From assembly GCA_031177355.1 (NCBI GenBank), contig JAPSGR010000013.1, positions 1 through 46,284 on the forward strand: a stretch of 46,284 nt of DNA, read 5' to 3'. This DNA is from Candidatus Nitrosocosmicus sp. Lineage in GTDB: Archaea; Thermoproteota; Nitrososphaeria; Nitrososphaerales; Nitrososphaeraceae. The notes beneath the pieces were generated by a model. The model made no database searches, had not been told where the DNA came from, and worked only from the letters and a program-made list of their open reading frames with translations. This document shows, piece after piece, positions 1 to 46,284 of the stretch (position 1 is its first letter; each line of letters opens with the position of its first letter). The position numbers were made by a program, and so were the translations under genes.

Positions 1-99
1 CTTCAAATGAGACCATTGATTCAACTGCTTCAAATGAGACCATTGATTCAACTGCTTCAAATGAGACCATTGATTCAACTGCTTCAAATGAGACCATTG
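1..99 (+). repeat. 27-bp in-frame tandem repeat (3 full copies plus 18 bases)
   Basis: Units at 1-27, 28-54 and 55-81 are identical, and 82-99 is a fourth partial copy. Each encodes SNETIDSTA in the frame of the CDS ending at 266. The repeat runs off the left edge, so total copy number is unknown. Perfect DNA identity implies recent expansion or strand-slippage homogenisation. Confidence 0.95.
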
Positions 100-266
100 C
101 ACCTACCCCACAAGGTATTCAGCAACAAGACAATTTGAGTGCAAATACTACTCCTCCCACGGAACCTCAGTCAACTCCTGAGCCAAGCCCACCAAGCCAA
201 TCTTCACCTACAGCATTTCTTGATCCTATCATTAATCCATTCAAGGAATTGTTTGGAATAAAATAA
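1..266 (+). CDS. C-terminal end of a repeat-containing, Ser/Thr/Pro-rich protein (partial)
   Basis: The reading frame starting at base 3 is open from the window edge to TAA at 264-266. It begins with the nine-residue repeat SNETIDSTA, continues with a Thr/Pro/Gln/Ser-rich low-complexity linker, and ends in a short more hydrophobic tail (FLDPIINPFKELFGIK). The start and any catalytic domain lie outside the window. Low-complexity Thr/Ser/Pro tails of this kind are common in exported or cell-surface archaeal proteins, but no membrane segment is visible in this piece, so localisation is a guess. The next gene starts 21 bases downstream on the same strand. Product not recognised. Confidence 0.75.
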   Translation, partial: SNETIDSTASNETIDSTASNETIDSTASNETIAPTPQGIQQQDNLSANTTPPTEPQSTPEPSPPSQSSPTAFLDPIINPFKELFGIK

Positions 267-287
267 TCAAATAATATTGATAGTGAA

Positions 288-638
288 ATGACAAACATGC
301 TAGAAAATAAAAGTGAGATCACTTTTGAAGACTTTAGCCGAGTAGACCTCAAAGTTGGCAGAGTAGTAAGTGCAGAAAATCTGAAGGGATATAAAAAAAT
401 CCTGAAAATCACCGTGGATATGGGAAATGAAAAACGCGAAATCCTGTCTGGTTTGGCAAAACATTATTTGCCAGAAGAAATTATAGACAAATTCGTTATT
501 GTATGTACCAACCTCGCTCCTCGCAAATTTGGAGAACAGACTTCAAACGGGATGTTGTTAGCAGCTACAAACGAAGAAGGCAAGCCAATTTTACTAACAG
601 TAACTGAAGATGTTAAACCGGGTTCTCAAATATCATGA
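288..638 (+). CDS. tRNA-binding (EMAP/Trbp111-like) domain protein
   Basis: A 116-residue protein consisting of one tRNA-binding OB-fold of the type found in CsaA, Trbp111 and the C-terminus of bacterial methionyl-tRNA synthetase. Visible landmarks are FEDFSRVDLKVGRVVSAE near residues 13-31, the central strand ILSGLAKHY, and the signature IVCTNLAPRKFGEQTSNGML near 71-90. Family members bind tRNA structurally, or act as a detached synthetase subunit. ATG 288 could be replaced by ATG 297 (MLENKSE). It follows the preceding gene by 21 bases and may be co-transcribed with it. Domain assignment is firm; the physiological partner is unknown. Confidence 0.85.
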   Translation: MTNMLENKSEITFEDFSRVDLKVGRVVSAENLKGYKKILKITVDMGNEKREILSGLAKHYLPEEIIDKFVIVCTNLAPRKFGEQTSNGMLLAATNEEGKPILLTVTEDVKPGSQIS

Positions 639-820
639 AGTGTTATTTCAAGGATAAAATCCGAACATGAGGTTTAGATATATCAAAATTTACTACTCAA
701 ATTTGTTTCTACTAGATCACAGTTCTGAATTGATCTTTTCTCCACTACACAATATATTCTCATTTTAAAAAGATTTTAAATTAGATTTCCATCGATTAAG
801 TAGAGAAGGCAAGATCCGAA

Positions 821-1144
821 TTGGATAACTTCCACATAGCAGACGAAGATGAAATAGATCAAGCTAATACTCTGCCGAAGAAACATTTTTTTCTTCCCTC
901 TTGTAATTTTATTTGGGAAATAAAGAGCAAAAAAGACAATAGATCTTATTTTATTGACTCGAGAAGAGAATATTGTACTTGCAAGGGGTATTATTATAAC
1001 TTTAATGACAACCAAGGATGTTATCATTTAGATAAGATATCAAAATCCATACCAGAATTAAGGTACAAGATTTACGTGTACCACGACGATTATTTTAAAG
1101 AGTTATTAAAAAGTATAATCATTGGGACGTTTAGAGATGGTTAA
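821..1144 (+). CDS. Small SWIM zinc-finger protein
   Basis: A 107-residue protein with a SWIM-type motif CxCx(n)CxH: Cys52, Cys54, Cys67 and His69 (YCTCKGYY...GCYHLDKI). SWIM fingers mediate DNA or protein binding in SWI2/SNF2 ATPases, MuDR transposases and archaeal stand-alone proteins, some of which pair with Rad51-like recombinases. The N-terminal part (FLPSCNFIWEIKSKKDNRSYFID) resembles the beta-strand region that precedes the finger in such proteins. The start used is TTG 821; no ATG lies nearby in frame. It stands alone between a 180-base gap and purD, and nothing in the context points to a specific role. Confidence 0.7.
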   Translation: MDNFHIADEDEIDQANTLPKKHFFLPSCNFIWEIKSKKDNRSYFIDSRREYCTCKGYYYNFNDNQGCYHLDKISKSIPELRYKIYVYHDDYFKELLKSIIIGTFRDG

Positions 1145-1184
1145 GTAATTTCAAATATATAGCAGTTAATAAAAATGAACGAAT

Positions 1185-2471
1185 ATGCACGGGTATGGGA
1201 ATGTATTAATGGTAGGATCCGGGGGTCGGGAACACGCACTCGGCTGGAAAATTTCACAAAACGAGCACGTCAATAAAATCATTTTTGCAAATGGTAATGG
1301 AGGGACCTATGAAAATATTCCTATACCTCCCACTGATATACAAAGGTTAGCAGAATACGCTAAAAATAACAACTGTTTTACGGTAGTGGGACCAGAATTA
1401 CCACTTTCAATGGGTATAGTCGATGTCTTCGAGTCCTTTGAACTACCGATTTTTGGTCCCACTCGAAGTGCAGCCAGATTAGAATCAAGCAAAGAATATT
1501 CCAAGAATTTTATGACCAAGTATTCTATACCTACGAGCGAATTTAAAGTGTTTACAGACTTTAGCAAAGCTGTAGAATACCTAGAAAGGATTGATTACCA
1601 AGTAGTGGTCAAGGCAGATGGACTAGCAGCAGGCAAGGGAGTATTTGTGAGCAACAGCAAAACAGAAGCTATCGACTCAATTGATTTGCTGCTCAATAAG
1701 AAAATTTTTGGGGACTCCTGTAATAAGATAATAATCGAAAAAAAAATAGTAGGAGAAGAGCTATCAATGATGGCAATCTGTGATGGTAACACATTTGTGA
1801 TGCTAGATTCGTGTAGAGATTACAAAAGAGCTTTTGACAACGATCGTGGCCCTAACACAGGGGGAATGGGCAGTTACTCCCCTGTTTCTGAAATTAGCGG
1901 TAATGAAATAGAGTATATTTCAGAAAAAATATTTCAACCTGTAATAGAAGGAATGAAAATGGAAGGTACTCCGTTTAGTGGCTTCCTTTATGCTGGTTTG
2001 ATGATAGAAAAACATACAGGAAAGCCATTTGTATTAGAATTCAACACCAGAATGGGAGATCCCGAATGTCAGCCTCTGATGATGAGAATGCAATCTGATT
2101 TATATCAATACATTCTTGCTGCTGAACAACAGGCATTAGATTCAGTGAAGCCTATAGAATGGAAAGACAAGTTCTCCGTCTGTGTTATTATGGCATCGAA
2201 AGGATACCCAGATAAATTTGAAACAGGCTATGCTATCCGAGGGATCAGTAAGAATTATGATCCGGACCTTATGGTCTTTCACTCTGGAACAAAATTAAAT
2301 AAAGTTAATGATCTTGTTACAGCGGGAGGGCGAGTATTGGGTGTAACTTCGATGGGAAACACGATGGATGAAGCTATTGAAAAAGCTTATCAGCAGGTCT
2401 ACAAAATAAGTTGGGGAGAAGACCAACAACAATTTAGAAAAGATATCGGAAAAAAAGCTATTGGAACGTAA
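1185..2471 (+). CDS. purD: Phosphoribosylamine-glycine ligase (GAR synthetase)
   Basis: PurD catalyses the ATP-dependent joining of glycine to 5-phosphoribosylamine, the second step of purine synthesis. The 428-residue protein has the usual architecture: N-terminal domain beginning VLMVGSGGREHALGWK (residues 8-23), ATP-grasp core with KADGLAAGKGV, and the metal/substrate motif VLEFNTRMGDPECQ near residues 283-297. It ends in the standard C-terminal hybrid domain (AGGRVLGVT). Length is normal and no key motif is missing. ATG 1185 is used; an earlier ATG at 1175 is out of frame. No other purine gene is adjacent; the next gene is convergent, 12 bases from the stop. Confidence 0.97.
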   Translation: MHGYGNVLMVGSGGREHALGWKISQNEHVNKIIFANGNGGTYENIPIPPTDIQRLAEYAKNNNCFTVVGPELPLSMGIVDVFESFELPIFGPTRSAARLESSKEYSKNFMTKYSIPTSEFKVFTDFSKAVEYLERIDYQVVVKADGLAAGKGVFVSNSKTEAIDSIDLLLNKKIFGDSCNKIIIEKKIVGEELSMMAICDGNTFVMLDSCRDYKRAFDNDRGPNTGGMGSYSPVSEISGNEIEYISEKIFQPVIEGMKMEGTPFSGFLYAGLMIEKHTGKPFVLEFNTRMGDPECQPLMMRMQSDLYQYILAAEQQALDSVKPIEWKDKFSVCVIMASKGYPDKFETGYAIRGISKNYDPDLMVFHSGTKLNKVNDLVTAGGRVLGVTSMGNTMDEAIEKAYQQVYKISWGEDQQQFRKDIGKKAIGT

Positions 2472-2483
2472 TGAAATTTAAGA

Positions 2484-3050
2484 TCAAAAATATTTCACCC
2501 CTTTTTCTGTGATCAGAATATCTAGCTTGACATCATGTTCGAAAGCAGAGATCTCTTCTGGATGGACCTGGAAACTATATCCCAATCCCGCTATTACTGG
2601 TCTATACTCTGTCATTAAATTAATGAATCTATCATAATAACCTTTTCCATATCCGATTCTATTACCAGCAGAATCAAAAACAACTCCAGGTATTACAATC
2701 ATGTCTAACTGATTGTTTGTCTCTGAAGTTGTAGGTGTTGGTTCCATAATATTGTATTTGCCGATTTTCAATCCTAATGTTGGATTGTATCGATAAAATA
2801 ATATTTTTTGTTCCACCACAGCCGGTAGGCATACAGTTTTGGCAAGCAAGAGAGAGCTTTCAAGAATTCTAAAGGTCTGTACTTCATTCAAAATGGGATA
2901 ATATAATCCCACCACTTTACTATTCAGAAAGAAATCTGCGGCAAGCAAATAATTTTGGATCGTCCAACTTTTTATAAAAGAATCAAAAGAGGATAAATCC
3001 TTCCTGATTTGAAGATAGTGGTTTCTAAGACTTTGTTTATCAGTGACCAA
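2484..3050 (-). CDS. 5-formyltetrahydrofolate cyclo-ligase family protein
   Basis: A 188-residue MTHFS/YgfA-family protein, which converts 5-formyl-tetrahydrofolate to 5,10-methenyl-tetrahydrofolate with ATP hydrolysis. Hallmarks are the N-terminal KQSLRNHYLQIRKDLS segment, VVGLYYPILNEVQT, and the signature IGYGKGYYDRFI near residues 131-142, followed by the GLGYSFQ strand. The start is TTG 3050. It lies 12 bases downstream of folD on the same strand, so the two form an obvious C1-folate unit: FolD makes the methenyl and formyl forms, while MTHFS rescues 5-formyl-folate. Family certain; substrate specificity inferred. Confidence 0.93.
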   Translation of the reverse strand: MVTDKQSLRNHYLQIRKDLSSFDSFIKSWTIQNYLLAADFFLNSKVVGLYYPILNEVQTFRILESSLLLAKTVCLPAVVEQKILFYRYNPTLGLKIGKYNIMEPTPTTSETNNQLDMIVIPGVVFDSAGNRIGYGKGYYDRFINLMTEYRPVIAGLGYSFQVHPEEISAFEHDVKLDILITEKGVKYF

Positions 3051-3062
3051 TTTTTTCGCTCA

Positions 3063-3914
3063 TCAGTTAGACATCATGCTTGCTTCGACAGTATTCTTCA
3101 ATAGCATGCAGATGGTCATAGGGCCAACACCACCTGGTACTGGAGTAATAAATCCTGCTTTTTCTTTTACATTTTTAAAGTCGACATCGCCACATAATTT
3201 GCCATCTACTCTGTTGGTTCCCACATCAATAATTGTGGAACCTTCCTTTATCATTTCGGATGTTAAAATGAAAGAATCTCTTTTACCTACTCCTGTAATA
3301 ACAATATCAGCATTTTTTGAAAAATCCTCTAAATTCCTAGTATGAGTATGAGCCACACTGACCGTTGCATTTTTTTCAAGTAGCAGCGAAACTAATGGTT
3401 TACCAACAAGATTACTTCGGTTGATTATCAATACATTAGAACCATCTAGATCGATATTATAAAAATGGAACAATTTCATAATACCAAGTGGGGTACAGGG
3501 TATCAGTTTAGCCCTATTATTCAATAACAAACCAGCATTAACAAACGTTAATCCGTCTACATCTTTCTTGGGATCGATTTTATTAATGATTGTGTATTTG
3601 TCTAAATGATTAGGTAATGGTAACTGCAATAATATGCCGTGTACAGATGGATCGGAATTCAAGTTCTCTATTAATCGGAGGAGATCGTTATCAGACACAG
3701 TTTTATCTAATCGATGGTCGAGTGTCTTTATTCCTATTGATTTAGCAGATTTTTGTTTGTTATTTACGTACATCATTGACGGTGGGTCTTCACCAACCAG
3801 AATTGTGGCTAAGCAAGGAATTTTGTCCCTTTTATATAATTCGTCAATTTTGGCTTTTAAATCTTGTTTAACTATTTGTGATACTGTCAGACCATCAATA
3901 ATTTTGGCAGTCAA
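3063..3914 (-). CDS. folD: Bifunctional methylenetetrahydrofolate dehydrogenase / methenyl-THF cyclohydrolase
   Basis: FolD interconverts 5,10-methylene-, 5,10-methenyl- and 10-formyl-tetrahydrofolate using NAD(P). The 283-residue protein has the catalytic Tyr49/Lys53 pair in MMYVNNKQKSAKSIG, the LLQLPLP substrate loop, KKDVDGLTF, PCTPLGIMKL, the Rossmann segment NVLIINRSNLVGKPLVSLLL, and the C-terminal FITPVPGGVGPMT signature near residue 260. All expected motifs are intact and length is normal. The start is TTG 3914. It is first in a two-gene unit with the formyl-THF cyclo-ligase. Confidence 0.97.
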   Translation of the reverse strand: MTAKIIDGLTVSQIVKQDLKAKIDELYKRDKIPCLATILVGEDPPSMMYVNNKQKSAKSIGIKTLDHRLDKTVSDNDLLRLIENLNSDPSVHGILLQLPLPNHLDKYTIINKIDPKKDVDGLTFVNAGLLLNNRAKLIPCTPLGIMKLFHFYNIDLDGSNVLIINRSNLVGKPLVSLLLEKNATVSVAHTHTRNLEDFSKNADIVITGVGKRDSFILTSEMIKEGSTIIDVGTNRVDGKLCGDVDFKNVKEKAGFITPVPGGVGPMTICMLLKNTVEASMMSN

Positions 3915-4034
3915 TATTTAGATTATTAGAATGCAAATATAATTTTAATATTTTCAAATTGAGTCTTAGTAAAGTTCTACCTATCTTTGCTTCAATTGAA
4001 GAATACAAAAAATATTATAATAAAAAGTAACAGA

Positions 4035-4856
4035 TTATTTTACTTTTACTTTTATCTTTGGAGATAAAGAAGGCGATTTTAATTTTGCAATAGCCACTTC
4101 TGCAGCTTTTTTACCTGACAATAACATAGAACCAAAGGTTGGACCCATTCTTGGTAATCCGTATGTTTCAGTTACTGCCATTCCTGCAGCGATTAATCCT
4201 GGGAAGACTTCTCCTGTAGAATGTACCACGCCGTCTTCTCCTCCTTCAACCCACATTGGATTCATTCCTTTCCAATCAACTAGACCTCTTTGCATCAATC
4301 TCTTCACTGCTACAGAATCATGACCTGTTGCATCGATCACTAATTTGCTTTCAAAGGCTACTGGGTCTACACATGTTATGTTTCTTGGTAATGCCGATAC
4401 AGGCATCCAATTGACTACTACACCATTAACCCTTTTGTTCTTCAAGACTAAATCATCAAATTTTGTTAGTTGAAGAAACCTAACTCCAGCATCACAGGCA
4501 GCGGATATCAGCTTTGAGCAAGCATCGGGTCCCCATGCCGCATATAGATTCTCATTTATTTTGCGATATGGAACACCCAATTCGTCCCACACTTTTTGAG
4601 CAGGAGCTCGAACAGTGACAGGATTCATCATATAACCTCCTACCCAATATCCACCACCTAAGTAATTATTTTGTTCTATAATGAGGGTTCTTATACCTTT
4701 TTTTGCGATTTCTCTACCGGCTGAGAGACCTGCAGGGCCTGCGCCTAAAATTATTACATCTGAATCACTATATTCTTGAATAGTTTCAAAAAACATCGAA
4801 GCTATGGAACGTGTAATTTCCTTCTCACTCACATCTGCAAATATTTTTTTTTCCAT
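4035..4856 (-). CDS. thi4: Thiamine thiazole synthase, Cys-type
   Basis: Thi4 builds the adenylated carboxythiazole precursor of thiamine from NAD, glycine and sulfur. The FAD/NAD-type dinucleotide motif VIILGAGPAGLSAG lies near residues 34-47, then IIEQNNYLGGGYWVGGYMMN, DATGHDS and the C-terminal GLPRMGPTFGSMLLSGKKAAE. The residue directly before the conserved VDP (NITCVDP) is Cys162. That is where the yeast suicide enzyme carries its sulfur-donating Cys205 and methanogen catalytic enzymes carry His, so this enzyme may be single-turnover (inference). I use ATG 4856, giving an N-terminus typical of the family; TTG 4877 would add seven residues. No other thiamine gene is nearby and I found no TPP riboswitch upstream. 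Confidence 0.93.
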   Translation of the reverse strand: MEKKIFADVSEKEITRSIASMFFETIQEYSDSDVIILGAGPAGLSAGREIAKKGIRTLIIEQNNYLGGGYWVGGYMMNPVTVRAPAQKVWDELGVPYRKINENLYAAWGPDACSKLISAACDAGVRFLQLTKFDDLVLKNKRVNGVVVNWMPVSALPRNITCVDPVAFESKLVIDATGHDSVAVKRLMQRGLVDWKGMNPMWVEGGEDGVVHSTGEVFPGLIAAGMAVTETYGLPRMGPTFGSMLLSGKKAAEVAIAKLKSPSLSPKIKVKVK

Positions 4857-5070
4857 ATCTGAATTTCGATATCGCAATATTAATACATTCTTGATATAAT
4901 CTCAATATTGGGAAAAACAATATTTATCTCCATTAAGTTTTTTTGAAGACTTTGTAGTAATTGAGAGTTTAAACCAAGTCTTGATTAATTAATTTAAATA
5001 ATGGCATTTTACTTTAGTGTAAGAGTATTTTAGATAAAGGGTCCTTTATAAGGTAAGAAGTAATGCGATG

Positions 5071-5700
5071 CTAATGAGTACTACGATACTTTCGTTTTTT
5101 TACTATCAAATAATAAAGAATTACTCCAGACAAAATTATAACGGTCAAAGCAGATAAAAACGGAAAGTATGTGGACAACATGCCTGATAATGTGTCCCAA
5201 GAGTTTCCTAATAAGTATCCAGAAAATACCAAAGCTATGCTCCAAACTAGAGATCCAAGAAATGTAAAAATAGTAAATTTTCCTAATGGCATTTTCGCGA
5301 TTCCAGCAGGAACGCTTATTAATTCACGAACTCCAGGTGCCATCCTACCCAAGAAAACAGCATATATACCATATCTTTCAAACCATTTTTCTGCTGCCTC
5401 AATTTTACGCTCGCTTACTAATACATATTTTCCAATCTTAATTATAGCTAATCTTCCTATTTTAAGAGAAATAAAATAAATCAAAACTGCGCCAATTGTT
5501 GCTCCGGCTGCTCCACAAACGGCCATCACAAAAGTTTCGAAATAAGTAAAATTAGATTTAAAACTTACAAATCCAGCAAGAGGAAATACAACCTCACTTG
5601 GTATTGGCGGGAAAATTGTTTCTGCGAACGCAGCTATGAAAAGACCGACATAACCATATGACGAGACAAGAGATGTAATAACATTGATAATATCCACCAC
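5071..5700 (-). CDS. DedA-family integral membrane protein
   Basis: A 209-residue hydrophobic protein with the DedA/SNARE-associated (VTT) signature: SSYGYVGLFIAAFAETIFPPIPSE near residues 13-36, AGATIGAVLIYFISLKIGR, and RMAPGVRELISVPAGIAKMP near 118-137. About five membrane or re-entrant segments are evident, with a Lys/Arg-rich cytoplasmic C-terminus. Family members act in membrane homeostasis and in some cases as lipid-carrier flippases; the substrate here is unknown. The start is GTG 5700. It is apparently monocistronic, between thi4 and a divergent microprotein gene. Confidence 0.88.
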   Translation of the reverse strand: MVDIINVITSLVSSYGYVGLFIAAFAETIFPPIPSEVVFPLAGFVSFKSNFTYFETFVMAVCGAAGATIGAVLIYFISLKIGRLAIIKIGKYVLVSERKIEAAEKWFERYGIYAVFLGRMAPGVRELISVPAGIAKMPLGKFTIFTFLGSLVWSIALVFSGYLLGNSWDTLSGMLSTYFPFLSALTVIILSGVILYYLIVKKRKYRSTH

Positions 5701-5803
5701 TATTCAGTTCATTGTGATACATCAAATTTAATTAATTTTTGCTATTTTCGAAATTTTGAAAATAAGATTAATAAGGTATTCAAATAACATACAGGTATTA
5801 AAT

Positions 5804-5914
5804 ATGAAAAGATGCGCACTTTGTTCGGTCGAATTTAATAATGAGTCAACCGTAAGCATTTGTAAGGACTGTATGAAATGTGCAGATTGTTGTGTTGGCC
5901 TTGAGAAACTTTAA
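5804..5914 (+). CDS. Cys-rich zinc-finger microprotein (36 aa)
   Basis: ATG 5804 opens a 36-residue frame ending at TAA 5912-5914 and containing Cys4, Cys7, Cys20, Cys23, Cys26, Cys29 and Cys30, arranged as a CxxC pair followed by a CxxCxxCxxCC run. This is enough to bind one zinc, perhaps two. It lies in the 223-base gap between the divergent DedA gene and the convergent HTH-CBS gene, ending 9 bases before the latter's stop. No function can be assigned. Spacing of the Cys pairs and the clean ATG support it as real; expression is unproven. Confidence 0.55.
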   Translation: MKRCALCSVEFNNESTVSICKDCMKCADCCVGLEKL

Positions 5915-5923
5915 GTCCTAATC

Positions 5924-6487
5924 TTAACTAGATTCTACTATTTTCAAAGTATCTGTTAAAGTGATTATACCAATTACGTTTCCCCTCTCACTCACCAAAA
6001 CACATTTTGCAAATCTTACAAGTGAGACTAGTGCTTTAGCTGGAATGGATTCATCAACTAATGGTGGAGGAGGTTCCATTACAGTACCTATCTTGATTAA
6101 ATGAATATCCTTATCATTATTTTCTATCATTATCTTTGCCAAATCATCCTCTGTTAGAATACCTACCAATCTGCCGCCGTTGAACACAGGCATTTGGCTT
6201 ATACTATGATCCCTCATTTTTAAGATTGCAGCGCTTAACGACTCTTCACTTTGAATTGTAATTAGATTTCTATTACAAATGTTACCTGCCTTAATAGATG
6301 CGTCAGATTCCATGGATAATAGAATTTCAAATATCCGTTTGGCAGTGTCATAGCTTGGTTTACACCTACCTGACTCAATTTGATTTACCATTGACGTACT
6401 TATTCCACATAACATAGCTAACTTTTTTTGGGTTACACCCAATTTTAACCGGGCTTGTTTGATATAATCAAGTCTAGGTAGCACCAT
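5924..6487 (-). CDS. XRE-type HTH regulator with paired CBS domains
   Basis: A 187-residue protein with an N-terminal Cro/C1-type helix-turn-helix (YIKQARLKLGVTQKKLAMLCGISTSMVNQIESGRCKPSY, about residues 8-46) followed by two CBS motifs (about 70-122 and 130-187, with VGILTEDDLAKIM and IGIITLTDTLKIV). CBS pairs commonly bind adenine nucleotides, so this is plausibly an energy- or nucleotide-sensing transcription factor. HTH-CBS proteins are typical of archaea. ATG 6487 fits the domain start. It has no operon partner, so its target is unknown and it may be autoregulated. Confidence 0.9.
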   Translation of the reverse strand: MVLPRLDYIKQARLKLGVTQKKLAMLCGISTSMVNQIESGRCKPSYDTAKRIFEILLSMESDASIKAGNICNRNLITIQSEESLSAAILKMRDHSISQMPVFNGGRLVGILTEDDLAKIMIENNDKDIHLIKIGTVMEPPPPLVDESIPAKALVSLVRFAKCVLVSERGNVIGIITLTDTLKIVESS

Positions 6488-6565
6488 AATATCATATCAT
6501 GTCATCGGTTAATAATTTTAAGGATGTCAAGAGTAGCAGTCATTTTAAGAAGAACGTAAAAAAAA

Positions 6566-6640
6566 TGCGACGGCCGGGATTTGAACCCGGGTTACCAGAT
6601 TGGCAATCTGATGTCCTAGACCAAACTGGACGACCGTCGC
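6566..6640 (-). tRNA. tRNA-Gly (GCC)
   Basis: On the minus strand the sequence folds as a complete cloverleaf: a 7-bp acceptor stem GCGACGG/CCGTCGC, D stem GTCC/GGAC, anticodon stem TCAGA/TCTGG with loop TTGCCAA, a four-base variable loop, and T stem CCGGG/CCCGG with loop TTCAAAT. The anticodon GCC reads GGC and GGU. The discriminator is A (complement of base 6566). CCA is not encoded and there is no intron. Confidence 0.97.
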
Positions 6641-6815
6641 CTTTGTGACTCTTATTTAATAAAGGTTATATTAATTATTTGGTAGAGTATAATTTCCTAA
6701 TAAACATGCAATTCCTATAACATGAGAACAGAAATACGGGTAGAATCTCCAACAAAAATCAAATGAGTCATAATAAATTGTAAATTCTGTCTTTCCTCGT
6801 CTATTTGTTGTTGTT

Positions 6816-7076
6816 CTATAATTCTATCTCGTGAGTCGGTTCTAGAATTTTTTCTGTACCCGTTGGCTTTTTCATTACATTATATTCTTCAAAAAGTGCG
6901 TCTAAAGTGTCCTTTTTTACGAAAAATTCCTTCTCTATGAATTCTGTATCGTGATTATCACTATATTCTCGAATAAGGACTTTGAAAACACCCTTTTTAA
7001 TTTCTCTTACTAAGAAGTCGGCGTTTTCACCTTCATAGTTAAAGTAAGTAACATACTCAGAAATAGGTACTTCCAA
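6816..7076 (-). CDS. Hypothetical protein, 86 aa
   Basis: An 86-residue acidic protein (EVPISEYVTYFNYEGENADFLV...) without a recognisable motif, membrane segment or Cys pair. Alternating charged and hydrophobic residues suggest a small beta/alpha domain. The start is TTG 7076. It stands alone, head-to-head with the unknown gene at 7221 across a 144-base promoter region. No function assigned; retained because codon use looks coding and no better frame overlaps it. Confidence 0.5.
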   Translation of the reverse strand: MEVPISEYVTYFNYEGENADFLVREIKKGVFKVLIREYSDNHDTEFIEKEFFVKKDTLDALFEEYNVMKKPTGTEKILEPTHEIEL

Positions 7077-7220
7077 TTTCCTCCAACTAAAGTCAAAAAT
7101 TAACTAATATTAGTGTATCAAATTCTAAATGAGAAGGTATATAACCTACAATTATCTGCCCTAATTTTAAAGCTAATGTTTTTAGTCAATTCTTAAATAC
7201 CTTTCTAACTCACTAAATTT

Positions 7221-7634
7221 ATGCACAAAAAGTATGTTGGAAGACCTCCTATGGTGCTAATTTCCGGATCGTGTATTGACTTTAAAACTGAAAGAGATAT
7301 TATCATGGAATTAATCGGAGAACTAGAATGGGGCTGTCACTATCAGTCTAAGTTCGAATGCTATTCTGTAGGAAAAACTATGGGATGGGATTTTTTTCAT
7401 ATGTACTTTGAAATTAAACTTATAACTATATTGGCAGAAGTGCATCCAAAAATAGTAAAAGAAGAGGGGAATATTTTAGAACAACAATTTGTGCTTTGGT
7501 TAGAAAAGCAATTCAAGAAAATTAAAAAAGATTATCACCTCAAACTTGTTGAAACACCGTACGAACAATCAAAAGGATTTAGGATCGACCCAGAAGTTTA
7601 TAGAACCGAAGAGAAATTATGGGATCTTCGATAA
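7221..7634 (+). CDS. Hypothetical protein, 137 aa
   Basis: A 137-residue soluble protein (MHKKYVGRPPMVLISGSCIDFKTERDIIM...) with a predicted beta-then-helix pattern and a Lys-rich helix near residues 90-110 (LWLEKQFKKIKKDYHL). I do not recognise a family. ATG 7221 lies about 20 bases after the AT-rich stretch TTCTTAAATACC, which would suit a short-leader transcript. The DHH phosphoesterase gene starts 49 bases after its stop on the same strand, so the two may be co-transcribed. Confidence 0.65.
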   Translation: MHKKYVGRPPMVLISGSCIDFKTERDIIMELIGELEWGCHYQSKFECYSVGKTMGWDFFHMYFEIKLITILAEVHPKIVKEEGNILEQQFVLWLEKQFKKIKKDYHLKLVETPYEQSKGFRIDPEVYRTEEKLWDLR

Positions 7635-7683
7635 ACTTTTTTGAAGTCGTATCTGTATCAATTGATTATTTCGAAAAGTTAAA

Positions 7684-8658
7684 TTGAATGTCATAGTCGT
7701 TTCACACGAATCGGATGTTGATGGAGTTTTTTCTGCTTCAATTGCTTTGATGAGATTCCCCCAATCAAAGGTTTTTTTCACATCGTATGGAAAAGAGAAC
7801 TTTGTTAGAATATCAGATTTAATTTATAGAGAGGTTATCGAAAAATCTAGTCCGGGTATTGTTATCTTTTGTGATCTTGGTTTAAATGAAGACATGGTGT
7901 CGTTAATCGCTGAATTATTTGAGTTTCTAAGGTCCAATTCATGGTCGATCATATGGATCGATCATCATCCGTGGTCTTTAAAGGCTTTAAATATATTTGG
8001 TGACAATGAAGACAGAAATAAAAAAGTAATTTTGGACAAATCGGGAAATAAATGTGCATCAGAGTTGATTTTTGAGCATTTGTTAAACAACAATGATAAG
8101 GCGAAATATTTGGCATCACTAGCACATACTTCAGATTTCTTATTGAAGGACCAGTTTTTGCCTCCTTTACCAGAACTTATTGTATATTATAAAACAACTC
8201 CAAACTTTTATAGTAGACTTGCAAAACTTTGTTCCAAGATTTCTGAGGGAATATTATGGGATACTGAAATGCAAGCAGATTACAGGATATACACTGGACT
8301 TAGGGATCAAGCAAAACGCGACTCATGGAAAAAACTACAAGAGAAAGTATTAGAGAATGGTATAAAGATGGCTGTGGTGCCTACAGACCCATATATTCAA
8401 ACCAGTTTGTTCTCACAAGAAATATTTCAGGAAACCGATTTAGATGTTGTTTTTTTTCTAACAAAAGAGGGAAAGGTCAGTATACGTCGAAGCAATTCTA
8501 ACTTAAATTGCAATGAAATTGCGGCCGAACTTTTAGAAGGCGGTGGGCACGCCTATGCGGCAGGAGGAAAAATAAGATCTGATCCGCTTAATCTCAATGA
8601 AGCAGTTAATGAACTTGAGGATGCAGTTAAAAACTCTTTGAAAAAGAAATCGCAATAA
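7684..8658 (+). CDS. DHH-family phosphoesterase
   Basis: A 324-residue DHH/DHHA1 phosphoesterase. The metal-binding motifs are visible: SHESDVDGVFSA at residues 7-18, IVIFCDLGLNED near 59-70, the DHH triplet in WIDHHPW at 93-95, and the C-terminal DHHA1 glycine-rich motif GGGHAYAAGGKI near 286-297. Relatives include RecJ/GAN exonucleases, nanoRNases (NrnA) and cyclic-dinucleotide phosphodiesterases; this compact form without OB or zinc domains could be an oligonucleotide or nucleotide phosphatase. The start is TTG 7684. The gene is convergent with rps10, eight bases apart. Confidence 0.88.
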   Translation: MNVIVVSHESDVDGVFSASIALMRFPQSKVFFTSYGKENFVRISDLIYREVIEKSSPGIVIFCDLGLNEDMVSLIAELFEFLRSNSWSIIWIDHHPWSLKALNIFGDNEDRNKKVILDKSGNKCASELIFEHLLNNNDKAKYLASLAHTSDFLLKDQFLPPLPELIVYYKTTPNFYSRLAKLCSKISEGILWDTEMQADYRIYTGLRDQAKRDSWKKLQEKVLENGIKMAVVPTDPYIQTSLFSQEIFQETDLDVVFFLTKEGKVSIRRSNSNLNCNEIAAELLEGGGHAYAAGGKIRSDPLNLNEAVNELEDAVKNSLKKKSQ

Positions 8659-8666
8659 ATGAAAAT

Positions 8667-8978
8667 TTATTGTGTTAATGAAACCTCAATATATACATCT
8701 TCGGGTATCTTGAGACGCATCAACTGTCTAATTGATCGGTCATCTGCGCCTAAATCAATCACACGCCTATGTACTCTAAGTTCATATTTGTCCCAAGTAT
8801 TTGTGCCCTGACCACAAGGCGACTTTCTGGTAACTACCCTCATCTTTTTAGTAGGTAGAGGATGTGGTCCCTTCAGTCTTATGCCGTTTTTTTCTCCAAT
8901 ATCTTTAATCTCTGTACAAACATTCTCTAAAGTAAGCAAGTTTGTACTCGTTAGCTTGATTCGTGCTTCTTGGGGCAT
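8667..8978 (-). CDS. rps10: Small-subunit ribosomal protein uS10
   Basis: A 103-residue archaeal uS10 (S20e type), a component of the 30S head. Recognised by ARIKLTSTNLLTLENVC at the N-terminus, GPHPLPTKKMRVVTRKSPCGQGTNTWDKYELRVHRRVIDL in the centre (the extended loop that enters the subunit), and IPEDVYIEVSL at the end. It starts 12 bases after the EF-1A stop, preserving the ancient EF-1A/S10 linkage of the str operon, and is presumably co-transcribed with it. Confidence 0.97.
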   Translation of the reverse strand: MPQEARIKLTSTNLLTLENVCTEIKDIGEKNGIRLKGPHPLPTKKMRVVTRKSPCGQGTNTWDKYELRVHRRVIDLGADDRSIRQLMRLKIPEDVYIEVSLTQ

Positions 8979-8990
8979 TTGTAGTCACTT

Positions 8991-10304
8991 TCACTTTTTA
9001 TTTGGATCGTATTTTTCGGTGATATTCTTTACGATTCCTGCTGCTATTGTAGTTCCCATGTCTCTTAATGCAAATCTGCCTATTTCTGGAAATTCTTTAA
9101 AAGTTTCTATGGCTAGTGGTCTTACTGGTCGAATTTTTACGATTGCAGCATCTCCTGTTTTTAAAAACTTGGGTTTTTCCTCAACTATTCCCCCAGTTTT
9201 TGGATCTATTTTCGCGACAAAGTCTGAAATTGTAGCAGCAACTTGAGCTGTATGTGCATGGAGTACAGGAGTATATCCAGGAGCCATGGCAGTTGGATGA
9301 TGTATTACAATTATCTGAGCCTCAAATTCCTTTGCAACACTAGGCGGACTATCAATATTTCCTATGATATCACCTCTGTGAATGGCCTTTTTGTCTACAC
9401 CTCTGAGATTGAATCCAATATTATCTCCTGCCTCAGCGTAATCCATTTGAGTATGATGAGTTTCAATAGATTTGATCTCACCAGGAACACCAGATGGCAT
9501 TACTATTACTTTTTCATTTGTTTTCATTTTACCTGTTTCAACTCTCCCTACAGGCACAGTTCCGACACCAGTAATAGTATAGACATCTTGTACAGGTATT
9601 CTTAAAGGCTTGTTAATCGGTTTCTCTGGAGGAGTAAAAGCATCCAAGGCGTCAGCCAAAGTTGGACCTTTATACCAAGGCATATTTTCGGACTTTTTAA
9701 CTAAATTGTCACCCTTCCAGGCCGATACAGGTATGAAGCTCACTTTAGATGTATTATATCCGACCATCTTTAACATCTTTTCTACAATCTCTTTGACCTC
9801 ATTATATCTTGCTTCTGCATACCCGACGTCATCCATCTTGTTCAAAGCAACCACAATTTGTCCAACTCCTAGTGTTCTTGATAAAAATGCGTGTTCCCTT
9901 GCTTGACCTCCAGGTTCTGTAGCGGCCTCAGTTTCACCGGGTTTAACAGAAACTACAAGGATTGATGCATCAGCTTCCGAAGCTCCGGTAATCATGTTTT
10001 TAATAAAGTCTCTATGACCTGGGGCATCGATTAATGTATAAAAGAATTTAGGGGTTTCAAATTTTTGGAATGCCAAATCGATTGTAATACCTCTTTCTCT
10101 TTCATCCTTAATGCTATCTAGAACCCAGGCGTACTTGAAAGTATCACCCTTACCAGTTGCTTCAGATTCTTTTGCAAAAGAATCAATTGTTCTTTGATCA
10201 ATGACACCTAAATCTACCATTAAATGACCAACGGTAGTTGATTTACCATTATCAACATGTCCTGTAACCACCAAATTCATATGTGGTTTTTTACTTGCGC
10301 TCAT
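8991..10304 (-). CDS. tuf: Translation elongation factor EF-1 alpha
   Basis: aEF1A delivers aminoacyl-tRNA to the ribosome as a GTP complex. In the 437-residue protein the G1 loop GHVDNGKST is at residues 15-23, switch regions contain DERERGITID, G3 is DAPGHRDF near 94-101, and G4 is NKMD near 154. Domains II and III follow (IPVQDVYTITGVGTVPVGRVETG; HAHTAQVAATI). ATG 10304 matches the family start. It is first gene of the tuf-rps10 pair; a 254-base AT-rich upstream region holds its promoter. Its exchange factor EF-1B is encoded at 31913-32194. Confidence 0.98.
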   Translation of the reverse strand: MSASKKPHMNLVVTGHVDNGKSTTVGHLMVDLGVIDQRTIDSFAKESEATGKGDTFKYAWVLDSIKDERERGITIDLAFQKFETPKFFYTLIDAPGHRDFIKNMITGASEADASILVVSVKPGETEAATEPGGQAREHAFLSRTLGVGQIVVALNKMDDVGYAEARYNEVKEIVEKMLKMVGYNTSKVSFIPVSAWKGDNLVKKSENMPWYKGPTLADALDAFTPPEKPINKPLRIPVQDVYTITGVGTVPVGRVETGKMKTNEKVIVMPSGVPGEIKSIETHHTQMDYAEAGDNIGFNLRGVDKKAIHRGDIIGNIDSPPSVAKEFEAQIIVIHHPTAMAPGYTPVLHAHTAQVAATISDFVAKIDPKTGGIVEEKPKFLKTGDAAIVKIRPVRPLAIETFKEFPEIGRFALRDMGTTIAAGIVKNITEKYDPNKK

Positions 10305-10558
10305 AGAAGATAAAAATCCATCAGGGGTTTATTTGTATTTCGTTATCTTCTTTTTAATAACGTTTTATAACAGACTTAATCGGTCAAAAAAGGACTTGTA
10401 GGGAGGGTTTAAGACTATTCATCAAAATGACGGTTATATTCTATCGACATATTTTTGCTAATTATTCAATATCGTAAGAATAACATATCGGGGATGTTAG
10501 ATTTAACCAATCAGGATTTATCGCCTCAAAGTGCTCCAGATCTGCACAGACCTCATTA

Positions 10559-10903
10559 CTAACTTCTATTGTAAAGGTCTTCTATCCTTACAATATCTGA
10601 TTCCTCAAAATCGCCCAAGGAAATCTCCAACACTGTAGATGGAGTTTCTAGACTTGATACTCTATGCCTTGCACTTTTTGGTATATAAATAGTGTCACCT
10701 TCATGTAAAATCTTTTTTTCATTATCGAGTTCCACTGAAATAGTACCTTTAATTATTTTCCACCATTCTTCTCTTTTGTGGTGATATTGTAGACTCGTTT
10801 GAGAATTTGGAGTCAAATATAGTAATTTTACAGTGCATTTTTGGTTTTCAACAAACTTTTCAAACCAACCCCAGGGACGTTCTTCTGTATAAACATCTAT
10901 CAT
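10559..10903 (-). CDS. Cupin protein, mannose-6-phosphate isomerase type II-like
   Basis: A 114-residue single-cupin protein closely resembling the C-terminal isomerase domain of bifunctional ManC/AlgA enzymes. It begins with the typical ERPWGWFE (residues 8-15), contains metal-ligand candidates His41, His42, Glu46 and His80 (YHHKREEWW; SARHRVS), and the motifs KGTISVEL and LHEGDTIYIPKSARH. Such stand-alone domains isomerise phosphomannose or bind related sugars for glycan synthesis. The gene is monocistronic; no nucleotidyltransferase partner is nearby. Fold certain, substrate inferred. Confidence 0.85.
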   Translation of the reverse strand: MIDVYTEERPWGWFEKFVENQKCTVKLLYLTPNSQTSLQYHHKREEWWKIIKGTISVELDNEKKILHEGDTIYIPKSARHRVSSLETPSTVLEISLGDFEESDIVRIEDLYNRS

Positions 10904-11084
10904 TATAACTATTAGTATGATTTATCAACCTATTTAAAATTACACAGATTTTATATAATTTTTTCTAGTATTGTCAAAAATATATAAACTTCGATTTAGT
11001 TTAATTTCGCTGAATACCTATACAGATTTCATAATGTAAAAGCACGACTATTTTTCGGATAATATCGTTAATATGATAAACAAA

Positions 11085-11492
11085 TTATCTGTTTGATACT
11101 AGGGCGTCATCTAATGTATTGAAGCATTGCATAAATAAATTATTGCTGCGTTCATATATCCATTGTGCAAAAACGTCGAAAGTAAAAACCCTCTGGTGCT
11201 GAACAGCTATTGGAACATAACCCCCAAATGTAATAACCTGTATTACAACAAAATCTTCATTAACAATTGCCAATTCCTGTTCACCATAATCGCTTTCTTC
11301 ATCTAATAATCTCGTATACAATATAACTGGTTTACCAGTCTCAGCCACGCTATGAGAAAGATCCTGCAGTTTGTCTTTGAAATTATTAATTATGCAGCTT
11401 TCAAATGACAATTGTGTACTTTCTTGGAGACCGGGAACCTTTTTCAAGTACAATAAAATCATCATACAGAATTTATCTACATTAAAGATCAT
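11085..11492 (-). CDS. Hypothetical protein, 135 aa
   Basis: A 135-residue protein with no motif I recognise. The N-terminal third is helical and hydrophobic (FCMMILLYLKKVPGL), the middle forms probable beta-strands (KPVILYTRLL, LAIVNEDFVVIQVI), and the end is helical. It does not look like a secreted or membrane protein. ATG 11492 is used. An inverted repeat lies 27-90 bases upstream of the start (11519-11582), suggesting specific transcriptional control. The gene stands alone on the minus strand. Confidence 0.6.
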   Translation of the reverse strand: MIFNVDKFCMMILLYLKKVPGLQESTQLSFESCIINNFKDKLQDLSHSVAETGKPVILYTRLLDEESDYGEQELAIVNEDFVVIQVITFGGYVPIAVQHQRVFTFDVFAQWIYERSNNLFMQCFNTLDDALVSNR

Positions 11493-11807
11493 TACATTTG
11501 ACTTTTTAACTAATGTTTGTTAATCACCATTTCGTGTTGAAAGAATATTAGTTAGATGGATTAATTGTTAAATGGTGATAACGGGTTACTTTAAATCCGA
11601 AATTTATTTCTATCTTTGATAATCTTCTCACTTCAGCTTTTGCCTGGGAAATATAGGTGATTTTTGTATTTTAGAGATTTATACTCTTAAGGGTTATTAT
11701 TACCAAGATAATATATAACTGCGAATGGTTTAGGTTTTAGTGTCAACTCCAACTTATTTCTCCGTCTAATAAAGGACCAAAGAAGACCACCGATCAAATA
11801 AAATAAA
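11493..11807. other. Intergenic region, 315 bases
   Basis: Apart from the inverted repeat at 11519-11582 I see no gene, tRNA or strong hairpin. The right part holds the untranslated region beyond ileS; the left part is the promoter region of the unknown minus-strand gene. Confidence 0.6.
11519..11582. promoter_or_regulatory. Inverted repeat upstream of the 11085-11492 gene
   Basis: The left arm GTTAATCACCATTT (11519-11532) and right arm AAATGGTGATAAC (11570-11582) are reverse complements except for one extra A in the left arm. They are separated by 37 bases. The position, within 100 bases upstream of a start codon, fits a two-half-site operator for a dimeric regulator; a stem in RNA is less likely because of the long loop. 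Confidence 0.45.
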
Positions 11808-14800
11808 TTAATGAATATAAATACTAATTTCCTTTCCATCGAGGTCTATTTGTTTAGACCTATACTCCTTCTCAGTAATCTCGATAGGAAATTCGATATT
11901 TCTAACGCGCACTAGATTTCTCAGATCTGCTTCAAATTTTTGTATTTTGGTTATGTCATCTTTACTAAAATTGGAAATATAAGCAGTATTCAGAATTTTG
12001 GTAGGAGAATAACCTAATTCCTTCCTTAATTGTTGTATATTACGTGCCAAATCTTTGATTAATCCTTTTACTATTAGATCTTCGTTTCGATTGGTATTGA
12101 GTATCAAAATCAAATTACCCCTTTCTATTGCCGAATATCCATCAATTGGATCAAAATGAATATTCACATCCTCTAAAGAAATCTTTGCGAACTTTCCACT
12201 GGTATATTCTAAGTCAATAAAACCTGAAGTTTGTAATTGCTCCAGCACCAATAACTTATCTAGCTGTTCAAATTTGTCGATAACCAGGCCGATATCGCCT
12301 TTCACCTCCTTTGCCACAGTCTTTCTGTTTATGGTTATACCAGGATGTATAGGAGCTTTGTTCTTTACTAGGTCATTCAATTTGGTTACATCATTTGTCC
12401 ATTTTATTTCATTTACAATAATATTCTCTATATTCATTTGATCTTGTAAAAGTTCTAGAACTCCTTCCATGTTGAGAAAGTCAATGTTATCGCTGAAAAT
12501 ATTGATCGATTCCAAAGGCCATCTCCTTTTTAACTTGAGTTTATTTCTTAACGAAAATGACATTGATGTTATTTCTTTAATTTTGTCAAAAGCTAGTTCA
12601 ATTTTATCGTCAGAAACTTTTTTCAAATAATCTATATTTAGTGATCTATCCATCAGTATTGAATCAGTACGCTTAAAACATGTCTGATACATATACTCAG
12701 TAACGAAAGGACATATTGGATGCAATAAAATATCTAATGCAAATAAACAACTTGATAATATTCTGTATACTGTAAATCTACGGTCTCTATTTTCTAAATC
12801 ATCACTCCAAAGATCGTATCTTATTAGAGGCACATAAGTTTGACTCAAGGAGTTTATAATAAAATCTTCTATCGTATGTGACGCCTCGTGAAATCTGCAA
12901 CCATCTAGGAGAACGTTCACTTGCATGATTAACTTATTCAATTTTGTTAAAATCCAGACGTCTTGACTCTTTAATGATTTTCTGTCTATATCGAGTGCGG
13001 TTTTTTCACTTAACTCTACGTATTGAAACGTATCGTATGACGCATTCTGTTTATAATAGACATGAAGATAATATAATGTGCTCAATACTTGATAGGGTCT
13101 GGATATCATTTCTTTAGTGTCAAAGTTTAACGGTTCAATTGGTGACGATTTCCACATAAAGTAAAACCTGACAAGGTCAACTGGATTATCCTTCAGCAAA
13201 GAATAGGCGTCTACAACATTTCCTAAACTCTTACTCATCTTATTGCCTTTTTCGTCTAAAACATGACCAGTAAATAAGAACGATTTAAATGGAGATCGTG
13301 AAGTATCATGCAAAATCATATTTAACATCAATAAAGTATATGCCCACCCTCTAGTTTGATCAATTCCCTCTGTAAGAAAAGTCGCTGGTATCAAATGTTC
13401 AAATTCTTCATTAGACAAAGAAGAATAAGGTGCACTGCCACTATTATGCCAAGTATCTAATACGAATGATTCACGAATCATTTCTCCATGACAATTTAAG
13501 CATTCAATCTGAATTTTGTCAATCCATGGCCGGTGTAACTCAAAATTCGGTCCATTAGGGAGGTAAGAAGCTCTTTGAATAATGTCGTTTCTAGAAAACA
13601 ACCCCTCAGTAGCGGAACAGCTTTTGCACTTCCAAATTGGTAAGGGGGTCCCCCAAACCCTTTCTCTTGATATGCACCATGGAACTTTTTCTTTTATAAT
13701 TTCAAGGAATCGATTTTTTGGTGGATCATAAAAATATTCAACATTAGATGCTGCTTCTAAAGGTCTATCGCCTAATTTATCTATCATGTAAAAATATTCT
13801 TTCCTAGCAAACCAAATTATTTTATGATGAGATCTCCAACATGTTGGATACTTATGTACGAGTTTGCCAATTTTAATAACAGAATTAGTTAATCTCATAT
13901 CCTCGACCACTTCCATGTCAATATCTCTTACAAACTTGTTTTGATACTTGCCTGCCTCTTCTGTAAAGAATGCTCTATCATCTATTGGAACAAAAATGGG
14001 TAACCCTCTCCTTGTGGCTATTTCAAAATCCTCCTCTCCATTAGCAGGAGATAAATGCACAATTCCGCTACCCGTTGTAAAATCAACAAAATCTTCAGCA
14101 ACGACATAATGTATTTTATTAGTTGAAGAAAGATTACTTAACCCAGGTATGTTACTTAAAAGTGGATGGATGTAACGTTGCCCTTCCAATTCTTCTCCTG
14201 TGAAAGTATCAATTATATTATATTCCTTTATTTTTAATTCATTCATTAATGCTTCAAGTCTGTCTTCGGATATAATCCAACTTTCCGTTAAACTATCATA
14301 GTTTACATTAACTTTCAAATATTTTGCTTTGGGATTAATGCCTACTAACTCATCAGTGATAAGGGTAAAAGGCATAGTAGTCCACACGACGAGATAAGTA
14401 TCACTTTTTTCGAGCTTTACCTTGTAGTAGAAAGATGGATCCTCTACCAGTTCATAACTTTGGTTGATCTCTGCATTACTAAGCGAAGTCTGACACGAAG
14501 GGCAATATGCTACAACTCTAAACCATTCTTTAAGAACTCCATCCTCAAAGGCTTTTTTTATGTATGTCCATTCTCTCTCTATGTATAGGTCCTTGTAAGT
14601 CCAGTATGCATTCTTATAATCAAAAGACATTCCAATTTGGTGATCTACTTCTAGCCACTTCTTGTTGTATTCAACAATTATTTTTTTACAGGTCTCCACA
14701 ATTGTTTCAATTCCCACTTTATTCAGATTCTCAGATTTATTACCGTGCAGCCCCAATATTTTTTCTGCTTGTAGTTCAACAGGCAGTCCCTGACAATCCC

Positions 14801-15059
14801 AACCTGCACGAAAGATAATCTTCTTTCTTTGTAGGACCGATTTTCTGTACCAAAGATCTTTTATTATTCTGCCTCTAATATGACCTAGGTGTGGCTCGCC
14901 ATTCATTGTTGGTGGTCCTTCAATAAAGCCTATAGTTGTCGAAAAATTATCTTGATTAGCGATAAAATCCTTTATTTTATTCTCAATTTTAGTATCATTA
15001 TAGTAGTTTTTAATCTTGTTTTCGATCTCTTTTAGGTCCAACTTACCCCCTAAATTCAT
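11808..15059 (-). CDS. ileS: Isoleucyl-tRNA synthetase
   Basis: A 1083-residue class I synthetase that charges tRNA-Ile. The HIGH-type motif is PHLGHIRGR near residues 57-65 and KMSKS is intact in NKMSKSLGNV near residue 606. The CP1 editing domain contains VVWTTMPFTLITDELVGINP, with the related ASRs' conserved GSGIVHLSPANGEEDFE. Zinc-ribbon Cys pairs occur in CKSCSATEG and CLNCHGEM. The archaeal/eukaryal-type C-terminal anticodon region follows. Length is normal and ATG 15059 fits. It is monocistronic, divergent from ppa. Its likely substrate tRNA-Ile(GAT) lies at 23282. Confidence 0.97.
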   Translation of the reverse strand: MNLGGKLDLKEIENKIKNYYNDTKIENKIKDFIANQDNFSTTIGFIEGPPTMNGEPHLGHIRGRIIKDLWYRKSVLQRKKIIFRAGWDCQGLPVELQAEKILGLHGNKSENLNKVGIETIVETCKKIIVEYNKKWLEVDHQIGMSFDYKNAYWTYKDLYIEREWTYIKKAFEDGVLKEWFRVVAYCPSCQTSLSNAEINQSYELVEDPSFYYKVKLEKSDTYLVVWTTMPFTLITDELVGINPKAKYLKVNVNYDSLTESWIISEDRLEALMNELKIKEYNIIDTFTGEELEGQRYIHPLLSNIPGLSNLSSTNKIHYVVAEDFVDFTTGSGIVHLSPANGEEDFEIATRRGLPIFVPIDDRAFFTEEAGKYQNKFVRDIDMEVVEDMRLTNSVIKIGKLVHKYPTCWRSHHKIIWFARKEYFYMIDKLGDRPLEAASNVEYFYDPPKNRFLEIIKEKVPWCISRERVWGTPLPIWKCKSCSATEGLFSRNDIIQRASYLPNGPNFELHRPWIDKIQIECLNCHGEMIRESFVLDTWHNSGSAPYSSLSNEEFEHLIPATFLTEGIDQTRGWAYTLLMLNMILHDTSRSPFKSFLFTGHVLDEKGNKMSKSLGNVVDAYSLLKDNPVDLVRFYFMWKSSPIEPLNFDTKEMISRPYQVLSTLYYLHVYYKQNASYDTFQYVELSEKTALDIDRKSLKSQDVWILTKLNKLIMQVNVLLDGCRFHEASHTIEDFIINSLSQTYVPLIRYDLWSDDLENRDRRFTVYRILSSCLFALDILLHPICPFVTEYMYQTCFKRTDSILMDRSLNIDYLKKVSDDKIELAFDKIKEITSMSFSLRNKLKLKRRWPLESINIFSDNIDFLNMEGVLELLQDQMNIENIIVNEIKWTNDVTKLNDLVKNKAPIHPGITINRKTVAKEVKGDIGLVIDKFEQLDKLLVLEQLQTSGFIDLEYTSGKFAKISLEDVNIHFDPIDGYSAIERGNLILILNTNRNEDLIVKGLIKDLARNIQQLRKELGYSPTKILNTAYISNFSKDDITKIQKFEADLRNLVRVRNIEFPIEITEKEYRSKQIDLDGKEISIYIH

Positions 15060-15298
15060 ATAACAAGTGAATCCATCTCAACAACCACTCTTATATTTTT
15101 GGAAAATGCAACCATTATTTTGTATTAATAAGTAAAGATGAAATAGTCGTAGAACAATACATAAAAGTCAAAATCAATCTAATTCGGGGCATAAAGTGTA
15201 GCCCGCATTGTAATTAATAGAATTGCTCGCTTTAAATTAAATTTATTTATATTTTAATTAAACATAAGATTATATTAAAAAAGTAAACCACATACATC

Positions 15299-15829
15299 AT
15301 GAATAGTTTTGACCAAATTGGTTCCGGTAAAAATCCCCCAGCCAACATTAACGTTGTTATCGAAATTCCACAAAATAGTAATATTAAGTACGAAGTGGAT
15401 GCTGAATCCGGAATTCTTTTCGTAGACAGAAAGTTGCATACATCAATGGTATATCCTTTTAACTATGGATTTATCCCCAATACTAGAGAAGAAGATGGAG
15501 ATCCAATTGATATCTTGGTAATGAGTAACGATGCTTTTTCTCCATTATCAGTTGTCAGGTCAAAGCCAATTGGTGTTTTAATCATGGAGGACGAAGAAGG
15601 ACAAGATTCCAAAATAATCGCAGTACCAAATGAAAAAGTCGATTATGACTATTCTAAGTTCACAGAAATAGATCAACTTGATAATAGAATACTTGACAAG
15701 ATAAAGCATTTCTTTGAGCATTACAAGGAGCTAGAAAAGGGAAAATTTGTAAAAGTGAGGGGATGGGAAAATAGTAAGTCAGCAGAACGAATTATAATAG
15801 AGGGGATAGAGAGATTCAGTAAGAAATAG
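15299..15829 (+). CDS. ppa: Inorganic pyrophosphatase (family I)
   Basis: A 176-residue cytoplasmic pyrophosphatase hydrolysing PPi released by synthetases and polymerases. The family signature is complete: VVIEIPQNSNIKYEVD, YPFNYGFIPNT, the metal-binding EEDGDPIDILVM (DxDPxD) near residues 63-74, IIAVPNEKVDYDYS and the terminal VRGWENSKSAERII. ATG 15299 lies 30-50 bases after strong AT-rich TATA-like sequence (ATTTATTTATATTTT near 15239-15253). It ends where convergent cdvC ends. Confidence 0.97.
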   Translation: MNSFDQIGSGKNPPANINVVIEIPQNSNIKYEVDAESGILFVDRKLHTSMVYPFNYGFIPNTREEDGDPIDILVMSNDAFSPLSVVRSKPIGVLIMEDEEGQDSKIIAVPNEKVDYDYSKFTEIDQLDNRILDKIKHFFEHYKELEKGKFVKVRGWENSKSAERIIIEGIERFSKK

Positions 15830-17152
15830 TCATAATGCCTTAAACTGTTCACTCCAACGCAAATAGGCCCGGATCATATCTGGGCTCACGCTTGGTTTTC
15901 TCACCTTAAACATTTCTTTAAAATCAGTCAAATTAAGTTCCCTAGGTAGTATAGTATCATCAGTTGGTTCTCCTTTTTCGAAGAGTTCGTTCACAACCTT
16001 TAGTTGTGCAGATTGACAAATATCTTTGATATCGCTTGCACTATAAGATTCAGAAAGTTTCGCTAGATCATCTACTTTGACGGAGGTATCTTGAGCTAAC
16101 TTCGCGGTATATTGCCTAAAAAGATTTTTACGTGATGCCATATCTGGAAGAGTAACATAAATACGCTTTTGAAATCGCCTCAAAAAGCCAGATTCCAAAC
16201 TCCACGGCTTATTTGTCGCACCAATCACATAAAGAAAAGAATCCTTTGATTTACCATTGACTCCATCCATTTCTGTCAAAAATTGGTTTTTTACTCGGAC
16301 TTCTCCCCCTACCTCTCCATTACGTGTGCCAAGTAGCGAATCAATTTCGTCAATAAACAATAAGATCGGGATTCGTTCCTTCTCATGAAGAGCTCTAGCA
16401 AACGTGAATAGCTTTGATATGTTCTTTTCTGCTTCACCTAACCATTTACTCATCATTGATGCTGCATCGATATTGATAAAATAGCCATGAATCTCGGCTG
16501 CGGCTGCGGCTGCTAGCAACGTTTTGCCACATCCAGGAGGTCCGAAAAGCAATATTCCACGGGGCCATCCCAAAGGAAATAAATCAGCCCTTTTTGTAGG
16601 ATATACTATAGATTCTCTAATTGCCCTCTTCGCATCTTCTAAACCAATTACTTCACTCCAAGTTACCTTAGGTTTTTCCTTTAGTATGAGATTTTCAAGC
16701 TCCTTACTTAATTCCTGGACTGTACTTGTATTTTGAGACTGCGGATTATCTCTCAAGGCATTTTTTATATTATGATTATTATTAACAGACGGGTTGTTTA
16801 TTTTGTGGGGGACTGTCGTGCTAATAAGTTTAGAATTAATAGAGGTTGAATGAGCACCATTTGCTAAAGGATCCTTTAAATCAGCGACAGAATAATTTGG
16901 CCTTCTGTCTTCTTCTAAAAGCCCGTTAGCCATTTGTATAGCCTTTATTCTGTTTTGATATGCACTTGCTCTTTCTAAATAAACTCTATTAAGCTTGTAT
17001 TCTGGATAAATCTGAACTAATTTTATTAATGCTTCGCTAGCTCGCTGGTATGAGTTAATTGCAGATGAATGTGACCCCTGAGAATCTAGCTTTATAGCTT
17101 CGGCTGCAAACTTACTTGCAGTATTCTCTAATTCCTGTGGTGCAAGTGTCAT
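15830..17152 (-). CDS. cdvC: Vps4-like AAA ATPase CdvC (MIT domain + AAA)
   Basis: A 440-residue homologue of Vps4, which disassembles ESCRT-III (CdvB) polymers during Cdv-based cell division. The N-terminal MIT three-helix domain spans about residues 5-75 (SKFAAEAIKLDSQGSHSSAI...), followed by an Asn/Ser-rich linker (about 80-150). The AAA module has Walker A GPPGCGKT at 204-211, Walker B ILLFIDEID at 263-271, sensor GATNKPW and Arg-finger segment FLRRFQKRI. A Vps4-type C-terminal helix follows (PSVSPDMIRAYLRWSEQF). cdvA and cdvB are not in this window, consistent with their scattering in Thaumarchaeota. ATG 17152. Confidence 0.93.
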   Translation of the reverse strand: MTLAPQELENTASKFAAEAIKLDSQGSHSSAINSYQRASEALIKLVQIYPEYKLNRVYLERASAYQNRIKAIQMANGLLEEDRRPNYSVADLKDPLANGAHSTSINSKLISTTVPHKINNPSVNNNHNIKNALRDNPQSQNTSTVQELSKELENLILKEKPKVTWSEVIGLEDAKRAIRESIVYPTKRADLFPLGWPRGILLFGPPGCGKTLLAAAAAAEIHGYFINIDAASMMSKWLGEAEKNISKLFTFARALHEKERIPILLFIDEIDSLLGTRNGEVGGEVRVKNQFLTEMDGVNGKSKDSFLYVIGATNKPWSLESGFLRRFQKRIYVTLPDMASRKNLFRQYTAKLAQDTSVKVDDLAKLSESYSASDIKDICQSAQLKVVNELFEKGEPTDDTILPRELNLTDFKEMFKVRKPSVSPDMIRAYLRWSEQFKAL

Positions 17153-17339
17153 AGTACTGTGTTCTCAATTATGATTGTGAGAATGTTTGAAAGAACACAA
17201 AGTAAATAGATTTCATCCAAAGGATAAAAAAATATAGACCTATTCGCGAACACACAATGAAAATACTTTCTTTTTTTTTAATTAATAATTGAAAAATATT
17301 GACTATGACACTTACTACCCCGCCAAGTAAGGTACCCCA

Positions 17340-18134
17340 TTGGTGTCTAATGAAAATTTTTTCAACAACGAAATACTTGGAGGATTAGAAGAATTAGGAT
17401 TATCAAAATATGAGGCATCAGCTTATTTAGGGCTATTGGGTAAAGGAATGATTTCTGCCACAGAGTTAGCATTTTGTTCAGATTTGCCTAGAACAAAGAT
17501 TTATTTTATATTGAAGAAATTGGAAAAAAAAAATTTGGTATTTATAAATAACCAAAAGCCACTAATGTTTAGAGCTCTTCCCCCTAAAGATTCGTTCAAT
17601 AAGATGTTAGATAAATATGAGAAGAAAGTCAAGGAGCTTAAGGATATTGTTAATTTACTGCAACGAATTAGTGAAGAGGGGCTCAAGAAAAAGGGTTTGG
17701 AAGAGCACAGGTATTTGATACTCAATCAAATGTATACAGATAAAAAAATTATCGAACTCATAAAGACGGCTCGTGAGACTATCAATATTACAATAAATTC
17801 ATGGGGAACTATACTTTTAAAATCTGTTAAGGATGAAATACTAAAGGCATTAATTAGAGGGGTAAAGGTTAAAATTTTATTTGATAATAGTTCTGATGCT
17901 GATTCTATAATCTTACCAAACGGTGTCGATAAGAAAAAGGCTATAATAAGTACAAACATGTTCATTTATGATAACGATATAGCAATCATAATCAATAACG
18001 ATGGAACCAAATCGGCTTATTTTGATTCACATGAAATATTCAAAACAGTTTTGAGTAACCATTTTAATTACGTCTGGCAATTAGAAAACAACGCTAAAAT
18101 AAAAGGTACTCAAATTGAATCGTTAAGCATCTAG
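17340..18134 (+). CDS. TrmB-family transcriptional regulator
   Basis: A 264-residue TrmB-like regulator. The N-terminal winged helix is LGGLEELGLSKYEASAYLGLLGKGMISATELAFCSDLPRTKIYFILKKLEKKNLV (about residues 13-68), followed by a coiled-coil dimerisation helix (KMLDKYEKKVKELKDIVNLL). A C-terminal PLD-like domain with IKTARETINITINSW and ILFDNSS comes next. No sugar-binding TrmB_C motif is obvious, so the ligand is unknown. The start is TTG 17340 or GTG 17343. It overlaps the convergent nnrD by four bases at the stops. Confidence 0.85.
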   Translation: MVSNENFFNNEILGGLEELGLSKYEASAYLGLLGKGMISATELAFCSDLPRTKIYFILKKLEKKNLVFINNQKPLMFRALPPKDSFNKMLDKYEKKVKELKDIVNLLQRISEEGLKKKGLEEHRYLILNQMYTDKKIIELIKTARETINITINSWGTILLKSVKDEILKALIRGVKVKILFDNSSDADSIILPNGVDKKKAIISTNMFIYDNDIAIIINNDGTKSAYFDSHEIFKTVLSNHFNYVWQLENNAKIKGTQIESLSI

Positions 18135-18997
18135 TCGCTGATTTTATCGTAATCCTTCATAACTCGCGGTAGTTCGAATAATAAATCTGAAGCAATCATA
18201 TGTAAACCTAATTTGTTAAATAGATTGAGACCGGCCATACCATTAAAAAACAATCCCAGTAAGCACGCATGAATTGGCTTGTACTTTGTCAGATATCCGG
18301 CTACCAGCCCAGAAAGAACATCTCCTGTGCCACCAACGGTGAGTGACGGAGTACTTCTTGGAATCACATAAACCTGATCACCATCAGTGACAATATTCCA
18401 GAATCCTTTTAATATGACAGTAAGACCATACTCCTTTGCCACTCTTTTGACGAGTTTTATTTGTTGCTCAAGATCACCGGATGGAAGTTCCCCAAACATT
18501 CTTTTAAATTCGCCAGCATGGGGTGTTACGACGGTTTTGGTATAGACTATTTTTTGTAGCACCTCAGGGATCAAAGCACCCGCATCTAAGAGTAACTGGA
18601 CATCCTGTTGAATTAACCCAGTAATCAATGATAATAACGCTTGAGATTTTGAAAAACTTAAGCCCATACCAACCGCCGCAGCATCTATTTTTTTTGGGAC
18701 AGAATTCAAAAGTCTTCTAACCGCACCATTCGTTAATTTATCATCAGCAAATGGGATGAAAATTAGATCCGGGGAAAATATTCTTGAAGATGCCAGATTA
18801 ATTTTTGGAATTGCAGTGTAGACCAGATCAGTACCGCTTCTTAAGGCGGCCATGGAAGATAGCAATGGAGCGCCATGGTATAATCGGCTGCCGCCAACAA
18901 TAAGAGTTATTCCATTTTCGCCTTTTCTCGAAAGTTTACGACGAGGAAGAATAATTTTTTGAATTAAATTCCGGTCCACGCTAGCATACGTTTCCAT
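18131..18997 (-). CDS. nnrD: ADP/ATP-dependent NAD(P)H-hydrate dehydratase
   Basis: A 288-residue ribokinase-fold enzyme of the YjeF C-terminal family, which repairs hydrated NAD(P)H. Motifs: GENGITLIVGGSRLYHGAPLLSSMAALRSGTDLVY at the N-terminus, VVTPHAGEFKRMFG in the middle, and the anion-hole/catalytic SLTVGGTGDVLSGLVAGYL near residues 215-235, then FFNGMAGLNLF. The epimerase domain (NnrE) normally fused in bacteria is absent, so the epimerase must be elsewhere or dispensable. ATG 18997. Convergent with the TrmB gene. Confidence 0.92.
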   Translation of the reverse strand: METYASVDRNLIQKIILPRRKLSRKGENGITLIVGGSRLYHGAPLLSSMAALRSGTDLVYTAIPKINLASSRIFSPDLIFIPFADDKLTNGAVRRLLNSVPKKIDAAAVGMGLSFSKSQALLSLITGLIQQDVQLLLDAGALIPEVLQKIVYTKTVVTPHAGEFKRMFGELPSGDLEQQIKLVKRVAKEYGLTVILKGFWNIVTDGDQVYVIPRSTPSLTVGGTGDVLSGLVAGYLTKYKPIHACLLGLFFNGMAGLNLFNKLGLHMIASDLLFELPRVMKDYDKISD

Positions 18998-19087
18998 TAC
19001 GAATTGTTATAGACGTTCTTTACATAATAACTAGTTGTTGTTTGAATAAATAAAAATAGGAGTTTAGTTGTATTGAACTTATAGAAC

Positions 19088-19291
19088 GTGTTACACTGTA
19101 CGAAGAGTAGGGAAAAAGAATTACAAGGTGAACATTTTGTTATAGAATCAATCGTACCTCCAGAAATTGATACTCACTTTCAACTATATGGAAAACACAT
19201 GTGGGAAGTTAACTATACTGAAAAATGCCCCAGGTGCGAAAAACGGATAGACGAATTTGGCTATTGTGCTTGTAACGGTTTCGTCGAATAG
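19088..19291 (+). CDS. Small zinc-ribbon protein (67 aa)
   Basis: A 67-residue frame from GTG 19088, with a C-terminal zinc knuckle CPRCEKRIDEFGYCAC (Cys47, Cys50, Cys60, Cys62). The N-terminal half has a helical/strand pattern (EHFVIESIVPPEIDTHFQLY). Function unknown. It is followed on the same strand by rpoP, another zinc ribbon and ahcY, but a 111-base gap with a clear TATA element separates it from rpoP. The exact start is uncertain. Confidence 0.55.
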   Translation: MLHCTKSREKELQGEHFVIESIVPPEIDTHFQLYGKHMWEVNYTEKCPRCEKRIDEFGYCACNGFVE

Positions 19292-19367
19292 CAAAAGTCA
19301 AACTCAAACCGACAGACAATTGATAAAGTATAACAAGATAGGATCTACCCAACAATAAAGGTCGAAA

Positions 19368-19380
19368 ATAATTATATACC
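19368..19380 (+). promoter_or_regulatory. TATA-like promoter of rpoP
   Basis: ATAATTATATACC lies about 28 bases before the rpoP ATG at 19403. This is the spacing expected for archaeal TBP/TFB promoters producing a leaderless mRNA, and no Shine-Dalgarno sequence precedes the ATG. Confidence 0.55.
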
Positions 19381-19402
19381 AGGTAGAATACAAAATATAT
19401 AT

Positions 19403-19567
19403 ATGAGTAACGAAGTCGTGGGCGCTGTAACCTATGAGTGTATGTCATGTGGAACCAATGTAACCGCCGAGGAATTATCATATCTACCAGAAATAAAATG
19501 TATCTGTGGGTTTAGAGTCTTCAGAAAAGTAAGGCAGCCGATAATAAAACAATTAAAAGCGATTTAA
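19403..19567 (+). CDS. rpoP: DNA-directed RNA polymerase subunit P (Rpb12-like)
   Basis: A 54-residue protein with the diagnostic zinc ribbon YECMSCG (Cys13, Cys16) and IKCICGFRVFRKVR (Cys33, Cys35), followed by the archaeal RpoP tail PIIKQLKAI. Rpb12/RpoP bridges Rpb2/Rpb3-type subunits in assembly of the archaeal RNA polymerase and supports open-complex formation. The ATG lies at leaderless distance from a TATA box. Its stop codon is immediately followed by the GTG of the next zinc-ribbon gene. Confidence 0.92.
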   Translation: MSNEVVGAVTYECMSCGTNVTAEELSYLPEIKCICGFRVFRKVRQPIIKQLKAI

Positions 19568-19732
19568 GTGAAAATAAGATGTCCCGATTGTAAGAGTGCG
19601 GCAGAACTTTCAGACAATTTCTCCGAAGTTAGATGCAAGAATTGTGGTTTTGATATGACTTACGGCGAGTATGTAAAGTATATCGCTTATAAGGATCCTA
19701 GATATTCAGATGTTCTTAGTGATTATAAGTGA
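19568..19732 (+). CDS. Zinc-ribbon protein (54 aa) downstream of rpoP
   Basis: A 54-residue frame beginning at GTG 19568, directly abutting the rpoP stop codon, so translation is probably coupled. Two knuckles, CPDC (Cys5, Cys8) and CKNCGF (Cys23, Cys26), form a classic zinc ribbon, followed by a Tyr-rich acidic tail (YGEYVKYIAYKDPRYSDVLSDYK). No family name recognised. Linkage to rpoP suggests a transcription or RNA-related role, which is inference only. Confidence 0.7.
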   Translation: MKIRCPDCKSAAELSDNFSEVRCKNCGFDMTYGEYVKYIAYKDPRYSDVLSDYK

Positions 19733-19781
19733 TAATAAATAAAGTTATAATTTATTAACAAAATTCACTTGATTCCTAAAT

Positions 19782-20999
19782 TTGAAACCAAATAATGATG
19801 TGGGCAAAGAGGAGTATTTTTGGGCTAAAGACAGAATGCCCATCTTAAGTAAAATAATAAAGAAATATTCCAATAACCAAATCTTGAGTGATATTAATAT
19901 AGGAATGTGCTTACATATCACAAAGGAGACGTCCGTATTGGTGATGGGTCTCTCGGGTGCCGGTGCAAACATTAAACTTTGTGCTGCCAATCCTTTATCG
20001 ACAAAAGATTCGATAAGAGATTTTTTGGTTCGTTCCAATATCAAAGTATTTGCAAACAAATCTACTGAGATTGATTCATTTTATTCAAATATGGACAAGG
20101 TACTTGACATAAAACCCAAGATAATAGTAGACGATGGAGGAGAGTTACATAAGAAAGCCACTGCTAGAAATTTGTCCTCGGTAGGTGGGACAGAAGAAAC
20201 TACATCAGGAGTAAATAGACTCAAGACACTAAGTCAAGAAGGCCGTTTATCATATCCTGTCATTGCCGTGAATGAATCTATAGCTAAGCAATTACTGGAT
20301 AATAGATTTGGGACTGGGCAGAGTACTATTGAAGGAATTATCAATGTAACAGGTGTTATTTTAGCAGGTAAAAAAATCGTGATTTGCGGCTATGGTTGGG
20401 TTGGTAAAGGGGTTGCAAAATGTGCTAAAGGCATGGGAGCCAAAGTAACATTAACAGAAGTAGATCCGATACGAGCAATTGAAGCTTTTTTTGATGGGTA
20501 TGAAGTAAAAGTACTGGAGAAGGTATTACCTGAGAACGATATTTTTATAACATGTACTGGTCAAACTGATGTAATAGGTAGAGATCATTTTGACAAGCTA
20601 AAAGACGGAGCAATATTATGTAACGCTGGCCACTTTGATGTGGAGGTTGATGTTAATTATTTGAAAAGTCTTGATCCCAATCACTATGAGGTCAAAGATA
20701 AGGTTACCTGCTACGAAATTGGAAATTCCCGAAGCAAGAAGCGGATATATGTGCTATCCGAAGGAAGAGTTATTAATCTGGTTGGAGCTGAAGGGAATTC
20801 ACCTGAAGTAATGGATATTTCATTTTCTAACCAGTTCTTGGCAATCGTTTATTTGCTCAAAAATGGATATAGATTATCGCATAAAGTATACAAACCCCCA
20901 AAGAAATTAGATACCAAGATCGCCCGTTTAGTTCTAGACGCATACGGGTTAAAAATTGACACCTTGACTTCAAAACAAGCAGCATACTTTACACAATAA
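19782..20999 (+). CDS. ahcY: Adenosylhomocysteinase (SAH hydrolase)
   Basis: Removes S-adenosylhomocysteine, the by-product of methyltransferases, by splitting it to adenosine and homocysteine. The 405-residue archaeal-length protein has the catalytic Lys/Asp region AVNESIAKQLLDNRFGTGQS near residues 163-182, the NAD-binding Rossmann loop VICGYGWVGKGVAKCAKGMGA near 200-220, FITCTGQTDVIG, LCNAGHFDVEVD, and the C-terminal LVLDAYGLKIDTLTSKQAAYF. The start is TTG 19782; GTG 19800 would remove six residues. It begins 49 bases after the zinc-ribbon gene. Confidence 0.96.
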   Translation: MKPNNDVGKEEYFWAKDRMPILSKIIKKYSNNQILSDINIGMCLHITKETSVLVMGLSGAGANIKLCAANPLSTKDSIRDFLVRSNIKVFANKSTEIDSFYSNMDKVLDIKPKIIVDDGGELHKKATARNLSSVGGTEETTSGVNRLKTLSQEGRLSYPVIAVNESIAKQLLDNRFGTGQSTIEGIINVTGVILAGKKIVICGYGWVGKGVAKCAKGMGAKVTLTEVDPIRAIEAFFDGYEVKVLEKVLPENDIFITCTGQTDVIGRDHFDKLKDGAILCNAGHFDVEVDVNYLKSLDPNHYEVKDKVTCYEIGNSRSKKRIYVLSEGRVINLVGAEGNSPEVMDISFSNQFLAIVYLLKNGYRLSHKVYKPPKKLDTKIARLVLDAYGLKIDTLTSKQAAYFTQ

Positions 21000-21360
21000 C
21001 TTATTTGATTTGTTACAAATCAATATGTTATACAACCTTACCTCTACCTTTTTTTAGAATCAGTGTCTTTTGTTTATGATAAAGTATCTCCAGAATACAG
21101 AATACAGAATACAAAATAAAATTACAAGATACAGAAGCTAATCTTTTCTCTGTTTGTCCGAGTCTAAGTATAGGTAATGTGAAGCAAAAACCAGTTGCAT
21201 TTAATATATGCAGACAAGTTCTCTTTTAAGCAACAACGGCTGCTGAGGTTTGTTTCACTTAAAACAAGACATTATTGTTTGTTGCATTATTACCCTCCCA
21301 ATTCTCTTTCACATATTTTCGAAAATCATAATGAATCCTTTGCAACCATAATTACAAGCT
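21000..21360. other. Intergenic region, 361 bases
   Basis: The gap lies between convergent ahcY and nob1. It holds a short 7-bp tandem repeat (21091-21118) and an imperfect long-range pairing GCAACAA/TTGTTGC (near 21231 and 21280). I see no tRNA and no convincing ORF; the 60-codon frame crossing into nob1 looks random. Confidence 0.5.
21091..21118. repeat. 7-bp microsatellite
   Basis: Three exact copies of CAGAATA (21091-21111) are followed by a variant CAAAATA. The repeat lies in untranslated sequence after ahcY and could be a slippage-prone, strain-variable tract. Confidence 0.85.
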
Positions 21361-21849
21361 TTAGATTTTTCTCCTAATTACTAACAAGTTGCCGCACTCT
21401 TTGCAGAATTCCATACTGTTTGTAAAGAATAATTTACATATACTACAGTATTTCATTGTAGTTCTCATAGTAAAATTTTTTTTTCCAGGTATTTCTGTTT
21501 TTAAGCAGAGATGCTTTGCTAGGTTCACCAACGAAAAATCTGTAGATAATATTGGGATATTGAGCTGCAGTCCCAAAGCGATAACAGAGCAATCTGCTAA
21601 AGAAAGTCTTTTTTGACCAACTTCGATCTCTTTTTTTCTTACTTTAGAAATGTTATCTTTTGAGGCATCAATTAAACGAACTTTTCCCAATGTTAATAAA
21701 AGATCTAGTGCATCGATATTTTTTTTTATATGCTTAATTTCGTCATATATTTCAGGTGTAATAAAATAAATGTAATCAAAAGTTGATTGATAGGGTATTC
21801 CAATATAAAAGATATTAGAATCAGTTGCAAATTTTTTAGGCGAAACCAA
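21361..21849 (-). CDS. nob1: Nob1-like endonuclease (PIN domain + zinc ribbon)
   Basis: Nob1 cleaves the 3' end of pre-16S rRNA during small-subunit maturation. The 162-residue protein has the PIN domain acidic residues in ATDSNIFY (Asp9), FITPEIYDEIKH (Glu33/Glu37 region), LSLADCSVIAL and IPILSTDFSLVNLA. A C-terminal zinc ribbon CSIC...CKECG (about residues 134-153) distinguishes archaeal Nob1 from VapC toxins. The start is TTG 21849. It overlaps the NAD kinase gene by 14 bases, so the two are co-transcribed, and there is no antitoxin next to it. Confidence 0.9.
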   Translation of the reverse strand: MVSPKKFATDSNIFYIGIPYQSTFDYIYFITPEIYDEIKHIKKNIDALDLLLTLGKVRLIDASKDNISKVRKKEIEVGQKRLSLADCSVIALGLQLNIPILSTDFSLVNLAKHLCLKTEIPGKKNFTMRTTMKYCSICKLFFTNSMEFCKECGNLLVIRRKI

Positions 21850-22663
21850 GTTTGGTCAATTGCCTTACATTATTTTTATTGAATCTAATAAATAAGGCAT
21901 CATCTTTGTATTTTATGATCTCAATAGATCTGTTCTTTGGTATTTCTTGAGTGATTTGACCGTCCATGATTAGTTGCGTATCGTGATTTGCGCTTACTTT
22001 AAGAATATTTAAAGGTGAGACAAAAGATGGCATTCTATTAACTGAACCAATTGGAGTAATTAGAACACAATCTAAATGTTCATGAAGGATAGGCCCGTTG
22101 TTTGAAAGGGAGTGACCAGTCGAACCTGTGGGAGTCGAGATTATTACCCCGTCCATTTTTTGACTCAAAATGCTATCGTTTATAGACAAGCTAAAAATCG
22201 GGGTCTTGTCAAGTTCGGATCGCATTAATACGAAATCGTTAAGGACAGGTACTGTACTTTGATTTTCAAAATGCGCTATTATCCGTGTCCGTTTGTCTAA
22301 AATAAATTCTCCGTTCAGTAGAGGTTCTATGATGTTGCAGACCGAATTCTTTCCGACTTCCGAAAGAATTCCGCGAGTACCTCCAGCATTAATACATAGG
22401 ACAGGCACCTCTGGAGGTAACGTTCTAAATGCCTTTATAGTTGTACCATCTCCCCCTATAGCTATTGCTAGATCAATTTTGCTCTTTGGCATAGGATTCG
22501 AATTATCGAATTTTTCTCTTTTGAATTCTAGTATCTCAACTCCCTTTCTAATCATTTTGTCTTTCAATAAGAGAGAAACCTCCTCGGATTCCTCGTTGTT
22601 CCGTTTTGTAAAGAAGGCAACGAGACGAATTCTATTGTTCAAACGTTTAATGTTAATTAACAC
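21836..22663 (-). CDS. nadK: NAD kinase
   Basis: Phosphorylates NAD to NADP. The 275-residue protein shows the GGDG nucleotide motif at residues 70-73 (LAIAIGGDGTTIKAFR), the conserved NAGGTRGILSEV strand, VISTPTGSTGHSLSNNGPIL, and the C-terminal LIMDGQ segment. This is the archaeal short form without an extra phosphatase domain. The start is GTG 22663. It is first gene of a two-gene unit with nob1 (14-base overlap). A 618-base non-coding region lies upstream. Confidence 0.95.
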   Translation of the reverse strand: MLINIKRLNNRIRLVAFFTKRNNEESEEVSLLLKDKMIRKGVEILEFKREKFDNSNPMPKSKIDLAIAIGGDGTTIKAFRTLPPEVPVLCINAGGTRGILSEVGKNSVCNIIEPLLNGEFILDKRTRIIAHFENQSTVPVLNDFVLMRSELDKTPIFSLSINDSILSQKMDGVIISTPTGSTGHSLSNNGPILHEHLDCVLITPIGSVNRMPSFVSPLNILKVSANHDTQLIMDGQITQEIPKNRSIEIIKYKDDALFIRFNKNNVRQLTKLGFA

Positions 22664-22825
22664 GGGTATATTTTTTTACTCTTTATCTTAATCTGGCCGG
22701 TTTTTCTGGATTTTGATAGAATAATCTACTGATACTATACCTTTATTTATTCGGCATTTGATGTATATTTAAAAAGCATTTGAGGATTGAGAATTAATTT
22801 GATTTCATAGGAGATATACGCTCAG

Positions 22826-22861
22826 AGATAGCTATCTGACTGACCTTCTACCCGAGTAGAA
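22826..22861. other. Palindrome plus tetraloop hairpin (possible ncRNA or regulator site)
   Basis: The perfect 12-bp palindrome AGATAGCTATCT (22826-22837) is followed after eight bases by TTCTAC-CCGA-GTAGAA (22846-22861), a perfect 6-bp stem with a four-base loop. The two elements sit in an otherwise unstructured AT-rich spacer about 165 bases upstream of nadK. Either a DNA operator or part of a small RNA is possible. Confidence 0.35.
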
Positions 22862-23240
22862 AGAGATCGTTGGGACATACACATTCAGATATAACCTCCT
22901 GTTGCTAAATATTATCCGACATTATTATTATATACGTAAAAAATTATAACTTTTCGTGATAGTTTAATACAATAATGTTCTGTTCTCATTAAGAGTTAAG
23001 TTGAAATTGAAGGATTGGTCAAATGAATTTGAAATCAGATACAGGATTATTTATTGTACGGTAGAAAAATTTTAGATTGATTTTAAACAGGCTATACATA
23101 AAAGGTTAGACGATGAACTAAGGGACTAATAATGAAAAGATTTTGTTTGCCTTTATTCTAATGCTAACAGGTATTTGAGGTGTAAAAGTAATATCAAAGC
23201 CGATGATGAGCACAAGTCGTAAATTTATAATTAAAATTAC

Positions 23241-23250
23241 ATTTATATTA
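23241..23250 (+). promoter_or_regulatory. TATA-like element upstream of tRNA-Ile
   Basis: The AT-rich ATTTATATTA lies about 32-41 bases before the mature tRNA 5' end. This allows a short 5' leader to be removed by RNase P. A second AT-rich element (23264-23273) seems too close to the gene. Confidence 0.35.
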
Positions 23251-23281
23251 GAAAAATAAGGCCTTTAAAAATTAACAAATA

Positions 23282-23355
23282 GGGCCGATAGCTCAGCTTG
23301 GTGGAGCGTTCGACTGATAATCGAAAGGCCGAGGGTTCAAATCCCTTTCGGCCCA
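23282..23355 (+). tRNA. tRNA-Ile (GAT)
   Basis: Complete cloverleaf: acceptor GGGCCGA/TCGGCCC, D stem GCTC/GAGC, anticodon stem TTCGA/TCGAA with loop CTGATAA (anticodon GAT), T stem GAGGG/CCCTT with loop TTCAAAT, discriminator A. No intron; CCA not encoded. It stands alone in about 1.5 kb without protein genes, a typical integration target, although I see no integrase or att duplication here. Confidence 0.97.
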
Positions 23356-24212
23356 TAATATAACAAGAGATTCATTTAAATTAATAGACTCAACTATACA
23401 GAAAACGTGTTATTCTAATTAGCCGAATTGATACCTCCTCCTTGGGCTTAGTTCAAACATTTTTTATAATTCACAAATAAAATGTAAATTGGAAAATAAG
23501 TACGTGATGAATTAATTAATTATCCTAACTTTAGTTACCTTATTTCGATTAACTCGTTCAGATTGAAAGAACTTTCTTCCTATGTCACATGATTCAATCA
23601 AAAATTTTTTTATCTTTAAGTTTTCCAACATAATTTCTTATGAACGGCTTTACTGTGCTAGGAGATTTTGAGAGCATATCAAAGACATTTACAATAGCAA
23701 ATGGTGAGGAATGACCCAACTTTTTTTCGCCCTTAGAAATTTAAGGATTTCCGAACTATAGTCTTACCATTTATTAGAAATTCCGACAAAATTAAAGTAT
23801 TAAATTTAACTATTATTATTTTCGCACGGATGTATAATCTATCTGTTGTTGATTTTGCATCTTTTTTTTATGTTCTTACTACATTTTAGATTGGTCACCT
23901 TCAAAGGAATAAAACTAATTTGACCAGAAATCTCAAATAACATGAGAAATCGATTTAGTAAAAGTATGTACTATAATATGTGCTTCTCAGATATGATTTC
24001 GGCCTAAGAACCAGACTATAACAGGTGATAACCTGGTGGAGTTGAATCTAATTTTATATTATATAATTACCTTTATATTTTGATAAAATTAGTAAATCTT
24101 CGATATTTAGTTTAAGAATTTAAAAAAAGCAAGTCGTAATTTTCTAACTAATTATTTCAAAAGAATAATGGAAAAAAAGGATATGGTATTACCGAATAAA
24201 GAACTTTTGGTA
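23356..24212. other. Non-coding region, 857 bases, downstream of tRNA-Ile
   Basis: No supported gene. Only very short frames occur, for example 24 codons from ATG 23640. A box-C-like GTGATGA at 23504-23510 has no CTGA partner. Near 24010-24037 the segments ACCAG/CTGGT and CAGGT-GATA-ACCTG give overlapping alternative hairpins. The region looks like decayed or regulatory AT-rich sequence. Confidence 0.5.
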
Positions 24213-24974
24213 CTATAACGTATTATTCAGCATTTGGTTTATTACATCGTCGAAAACCTCTAAAGGTTGAGCTCCTTCAATGGCAGCAATCCTTGTAGAG
24301 TTTTCTTTGAGAATTAGAAAAGTGGGAGTACTTGCTAACCCCAAATTCTTGGCAAACATGTCATTTTCAACTACTAGGGGATTATGTTTATGAGAATCTA
24401 AACATTCTGTAAATGCAGAAATATTATCTATATTTGTATTTCTAGCAAAATCTATTAAACTCTCACGTGTGATCCACCCAGTATTTTCACCCCTTGAATT
24501 CCTATATACTTCATCATGAAATTCCCAATACTTGTTTTGATCTGCTGCACAATACGATGCCTCGGCTCCAAGCGTGGAAAGTTTATCTTGAGGTAGGTCA
24601 TTAATAACGAGGTCCTTAAAGCCAAATCTAACAATACCTGAATCAACATATTTGGAAATCAAATCATCTTTAGTCTCTTGGTTGAATCGCGCACAAAAAG
24701 GACATTGGTAATCTCCAAACTCGATAATATTTATTGTGGCATTATCGCTCCCAATTGCTTTTGCTCCAGGAATGACAGGTGTCGTCAAATTAGATATTAT
24801 TTGTTGAATATTTTCAGGGCCAGATGATGACGACGATGAATCGTTATTATTCCCAAAATTAGAAAAAGCCGTTATTGATCCACCTATTAAAAGTGCACCA
24901 AATAAGATTGCCATAATTGTAACTTTACGATAACTAGTTTTATTTCCTCGTGGCTTTCTGTTTCTATGCTTCAA
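24213..24974 (-). CDS. DsbA-like thioredoxin-fold protein, membrane-anchored
   Basis: A 253-residue protein with a cationic N-terminus (KHRNRKPRGNKTSYRKV), one membrane anchor at about residues 18-36 (IMAILFGALLIGGSITAF), a Ser/Asn-rich linker, then a DsbA/thioredoxin_4 domain. The active site CPFC lies in FGDYQCPFCARF near residues 87-98, and the cis-Pro loop is STPTFLIL near 216. It probably faces the outside and forms or reshuffles disulfides in exported proteins. Several DsbA-like proteins are usual in ammonia-oxidising archaea. The start is TTG 24974. Monocistronic. Confidence 0.9.
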   Translation of the reverse strand: MKHRNRKPRGNKTSYRKVTIMAILFGALLIGGSITAFSNFGNNNDSSSSSSGPENIQQIISNLTTPVIPGAKAIGSDNATINIIEFGDYQCPFCARFNQETKDDLISKYVDSGIVRFGFKDLVINDLPQDKLSTLGAEASYCAADQNKYWEFHDEVYRNSRGENTGWITRESLIDFARNTNIDNISAFTECLDSHKHNPLVVENDMFAKNLGLASTPTFLILKENSTRIAAIEGAQPLEVFDDVINQMLNNTL

Positions 24975-25053
24975 TTTATAACAATAAATAAAATGTCGAT
25001 CCGTTATTTAAAATAAATATTTTTGAAATTTCAAATTGTTGGCCTCTAAATTC

Positions 25054-25473
25054 CTAATTTAATTTAGATAAAATTAATTGGTATGCCTTTTCTGCCTGAT
25101 CTTTTTTGGGTAGTTGAACAAAAAAAACATTACTTTGGGAAGATTCATGCGGAGTTATTCCCAGCATACCAGATGAAGCCAAAAATTTAAAAAAATCCGT
25201 AGTCTCATTTGCATATAGAAGAAAATCAAATTCCAAATTCGTCCTTAGAAAATTTATATTAAGATTCACAAAAACATGATGTCCATCATCATAAATATTC
25301 AGATTAGTATCGATCAAATTTGACTTTCCGTAAGACTCTCTCATTATGGATTCAAATAACTGCGTTTCAACCAACAAGCATGGGACCTTAGTTTGGTTAT
25401 AACTTATCAGAGAGTAGCCAAATTTATGGACATTTGCAATGAAATCCTCAAGTGTATTTAAATCTCTATTCAA
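25054..25473 (-). CDS. Hypothetical protein, 139 aa
   Basis: A 139-residue soluble alpha/beta protein without a recognised motif. A helical N-terminus (TLEDFIANVHKFGYSL) precedes beta-rich segments (HHVFVNLNINFLRTNLEFDFLLYA) and a terminal helix (DQAEKAYQLILSKL). The start is TTG 25473. It follows the AAA ATPase gene by 88 bases on the same strand and could be the third gene of that transcription unit, although the gap leaves room for its own promoter. Confidence 0.6.
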   Translation of the reverse strand: MNRDLNTLEDFIANVHKFGYSLISYNQTKVPCLLVETQLFESIMRESYGKSNLIDTNLNIYDDGHHVFVNLNINFLRTNLEFDFLLYANETTDFFKFLASSGMLGITPHESSQSNVFFVQLPKKDQAEKAYQLILSKLN

Positions 25474-25561
25474 TTAGCTTATTACAAAGACGATCAACTA
25501 TGCATATTAATATTTTACCTTGTCAAGATAAGATCATTAAAATGCATTTGACTAACTACGA

Positions 25562-27199
25562 TTAACATAATTGAATAGATTTAGCTAGCAACATAGCTTT
25601 TTGAGGATCTTCTGAACTGAATTCATCGCTGTCATATTTTTTACTAAAATATAGAAGATCTGCAAGCTTCCATTTATCAATGGTTACAAATGTAGTACCA
25701 TTTTTTTTGATGGTAGTTATGTTCGTAGTCAGGATAACAAGTTTATCAACTACAGAATTTCTTTTTGTGCTCTTTACTATCTTATCAAAATTTTTATTTT
25801 TATCTGAATCTACCGCAATCGATATACCAACCTTCTTTCCCATTTGGTCATTGTATACTGCGTCTAAAAATTCTCCGTCAAGGTTTTCTTCATATTTCTT
25901 CACGGTTCCTAACTCCTCAAAATAATTAATCAAATTTTTAACAGCGTTACGGACATTTGATTCTACAACATCTTTGTCTATAGAAATTTTTCTCATCTTT
26001 ATAAAATCTGAAATTGGGATGCCCATAATGCTCCCTCTTAATCTAAGTCCGGGATAGACATTCTTGATAGTTTCTTCTATTGACTGCTCGTCAATGCTTT
26101 GAGATTTCTTGTGTGCCGCCACTTCAAAAGCATGATACAGAACATTTAAGATAGATCTAATGTTTCTAAAATCAGGAAATTCATCATATATTATACGAAT
26201 CTTTGCTGATAAATCTTTTTTTTCCTGTCCGGTTAACTCACCATTATAATGAAGCACATACTGTAAAACAATATCGTTAATTTCATCAAATGAGTTGGAA
26301 CCCGCTAAGTCAATCTTGTAATTAGCTTTTTCCAAACGATCAAATAGCGAAGGACTAATTTTGGAAATTTCGGCATAATATGAAGGGGTTGTTATTATCA
26401 TCAATATAGCATATGGAATGTGTGAATTAATTAAACCCTTTAAGTACTCTAACGAACTTGGATTGGTATCAAATTCGTCAATTTGGAAAATGGTAACTTT
26501 GTTAAATAATTTGAAATTTATCTTTGCCATGGTGGTAAGCACCATCGTAAGGTTCTCAAAGGTTTTTAAATCAGAATAGTTAAGAGTACCCGTTCTTATC
26601 ATTTCAGTTATCAAATGTATCTCAATTTTGGTAAAATCCTTAGACATTAGTTCAATCAAATGTTCATAAGACAAACTCATTTTCTTTTGTGCCATTTGCT
26701 CCAACTTTTCGGAAACAGAATTACCATTCATTGCATCGAAAAATCCATACTTGATTATTTTCTTTACAAGCTTTGGGTTGTGTGTAAAGTTTTCCCTAAG
26801 ATAGTCAAGAATTTTACTTTTTACAGAATCATAATAGTCTTTTCCAAATCCAGAAACTATTGAGTGAAAAAAATTATCTATATCTCTGGGCTGAACCTGA
26901 GTGAGGTCTGTATAAGAGATAATCGATTTTTCCTGAAATTCATTTAGAGTTTTCATGTGCAACGTTAAATGAGTTTTACCGGAACCAACATCTTGAATCA
27001 TTGTGATTATTTTAAACAAATCCTCATTGTAGAGATTCTGATTGCTCAACTTTCCGCTCAAGTCATCAAGACAGCACTTTATTGAATTCAAAACATTATT
27101 ATGTCTTTTACCTCCTAGAATGCGTGCGTTATAGACAGTAGGCGTAGGGCTGCTAGGAAAAGGATTTGTATTTAGATTATATGGAGTCAACAAATACAC
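25562..27199 (-). CDS. AAA ATPase, ExeA/ORC-like, of unknown function
   Basis: A 545-residue P-loop ATPase. It opens with PYNLNTNPFPSSPTPTV, resembling the NPF-x-PDP start of ExeA/TniB-type AAA proteins. Walker A is DVGSGKTHL (residues 70-78), Walker B VTIFQIDEFD (235-244), sensor 1 MIITTPSYY (about 267-275), and a candidate Arg finger lies in PSLFDRLEKA (about 283-292). A helical lid follows, then a C-terminal domain (about 410-540) with strands KVGISIAVD and KLVILTTN. That pattern resembles nuclease-like domains, but without a clear ExK pair. The start is GTG 27199, inside the upstream wHTH gene (13-base overlap), so translation is coupled. Function unknown; a DNA-associated switch or loader is inference. 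Confidence 0.8.
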   Translation of the reverse strand: MYLLTPYNLNTNPFPSSPTPTVYNARILGGKRHNNVLNSIKCCLDDLSGKLSNQNLYNEDLFKIITMIQDVGSGKTHLTLHMKTLNEFQEKSIISYTDLTQVQPRDIDNFFHSIVSGFGKDYYDSVKSKILDYLRENFTHNPKLVKKIIKYGFFDAMNGNSVSEKLEQMAQKKMSLSYEHLIELMSKDFTKIEIHLITEMIRTGTLNYSDLKTFENLTMVLTTMAKINFKLFNKVTIFQIDEFDTNPSSLEYLKGLINSHIPYAILMIITTPSYYAEISKISPSLFDRLEKANYKIDLAGSNSFDEINDIVLQYVLHYNGELTGQEKKDLSAKIRIIYDEFPDFRNIRSILNVLYHAFEVAAHKKSQSIDEQSIEETIKNVYPGLRLRGSIMGIPISDFIKMRKISIDKDVVESNVRNAVKNLINYFEELGTVKKYEENLDGEFLDAVYNDQMGKKVGISIAVDSDKNKNFDKIVKSTKRNSVVDKLVILTTNITTIKKNGTTFVTIDKWKLADLLYFSKKYDSDEFSSEDPQKAMLLAKSIQLC

Positions 27200-27846
27200 C
27201 TCACAAAGCCGTGAATTATTCCTCTTAATACTACCCCTTCATAACCTCCGGATGATAGCTCATATTTTTCTGGATATGTTTCTATTAATTCTGCTACGAG
27301 TGAATAAAACTCTGTGTTCGTTAAATCGCATCTTCCACACAATTCTTCCTTGATAGACGATAGTTCCAACCATCCGATTGATGAGGATTTCTCAGCGATT
27401 ATCAAATCGAATTGTTCCTTAAAATCGTCAAGTGTGATACTATTTTTATTGTCATCTATTAGAGCGGTATCGCCCTTTAGTGAGCTAATCTTTTCTTCTA
27501 TGCGAATAAAAGAACTTTTTACTTCGGCAAGTTCGCAATCAATTTTTTCAACATATTTGAAAATGCTATCTGAATAGTTGTTTAGCTTACTTTGAATACC
27601 TAGTATAGATTCATATAAGTACCTAAATTTGATATCTGAAGAAAGCAGGTATTCGAGGTAAAATTTTTTACCCCAACAATAAATATAAGTTCCTTTTTTT
27701 GATACACTAATTTTGTCCTGTGAAACCAAATTGTTCAAATCATCTTCAAAGGTTTCCTCGGAAAACATTTTCCTCAACTCGGATTTTTTAATTCCAACCG
27801 ATCCAAAAGAATTAATAGCTTCATAAATTATATCTATGTTGGACAT
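27187..27846 (-). CDS. Winged-helix / coiled-coil partner of the AAA ATPase
   Basis: A 219-residue protein with a winged-helix-like N-terminus (DIIYEAINSFGSVGIKKSELRKMF...NLVSQDKISVSKKGTYIYC, about residues 4-62). A central heptad-like region follows (SKLNNYSDSIFKYVEKIDCELAEVKSSFIRIEEKISSLKG, about 84-125), then a second possible winged helix (about 150-205, GWLELSSIKEELCGRCDLTNTEFYSLVAELIE...). I use ATG 27846; TTG 27855 would add three residues. Its 3' end overlaps the ATPase start by 13 bases, which implies stoichiometric expression. I do not recognise the family. The architecture suggests a DNA-binding, dimerising adaptor that the ATPase acts on. Confidence 0.7.
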   Translation of the reverse strand: MSNIDIIYEAINSFGSVGIKKSELRKMFSEETFEDDLNNLVSQDKISVSKKGTYIYCWGKKFYLEYLLSSDIKFRYLYESILGIQSKLNNYSDSIFKYVEKIDCELAEVKSSFIRIEEKISSLKGDTALIDDNKNSITLDDFKEQFDLIIAEKSSSIGWLELSSIKEELCGRCDLTNTEFYSLVAELIETYPEKYELSSGGYEGVVLRGIIHGFVRCIC

Positions 27847-27930
27847 ATACACCAAAGTATTAAAAAAAGTTAAAAAAAAGATAGTGAAAAAAAAATAATA
27901 TTCTTGTAAAAAAAAATAAACAATTATAAG

Positions 27931-27942
27931 ATTTATTTATTA
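27931..27942 (+). promoter_or_regulatory. TATA-like element of the C/D box sRNA
   Basis: ATTTATTTATTA is centred about 23-25 bases before 27960. That places the predicted transcription start at, or a few bases before, box C of the sRNA. Spacing supports an independent promoter on the plus strand. Confidence 0.45.
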
Positions 27943-27956
27943 AAGATATATTCCAT

Positions 27957-28017
27957 GGGAATGATGATACTTTTATCTGATTTAGACCATGATGATAGCA
28001 CTAGGGTATCTGACCTT
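27957..28017 (+). ncRNA. Box C/D guide sRNA (candidate)
   Basis: All four boxes occur in canonical order: box C ATGATGA (27961-27967), box D' CTGA (27977-27980), box C' ATGATGA (27989-27995) and box D CTGA (28010-28013). The D guide is the 14-base TAGCACTAGGGTAT (27996-28009) and the D' guide is nine bases, TACTTTTAT (27968-27976). A short GG/CC closure flanks boxes C and D. Archaeal C/D sRNAs assemble with L7Ae, Nop5 and fibrillarin and direct 2'-O-methylation of the base opposite guide position 5. By that rule the D target would contain AUACC with the second C methylated. The target RNA is not proven. No ORF covers the segment. Confidence 0.8.
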
Positions 28018-28094
28018 ATTCTAAACTAAAAATTTTAAGTTAGGTGAACATATAAATTAATAAGGAAAGTTTTAGGTATAGGTTTATCGATCAA

Positions 28095-28409
28095 TTGTCC
28101 AATGATGAATACAACTATAAAGACAACGTTGGAGTTGATGAGGTAACTAAAAGAACCAACAAATTGCTTCATGACTTCAAGGAAAATTATGTAAGAAATA
28201 ACAATAGTGATTTTGTCAACGATGCTATAACCAACATGGTTGTTTGTTGTAAAACATACGAGAAAATATTTGAAGGCTTTATCATCGTCTCACAAATTAA
28301 TAAAATGCCCCAAGAATTAATCGAGGGATTTGTTAAGTGGTCCACGGGTCAACTCGAGGATCTAAAAGAGAAAATTGAAGAAATTGATAAAAAGAGAGAT
28401 ATGCGCTAA
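28095..28409 (+). CDS. Hypothetical protein, 104 aa
   Basis: A 104-residue, mostly helical, charged protein with start TTG 28095 (DEYNYKDNVGVDEVTKRTNKLLHDFKENY...). Its C-terminus (GQLEDLKEKIEEIDKKRDM) looks like a short coiled coil. No known motif. It lies about 80 bases after the C/D sRNA and 75 bases before the heme o synthase on the same strand; relation to either is unclear. Confidence 0.6.
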   Translation: MSNDEYNYKDNVGVDEVTKRTNKLLHDFKENYVRNNNSDFVNDAITNMVVCCKTYEKIFEGFIIVSQINKMPQELIEGFVKWSTGQLEDLKEKIEEIDKKRDMR

Positions 28410-28484
28410 GAATGGTGGGGATAATGATTTTTTGAATATCGAATAAGTTAAATTCAGGCAAAGGGTCATTAACATTGAATATTA

Positions 28485-29399
28485 GTGTCTTTGAGTGGTC
28501 GTCTCGAGTCTTCAACTATTAAAAATTATATTGAGGTATCAAAACCACGAATTGTAATAGTTCTTGTTATTACAGCTGTTACCTCAATGCTTGCTGCGAC
28601 CAGATTCGATGGCACTCCAGATTCTGCATGGGATATTTCATTTTGGAAGTTATTTTTTTTGATAATATGCGGATCAATGTCCTCAATGGGGGCCAGTGCG
28701 ATTAACCAATTCTATGATAAGAACATCGATAACCTGATGGTAAGAACTTCCAAAAGACCCATACCGTCGGGAAGGTTAAAGGCAAATAATGTACTTATCT
28801 ATGGAATGAGCCTCAGTGCAGCATCAGTAGTCCTTGCCTGGTTCAGTTTAAATCCAATGGCCACTTTTATGATAGCACTAGGAATTTTCTTTTATGTAGT
28901 GATTTACACGTTGATTCTAAAGAGGAGGAATGTGTGGAATATAGTAATTGGAGGCTTTGCAGGAAGTGCTGCTTCGATGGCGGGATGGGCAGTTACTACC
29001 AATAGCATGGACTTGCTTGGGTTCTTAGTTGGATGGATAGTATTTATGTGGACCCCTCCTCATTTTTGGTGCCTAGCTATAAAAACAAGAGAAGAGTACT
29101 CAAAGGCTAAAGTTCCTATGTTACCAGTGATTTATGGAGACAAGGTAACTGCAAAATATATTTTTATAAATTCGCTTATCCTGATCCCATATTCGATATC
29201 ATTGTATTTCTTTGGATTAGGCATCTTGTATTTGGTATCCGCTGCAGTGTCGGGTACGCTTATGACTATATACCATTATAAATTATTACAGAACCCTAAC
29301 CCAGAATTTGCATGGAAGGCTTACAAAGTAACGGCCCCGTATTTGGTAATTGTCTTTGTAGCGATTGCCCTTGACTCTCTCTGGTATTTCAAATTATAG
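28485..29399 (+). CDS. ctaB: Protoheme IX farnesyltransferase (heme o synthase)
   Basis: Attaches a farnesyl group to heme b to make heme o for terminal heme-copper oxidases. The 304-residue UbiA-family membrane protein has about eight to nine membrane helices. The prenyl-diphosphate motif NQFYDKNIDNLMVRTSKRPIPSGR lies near residues 70-93, and the second loop TPPHFWCLAIKTREEYSKAKVPMLPV near 189-214. The start is GTG 28485. Length is normal. No oxidase or heme a synthase gene is adjacent. Confidence 0.95.
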   Translation: MSLSGRLESSTIKNYIEVSKPRIVIVLVITAVTSMLAATRFDGTPDSAWDISFWKLFFLIICGSMSSMGASAINQFYDKNIDNLMVRTSKRPIPSGRLKANNVLIYGMSLSAASVVLAWFSLNPMATFMIALGIFFYVVIYTLILKRRNVWNIVIGGFAGSAASMAGWAVTTNSMDLLGFLVGWIVFMWTPPHFWCLAIKTREEYSKAKVPMLPVIYGDKVTAKYIFINSLILIPYSISLYFFGLGILYLVSAAVSGTLMTIYHYKLLQNPNPEFAWKAYKVTAPYLVIVFVAIALDSLWYFKL

Positions 29400-29416
29400 A
29401 CTAAACTTATAGAGAG

Positions 29417-29629
29417 TTAATTTGCCAATTCTATGCGTTTTTTGTCTTTTGTAACCCATGTAACTCGGATAAGCCCATAAATTTCTAAATCAAGTAAAAC
29501 CTTATTCAATTCATCGTCAGGTATACTAATATCATCTTTAGACAGTGAATTGATTAAATCCTGGTCTGTGGTGACTCCTCCTAATTGTTTTACCTTTTCA
29601 AAAATTACATTTCTTATGGGATAATTCAT
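29417..29629 (-). CDS. Small winged-helix-like protein (70 aa)
   Basis: A 70-residue protein (NYPIRNVIFEKVKQLGGVTTDQDLINSLSKDDISIPDDELNKVLLDLEIYGLIRVTWVTKDKKRIELAN). Its three helices followed by a two-strand wing are typical of a minimal wHTH domain. ATG 29629 is chosen over TTG 29632. It lies 51 bases downstream of cdc48 on the same strand and is convergent with ctaB. A role as a small DNA-binding protein or adaptor is inference. Confidence 0.65.
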   Translation of the reverse strand: MNYPIRNVIFEKVKQLGGVTTDQDLINSLSKDDISIPDDELNKVLLDLEIYGLIRVTWVTKDKKRIELAN

Positions 29630-29680
29630 CAAGTATAATCAAACACCTGATCTATTATAGATACTTATACCTATCAATTC

Positions 29681-31885
29681 TTAACCGTAAAATATTTTGT
29701 CATGGAATTTTGGAATTGCAGTAGTTAATTTTTTCTCTATAGACGAATACCAATTGTGGACATCATTAGTAATCGAGGGTTTCAATGTGTTTAATGCTTC
29801 TTCAAAATCGATATTGAAAACCATATCCGAATTCTTATGAATAGCATTTATAGCAGCTATCCTACATAAAGCCATCAGATCCGCTCCACTAAAGCCTTTC
29901 GTTAGTGAAGAAATTTTGTTCAAATCAACATCGGAGGAAATGGGCATCGAAGAAGTTATTTTCAAAAGAATATCATATCTAGACAATTCATCTGGAGGAT
30001 TGACAAAAATGATGAGGTCAAATCTGCCCGGCCTCAGTAAAGATGTGTCCAGGAGGTCTGGTCTGCTTGTAATTCCGATTACAATAACGCCAAAATTACC
30101 TGAATCATCCATTTCTGATAAAATTTGAGATAATACACGTTCGTTTCCTGACATATCATCGTAAGTTCGGGGTCGACCTAGTGAATCCAACTCATCAAAG
30201 ACTACAATGCAAGGAGATGAAGAACGAGCCTTTCTAAAGATTTCCCGTATGGCTTTTTCTGACTCCCCTACCCATTTGGACAAAACTTCTGGTCCTCGAA
30301 CGAAGATCATGTTCATTGAACCTTCATTTGCAAAAGATTTTGCAAGTAATGTTTTTCCACATCCTGAAGGACCAAATATCAATGCCCCTTTAGCAGGCTT
30401 TATACCCATTTTCAAAAATTTCTCAGGCGAGATTATCGGAGATAATAGATTTTCTTTTAGTAAACTCTTTTCTTTAACCAAGCCGCCAACTTCATCCCAC
30501 GTTATATTAGTTGGCTCTACATAGAATTCCCTTAGGGCAGTAGGAATGATGTCTTTCATTGCATTCATAAAATCATTTTGATTTATGCGTATACTGTTTA
30601 AGATTTCAGCGGGCACCTGACTTTGGTTCTCTAAATCAAAATCAGTAAGCGTTCGTCGGATAGATTTCATTGCAGCTTCCCTAGAAAGGGCTTTGATATC
30701 AGCTCCTGTATAGCCATTAAGTAGTTTTGCTAAGTCTCTTAATTGTACATCTGAATCAAGGGGCATCTCATGAGTATGAATCTTGAGAATTTCATACCTA
30801 CCATCTACATTATGGATTCCTATCTCTATTTCTCTATCAAACCTGCCTGGTCGCCTTAAAGCAGGATCCAAACTATCTGGTCTATTGGTAGCACCCAATA
30901 CGACAACATTTCCCCGATCGGACATTCCGTCCATAAGTGCCAACAATTGTGCTACGACTCTTTTTTCGACGTCTCCAAATGTATCTTCCCTTTTTGGAGC
31001 TATAGCATCGATCTCATCAATAAATATAATACTAGGGGCTGATTCTTTGGCCTTCTGGAAAATTTCTCTTAATTTGCTCTCAGTTTCTCCATAATACTTG
31101 TTCACTATCTCAGGTCCATTAATTATATAGAAATTCGCCTTCGACTCTGCGGCCAAAGCCTTTGCGATTAATGTCTTTCCACAGCCAGGGGGGCCAAACA
31201 GTAGAATCCCTTTATGTGGTTCTATTCCGATTTTTGAGAACACTTCGGGGTGTCTCAGAGGGAGTTCAACTATTTCTCTGAGTCGGGTTATCTGGTTTTT
31301 CAATCCCCCTATCTGCTCATAGGTCACATGATGATCCGCATGGTATGTTTTTTCAATGCCGATCTTTATTGTAATTTTAGTAGATTTTGTAATTTTAACC
31401 ACATCCTTGGGAATCGTATTTTGGACTTTAAACTCCAAAGATGTCCCTAAAAAGTTGAGCAAGAATTGCTCTCCTTTCATTACAGGGTATCCATCAAACC
31501 GGTTATTTAAATAAAGAATAAATTCGTCAGAGAAATTTTTTGATGTATTACAAGCCAATACTATCTTTTCAGCAGATTTAGGATCAGATTTTTTTACTAT
31601 TACAAAATCATTCAAACTAACGCCAGCATTCTGTCTAGTTTGTCCATCGATGTGAATATAGCTATTTTTTTTATTTTTATCCTCAAAACTATAAGCTGAT
31701 ACGGCTGCTACCTTCTTGCCAGCTATTTCAATTACATCCCCGTCTCTAATTCCAAGCTTGGCCATGGTAAAACTATCAAGAATGGCTCTTTTCTTACCGA
31801 CGTCTTTTATTCTACATTCGGCCACCTTCATTTTAACGGTATTTGTTTTACGCAGAGTGGTTTTAGATTTGTCTTTTTTTTTCAA
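29681..31885 (-). CDS. cdc48: Cdc48/p97-type AAA+ ATPase
   Basis: A 734-residue double-AAA unfoldase, thought to feed unfolded proteins to the archaeal proteasome. The N-terminal double-psi barrel covers about residues 18-105 ([18 protein letters not shown]...), followed by a barrel-like second N subdomain. D1 has Walker A GPPGCGKT at 231-238, Walker B IIFIDEID and [21 protein letters not shown]2 has GPSGCGKT near 505-512, Walker [11 protein letters not shown] and [17 protein letters not shown]. The C-terminus ends HDKIFYG, without the bacterial-type extension. The start is TTG 31885; ATG 31831 (residue 19) is an alternative that would still keep the barrel. Confidence 0.95.
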
Positions 31886-31912
31886 TTGGAACTCAAAAAC
31901 ATACGAGTTAGG

Positions 31913-32194
31913 TTATTTCATCTTAACTGATTGTCGGCTTATGTTAATTACCTGCATTTCTCCAGCGCCATCGACATTCTTAATCGACATTTCTAGTTTT
32001 TCCATTTCCCCCTCCGCATCATCTAATAAAAAATCACCCACCAAAGCATTCAAACCGAAAGCAATAGGCTCTTTTGCGTGTGCTTTCAGTTCCATTCCTT
32101 CAGGGACATTATTTTTTATCCTATCAGCTAAAACTTCAATGTCGGTTTCCGAATCAGCTGGTAGTATTTTTATACGAGCAACTAGTCGGGCCAT
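31913..32194 (-). CDS. ef1b: Elongation factor EF-1 beta
   Basis: A 93-residue archaeal EF-1B, the nucleotide-exchange factor for aEF1A (encoded at 8991-10304). Recognised by MARLVARIKILPADSETDIEVLADRIKNNVP, the core KEPIAFGLNALVGDFLLDD and VDGAGEMQVINISR. Length and start (ATG 32194) are standard. It begins three bases after the stop of the zinc-ribbon gene 32198-32377, and cdc48 starts 27 bases beyond it, forming a tight minus-strand operon. Confidence 0.95.
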   Translation of the reverse strand: MARLVARIKILPADSETDIEVLADRIKNNVPEGMELKAHAKEPIAFGLNALVGDFLLDDAEGEMEKLEMSIKNVDGAGEMQVINISRQSVKMK

Positions 32195-32197
32195 TCC

Positions 32198-32377
32198 TTA
32201 CGGTCCCTCGAATCCGCATCCTACACACTTGTAGGATCTAGCAAATTCTCTACAGCTTTGACATCGCCAGATAATAACATACCCGCAATTTGGGCAATAA
32301 AATCTAACACAGGCATCATTAGGCATAATAGGCCTGTTACAAGAAGTGCAAACAGGTAATTGTAACTGCTTTGACAT
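32198..32377 (-). CDS. Zinc-ribbon protein (HVO_2753-like), 59 aa
   Basis: ATG 32377 opens a 59-residue frame ending at TAA 32198-32200. It carries four Cys pairs: CTSC (10, 13), CPNCG (28, 31), CQSC (39, 42) and CVGCGF (51, 54), plus a lone Cys23. This is the double zinc-ribbon pattern of the small archaeal Zn-ribbon proteins annotated as RNA-binding or translation-related, which regularly sit next to EF-1B. The longer overlapping frame on the same strand (32221-32403) is a shadow. Three bases separate it from EF-1B, so translation is coupled. Confidence 0.88.
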   Translation of the reverse strand: MSKQLQLPVCTSCNRPIMPNDACVRFYCPNCGYVIIWRCQSCREFARSYKCVGCGFEGP

Positions 32378-32403
32378 ATCTCTTGAAAAGATAAGTACCG
32401 CAT

Positions 32404-33594
32404 TTATATCTTGCTTAGGTCTTTAATTAACTTTCTATACTCATTTCCCATGAAGGTATATATCAGATTCAATGTCGTTTTGGTATTCAGAAATTGTTTT
32501 AAGGAAAAGGAATGAAAATCAAAATCTCCAGTTTCCGAGATATTATCAAGAGTACTATTTGATACCTCTGAAAATATTTTGTCTAGAGATTTGTTATCTA
32601 GTCGTTCTAAAACTTTTCTCAATAAAAGCAATCTATCGAATTCTTTTCCAAATTTAAATAACCAATTTTCCTCATACTCATTAAGGTACTTGCCTTCTTT
32701 GCCCTCTCCATGTGAAAGTGCGATAGCCCTACCAGCAAATATTCCACCCATACCGCCTGTATATATACCGCCTGCAGTAGTAGGCTTGGTTTGGCCTGCT
32801 GCATCACCTACAATTACATTTTTACCCTTGAAGAATGGCTTTACGTACCCATTAATCCAGATAGGAGCATAAATTTTCCTAATAATAGAATAAGGCCTCC
32901 CACGGCTATTCAAGAAGGATTCTAGCAGTATATATGGATTAATATTTTTGCCTGCTACTCCTACCTTTCCTTTACCCTCTCCTGTTGGGATAACCCACGC
33001 AAAAAATCCGGGGTAAAGATCTGCATCAAAGATAACCTCAATAGTATCTTTTACAATCCAAGGAGCATATACCTCATATTGGCCTGAAGGAATTATATTC
33101 CTCATTCCTTTATTTACTAATGAGCCGACTCCTCTTGCATCAACAAAGTATTTACTTTTATAAATTTCACCCCCTTTGACTCTAATCTTAAACAAATCGT
33201 GTTCAAAAGCAATAGAGGTAATTGAACTTCTGGTATTAATTTCAGCTCCATGTTCTTGAGCCTGAAATGCAATTTCCTTATCGAATGAACGTCTATCAAT
33301 TACGATGACTCGTTGATTCGTAGAGTCGATTTTAAAAGATTTATTTCTAGTCTTAATAACAGCACTTTTGATCTCATTGTCAACGGTTTTCATTCGTGGG
33401 ATAATTCCTAGACTTTCCAGTCCAGTCTGACTCACGACGCCTCCACAATGTTCGGGTGTACCAATTTCATGATCTTCTTCCAAAACTAATACTCTCATAC
33501 CCTTAGAAGCCATTTCCCGTGCGGCGAACAGTCCAGAAACACTTCCGCCGCCAACTATCGCGTCAAACGAGCTGTGTTCTAGTGATGTTGTCAA
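32404..33594 (-). CDS. Geranylgeranyl reductase family flavoprotein
   Basis: A 396-residue FAD-dependent reductase of the digeranylgeranylglycerophospholipid reductase type, which saturates isoprenoid chains of archaeal lipids. The FAD motif is AIVGGGSVSGLFAAREMASKGMRVLVLEED (residues 13-42), then TPEHCGGVVS, and the second FAD motif NVIVGDAAGQTKPTTAGGIYTGGMGG near 266-291 contains the PTTAGGI signature of the family. The start is TTG 33594. It is transcribed toward the zinc-ribbon/EF-1B genes with a 26-base gap, so probably the same operon. Confidence 0.93.
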   Translation of the reverse strand: MTTSLEHSSFDAIVGGGSVSGLFAAREMASKGMRVLVLEEDHEIGTPEHCGGVVSQTGLESLGIIPRMKTVDNEIKSAVIKTRNKSFKIDSTNQRVIVIDRRSFDKEIAFQAQEHGAEINTRSSITSIAFEHDLFKIRVKGGEIYKSKYFVDARGVGSLVNKGMRNIIPSGQYEVYAPWIVKDTIEVIFDADLYPGFFAWVIPTGEGKGKVGVAGKNINPYILLESFLNSRGRPYSIIRKIYAPIWINGYVKPFFKGKNVIVGDAAGQTKPTTAGGIYTGGMGGIFAGRAIALSHGEGKEGKYLNEYEENWLFKFGKEFDRLLLLRKVLERLDNKSLDKIFSEVSNSTLDNISETGDFDFHSFSLKQFLNTKTTLNLIYTFMGNEYRKLIKDLSKI

Positions 33595-33660
33595 GCGAAT
33601 AAAGTTAAAGAGTCAAATATTTATTTCATCTACTTTTCAAACTAGTCATGATAAGTTTAT

Positions 33661-34866
33661 TTAGTAATTTTTTAGTACATCGATGCCTGGCATTTCGTCT
33701 CCTGCTAAGAATCTTAAAGTAGCTCCGCCGCCCGTAGATACATGTGTGACTTCTTTTTCAGAAACTCCAGAAACCTTCATTGCTTCTAGGGTGTCACCTC
33801 CTCCTATCAACGTTTTTACACCTCTCCAATAGGCAAGAGCCATACTAACTGCCACGCTTTTAGTTCCATTTGAGAAGATTTCCTTTTCAAAATAACCCAT
33901 TGGACCGTTCCAAAATATTGTTCCCAAACCATTGTTATGAATCTCATAACTAAATTTTTGGATTGTCTTGTCGCCAATATCGTATCCTCTCATCCCCTTT
34001 GGAATATCGGTTTGAATAATTTGATAATGATCACTCTTCTCAGAAGGGGCTACCTTATGGTCTATAGGTAAAATTATTTTTTCGCGGTGAGCTTGAAGTG
34101 CTTTAGTAACCCATGGTAAATAATCCTCTTCAATAATTGATTCTCCTACTGAATATCCCTTCGCTTTTAAGAAGGTATACGATGCGGCTCCGCCTATCAA
34201 AACTTTGTCTGCCTTAGGCAATAGGTGATCCAGGGCGCCAATCTTATCTTTGATTTTGACTCCACCTATTACCAAAGTAAAGGGATTTGCAGGTCGTTCT
34301 CTCAATAACGATAAGTACTGAAGCTCTTGAGCAAGATTAAATCCTGCAATTCTGTAATCAAAGAATTTTGCTACTCCATATGTAGAAGAATGTTTCCTAT
34401 GAGAAGTGCTGAATGCATCATTGATATACACGTCAGCGTAAGACGAGAGAGCGGCAGAAAAATTCTCATCATTTATTTCTTCTTCTGGATAGAATCTTAA
34501 ATTCTCAAGCAGTAATACCTCTCCATTTTTCATATTGTTTACCATTTTATTGGTTTCACTCCCTATGCAATCTTCAGAGAAGGTCACCCTAGCATCAAAT
34601 GCGGTTAAAATTTCAGCTAATTTCTTTGATACGGGCCGTAGGGAAAAGCGATAATCCTTGCCCTTAGGTCGGTCTAAATGAGTCCCAAGTATCACTTTAG
34701 CGCCTCTTTTAACTAAATATTCAATAGTAGGAACAGCAGATCTAATCCTATAATCCTCGCTTACCACATTATCTTGGACCTTGACATTAAAATCTACTCG
34801 AACAAATACTTTTTTATTATAATAAAATTGGTCATCAAAATCTGTAATAAACTTAATCTGCCCCAT
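33661..34866 (-). CDS. pgk: Phosphoglycerate kinase
   Basis: A 401-residue enzyme interconverting 1,3-bisphosphoglycerate and 3-phosphoglycerate, here most likely in gluconeogenesis, as ammonia oxidisers are autotrophs. N-terminal substrate motif KKVFVRVDFNVKVQDN (residues 18-33), GTHLDRPKGKD, LLLENLRFYPEEE, YINDAFSTSHRKHSS, and the C-terminal nucleotide motifs FWNGPMGYFE, TLIGGGDTLEAM and STGGGATLRFLAG. ATG 34866 fits. It is first in the run toward geranylgeranyl reductase, with a 66-base gap. Confidence 0.97.
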   Translation of the reverse strand: MGQIKFITDFDDQFYYNKKVFVRVDFNVKVQDNVVSEDYRIRSAVPTIEYLVKRGAKVILGTHLDRPKGKDYRFSLRPVSKKLAEILTAFDARVTFSEDCIGSETNKMVNNMKNGEVLLLENLRFYPEEEINDENFSAALSSYADVYINDAFSTSHRKHSSTYGVAKFFDYRIAGFNLAQELQYLSLLRERPANPFTLVIGGVKIKDKIGALDHLLPKADKVLIGGAASYTFLKAKGYSVGESIIEEDYLPWVTKALQAHREKIILPIDHKVAPSEKSDHYQIIQTDIPKGMRGYDIGDKTIQKFSYEIHNNGLGTIFWNGPMGYFEKEIFSNGTKSVAVSMALAYWRGVKTLIGGGDTLEAMKVSGVSEKEVTHVSTGGGATLRFLAGDEMPGIDVLKNY

Positions 34867-35200
34867 AACTAAATTGAAATTTATTCGCTATAAAATATTT
34901 GTTGTTCGTTGAGGTCACCTAAATAAATTGACCAATAATCCTATAACTCCGATGATGATGACCCTTGGTTTTTTTCAGATTATAGTAATTCTGATCCACA
35001 AGCTGTTTTTGACAGCTAACTATGGTATTTTTTTGAATACAATTATTTGTCGTATATTTAATGTAAGGAGTGAAAATCGAAATACCCCTATCTCTATGAG
35101 ATGGATATAATCATTTTTAAGTTGAAAATGTGTTACGGGAATAGAGGTTCTGAAGATCTGATGCCATCTGCTCCCCAATACTTCCAAAATAATATTCCTA
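34867..35200. other. Intergenic region, 334 bases, between pgk and rpl10e
   Basis: It holds the pgk promoter and the tail of the uL16 transcript. A perfect hairpin AGCTGT-TTTTG-ACAGCT (35001-35017) lies in the middle, preceded by GATGATGATGA (34951-34961) and CTGA (34991-34994). That resembles half of a C/D RNA but lacks inner boxes. A hydrophobic 60-codon frame from TTG 34928 is judged random. Confidence 0.5.
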
Positions 35201-35710
35201 CTAACTATTATTATTATTGCCTATGGGAGTAATTTTTGTAAAAGTAGGGCATCCCACTTTGCTTGAGGCCACTTTGAACGCCTTCTTGGCTAGCTCCAAG
35301 TTTTCTTTTGTTACATGTGCTTCATAAATTGTTTTTCCACGTTCAACACGAGCTGCCAAGCCAGTAGCCTTTCCAAAAGCCCTCCTCATACCTTCTTGAA
35401 GTCTATCAGCACCTGCAGTAGCAATCATTTTATTTTCCCGCAGGAGCACATGCGGGTAGACCCTTAATCTGGAGAAAAAGCTCATATCACCAGCTTGTGC
35501 CATGGTCTTATTTGCAGCGAGTCTCGCAGCTTCGAGTGAGTTGTGTCTTATCTGTATTCTCTCTGTAACGGTAAGCTCAAGTAAGTAATCATAATCTGCT
35601 TTTGCTTGACCTGAGGCAAATCTTGCTATCTTTATTTGAGGCTTTCCAGCAATATATTCGCGCCTTACATATGGCATCCCTCGAATTTCTCGATAATTAA
35701 CTCCCTTCAT
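35201..35710 (-). CDS. rpl10e: Large-subunit ribosomal protein uL16 (archaeal L10e)
   Basis: A 169-residue uL16 protein, located at the base of the central protuberance near the A-site tRNA. Recognised by NYREIRGMPYVRREYIAGKPQIKIARF, the helix NSLEAARLAANKTMAQ, the conserved FFSRLRVYPHVLLRENKM (tip of the A-site loop) and GADRLQEGMRRAFGKATGLAARV. ATG 35710. It is monocistronic, and the head-to-head distance to the splicing endonuclease gene is very short. Confidence 0.96.
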   Translation of the reverse strand: MKGVNYREIRGMPYVRREYIAGKPQIKIARFASGQAKADYDYLLELTVTERIQIRHNSLEAARLAANKTMAQAGDMSFFSRLRVYPHVLLRENKMIATAGADRLQEGMRRAFGKATGLAARVERGKTIYEAHVTKENLELAKKAFKVASSKVGCPTFTKITPIGNNNNS

Positions 35711-35764
35711 AATAATTTCACTGTATAATGAATAAATGTGGCTATTGGCAGTGATTTATGTGTT

Positions 35765-36478
35765 ATGCCCACCACTGAATACGAAAATGTAGATACGAAA
35801 TATAGTGATCAAGATTCAGATAATGTCCAGATAGTCGACCAACACAATATTCCAGAAGAGGGTCAGCAAAATAGAAAGACAAATCCAGATGACAATAGTT
35901 CTGAGACGAGTTTTTCAGTGGAAGGACATTTCAATTCCAAGGACGGTAAAATAGTGATTCAAGAACAAAAGCATCAGGATCAGCTCAGAAATAGAGGGTT
36001 CGGAGAAATCTTTAACAAAGAATACCTTCTGAGTTATCTTGAATCATTATTTTTACTTCAAAACAATAAAATTAGAATTTTGAGTAAAAATAGGGAATTT
36101 GATTTTTCAAATCTGATGAAAATTCTTATAAAGAAGGATAAAAAACTACTAACAAAATATCTTATTTATAGGGATTTAAGGAGTAAGGGTTATGTGGTAA
36201 AAGACGGTTTCGGATTTGGTACAGACTTTAGAGTTTATGAAAGAGGGGAATATAATAAAAAGGCCTCAAAATACGTGGCGGTCGGGTTAAACGAAGGAAC
36301 TACAATAAGTGCTTCTTCTTTCACTAATATGGTTGAACAAGTAGAAAACATGGGTAAAAGTGCAGTGATAGCTGTTGTTGAGCGAAGAGGTGAAGTAATT
36401 TATTATAAAACCGCGAAAATGAATTTCATAGAAAATAACAAAGCAAAAAGCAAGCACAAAGATAATCCGGTCATATAA
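35765..36478 (+). CDS. endA: tRNA-splicing endonuclease subunit (EndA family), catalytic His replaced
   Basis: A 237-residue protein (from ATG 35765) whose C-terminal half is an EndA catalytic-like domain: LLTKYLIYRDLRSKGYVVKDGFGFGTDFRVYERGEYNKKASKYVAV. It continues with the terminal strand GKSAVIAVVERRGEVIYYKT. The family's catalytic triad is Tyr-His-Lys. Tyr (in FRVY) and Lys (in MGKSAV) are present, but the position normally holding His before S-x-Y is Ala (KASKY, about residue 167). The acidic/Gln-rich N-terminus (to about residue 60) looks disordered. GTG 35738 is an alternative start, but the TATA-like TGTATAATGAAT near 35723-35734 favours ATG 35765. It could be a structural subunit or a lineage variant. 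Confidence 0.82.
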   Translation: MPTTEYENVDTKYSDQDSDNVQIVDQHNIPEEGQQNRKTNPDDNSSETSFSVEGHFNSKDGKIVIQEQKHQDQLRNRGFGEIFNKEYLLSYLESLFLLQNNKIRILSKNREFDFSNLMKILIKKDKKLLTKYLIYRDLRSKGYVVKDGFGFGTDFRVYERGEYNKKASKYVAVGLNEGTTISASSFTNMVEQVENMGKSAVIAVVERRGEVIYYKTAKMNFIENNKAKSKHKDNPVI

Positions 36479-36514
36479 GAATATAATTCACTAATTATAT
36501 CTAAATACCTGAGA

Positions 36515-36901
36515 ATGTCCAAGAGCAAAAATATTTCGGACTCAATTAAAATAAACATCTGTGAAGAGATATTCACAATAGATAATAGTATTAGATTCGT
36601 AGGACTAGTCAATAAAGAGGGAGAAGTAATAGAAGGTGGATTTAGGAAAGGGATAGAACCTTTACTCAATCAGAACGAAGAACAAGATATGTATCTGCAG
36701 TCGCTTTCTAATATCAATTTTTTCCAGTCATTTTCTGAAAAATTCGGACCGGTTGATTATCTAATTATTAGGCAAAAAAGGATTACAATGATGACATTTC
36801 CATTCAAAGAGAAGATTCTATGTATTTCAACATCGTCACAATCCGATATAGACAAGGTTCGAAATAGTACGCTAGAGTGTTTAAAGAGGCCAAAGAGTTA
36901 A
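36515..36901 (+). CDS. DUF6659-like thaumarchaeal protein
   Basis: A 128-residue protein resembling the DUF6659 group common in ammonia-oxidising archaea. The pattern is an N-terminal helix ICEEIFTIDNSIRFVGLVNKEGEVIEGGFRKGIEPLL, then a helical stretch, then VDYLIIRQKRITMMTFPFKEKILCISTS. The overall alternation resembles a roadblock/profilin-like domain. Function unknown; such proteins often occur in many paralogues and have been speculated to take part in signalling. ATG 36515 lies 37 bases after the endA stop on the same strand. Confidence 0.75.
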   Translation: MSKSKNISDSIKINICEEIFTIDNSIRFVGLVNKEGEVIEGGFRKGIEPLLNQNEEQDMYLQSLSNINFFQSFSEKFGPVDYLIIRQKRITMMTFPFKEKILCISTSSQSDIDKVRNSTLECLKRPKS

Positions 36902-36943
36902 CAATAAAGTATTAAATAAAGTATTATGTCAATAACATCTTAG

Positions 36944-37093
36944 ATGGAAAAAGTAGTTTGCGAAATATGTTTTCATAAGGGTAATAGGACCGATTTTGAA
37001 CGGAGTAGTGATTACTGTATAGAATGCATGTGTGATCACGCTATGTGTCCGGTATGCAAGAAACCATATCATGCAGCCATCATAACCGATTAA
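36944..37093 (+). CDS. Cys-rich zinc-finger microprotein (49 aa)
   Basis: ATG 36944 opens a 49-residue frame ending at TAA 37091-37093: CEIC (6, 9) with His11, then CIECMCDHAMCPVCKKPYH, which holds Cys25, Cys28, Cys30, His32, Cys35, Cys38 and His43. The ligand set suffices for two zinc ions, resembling a small treble-clef or RING-like finger. It starts 42 bases after the DUF6659 gene. TATA-like ATTAAATAAAG (36911-36921) lies 23-33 bases before the ATG, consistent with its own promoter. Function unknown. Confidence 0.65.
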   Translation: MEKVVCEICFHKGNRTDFERSSDYCIECMCDHAMCPVCKKPYHAAIITD

Positions 37094-38138
37094 CACGTAC
37101 GAGTTTATCTTACCCTATTAGAATATATTATTTCGTTGATATCTACCATTGTTGCAAAACGATGATGAAGAAGATAGTCCCCCTATTAAGTTGAATTCAG
37201 TTCAACTAAAATGAAGAAAATAAACCGGACTGCCGAGTTTTGTAACAAATTAGATTAATAAATAAACAAGATTGAAGAAACAAGTTAATATCCAGATTTT
37301 TTATTCGGAATTTTCCAATAGTCAAGATAAGGGTAAGAAAAGAGCACATCTATGGCTGAAGAACTTGCGAGGCGATTCATCTATGACATGAATTCTCTAT
37401 AACATAGGATATTCAATTGCACCGTATTTCTAGCGTCCCGTGTCAAGACATTAGTCGGATGGTGAATTCGCGGAGTCGTAGTCCACATGTTATAATTAAC
37501 CAATTTGGGTATAGTTTGATATTTGATCGAATACTATAAAAGGTAACGAATTATTAATAAAACAAATCGAGGATTTGATTCAGTGGATCATATTTTGGCA
37601 GAGAAATATTACTTCCGAACTGATTGTAGTGACCTACTTGTGGATTAATGAACTTGCGAAAGAAATACGGACAAGTTAGGTAAAATTATAGAGATCATTT
37701 ATAGAAATAGCAATACAACAATTTCAAAATGTTGTCTCTAGATTTTTTGACAACAATTTAATTTTATCTGCGACGCCATGGTAGGTTTGATTCTCATGTC
37801 TAAGAAAACATTGCTAAGGGATAAACTGAAGTCCTCAGATAGCTGAATTTACCATTAATAACTATTTAATATCCCAGAACGTTCTTACTCTTGCGTGGTA
37901 AAACAAATGTATACGGACTAATTATAACTTTAGGTTATATTACTAATAGTCATTCGACATTAATAAGTATACAAAACTTACCTTGAACTAAATAGATGTA
38001 ACTAATAGATAAATTTGGTCGTTAATCTTATAGTATTGCATTATAAAATTTACAAAAGAGCTTTTTATTTTATATATTTCTTATATTTAATTTTGTAATA
38101 TTTATATATCTAAAATCACAATAGTAAAATGGAAATCC
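37094..38138. other. Non-coding region, about 1.05 kb
   Basis: No frame with coding character. Fragments such as the 16-codon frame at 37352 (AEELARRFIYDMNSL) could be remnants of a decayed gene, but I cannot identify a parent. A box-C-like GATGATGA (near 37162) and paired CTGA motifs (near 37828 and 37844) do not assemble into a C/D RNA. The last 100 bases are extremely AT-rich and contain the promoter for the microprotein at 38139. Confidence 0.5.
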
Positions 38139-38330
38139 ATGTATAACGAAAGCTCTTGTAGATCATGCGGTGAAGAACTCATCGTGATGCTGCGATGTAA
38201 ATATTGTGAGGAAACTAATTCATGGATATGTAAGAAATGTAAAATTATTATCGAACACCTACATTCACACAGTCTAAAAACAGTTATCACCCCAGCCGTA
38301 ACAAAGAGGAATAACTCATCTAAATACTAA
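38139..38330 (+). CDS. Cys/His-rich zinc-finger protein (63 aa)
   Basis: A 63-residue protein with CRSCGEEL (Cys7, Cys10), RCKYCEE (Cys20, Cys23), WICKKCK (Cys31, Cys34) and a His cluster HLHSHS (His40, 42, 44). The order resembles a B-box or double treble-clef zinc module. ATG 38139 follows a long AT-rich stretch with several TATA-like sequences. It is isolated in gene-poor DNA. No function assignable. Confidence 0.65.
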   Translation: MYNESSCRSCGEELIVMLRCKYCEETNSWICKKCKIIIEHLHSHSLKTVITPAVTKRNNSSKY

Positions 38331-38841
38331 TTAAAGAGTTAACAAGTAAATTTTCAATTTACAAAATGCTTCATTATTTGCATATCGAATGATTATTACA
38401 TCGCATCCAATGTATGATTCCCACTACAATTCTGATCAAGGTATCAAGTGATGCATAGACCTTTTGAAAAACTAGATTTTTTACAATTCAATAAGTAGAT
38501 AGTTTTGAGTATCATCAATGCCTGTCGTTACAAGGAAGACTTACAGTCTTGTTAATCCCACGATATGTAACAAAGGATCACTGACCAAGCATACCTGTAT
38601 GTCCAATTGTCCCCGATTATTACTTTGAATCCACATTTCGGAGACGTTAACAACATTATTGGCTACCTTGATTGCAATTATAATATTAATAATCTAAAGT
38701 CACTATAAGCAAGGATATTAAAATAATGCAAAAACCTCAATGCCTCTACTCTTCATCAATCACCGTAAAGTGTCTAAAATACTTTCAGGATTTTGATATC
38801 TATTTTAGCTGAACCAAATTTAATGCATACACGAACTAATT
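38331..38841. other. Non-coding region, 511 bases
   Basis: No gene recognised. A nested fold exists near 38527-38571: the outer stem GTTACA (38527-38532) / TGTAAC (38566-38571) encloses a perfect hairpin AAGACT-TAC-AGTCTT (38536-38550). It could be a small structured RNA or the end of a transcript; there is no poly-T tract directly after it. Confidence 0.45.
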
Positions 38842-39239
38842 TTATTTTTTTTCTTCTCTCCTAAAGTCGAGTGACAATGAGTTAATACAATATCTCAAGC
38901 CAGTGGGTTGAGGGCCATCATCAAATACATGTCCTAAATGGCAGCCACATTTTGCACAAACCACTTCCTTTCTAATCATCCCATAATCATAATCTAGTAT
39001 TTCTTTGATGTTTGATGTTTCGATCGGTGCCCAGAAGCTTGGCCAGCCAGACCCAGAATCGTATTTTGTGTAAGAATCAAATAATGCTGTATTACAACAT
39101 TTGCATATATATACTCCATTTCCTTTGTTATTTAAAAGGGTTCCAGAAAATGGGCTTTCAGTACCACGGTTTATACAAATTTCATATTCCTCAGGGGTTA
39201 ATTTTTTTTTAAATCATATCTAAAATTTTTGCTGGACAT
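38842..39239 (-). pseudogene. msrB: Methionine-R-sulfoxide reductase, frameshifted in an A9 tract
   Basis: The frame from 39200 to the stop at 38842-38844 encodes an almost complete Msr[24 protein letters not shown], zinc Cys pair [34 protein letters not shown] and the catalytic [14 protein letters not shown] 39239 starts [10 protein letters not shown] but enters a run of nine A's (complement of 39202-39210) and hits TAA. One extra A would join [13 protein letters not shown] to LTPEEYE and give a standard 132-residue enzyme. The 398-base span is one short of a multiple of three, and no start codon exists in the downstream frame. Sequencing error, true pseudogene or transcriptional slippage are all possible; every catalytic residue is intact. 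Confidence 0.85.
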
Positions 39240-39438
39240 AAATGTAATTATGGGATATCTGCTTAAAAATTTTCTGATTTTCAAAATTAAGGAATACATA
39301 TCCCAACTAACAGTAGTAGTTACCAATGGTGTTTATTTATTGTCTCATAATTGACTTTGACCCCATTTTTTTAAATTAGGTATTATATTTATTAGGTAAT
39401 TGATTCCCATTGCATCCCTAAAACTGAAAAATAAAAGT

Positions 39439-39449
39439 ATTTATTTAAT
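39439..39449 (+). promoter_or_regulatory. TATA-like element of aIF1A
   Basis: ATTTATTTAAT is centred at 39444, predicting transcription start near 39470. That is a few bases before the conserved aIF1A N-terminus at 39476 and about 40 bases before the first conventional start codon, TTG 39509. Confidence 0.4.
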
Positions 39450-39475
39450 CTTTGGGAACTAGTTAGTGATTAAAA

Positions 39476-39787
39476 ATAGGTAAGCGCAAAGTCTTAAATG
39501 AAGCTCATTTGAAAGAACTGGTTATGCCCCAGGAGGGGGAGTTATTTGGAAGAGTTATCAAGCTAGTCGGTGGGGACAATATTATTGTCAAGAGTTCTGA
39601 TGGAAAAATCCGAACTTGTAGAATTAGGGGTAAGATTAAAAGAAGGATGTGGATTCGAGACAATGATCTTGTGTTAATAGCTCCATGGGATTTTCAATCG
39701 GACAAAGCAGACATAATATGGCGATATATTAGTGCGCATGCAGATAAATTAGAACAAGAAGGACACCTTGAAGGCTTAAATAGATAG
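39476..39787 (+). CDS. eif1a: Translation initiation factor aIF1A, apparent ATA start
   Basis: aIF1A binds the ribosomal A site and helps start-codon selection. The OB-fold is unmistakable: PQEGELFGRVIKLVGGDNIIVKSSDGKIRTCRIRGKIKRRMWIRDNDLVLIAPWDFQSDKADIIWRY. The first conventional start in frame is TTG 39509. However, codons 39479-39508 encode GKRKVLNEAH, which matches the conserved basic aIF1A N-terminus (family proteins begin MGKRKV). The codon at the expected Met is ATA (39476-39478), and a TGA lies at 39467-39469. I therefore place the start at ATA with TTG 39509 as fallback; a one-base error in the preceding A5 run would instead link it to GTG 39467. The domain is certain; the start is not. 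Confidence 0.9.
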   Translation: MGKRKVLNEAHLKELVMPQEGELFGRVIKLVGGDNIIVKSSDGKIRTCRIRGKIKRRMWIRDNDLVLIAPWDFQSDKADIIWRYISAHADKLEQEGHLEGLNR

Positions 39788-39798
39788 AATAGCGAAAA

Positions 39799-39886
39799 GG
39801 GGAATGTACCCCGCCACTGACCCACAACAGAATCATAGTTAGCCTTACACTTCGTGTAAAACTCATCGTGCACTCTCTGACGGGGA
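39799..39886 (+). other. Structured segment downstream of aIF1A (candidate ncRNA or 3' element)
   Basis: CCCC at 39809-39812 can pair either with GGGG at 39799-39802 (a six-base-loop hairpin) or, as CCCCG, with CGGGG at 39881-39885 to close a 76-base domain. Inside that domain lies a perfect hairpin TTACAC-TTC-GTGTAA (39845-39859). Mutually exclusive pairings and high GC in AT-rich surroundings suggest functional RNA. A 12-codon frame from ATG 39804 after AGGGGA is also possible. Confidence 0.45.
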
Positions 39887-40022
39887 TAAATAAAGTAAAT
39901 AACAACCGGGTATATATCAGTTAACTCAATCAGCCAATATTTTAAATTGTATTTAATAATATCCCGTTTTGGAAATTATATTTTATCGACCTGCAGATTT
40001 AGCAAGGATACATCTCCTTGTG

Positions 40023-41720
40023 TCAAAAGACATCCTGTCTAGTAAGGCTCAATAACTCGATGATTTTAGAGAGATCGATTTCAAATAAACTAACTAACGT
40101 TCTCATATTGTGGTTTGACAAAACTTGAGGATGAATTTCACCAACAAGACCTATTTGGTCAGTGTCTAACATCACCTTAGCAGAATGACCATTCAGAAGA
40201 TACCCCGTTTGAACTCGAGGAGTACTTATGGTTTTATCAAAACAATATTTCATAAAAGACTCAAGGTTTGACTTTATTTCAGTATAGTCTGCACTATCAT
40301 GTGCTATAGAACCACATAAAGACCAGGCTTCGTAAATTGAATTTCCTTCACCTCTGAATATTTTTCCTATCTCAAAAAACTTCTGAGGATACCGCTCATG
40401 TATATTAAAAGAAAGAGTATTAATTGTGGACGGTATCAAACTTGTTCTCAATACTTCATACTCCGCGTTTTGTGAATCACCCAGCCAGATCAATTTATCG
40501 AATAACTCTTTCTCAAAGATGAACGTTTGCTCTAAAGCTTTTTTTGAAATGATGTTTGGATTGATAATTTCAACAAATCCAAGCCCAACTAAGGTTTCTC
40601 GGATCTTATCAAAAACTAATGAGTGATTATTTTTTTTGCCTCCAAAATAAACTTCGGGATAGTCGGGTATTAAATTATTAATGCCATAACCTATCGCTAC
40701 CTCTTCTATGACATCGTTAATATCAAATAAGTCAATTCGATAACTGGGTGCAATACATTTGACTGTCCCTTTGGTAGTTACTATACCATTACATCTACTT
40801 TTATGAAGACATTCAATGATCTTATTAGGCACCAAATCAAGGCCAAGGGTATTATTAATCTTGTCAACATCTGCCTCTATTATGATTGGATCCAAATTAG
40901 GAGAGATAACATTACCCTCAAAGGGAGAATGAACTGTTACATTAAATAGCTCGAATCTCATATCTACTAGTTCGTAGGATAATATTGCTAACATCTCTTT
41001 TGCAGTTTTGAAGTTCGTTGCTGTAACTTCAACAAATAAGTTTTTTGTATTGGCATCGATTTTTGAAATAGACCCATTTATTATTGGAGGAAAAGATACA
41101 ACCCTTTTATGATCATCCTCAAGTATTGGAACTAGATCAGACTTTTTTAACAGATTGCCATATCTTTTTCCAATTTCGGATTCATGTAATATTTGTCCTA
41201 GCGATGTCTCCTCTACACTATCCAGAGGAACAAATTTTCTTTCTATGGTTGTAGCCCTATATTGTAAAGGGAAAGTTAATGCATCATAATTGTGAAGCCC
41301 TATTGACGATTTTTTTCGTTTTCTACCTAATCCGTTGTGCAAGTCTTCTTGAATTGATATCAACTGGGTAAGCTCTGTATTCGAGAGAGGTATTTTCCTT
41401 TTAGCAGTTAATCCGTAAATTAGGGGTCGGATGTTTTTTAATTTCTCATCCACAAATATACATTGCTGCGAATGTTGAATATTAGTAATGGAGGGCATTC
41501 CTACCTCGACGCCCAATATTCCCTTTAAAGCCCTGATTATTCCGTTTTCTGATGCAAAATCGGGCCTGTTTGGGTTAAATTCTAATTTGATCAGGTCCTG
41601 ATCTGGATCAATTAACTCTATGTCGAGTCCTACATACGGTACTTTGGCAATTATTTCGTCTTGAGATAAATCAGGAAAAGTACGTTGGAGAAGACCAAGT
41701 CTTACATTCACAACGGGCAT
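40023..41720 (-). CDS. pheT: Phenylalanyl-tRNA synthetase, beta subunit
   Basis: A 565-residue archaeal-type PheT, the non-catalytic subunit providing editing (B3/B4) and tRNA-binding modules. Seen: the N-terminal VNVRLGLLQRTFPDLSQDEIIAKVPYVGLDIEL, EFNPNRPDFASENGIIRALKGILG, B5 domain EVAIGYGINNLIPDYP, and the catalytic-like domain with FFEIGKIFRGEG and VGEIHPQVL. Length is typical for archaea, which lack the bacterial EMAP extension. ATG 41720 lies within the pheS 3' end (13-base overlap), giving coupled translation of the heterotetramer subunits. Confidence 0.97.
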   Translation of the reverse strand: MPVVNVRLGLLQRTFPDLSQDEIIAKVPYVGLDIELIDPDQDLIKLEFNPNRPDFASENGIIRALKGILGVEVGMPSITNIQHSQQCIFVDEKLKNIRPLIYGLTAKRKIPLSNTELTQLISIQEDLHNGLGRKRKKSSIGLHNYDALTFPLQYRATTIERKFVPLDSVEETSLGQILHESEIGKRYGNLLKKSDLVPILEDDHKRVVSFPPIINGSISKIDANTKNLFVEVTATNFKTAKEMLAILSYELVDMRFELFNVTVHSPFEGNVISPNLDPIIIEADVDKINNTLGLDLVPNKIIECLHKSRCNGIVTTKGTVKCIAPSYRIDLFDINDVIEEVAIGYGINNLIPDYPEVYFGGKKNNHSLVFDKIRETLVGLGFVEIINPNIISKKALEQTFIFEKELFDKLIWLGDSQNAEYEVLRTSLIPSTINTLSFNIHERYPQKFFEIGKIFRGEGNSIYEAWSLCGSIAHDSADYTEIKSNLESFMKYCFDKTISTPRVQTGYLLNGHSAKVMLDTDQIGLVGEIHPQVLSNHNMRTLVSLFEIDLSKIIELLSLTRQDVF

Positions 41721-43273
41721 TGTGGCACACTCTTAAGCCAAGTCAAATTGTTTGTATATAATTCGCGAATATCATTTAAATTAAATCGCAGCATTGCTAA
41801 TCTTTCAAATCCTCCACCCCAAGCCAAGACAGGGTTCTTAATTCCTAAAGGTTTTGTTACTTCAGTTCTAAATATTCCCATCCCAAATAGCTCAATCCAT
41901 TTATTTAGTTTCTCATTAAAGACCATAGATTGAAGTGAAGGCTCAGTATATGGAAAAAAGGTTGGCCAAAACTTTATTTTTTTGATCCCCAATTTGGAGT
42001 AAAATTCACTCTGAATTCCAATGAGATGCCTTAAGGTAGCTTTACTATTAGTGTAGATACCTTCGACTTGATGAAATTCTACCAAATGCTTAAAGCTAGC
42101 TTTTTCGTTTCTAAAGACTCTTCCAATTAGAAAGACTTTGTCTTTTTCAGATGAATTCTCCCACAAATATTGGAGAGTAACCGGAGTAGTGTGCGTCCTA
42201 AGCACATAAGATTGAGATTCCTTTATATCCCAATTATAATGCCAACTTGATTCATGAACACTCGAAATGGCTTTGACCAATTGTTTTTCCTTAATCAATG
42301 AAGAGGAAAGTCCCCACGTGGAGTTTAGATAAAAAGTATCCTGCATTTCTCTGGCAGAATGATCTTGTGGTATAAAGAGAGCATCAAAATTCCAGAAAGA
42401 AGGCTGAGTTAAATAACCCTCAATCTCACTAAAGCCCATGCTTATCAGGATCTCTTTAACCTCATCAATAAAGTCAATTAGAGGATTTTTTTTTCCATAG
42501 TTGACTAGAGGTAATGGGGCTTCTACATCAATTTGTTCAAAATGAAATTTTTTCCAATCTTGTGACACTAACATATCCTTAGTTAACCTTCTCGCAAAGT
42601 TATTGCTACTCTTCAAGAATTTGTCTATTCGAGGAAGTTGCTCTTTCAGGACGCGATAATTTCTTTCATGAATCTTTTCTATGGTCAATATTTCATGTCT
42701 CTTTGCCAAAGCCTCACAAGCAATCTTGTCATCTGGTCCAAGTGATGATGCGAGAACGAATTTGGCTGACTTTAACTTGATGATGAGATTTTCTTCTCTA
42801 GAAGGTTCATTCGCATCAGGAAGAACCCTAACTCGATTTTCCTCAATCTGGATCCATTTATTATTTTTTGAGTAACGTATAGCACCAAAAACTTCTTTCT
42901 CGTTATTGTGAAATGGTTCACTTTTAATAATATCAGAGAGCTTTGCCTTCCCTTCCGAAACTATATTAATTAGTTTCCTTTCTGGAAGAATACAATTGTG
43001 AATTTCAATCATCTTTGAATGCAGAGAAATCTTTGAATCATATATATCAGATATTTCAATTAAATTCTTGTACCTTAACCACTCAATTCCCCTCCGTAAC
43101 TGATCAATGGTTAGCCCTGATTCATTAACTAAATCGATTTCTTTTATCCAATTTCCTATGGAGTTCAAAACCAAAAGAATTTTTTTTTCAATTGGATGCA
43201 AAGAAGTAATTGTATCTTCAGTATTACTTGCAGCTGAAGCACTTTTGCTGTCTTTTATTTCATCTTTATACAA
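41708..43273 (-). CDS. pheS: Phenylalanyl-tRNA synthetase, alpha subunit
   Basis: A 521-residue class II synthetase catalytic subunit. The N-terminal archaeal/eukaryal winged-helix modules (about residues 25-190, e.g. LVNESGLTIDQLRRGIEWLRYKNLIEI) precede the catalytic core. That core has motif 1 region PLIDFIDEVKEILISMGFSEIEG, FDALFIPQDHSAREMQDTFYL, motif 2 VFLIGRVFRNEKASFKHLVEFHQVEG and motif 3 VLAWGGGFERLAMLRF. The start is TTG 43273; an AT-rich divergent promoter separates it from trpS. Overlaps pheT by 13 bases. Confidence 0.96.
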   Translation of the reverse strand: MYKDEIKDSKSASAASNTEDTITSLHPIEKKILLVLNSIGNWIKEIDLVNESGLTIDQLRRGIEWLRYKNLIEISDIYDSKISLHSKMIEIHNCILPERKLINIVSEGKAKLSDIIKSEPFHNNEKEVFGAIRYSKNNKWIQIEENRVRVLPDANEPSREENLIIKLKSAKFVLASSLGPDDKIACEALAKRHEILTIEKIHERNYRVLKEQLPRIDKFLKSSNNFARRLTKDMLVSQDWKKFHFEQIDVEAPLPLVNYGKKNPLIDFIDEVKEILISMGFSEIEGYLTQPSFWNFDALFIPQDHSAREMQDTFYLNSTWGLSSSLIKEKQLVKAISSVHESSWHYNWDIKESQSYVLRTHTTPVTLQYLWENSSEKDKVFLIGRVFRNEKASFKHLVEFHQVEGIYTNSKATLRHLIGIQSEFYSKLGIKKIKFWPTFFPYTEPSLQSMVFNEKLNKWIELFGMGIFRTEVTKPLGIKNPVLAWGGGFERLAMLRFNLNDIRELYTNNLTWLKSVPQCPL

Positions 43274-43345
43274 TACGATAAAAAAATTATAAATTTGATT
43301 ATTTTTAAACGTTTAAACTTTGGTTATGGAAAGAAAGATCAAGAA
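43274..43345. promoter_or_regulatory. Divergent pheST / trpS promoter region
   Basis: The 72 bases between the pheS start and trpS ATG 43346 contain two TATA-like stretches: AAAAAATTATAAATTT (about 43279-43294) and TTTTTAAACGTTTAAAC (about 43302-43318, partly palindromic). Two aminoacyl-tRNA synthetase units thus share one short control region. The palindrome TTTAAACGTTTAAA could be a regulator site. Confidence 0.4.
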
Positions 43346-44596
43346 ATGTCGGGTGAAGAGGAGTATAATTCGCTGGAAAAAGAGGAGGCAGTTTCAAAGT
43401 ACAAGAGCGAAGAATTGACGAATACTCTATCCACAAACAGTTTAACCAAAGAAAAATTCAATGTTACTCCTTGGGAAGTTGAAGGCGATGTTGATTATAC
43501 TAAATTAATAGAAAGATTTGGAACGTTCTCAATAAATGAATCCATAATTAACATGATTAAGCACATTACAGGAGAGATCCACCCGTTTATTAAAAACAGA
43601 TTTTTCTTTTCGCATCGTGATTTAGATTGGGTCTTGGGGGAGTATGAAAAAGGCAATAAGTTTTATCTTTATACTGGAAGAGGACCCTCTGGGAAAGTTC
43701 ATCTAGGTCATTTGCTGCCTTGGGTATTTACAAAGTATTTGCAGGACAAATTCGACGTAAAATTAATATTTCAAATCACCGACGATGAGAAATTCTTGTT
43801 TAACGAAGATTCAAACTTCAATCTAATTCAAAAATTTACATTTGAAAATATACTGGATATTATAGCAATGGGATTTGACCCAAAAAAAACAAGAATAATT
43901 GTTAATACCCGTGATATAAAATATCTGTATCCCCTGTCAACTGAAATTGCAAAAAGAATCACTTTTTCGACTGCTAAAGCTGTTTTTGGATTCACAAATT
44001 CTACCAATATAGGGATGATAGGGTTTCCGCCTATCCAAGGTGCACCATGCTTTCTACCCTCTCTTATAGAAAAAAGGCCTACACCAGTATTGATCCCTGC
44101 AGCTATTGATCAAGATCCTTATTGGCGAATGACAAGAGATCTTGCAGAAAAATTAGGTTACCCCAAACCAGCACAAATTCATAGCAAATTCATACCCGGA
44201 TTGGCCAGCGGTGGCAAAATGTCTTCTTCTAAACCTGACACTGCTTTGTTTACGGTAGACGATTCAGAGATTATAGAGAAGAAGGTAAAGAATACCTATA
44301 CAGGAGGACAACCCACTGTAGCGCTGCAGCGAAAGTTGGGTGGAAATGCCAACAATTGCCCAGTATATTGGTACCTTAATTATCTATTTGATAATGAAAA
44401 AGAGTCCCAAGAAAGATATTATGCTTGTACAAGCGGTAACTTACTTTGTGGCGAGTGTAAGAGCGATATGATAAAAAAAGTAAAACCATTCATGGCAGAC
44501 ATCCAGTTTAAAAGGAAAAAAGCTCAAGACATGATAAGTAAATTTACAATTGATGGCAAAGAATTGGACGATAAGATAAATATAAAATTTGAATAA
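43346..44596 (+). CDS. trpS: Tryptophanyl-tRNA synthetase
   Basis: A 416-residue class I synthetase (from ATG 43346) of the archaeal/eukaryal type. The HIGH motif is GPSGKVHLGHLLPW, the Trp-binding region contains FQITDDEKFLF, AAIDQDPYWRMTRDLAEKLGYPKPAQIHSKFIPGL, and the KMSKS loop GGKMSSSKPDTALF. A C-terminal domain with two Cys-x-x-Cys-like residues (LCGECKSD) follows. TTG 43295 would add 17 residues but lies inside the likely promoter, so ATG 43346 is preferred. The next gene starts two bases after the stop. Confidence 0.96.
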   Translation: MSGEEEYNSLEKEEAVSKYKSEELTNTLSTNSLTKEKFNVTPWEVEGDVDYTKLIERFGTFSINESIINMIKHITGEIHPFIKNRFFFSHRDLDWVLGEYEKGNKFYLYTGRGPSGKVHLGHLLPWVFTKYLQDKFDVKLIFQITDDEKFLFNEDSNFNLIQKFTFENILDIIAMGFDPKKTRIIVNTRDIKYLYPLSTEIAKRITFSTAKAVFGFTNSTNIGMIGFPPIQGAPCFLPSLIEKRPTPVLIPAAIDQDPYWRMTRDLAEKLGYPKPAQIHSKFIPGLASGGKMSSSKPDTALFTVDDSEIIEKKVKNTYTGGQPTVALQRKLGGNANNCPVYWYLNYLFDNEKESQERYYACTSGNLLCGECKSDMIKKVKPFMADIQFKRKKAQDMISKFTIDGKELDDKINIKFE

Positions 44597-44598
44597 TT

Positions 44599-44901
44599 AT
44601 GAAAGGGGATAGTAGATTCAAATCCGAGTTTAGTTGCATGGATAGTTATGAAGCCGAAAAGCTTTCAAGTATTTTTTCACTCCAAAAAGACAATACTTTA
44701 TTTGTAACTGAGATTGTAAAAACTATTGGTCCAGAAGTAGTTGTAAGACTTAAGGACGGTTCTCATCATAGCATTTTGCTAAAAGATGAAAAAAATGCAT
44801 TCCAATTGTCGGTTTTTTTTCAGAAATTAGTTGAAAGTAGAGGTATCGTATCAGACACGAATTACAATGAAAATAGGGCAGTCATATACTGGGAGGGATA
44901 A
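44599..44901 (+). CDS. Hypothetical protein, 100 aa, downstream of trpS
   Basis: A 100-residue soluble protein (KGDSRFKSEFSCMDSYEAEKLSSIFSLQKDNTLFVTEIVKTIGPEVVVRLKDGSHHSILLKD...) with a small beta-sheet core (VTEIVKTIGPEVVVRLKDG) flanked by helices. No motif recognised. ATG 44599 follows the trpS stop by two bases, so the two are translated from one mRNA. It meets the next gene tail-to-tail with no gap. Confidence 0.65.
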   Translation: MKGDSRFKSEFSCMDSYEAEKLSSIFSLQKDNTLFVTEIVKTIGPEVVVRLKDGSHHSILLKDEKNAFQLSVFFQKLVESRGIVSDTNYNENRAVIYWEG

Positions 44902-45306
44902 TCAAACTAAATCCCTATTAAATTCATCTAGGATTAGGTCATATACTTTCTCGAAGTATAATGAAGTAGAATAGGGCATTAGCGGAATGTATTGCCTAAT
45001 TGCATCGAGCACAAGAGGTACTGCTTTCTTTGAAATCTTGATTTCGAATTTCATCCAAAGAATTCGATCTTGTTTGAAAACAATTTTTTCACCAAGTTCT
45101 TGAGAACAAATTTCTCTCGCCTTATCCTCAATACGTTTGTACCAGTATGCAAGTATTTCAGGTTCCATCCCGCTACCTATGTTTGCCAAATTACTGCAAT
45201 AATCCAAGATCAAATCATCGATTCCATTTTTCATTCTAACTTGCAATAGATTATGACTGTAAGATTTATCAGACAAGATTAATAATATTTGAGCAAATAG
45301 AATCAT
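44902..45306 (-). CDS. Hypothetical protein, 134 aa, coupled to coaD
   Basis: A 134-residue, mainly helical protein with conserved-looking segments MKNGIDDLILDYCSNLANIG, EILAYWYKRIEDKAREIC and VPLVLDAIRQYIPLMPYS. No family recognised. ATG 45306 overlaps the coaD stop as ATGA, indicating translational coupling; an alternative start at Met25 (45234) would remove a less typical hydrophobic N-terminus. Linkage with coaD suggests a housekeeping role, not more. Confidence 0.65.
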   Translation of the reverse strand: MILFAQILLILSDKSYSHNLLQVRMKNGIDDLILDYCSNLANIGSGMEPEILAYWYKRIEDKAREICSQELGEKIVFKQDRILWMKFEIKISKKAVPLVLDAIRQYIPLMPYSTSLYFEKVYDLILDEFNRDLV

Positions 45307-45782
45307 TTTTTGAGGTTTAGCAATCTGCCTGATGAATCTATTTCTCTTGCTCTTATTCGGGTAGAAGAAATGGGTAGCCCGTCCTCTGCCAATCTTATAT
45401 TAACTACAACTATGTCAATCGGCGAGAGTCCTTTATCTGATCTAATCTTATTAATTCTTTCGCCCTTCGTGTACGTTTCGGAGCTAACTACCAGACAGTC
45501 TATCTTCTGTGAAAACATAAGTGGACCAAACTCTTCGTCCAGTTGGGTTATTTCAAATGAGTCAGACTTAATTTCTTTAGCGATAAAAGCTTTGAGATTC
45601 TGACATCTAACCCTAAATGAATTATGTATTCTCTTATTTAATCTAGTAGTGGCAAAACTATCAGATGTCATCCCAATTACCACAAAGGATCCGATTTCAA
45701 ATGATTTTTTTAACATATCGAAATGACCTAAATGCAAAAGATCAAAAGTCCCGCCGATAGACACACAAGAGTATCTTTTCAT
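45303..45782 (-). CDS. coaD: Phosphopantetheine adenylyltransferase, archaeal type
   Basis: A 159-residue nucleotidyltransferase catalysing the fourth step of coenzyme A synthesis. The signature GGTFDLLHLGHFDMLKKSF carries the HxGH motif (His17-His20), followed by VIGMTSD, VVSSETYTKGERIN and the ISSTRIR motif near residue 144. It belongs to the archaeal PPAT group (COG1019 type), distinct from bacterial CoaD. ATG 45782 is preferred to GTG 45785. It overlaps the downstream unknown gene by four bases (ATGA). Confidence 0.93.
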   Translation of the reverse strand: MKRYSCVSIGGTFDLLHLGHFDMLKKSFEIGSFVVIGMTSDSFATTRLNKRIHNSFRVRCQNLKAFIAKEIKSDSFEITQLDEEFGPLMFSQKIDCLVVSSETYTKGERINKIRSDKGLSPIDIVVVNIRLAEDGLPISSTRIRAREIDSSGRLLNLKK

Positions 45783-45889
45783 CACTTATCTGGGACTAAA
45801 TACGATATAAAAGAGTGCACTAGGAATTAGCAGTTGTCTGACAAATTTATAAATATCCATCAAAGGATATATCAATATTGGCTTATACT

Positions 45890-46284
45890 ATGTCTGAGTA
45901 TATATGTGAAGATTGTGGCTCATTATTAACTCACCTAAACCCCACTACTTTGCAAAGTATAGTAGAAGTTCATTCACAATTATGCCCAGTTAAAAGACAA
46001 AAGATATTAGCAGCAGCAGAAGCTGAAAAATTGAAAAAGGTAAGCGCAACAAGAAATTCGAGTATCCCAATGCAAGCCGTGCAAACGGGCTCAGGTGCTC
46101 CTCCAAGTGCTGCATCTATCCCTCAACAAATGGATACAGTTACTAATGCAGCTGATGTATCAGATGGATCTACAATAAAACTCACAGGCTCAGGCACAGA
46201 TCACGCTGCTGCAGAAGGCCCCATTGATACAGGTTTCAAGTCCAAAAGACAACCTGTAGGTAAATTTCAGGGTATCCAGGTATG
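45890..46284 (+). CDS. Hypothetical protein with N-terminal zinc knuckle (partial at window end)
   Basis: ATG 45890 opens a frame running off the right edge (131 codons seen). The N-terminus has CEDC (Cys6, Cys9) followed by His15, a later His28 and Cys32 (EYICEDCGSLL...VEVHSQLC), resembling a degenerate C2H2-like finger. It is followed by a Lys/Ala helix and a long Ser/Thr/Ala/Gly/Gln-rich low-complexity stretch. A TATA-like TTTATAAATAT (45847-45857) lies about 33-43 bases upstream. C-terminal part and function unknown. Confidence 0.7.
   Translation, partial: MSEYICEDCGSLLTHLNPTTLQSIVEVHSQLCPVKRQKILAAAEAEKLKKVSATRNSSIPMQAVQTGSGAPPSAASIPQQMDTVTNAADVSDGSTIKLTGSGTDHAAAEGPIDTGFKSKRQPVGKFQGIQV

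Follow-up and report, generated by a model that had tools for sequence, protein, structure and literature searches.

A conserved box C/D sRNA of ammonia-oxidising archaea with a predicted methylation target in 23S rRNA

What does the short stretch between two divergently transcribed genes of this archaeon encode, and if its product is a guide RNA, which RNA does it guide to? The window, i.e., the whole 46,284-nucleotide stretch of DNA analysed, comes from the 2.32-Mb genome of an ammonia-oxidising soil archaeon of the genus Candidatus Nitrosocosmicus. A preliminary description had reported two AUGAUGA and two CUGA boxes in the order C-D'-C'-D together with a 14-nt D guide, and inspection of the sequence located every one of them. 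Read 5' to 3' on the plus strand, the ~60-nt gene (27957..28016) comprises the 5' arm of a terminal (kink-turn) stem, GGG (27957..27959); box C, AUGAUGA (DNA ATGATGA; 27961..27967); a 9-nt C-D' spacer (27968..27976); box D', CUGA (DNA CTGA; 27977..27980); box C', AUGAUGA (DNA ATGATGA; 27989..27995); a 14-nt C'-D spacer, TAGCACTAGGGTAT (27996..28009); box D, CUGA (DNA CTGA; 28010..28013); and the 3' stem arm, CCU (28014..28016), which pairs with the 5' arm. The D guide itself, AGCACUAGGGUAU, occupies 27997..28009. Boxes C and D thus flank the RNA with C' and D' internal, which is the archaeal order; the GA of a kink-turn is present in both boxes alongside the terminal stem, and by sequence the sixth base of C and the first base of D form G-C for C/D and C'/D' alike. 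The array occurs once in the whole 46-kb window, under strict and relaxed box grammar alike, and in none of 300 dinucleotide-preserving shuffles of it, in keeping with the earlier view that chance is unlikely to produce this box order. It was likewise correct that no reading frame overlaps the element: on neither strand does an ORF of at least 50 aa overlap 27856-28094, and the sRNA is intergenic, lying between the wHTH gene (27187-27855, minus strand) and a 104-codon ORF (28095-28409, plus strand).

Loss of boxes or guides in close relatives had been named beforehand as evidence against an sRNA; a search with a 101-base query instead found both conserved, the element being present in 14 of 15 genomes of the genus, its own included. 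Aligned genus members have in common GGAATGATGATAC...CTGA...ATGATGA-N-AGCACTAGGGTATCTGACC. Among 13 of them, boxes C and D' are invariant, as are 19 of the 20 columns formed by the D guide, box D and the CC that follows, the guide and box D being invariant in the genus. By comparison, only three of the nine columns of the C-D' spacer and none of the flanking columns are invariant, the flanks averaging 0.5-0.6 identity to the majority base. Since the D guide and boxes are nearly invariant as the D' spacer and flanks drift, the RNA appears to act as a single (D) guide RNA. The preliminary description had remarked that a nine-base D' guide is unusually short; the spacer is unconserved in the genus and is therefore probably not used as a guide, which accounts for its length. 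Comparison of the C-D' spacer with 16S and 23S rRNA in four genomes revealed no site common to the lineages, and in Nitrosocosmicus its pairing with the guide was not above chance (283 of 500 shuffles).

On a wider scale, 84,980 species genomes were scanned for the pattern; ~47 of the 57 stretches so obtained were from Nitrososphaeraceae-type archaea with complete boxes. Bacterial matches (L116, L117, L122, L126, L127, L150, L152, L154, and L164) were discarded as chance because no matching C and D' boxes lay upstream. A covariance model, trained on some members of the archaeon's own family (f1) and of a large sister family (f9) with most f9 genera left out, had matches in 42 of the 45 f1 genomes sampled and, among genomes of the class, in 200 of 300, with orthologues in most f9 genomes and in ten genomes of a deeper lineage (f19). 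Two matches in family f2 (L283 and L289) were without the guide and were not counted as homologues. These two (from G181 and G037), like L292 (G033) and L290 (G072), are weak model matches resembling box C/D sRNAs of a different sort, whose guides are unrelated. An alignment of 52 sequences shows covariation in the terminal stem: 82% of cells are paired, and 51 double-change cells were counted vs. 22.4 in shuffles, a number reached by none of 500 shuffles.

The surroundings of the sRNA are also conserved. Divergent from it lies the gene for a 222-aa wHTH protein (27187..27855, minus strand), which belongs to the same operon as a 545-aa AAA+ ATPase (25562..27199, minus strand) and a further gene, p139 (operon 25054-27855, minus strand; no Pfam or NCBIfam family for the operon, the wHTH protein included). 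The wHTH and AAA genes stand divergently beside the sRNA in nearly all f1 and many f9 loci, so that the arrangement beside an AAA/wHTH operon, noted earlier for this genome, is kept in both families. Several f9 genera are without the wHTH-AAA pair and have p139 beside the sRNA; the f19 loci have different surroundings. As the divergent neighbours are the same in both families, the f1 and f9 sRNAs are positional orthologues across the order. The AAA protein matched no family above cut-off, and its predicted structure (mean pLDDT 81.5) weakly resembles the Orc1/Cdc6 and BrxC ATPases in fold. We saw no sign that the wHTH and AAA proteins act with the sRNA. On the other side, the 104-aa ORF (28095-28409, plus strand; TTG start) is conserved in the genus at 67-87% identity and belongs to no known family.

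A TATA-like element, TTATAA, is present upstream at 27924..27929 (plus strand), the preliminary description having noted such an element, and is probably the sRNA's own promoter. Upstream of 73 homologues, A+T content is highest, at 0.89-0.97, between -32 and -29 relative to the C box, and TATA-like matches near -33 are found in most. Transcription would be expected to start near 27952-27957, and the position of the A+T peak agrees with a start near the GGG. TATA-like motifs are reported for ~20% of archaeal C/D genes (PMC7994747), among which an independent promoter would place this gene. Conservation, stem covariation and the conserved TATA-like element together strongly support the earlier proposal that this is a box C/D sRNA, complete and with a promoter of its own, and on the strength of its sequence and that of its relatives, 27957-28016 encodes a genuine box C/D sRNA.

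Which RNA does it guide to? The window's guide alone gave no significant rRNA site, 25 of 60 shuffled guides scoring as well; the guide of a single genome is too short, and a comparison of lineages is needed to single out an rRNA site. Since the window's own assembly is without rRNA, the 23S target was read in congeners. We scored every aligned 16S and 23S site in eight genomes (16S was available for four), each with its own guide, and the best of all sites was 23S GUUACCC[U/C]AGG, with a mean of 8.54; shuffled guide sets equalled this score in 0 of 200 trials in one run and 1 of 300 in another. The target reads GUUACCCUAGGGAUAACAGG in f1 and (A/G)UUACCCCAGGG in f9 and f19. With A2451 as the E. 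coli reference, counting back gives what we take to be C2441 for the base paired at N+5 and 2443 for a base that differs between the lineages. The equivalent of 2443 is U in all eight f1 genomes read, and the guide has A in all; it is C in all 20 f9 and f19 genomes read, and the guide has G in all. A guide with G in place of A was found in none of 45 f1 genomes. The same search matched 29 genomes outside f1, nearly all of them f9 with complete boxes (L172 is without complete boxes), and its reversed control matched none. The covariance model accepts either base, and the guides found with it had G in all f9 and f19 orthologues read. This co-change of guide and 23S rRNA is probably one evolutionary event; the 28 genomes are therefore not independent, and its weight lies in the agreement with pairing and not in the number of genomes. 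Even so, it illustrates clearly how a guide may change in step with its rRNA target. By this evidence, the D guide most likely directs 2'-O-methylation of the 23S C equivalent to E. coli C2441, which by the presumed numbering lies ten bases before the catalytic A2451, within the strand that runs into the peptidyl transferase ring.

The geometry of the duplex varies among lineages. In Nitrosocosmicus, positions 2-9 before box D (CUAGGGUA, 28001..28008) pair with 23S UACCCUAG in eight contiguous pairs, one fewer than the nine-pair rule for guide/target duplexes (Dennis et al. 2015; PMC4644070). Adjacent to box D lies a U-U mismatch with 23S rRNA, and box D's own C pairs with G, so that nine pairs result when the first base of box D is counted across the mismatch. 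In other f1 sequences the base next to box D is A in 12 of 34, giving ten contiguous Watson-Crick pairs, and G in four, giving a wobble; the f9 duplex has nine pairs at positions 2-10. Complementarity of about nine pairs is represented by eight here, ten in part of f1 and nine in f9, and reaches significance for the combined lineages only.

In archaeal C/D sRNPs, L7Ae binds both kink-turns and is followed by Nop5 and fibrillarin, and the methylated base is that opposite the fifth guide base before box D (PMC4644070, PMC7994747). The anatomy of this sRNA fits each RNA requirement of that mechanism, and we infer the protein steps and the methyl group from the same scheme. L7Ae, Nop5 and fibrillarin would assemble on the C/D and C'/D' kink-turns. 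CUAGGGUA, together with the base that opens box D, would pair as the D guide with GUUACCCUAG of 23S rRNA, placing the C2441 equivalent opposite the fifth base before box D, and fibrillarin would add the methyl group to the ribose of that C. We consider it highly probable that the locus produces a transcribed box C/D sRNA that serves as a single-guide 2'-O-methylation guide for this position.

One D guide might methylate both 23S C2441 and the 16S 790 loop, which have UACCC in common, the C-D' spacer of f9 forming an internal stem that would cover part of the guide until a target displaces it; we regard this dual role as possible if unlikely. Also unlikely is a methylation guide whose main target is 16S GAUACCC in the 790 loop (C796 in E. 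coli numbering). This site forms seven contiguous pairs in all lineages when the first base of box D is counted, is second best over all genomes (mean 7.6), and has an A that can pair with the U next to box D found in nearly all f9 and all genus members, where 23S rRNA offers a U. However, 18 of 300 sets of shuffled guides score at least as well on 16S rRNA, the A or G at guide position 7 faces a mismatched G of 16S rRNA in f1 and f9 alike, and pairing at position 10 is confined to f1. Moreover, all genomes read have the same 16S segment, so that it does not explain why the guide changes between A and G; that change follows 23S rRNA. The six-base match to 16S AUACCC pointed out in the preliminary description thus exists, but, with no co-variation and a mismatch at position 7, it does not mark the best-supported target.

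Very unlikely, in our estimate, is a box C/D sRNA directed at an mRNA or other non-rRNA, or one that acts as a non-methylating chaperone of rRNA folding. The conserved family guide, AG-N-ACUAGGGUA, is indeed longer than its 23S-pairing part, and orphan guides are common in archaea (PMC7994747). However, a non-rRNA target would leave the co-change of guide and 23S rRNA unexplained, and the tRNAs of the archaeon's own genome (29 ARAGORN genes, some probably mistyped because of introns) held no comparable site, the best scoring 6.9. Near-matches (two mismatches) to the full 13-mer complement in five genomes were at or below the reversed-pattern control. Finally, the locus might be no RNA at all, its boxes having come together by chance or serving the divergent promoter as a DNA element, as its seat between two divergent transcription units might suggest; given boxes and guide conserved over two families, a covarying terminal stem and a box order absent from shuffles, this is extremely improbable.

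As a predicted single guide for the 23S C2441 equivalent, the sRNA resembles known archaeal box C/D sRNAs (PMC4644070, PMC7994747) in its AUGAUGA and CUGA boxes, two of each and arranged C-D'-C'-D, its length of ~60 nt, a guide by box D obeying the N+5 rule, a kink-turn stem and a predicted target near the peptidyl transferase centre. It departs from the usual archaeal double guides of those studies in having one guide, and its spacers are 14 nt (C'-D) and 9 nt (C-D'), whereas theirs are 10-12. Ammonia-oxidising archaea fall outside the coverage of both studies. The predicted 23S site is absent from the hotspots named in the main text of PMC4644070, and a hyperthermophile guide to the same base may exist beyond that main text. 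No Rfam family contains the sRNA, and no match reached a gathering threshold. With thresholds lifted, 25 of 27 matches, all sub-gathering, were to C/D-box families, nearly all on the same strand and span; sR5 (RF01304), snoPyro_CD (RF00095), sR9, SNORD36, and others aligned over the full length. The best C/D score was 22.2 bits vs. a gathering threshold of 30, and that of sR5 was 20.8 vs. 40. Among the open-access papers searched, we found none that reported a box C/D guide RNA of ammonia-oxidising archaea by name. The RNA belongs to a known kind; in the collections searched, neither this family nor its target was present. The sRNA runs through both main families of ammonia-oxidising archaea, and its covariance model can be used in annotating their genomes.

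The D' side differs among the relatives. In f9 (L229-L248 and L173-L198), base pairs form within the RNA between the C-D' spacer and the first (5') half of the C'-D spacer, e.g., TTAGGTCAT/ATGACCTGG, TTGAGTATAA/TTATACTTGG, and TCAGAGT/GCTCTGG. Neither shuffled nor swapped spacers matched this pairing (0 of 500 for each), and one member has a fold z-score of -2.8; the D' side of f9 seems to be a structural stem and not a guide. In f1 outside Nitrosocosmicus (e.g., L146 and L124), the C-D' spacer is similar to the very 23S target (UUACCC and UUACUCU vs. UUACCCU). None of 500 shuffled spacers paired as well with the guide there, and spacer and guide could thus pair within the RNA.
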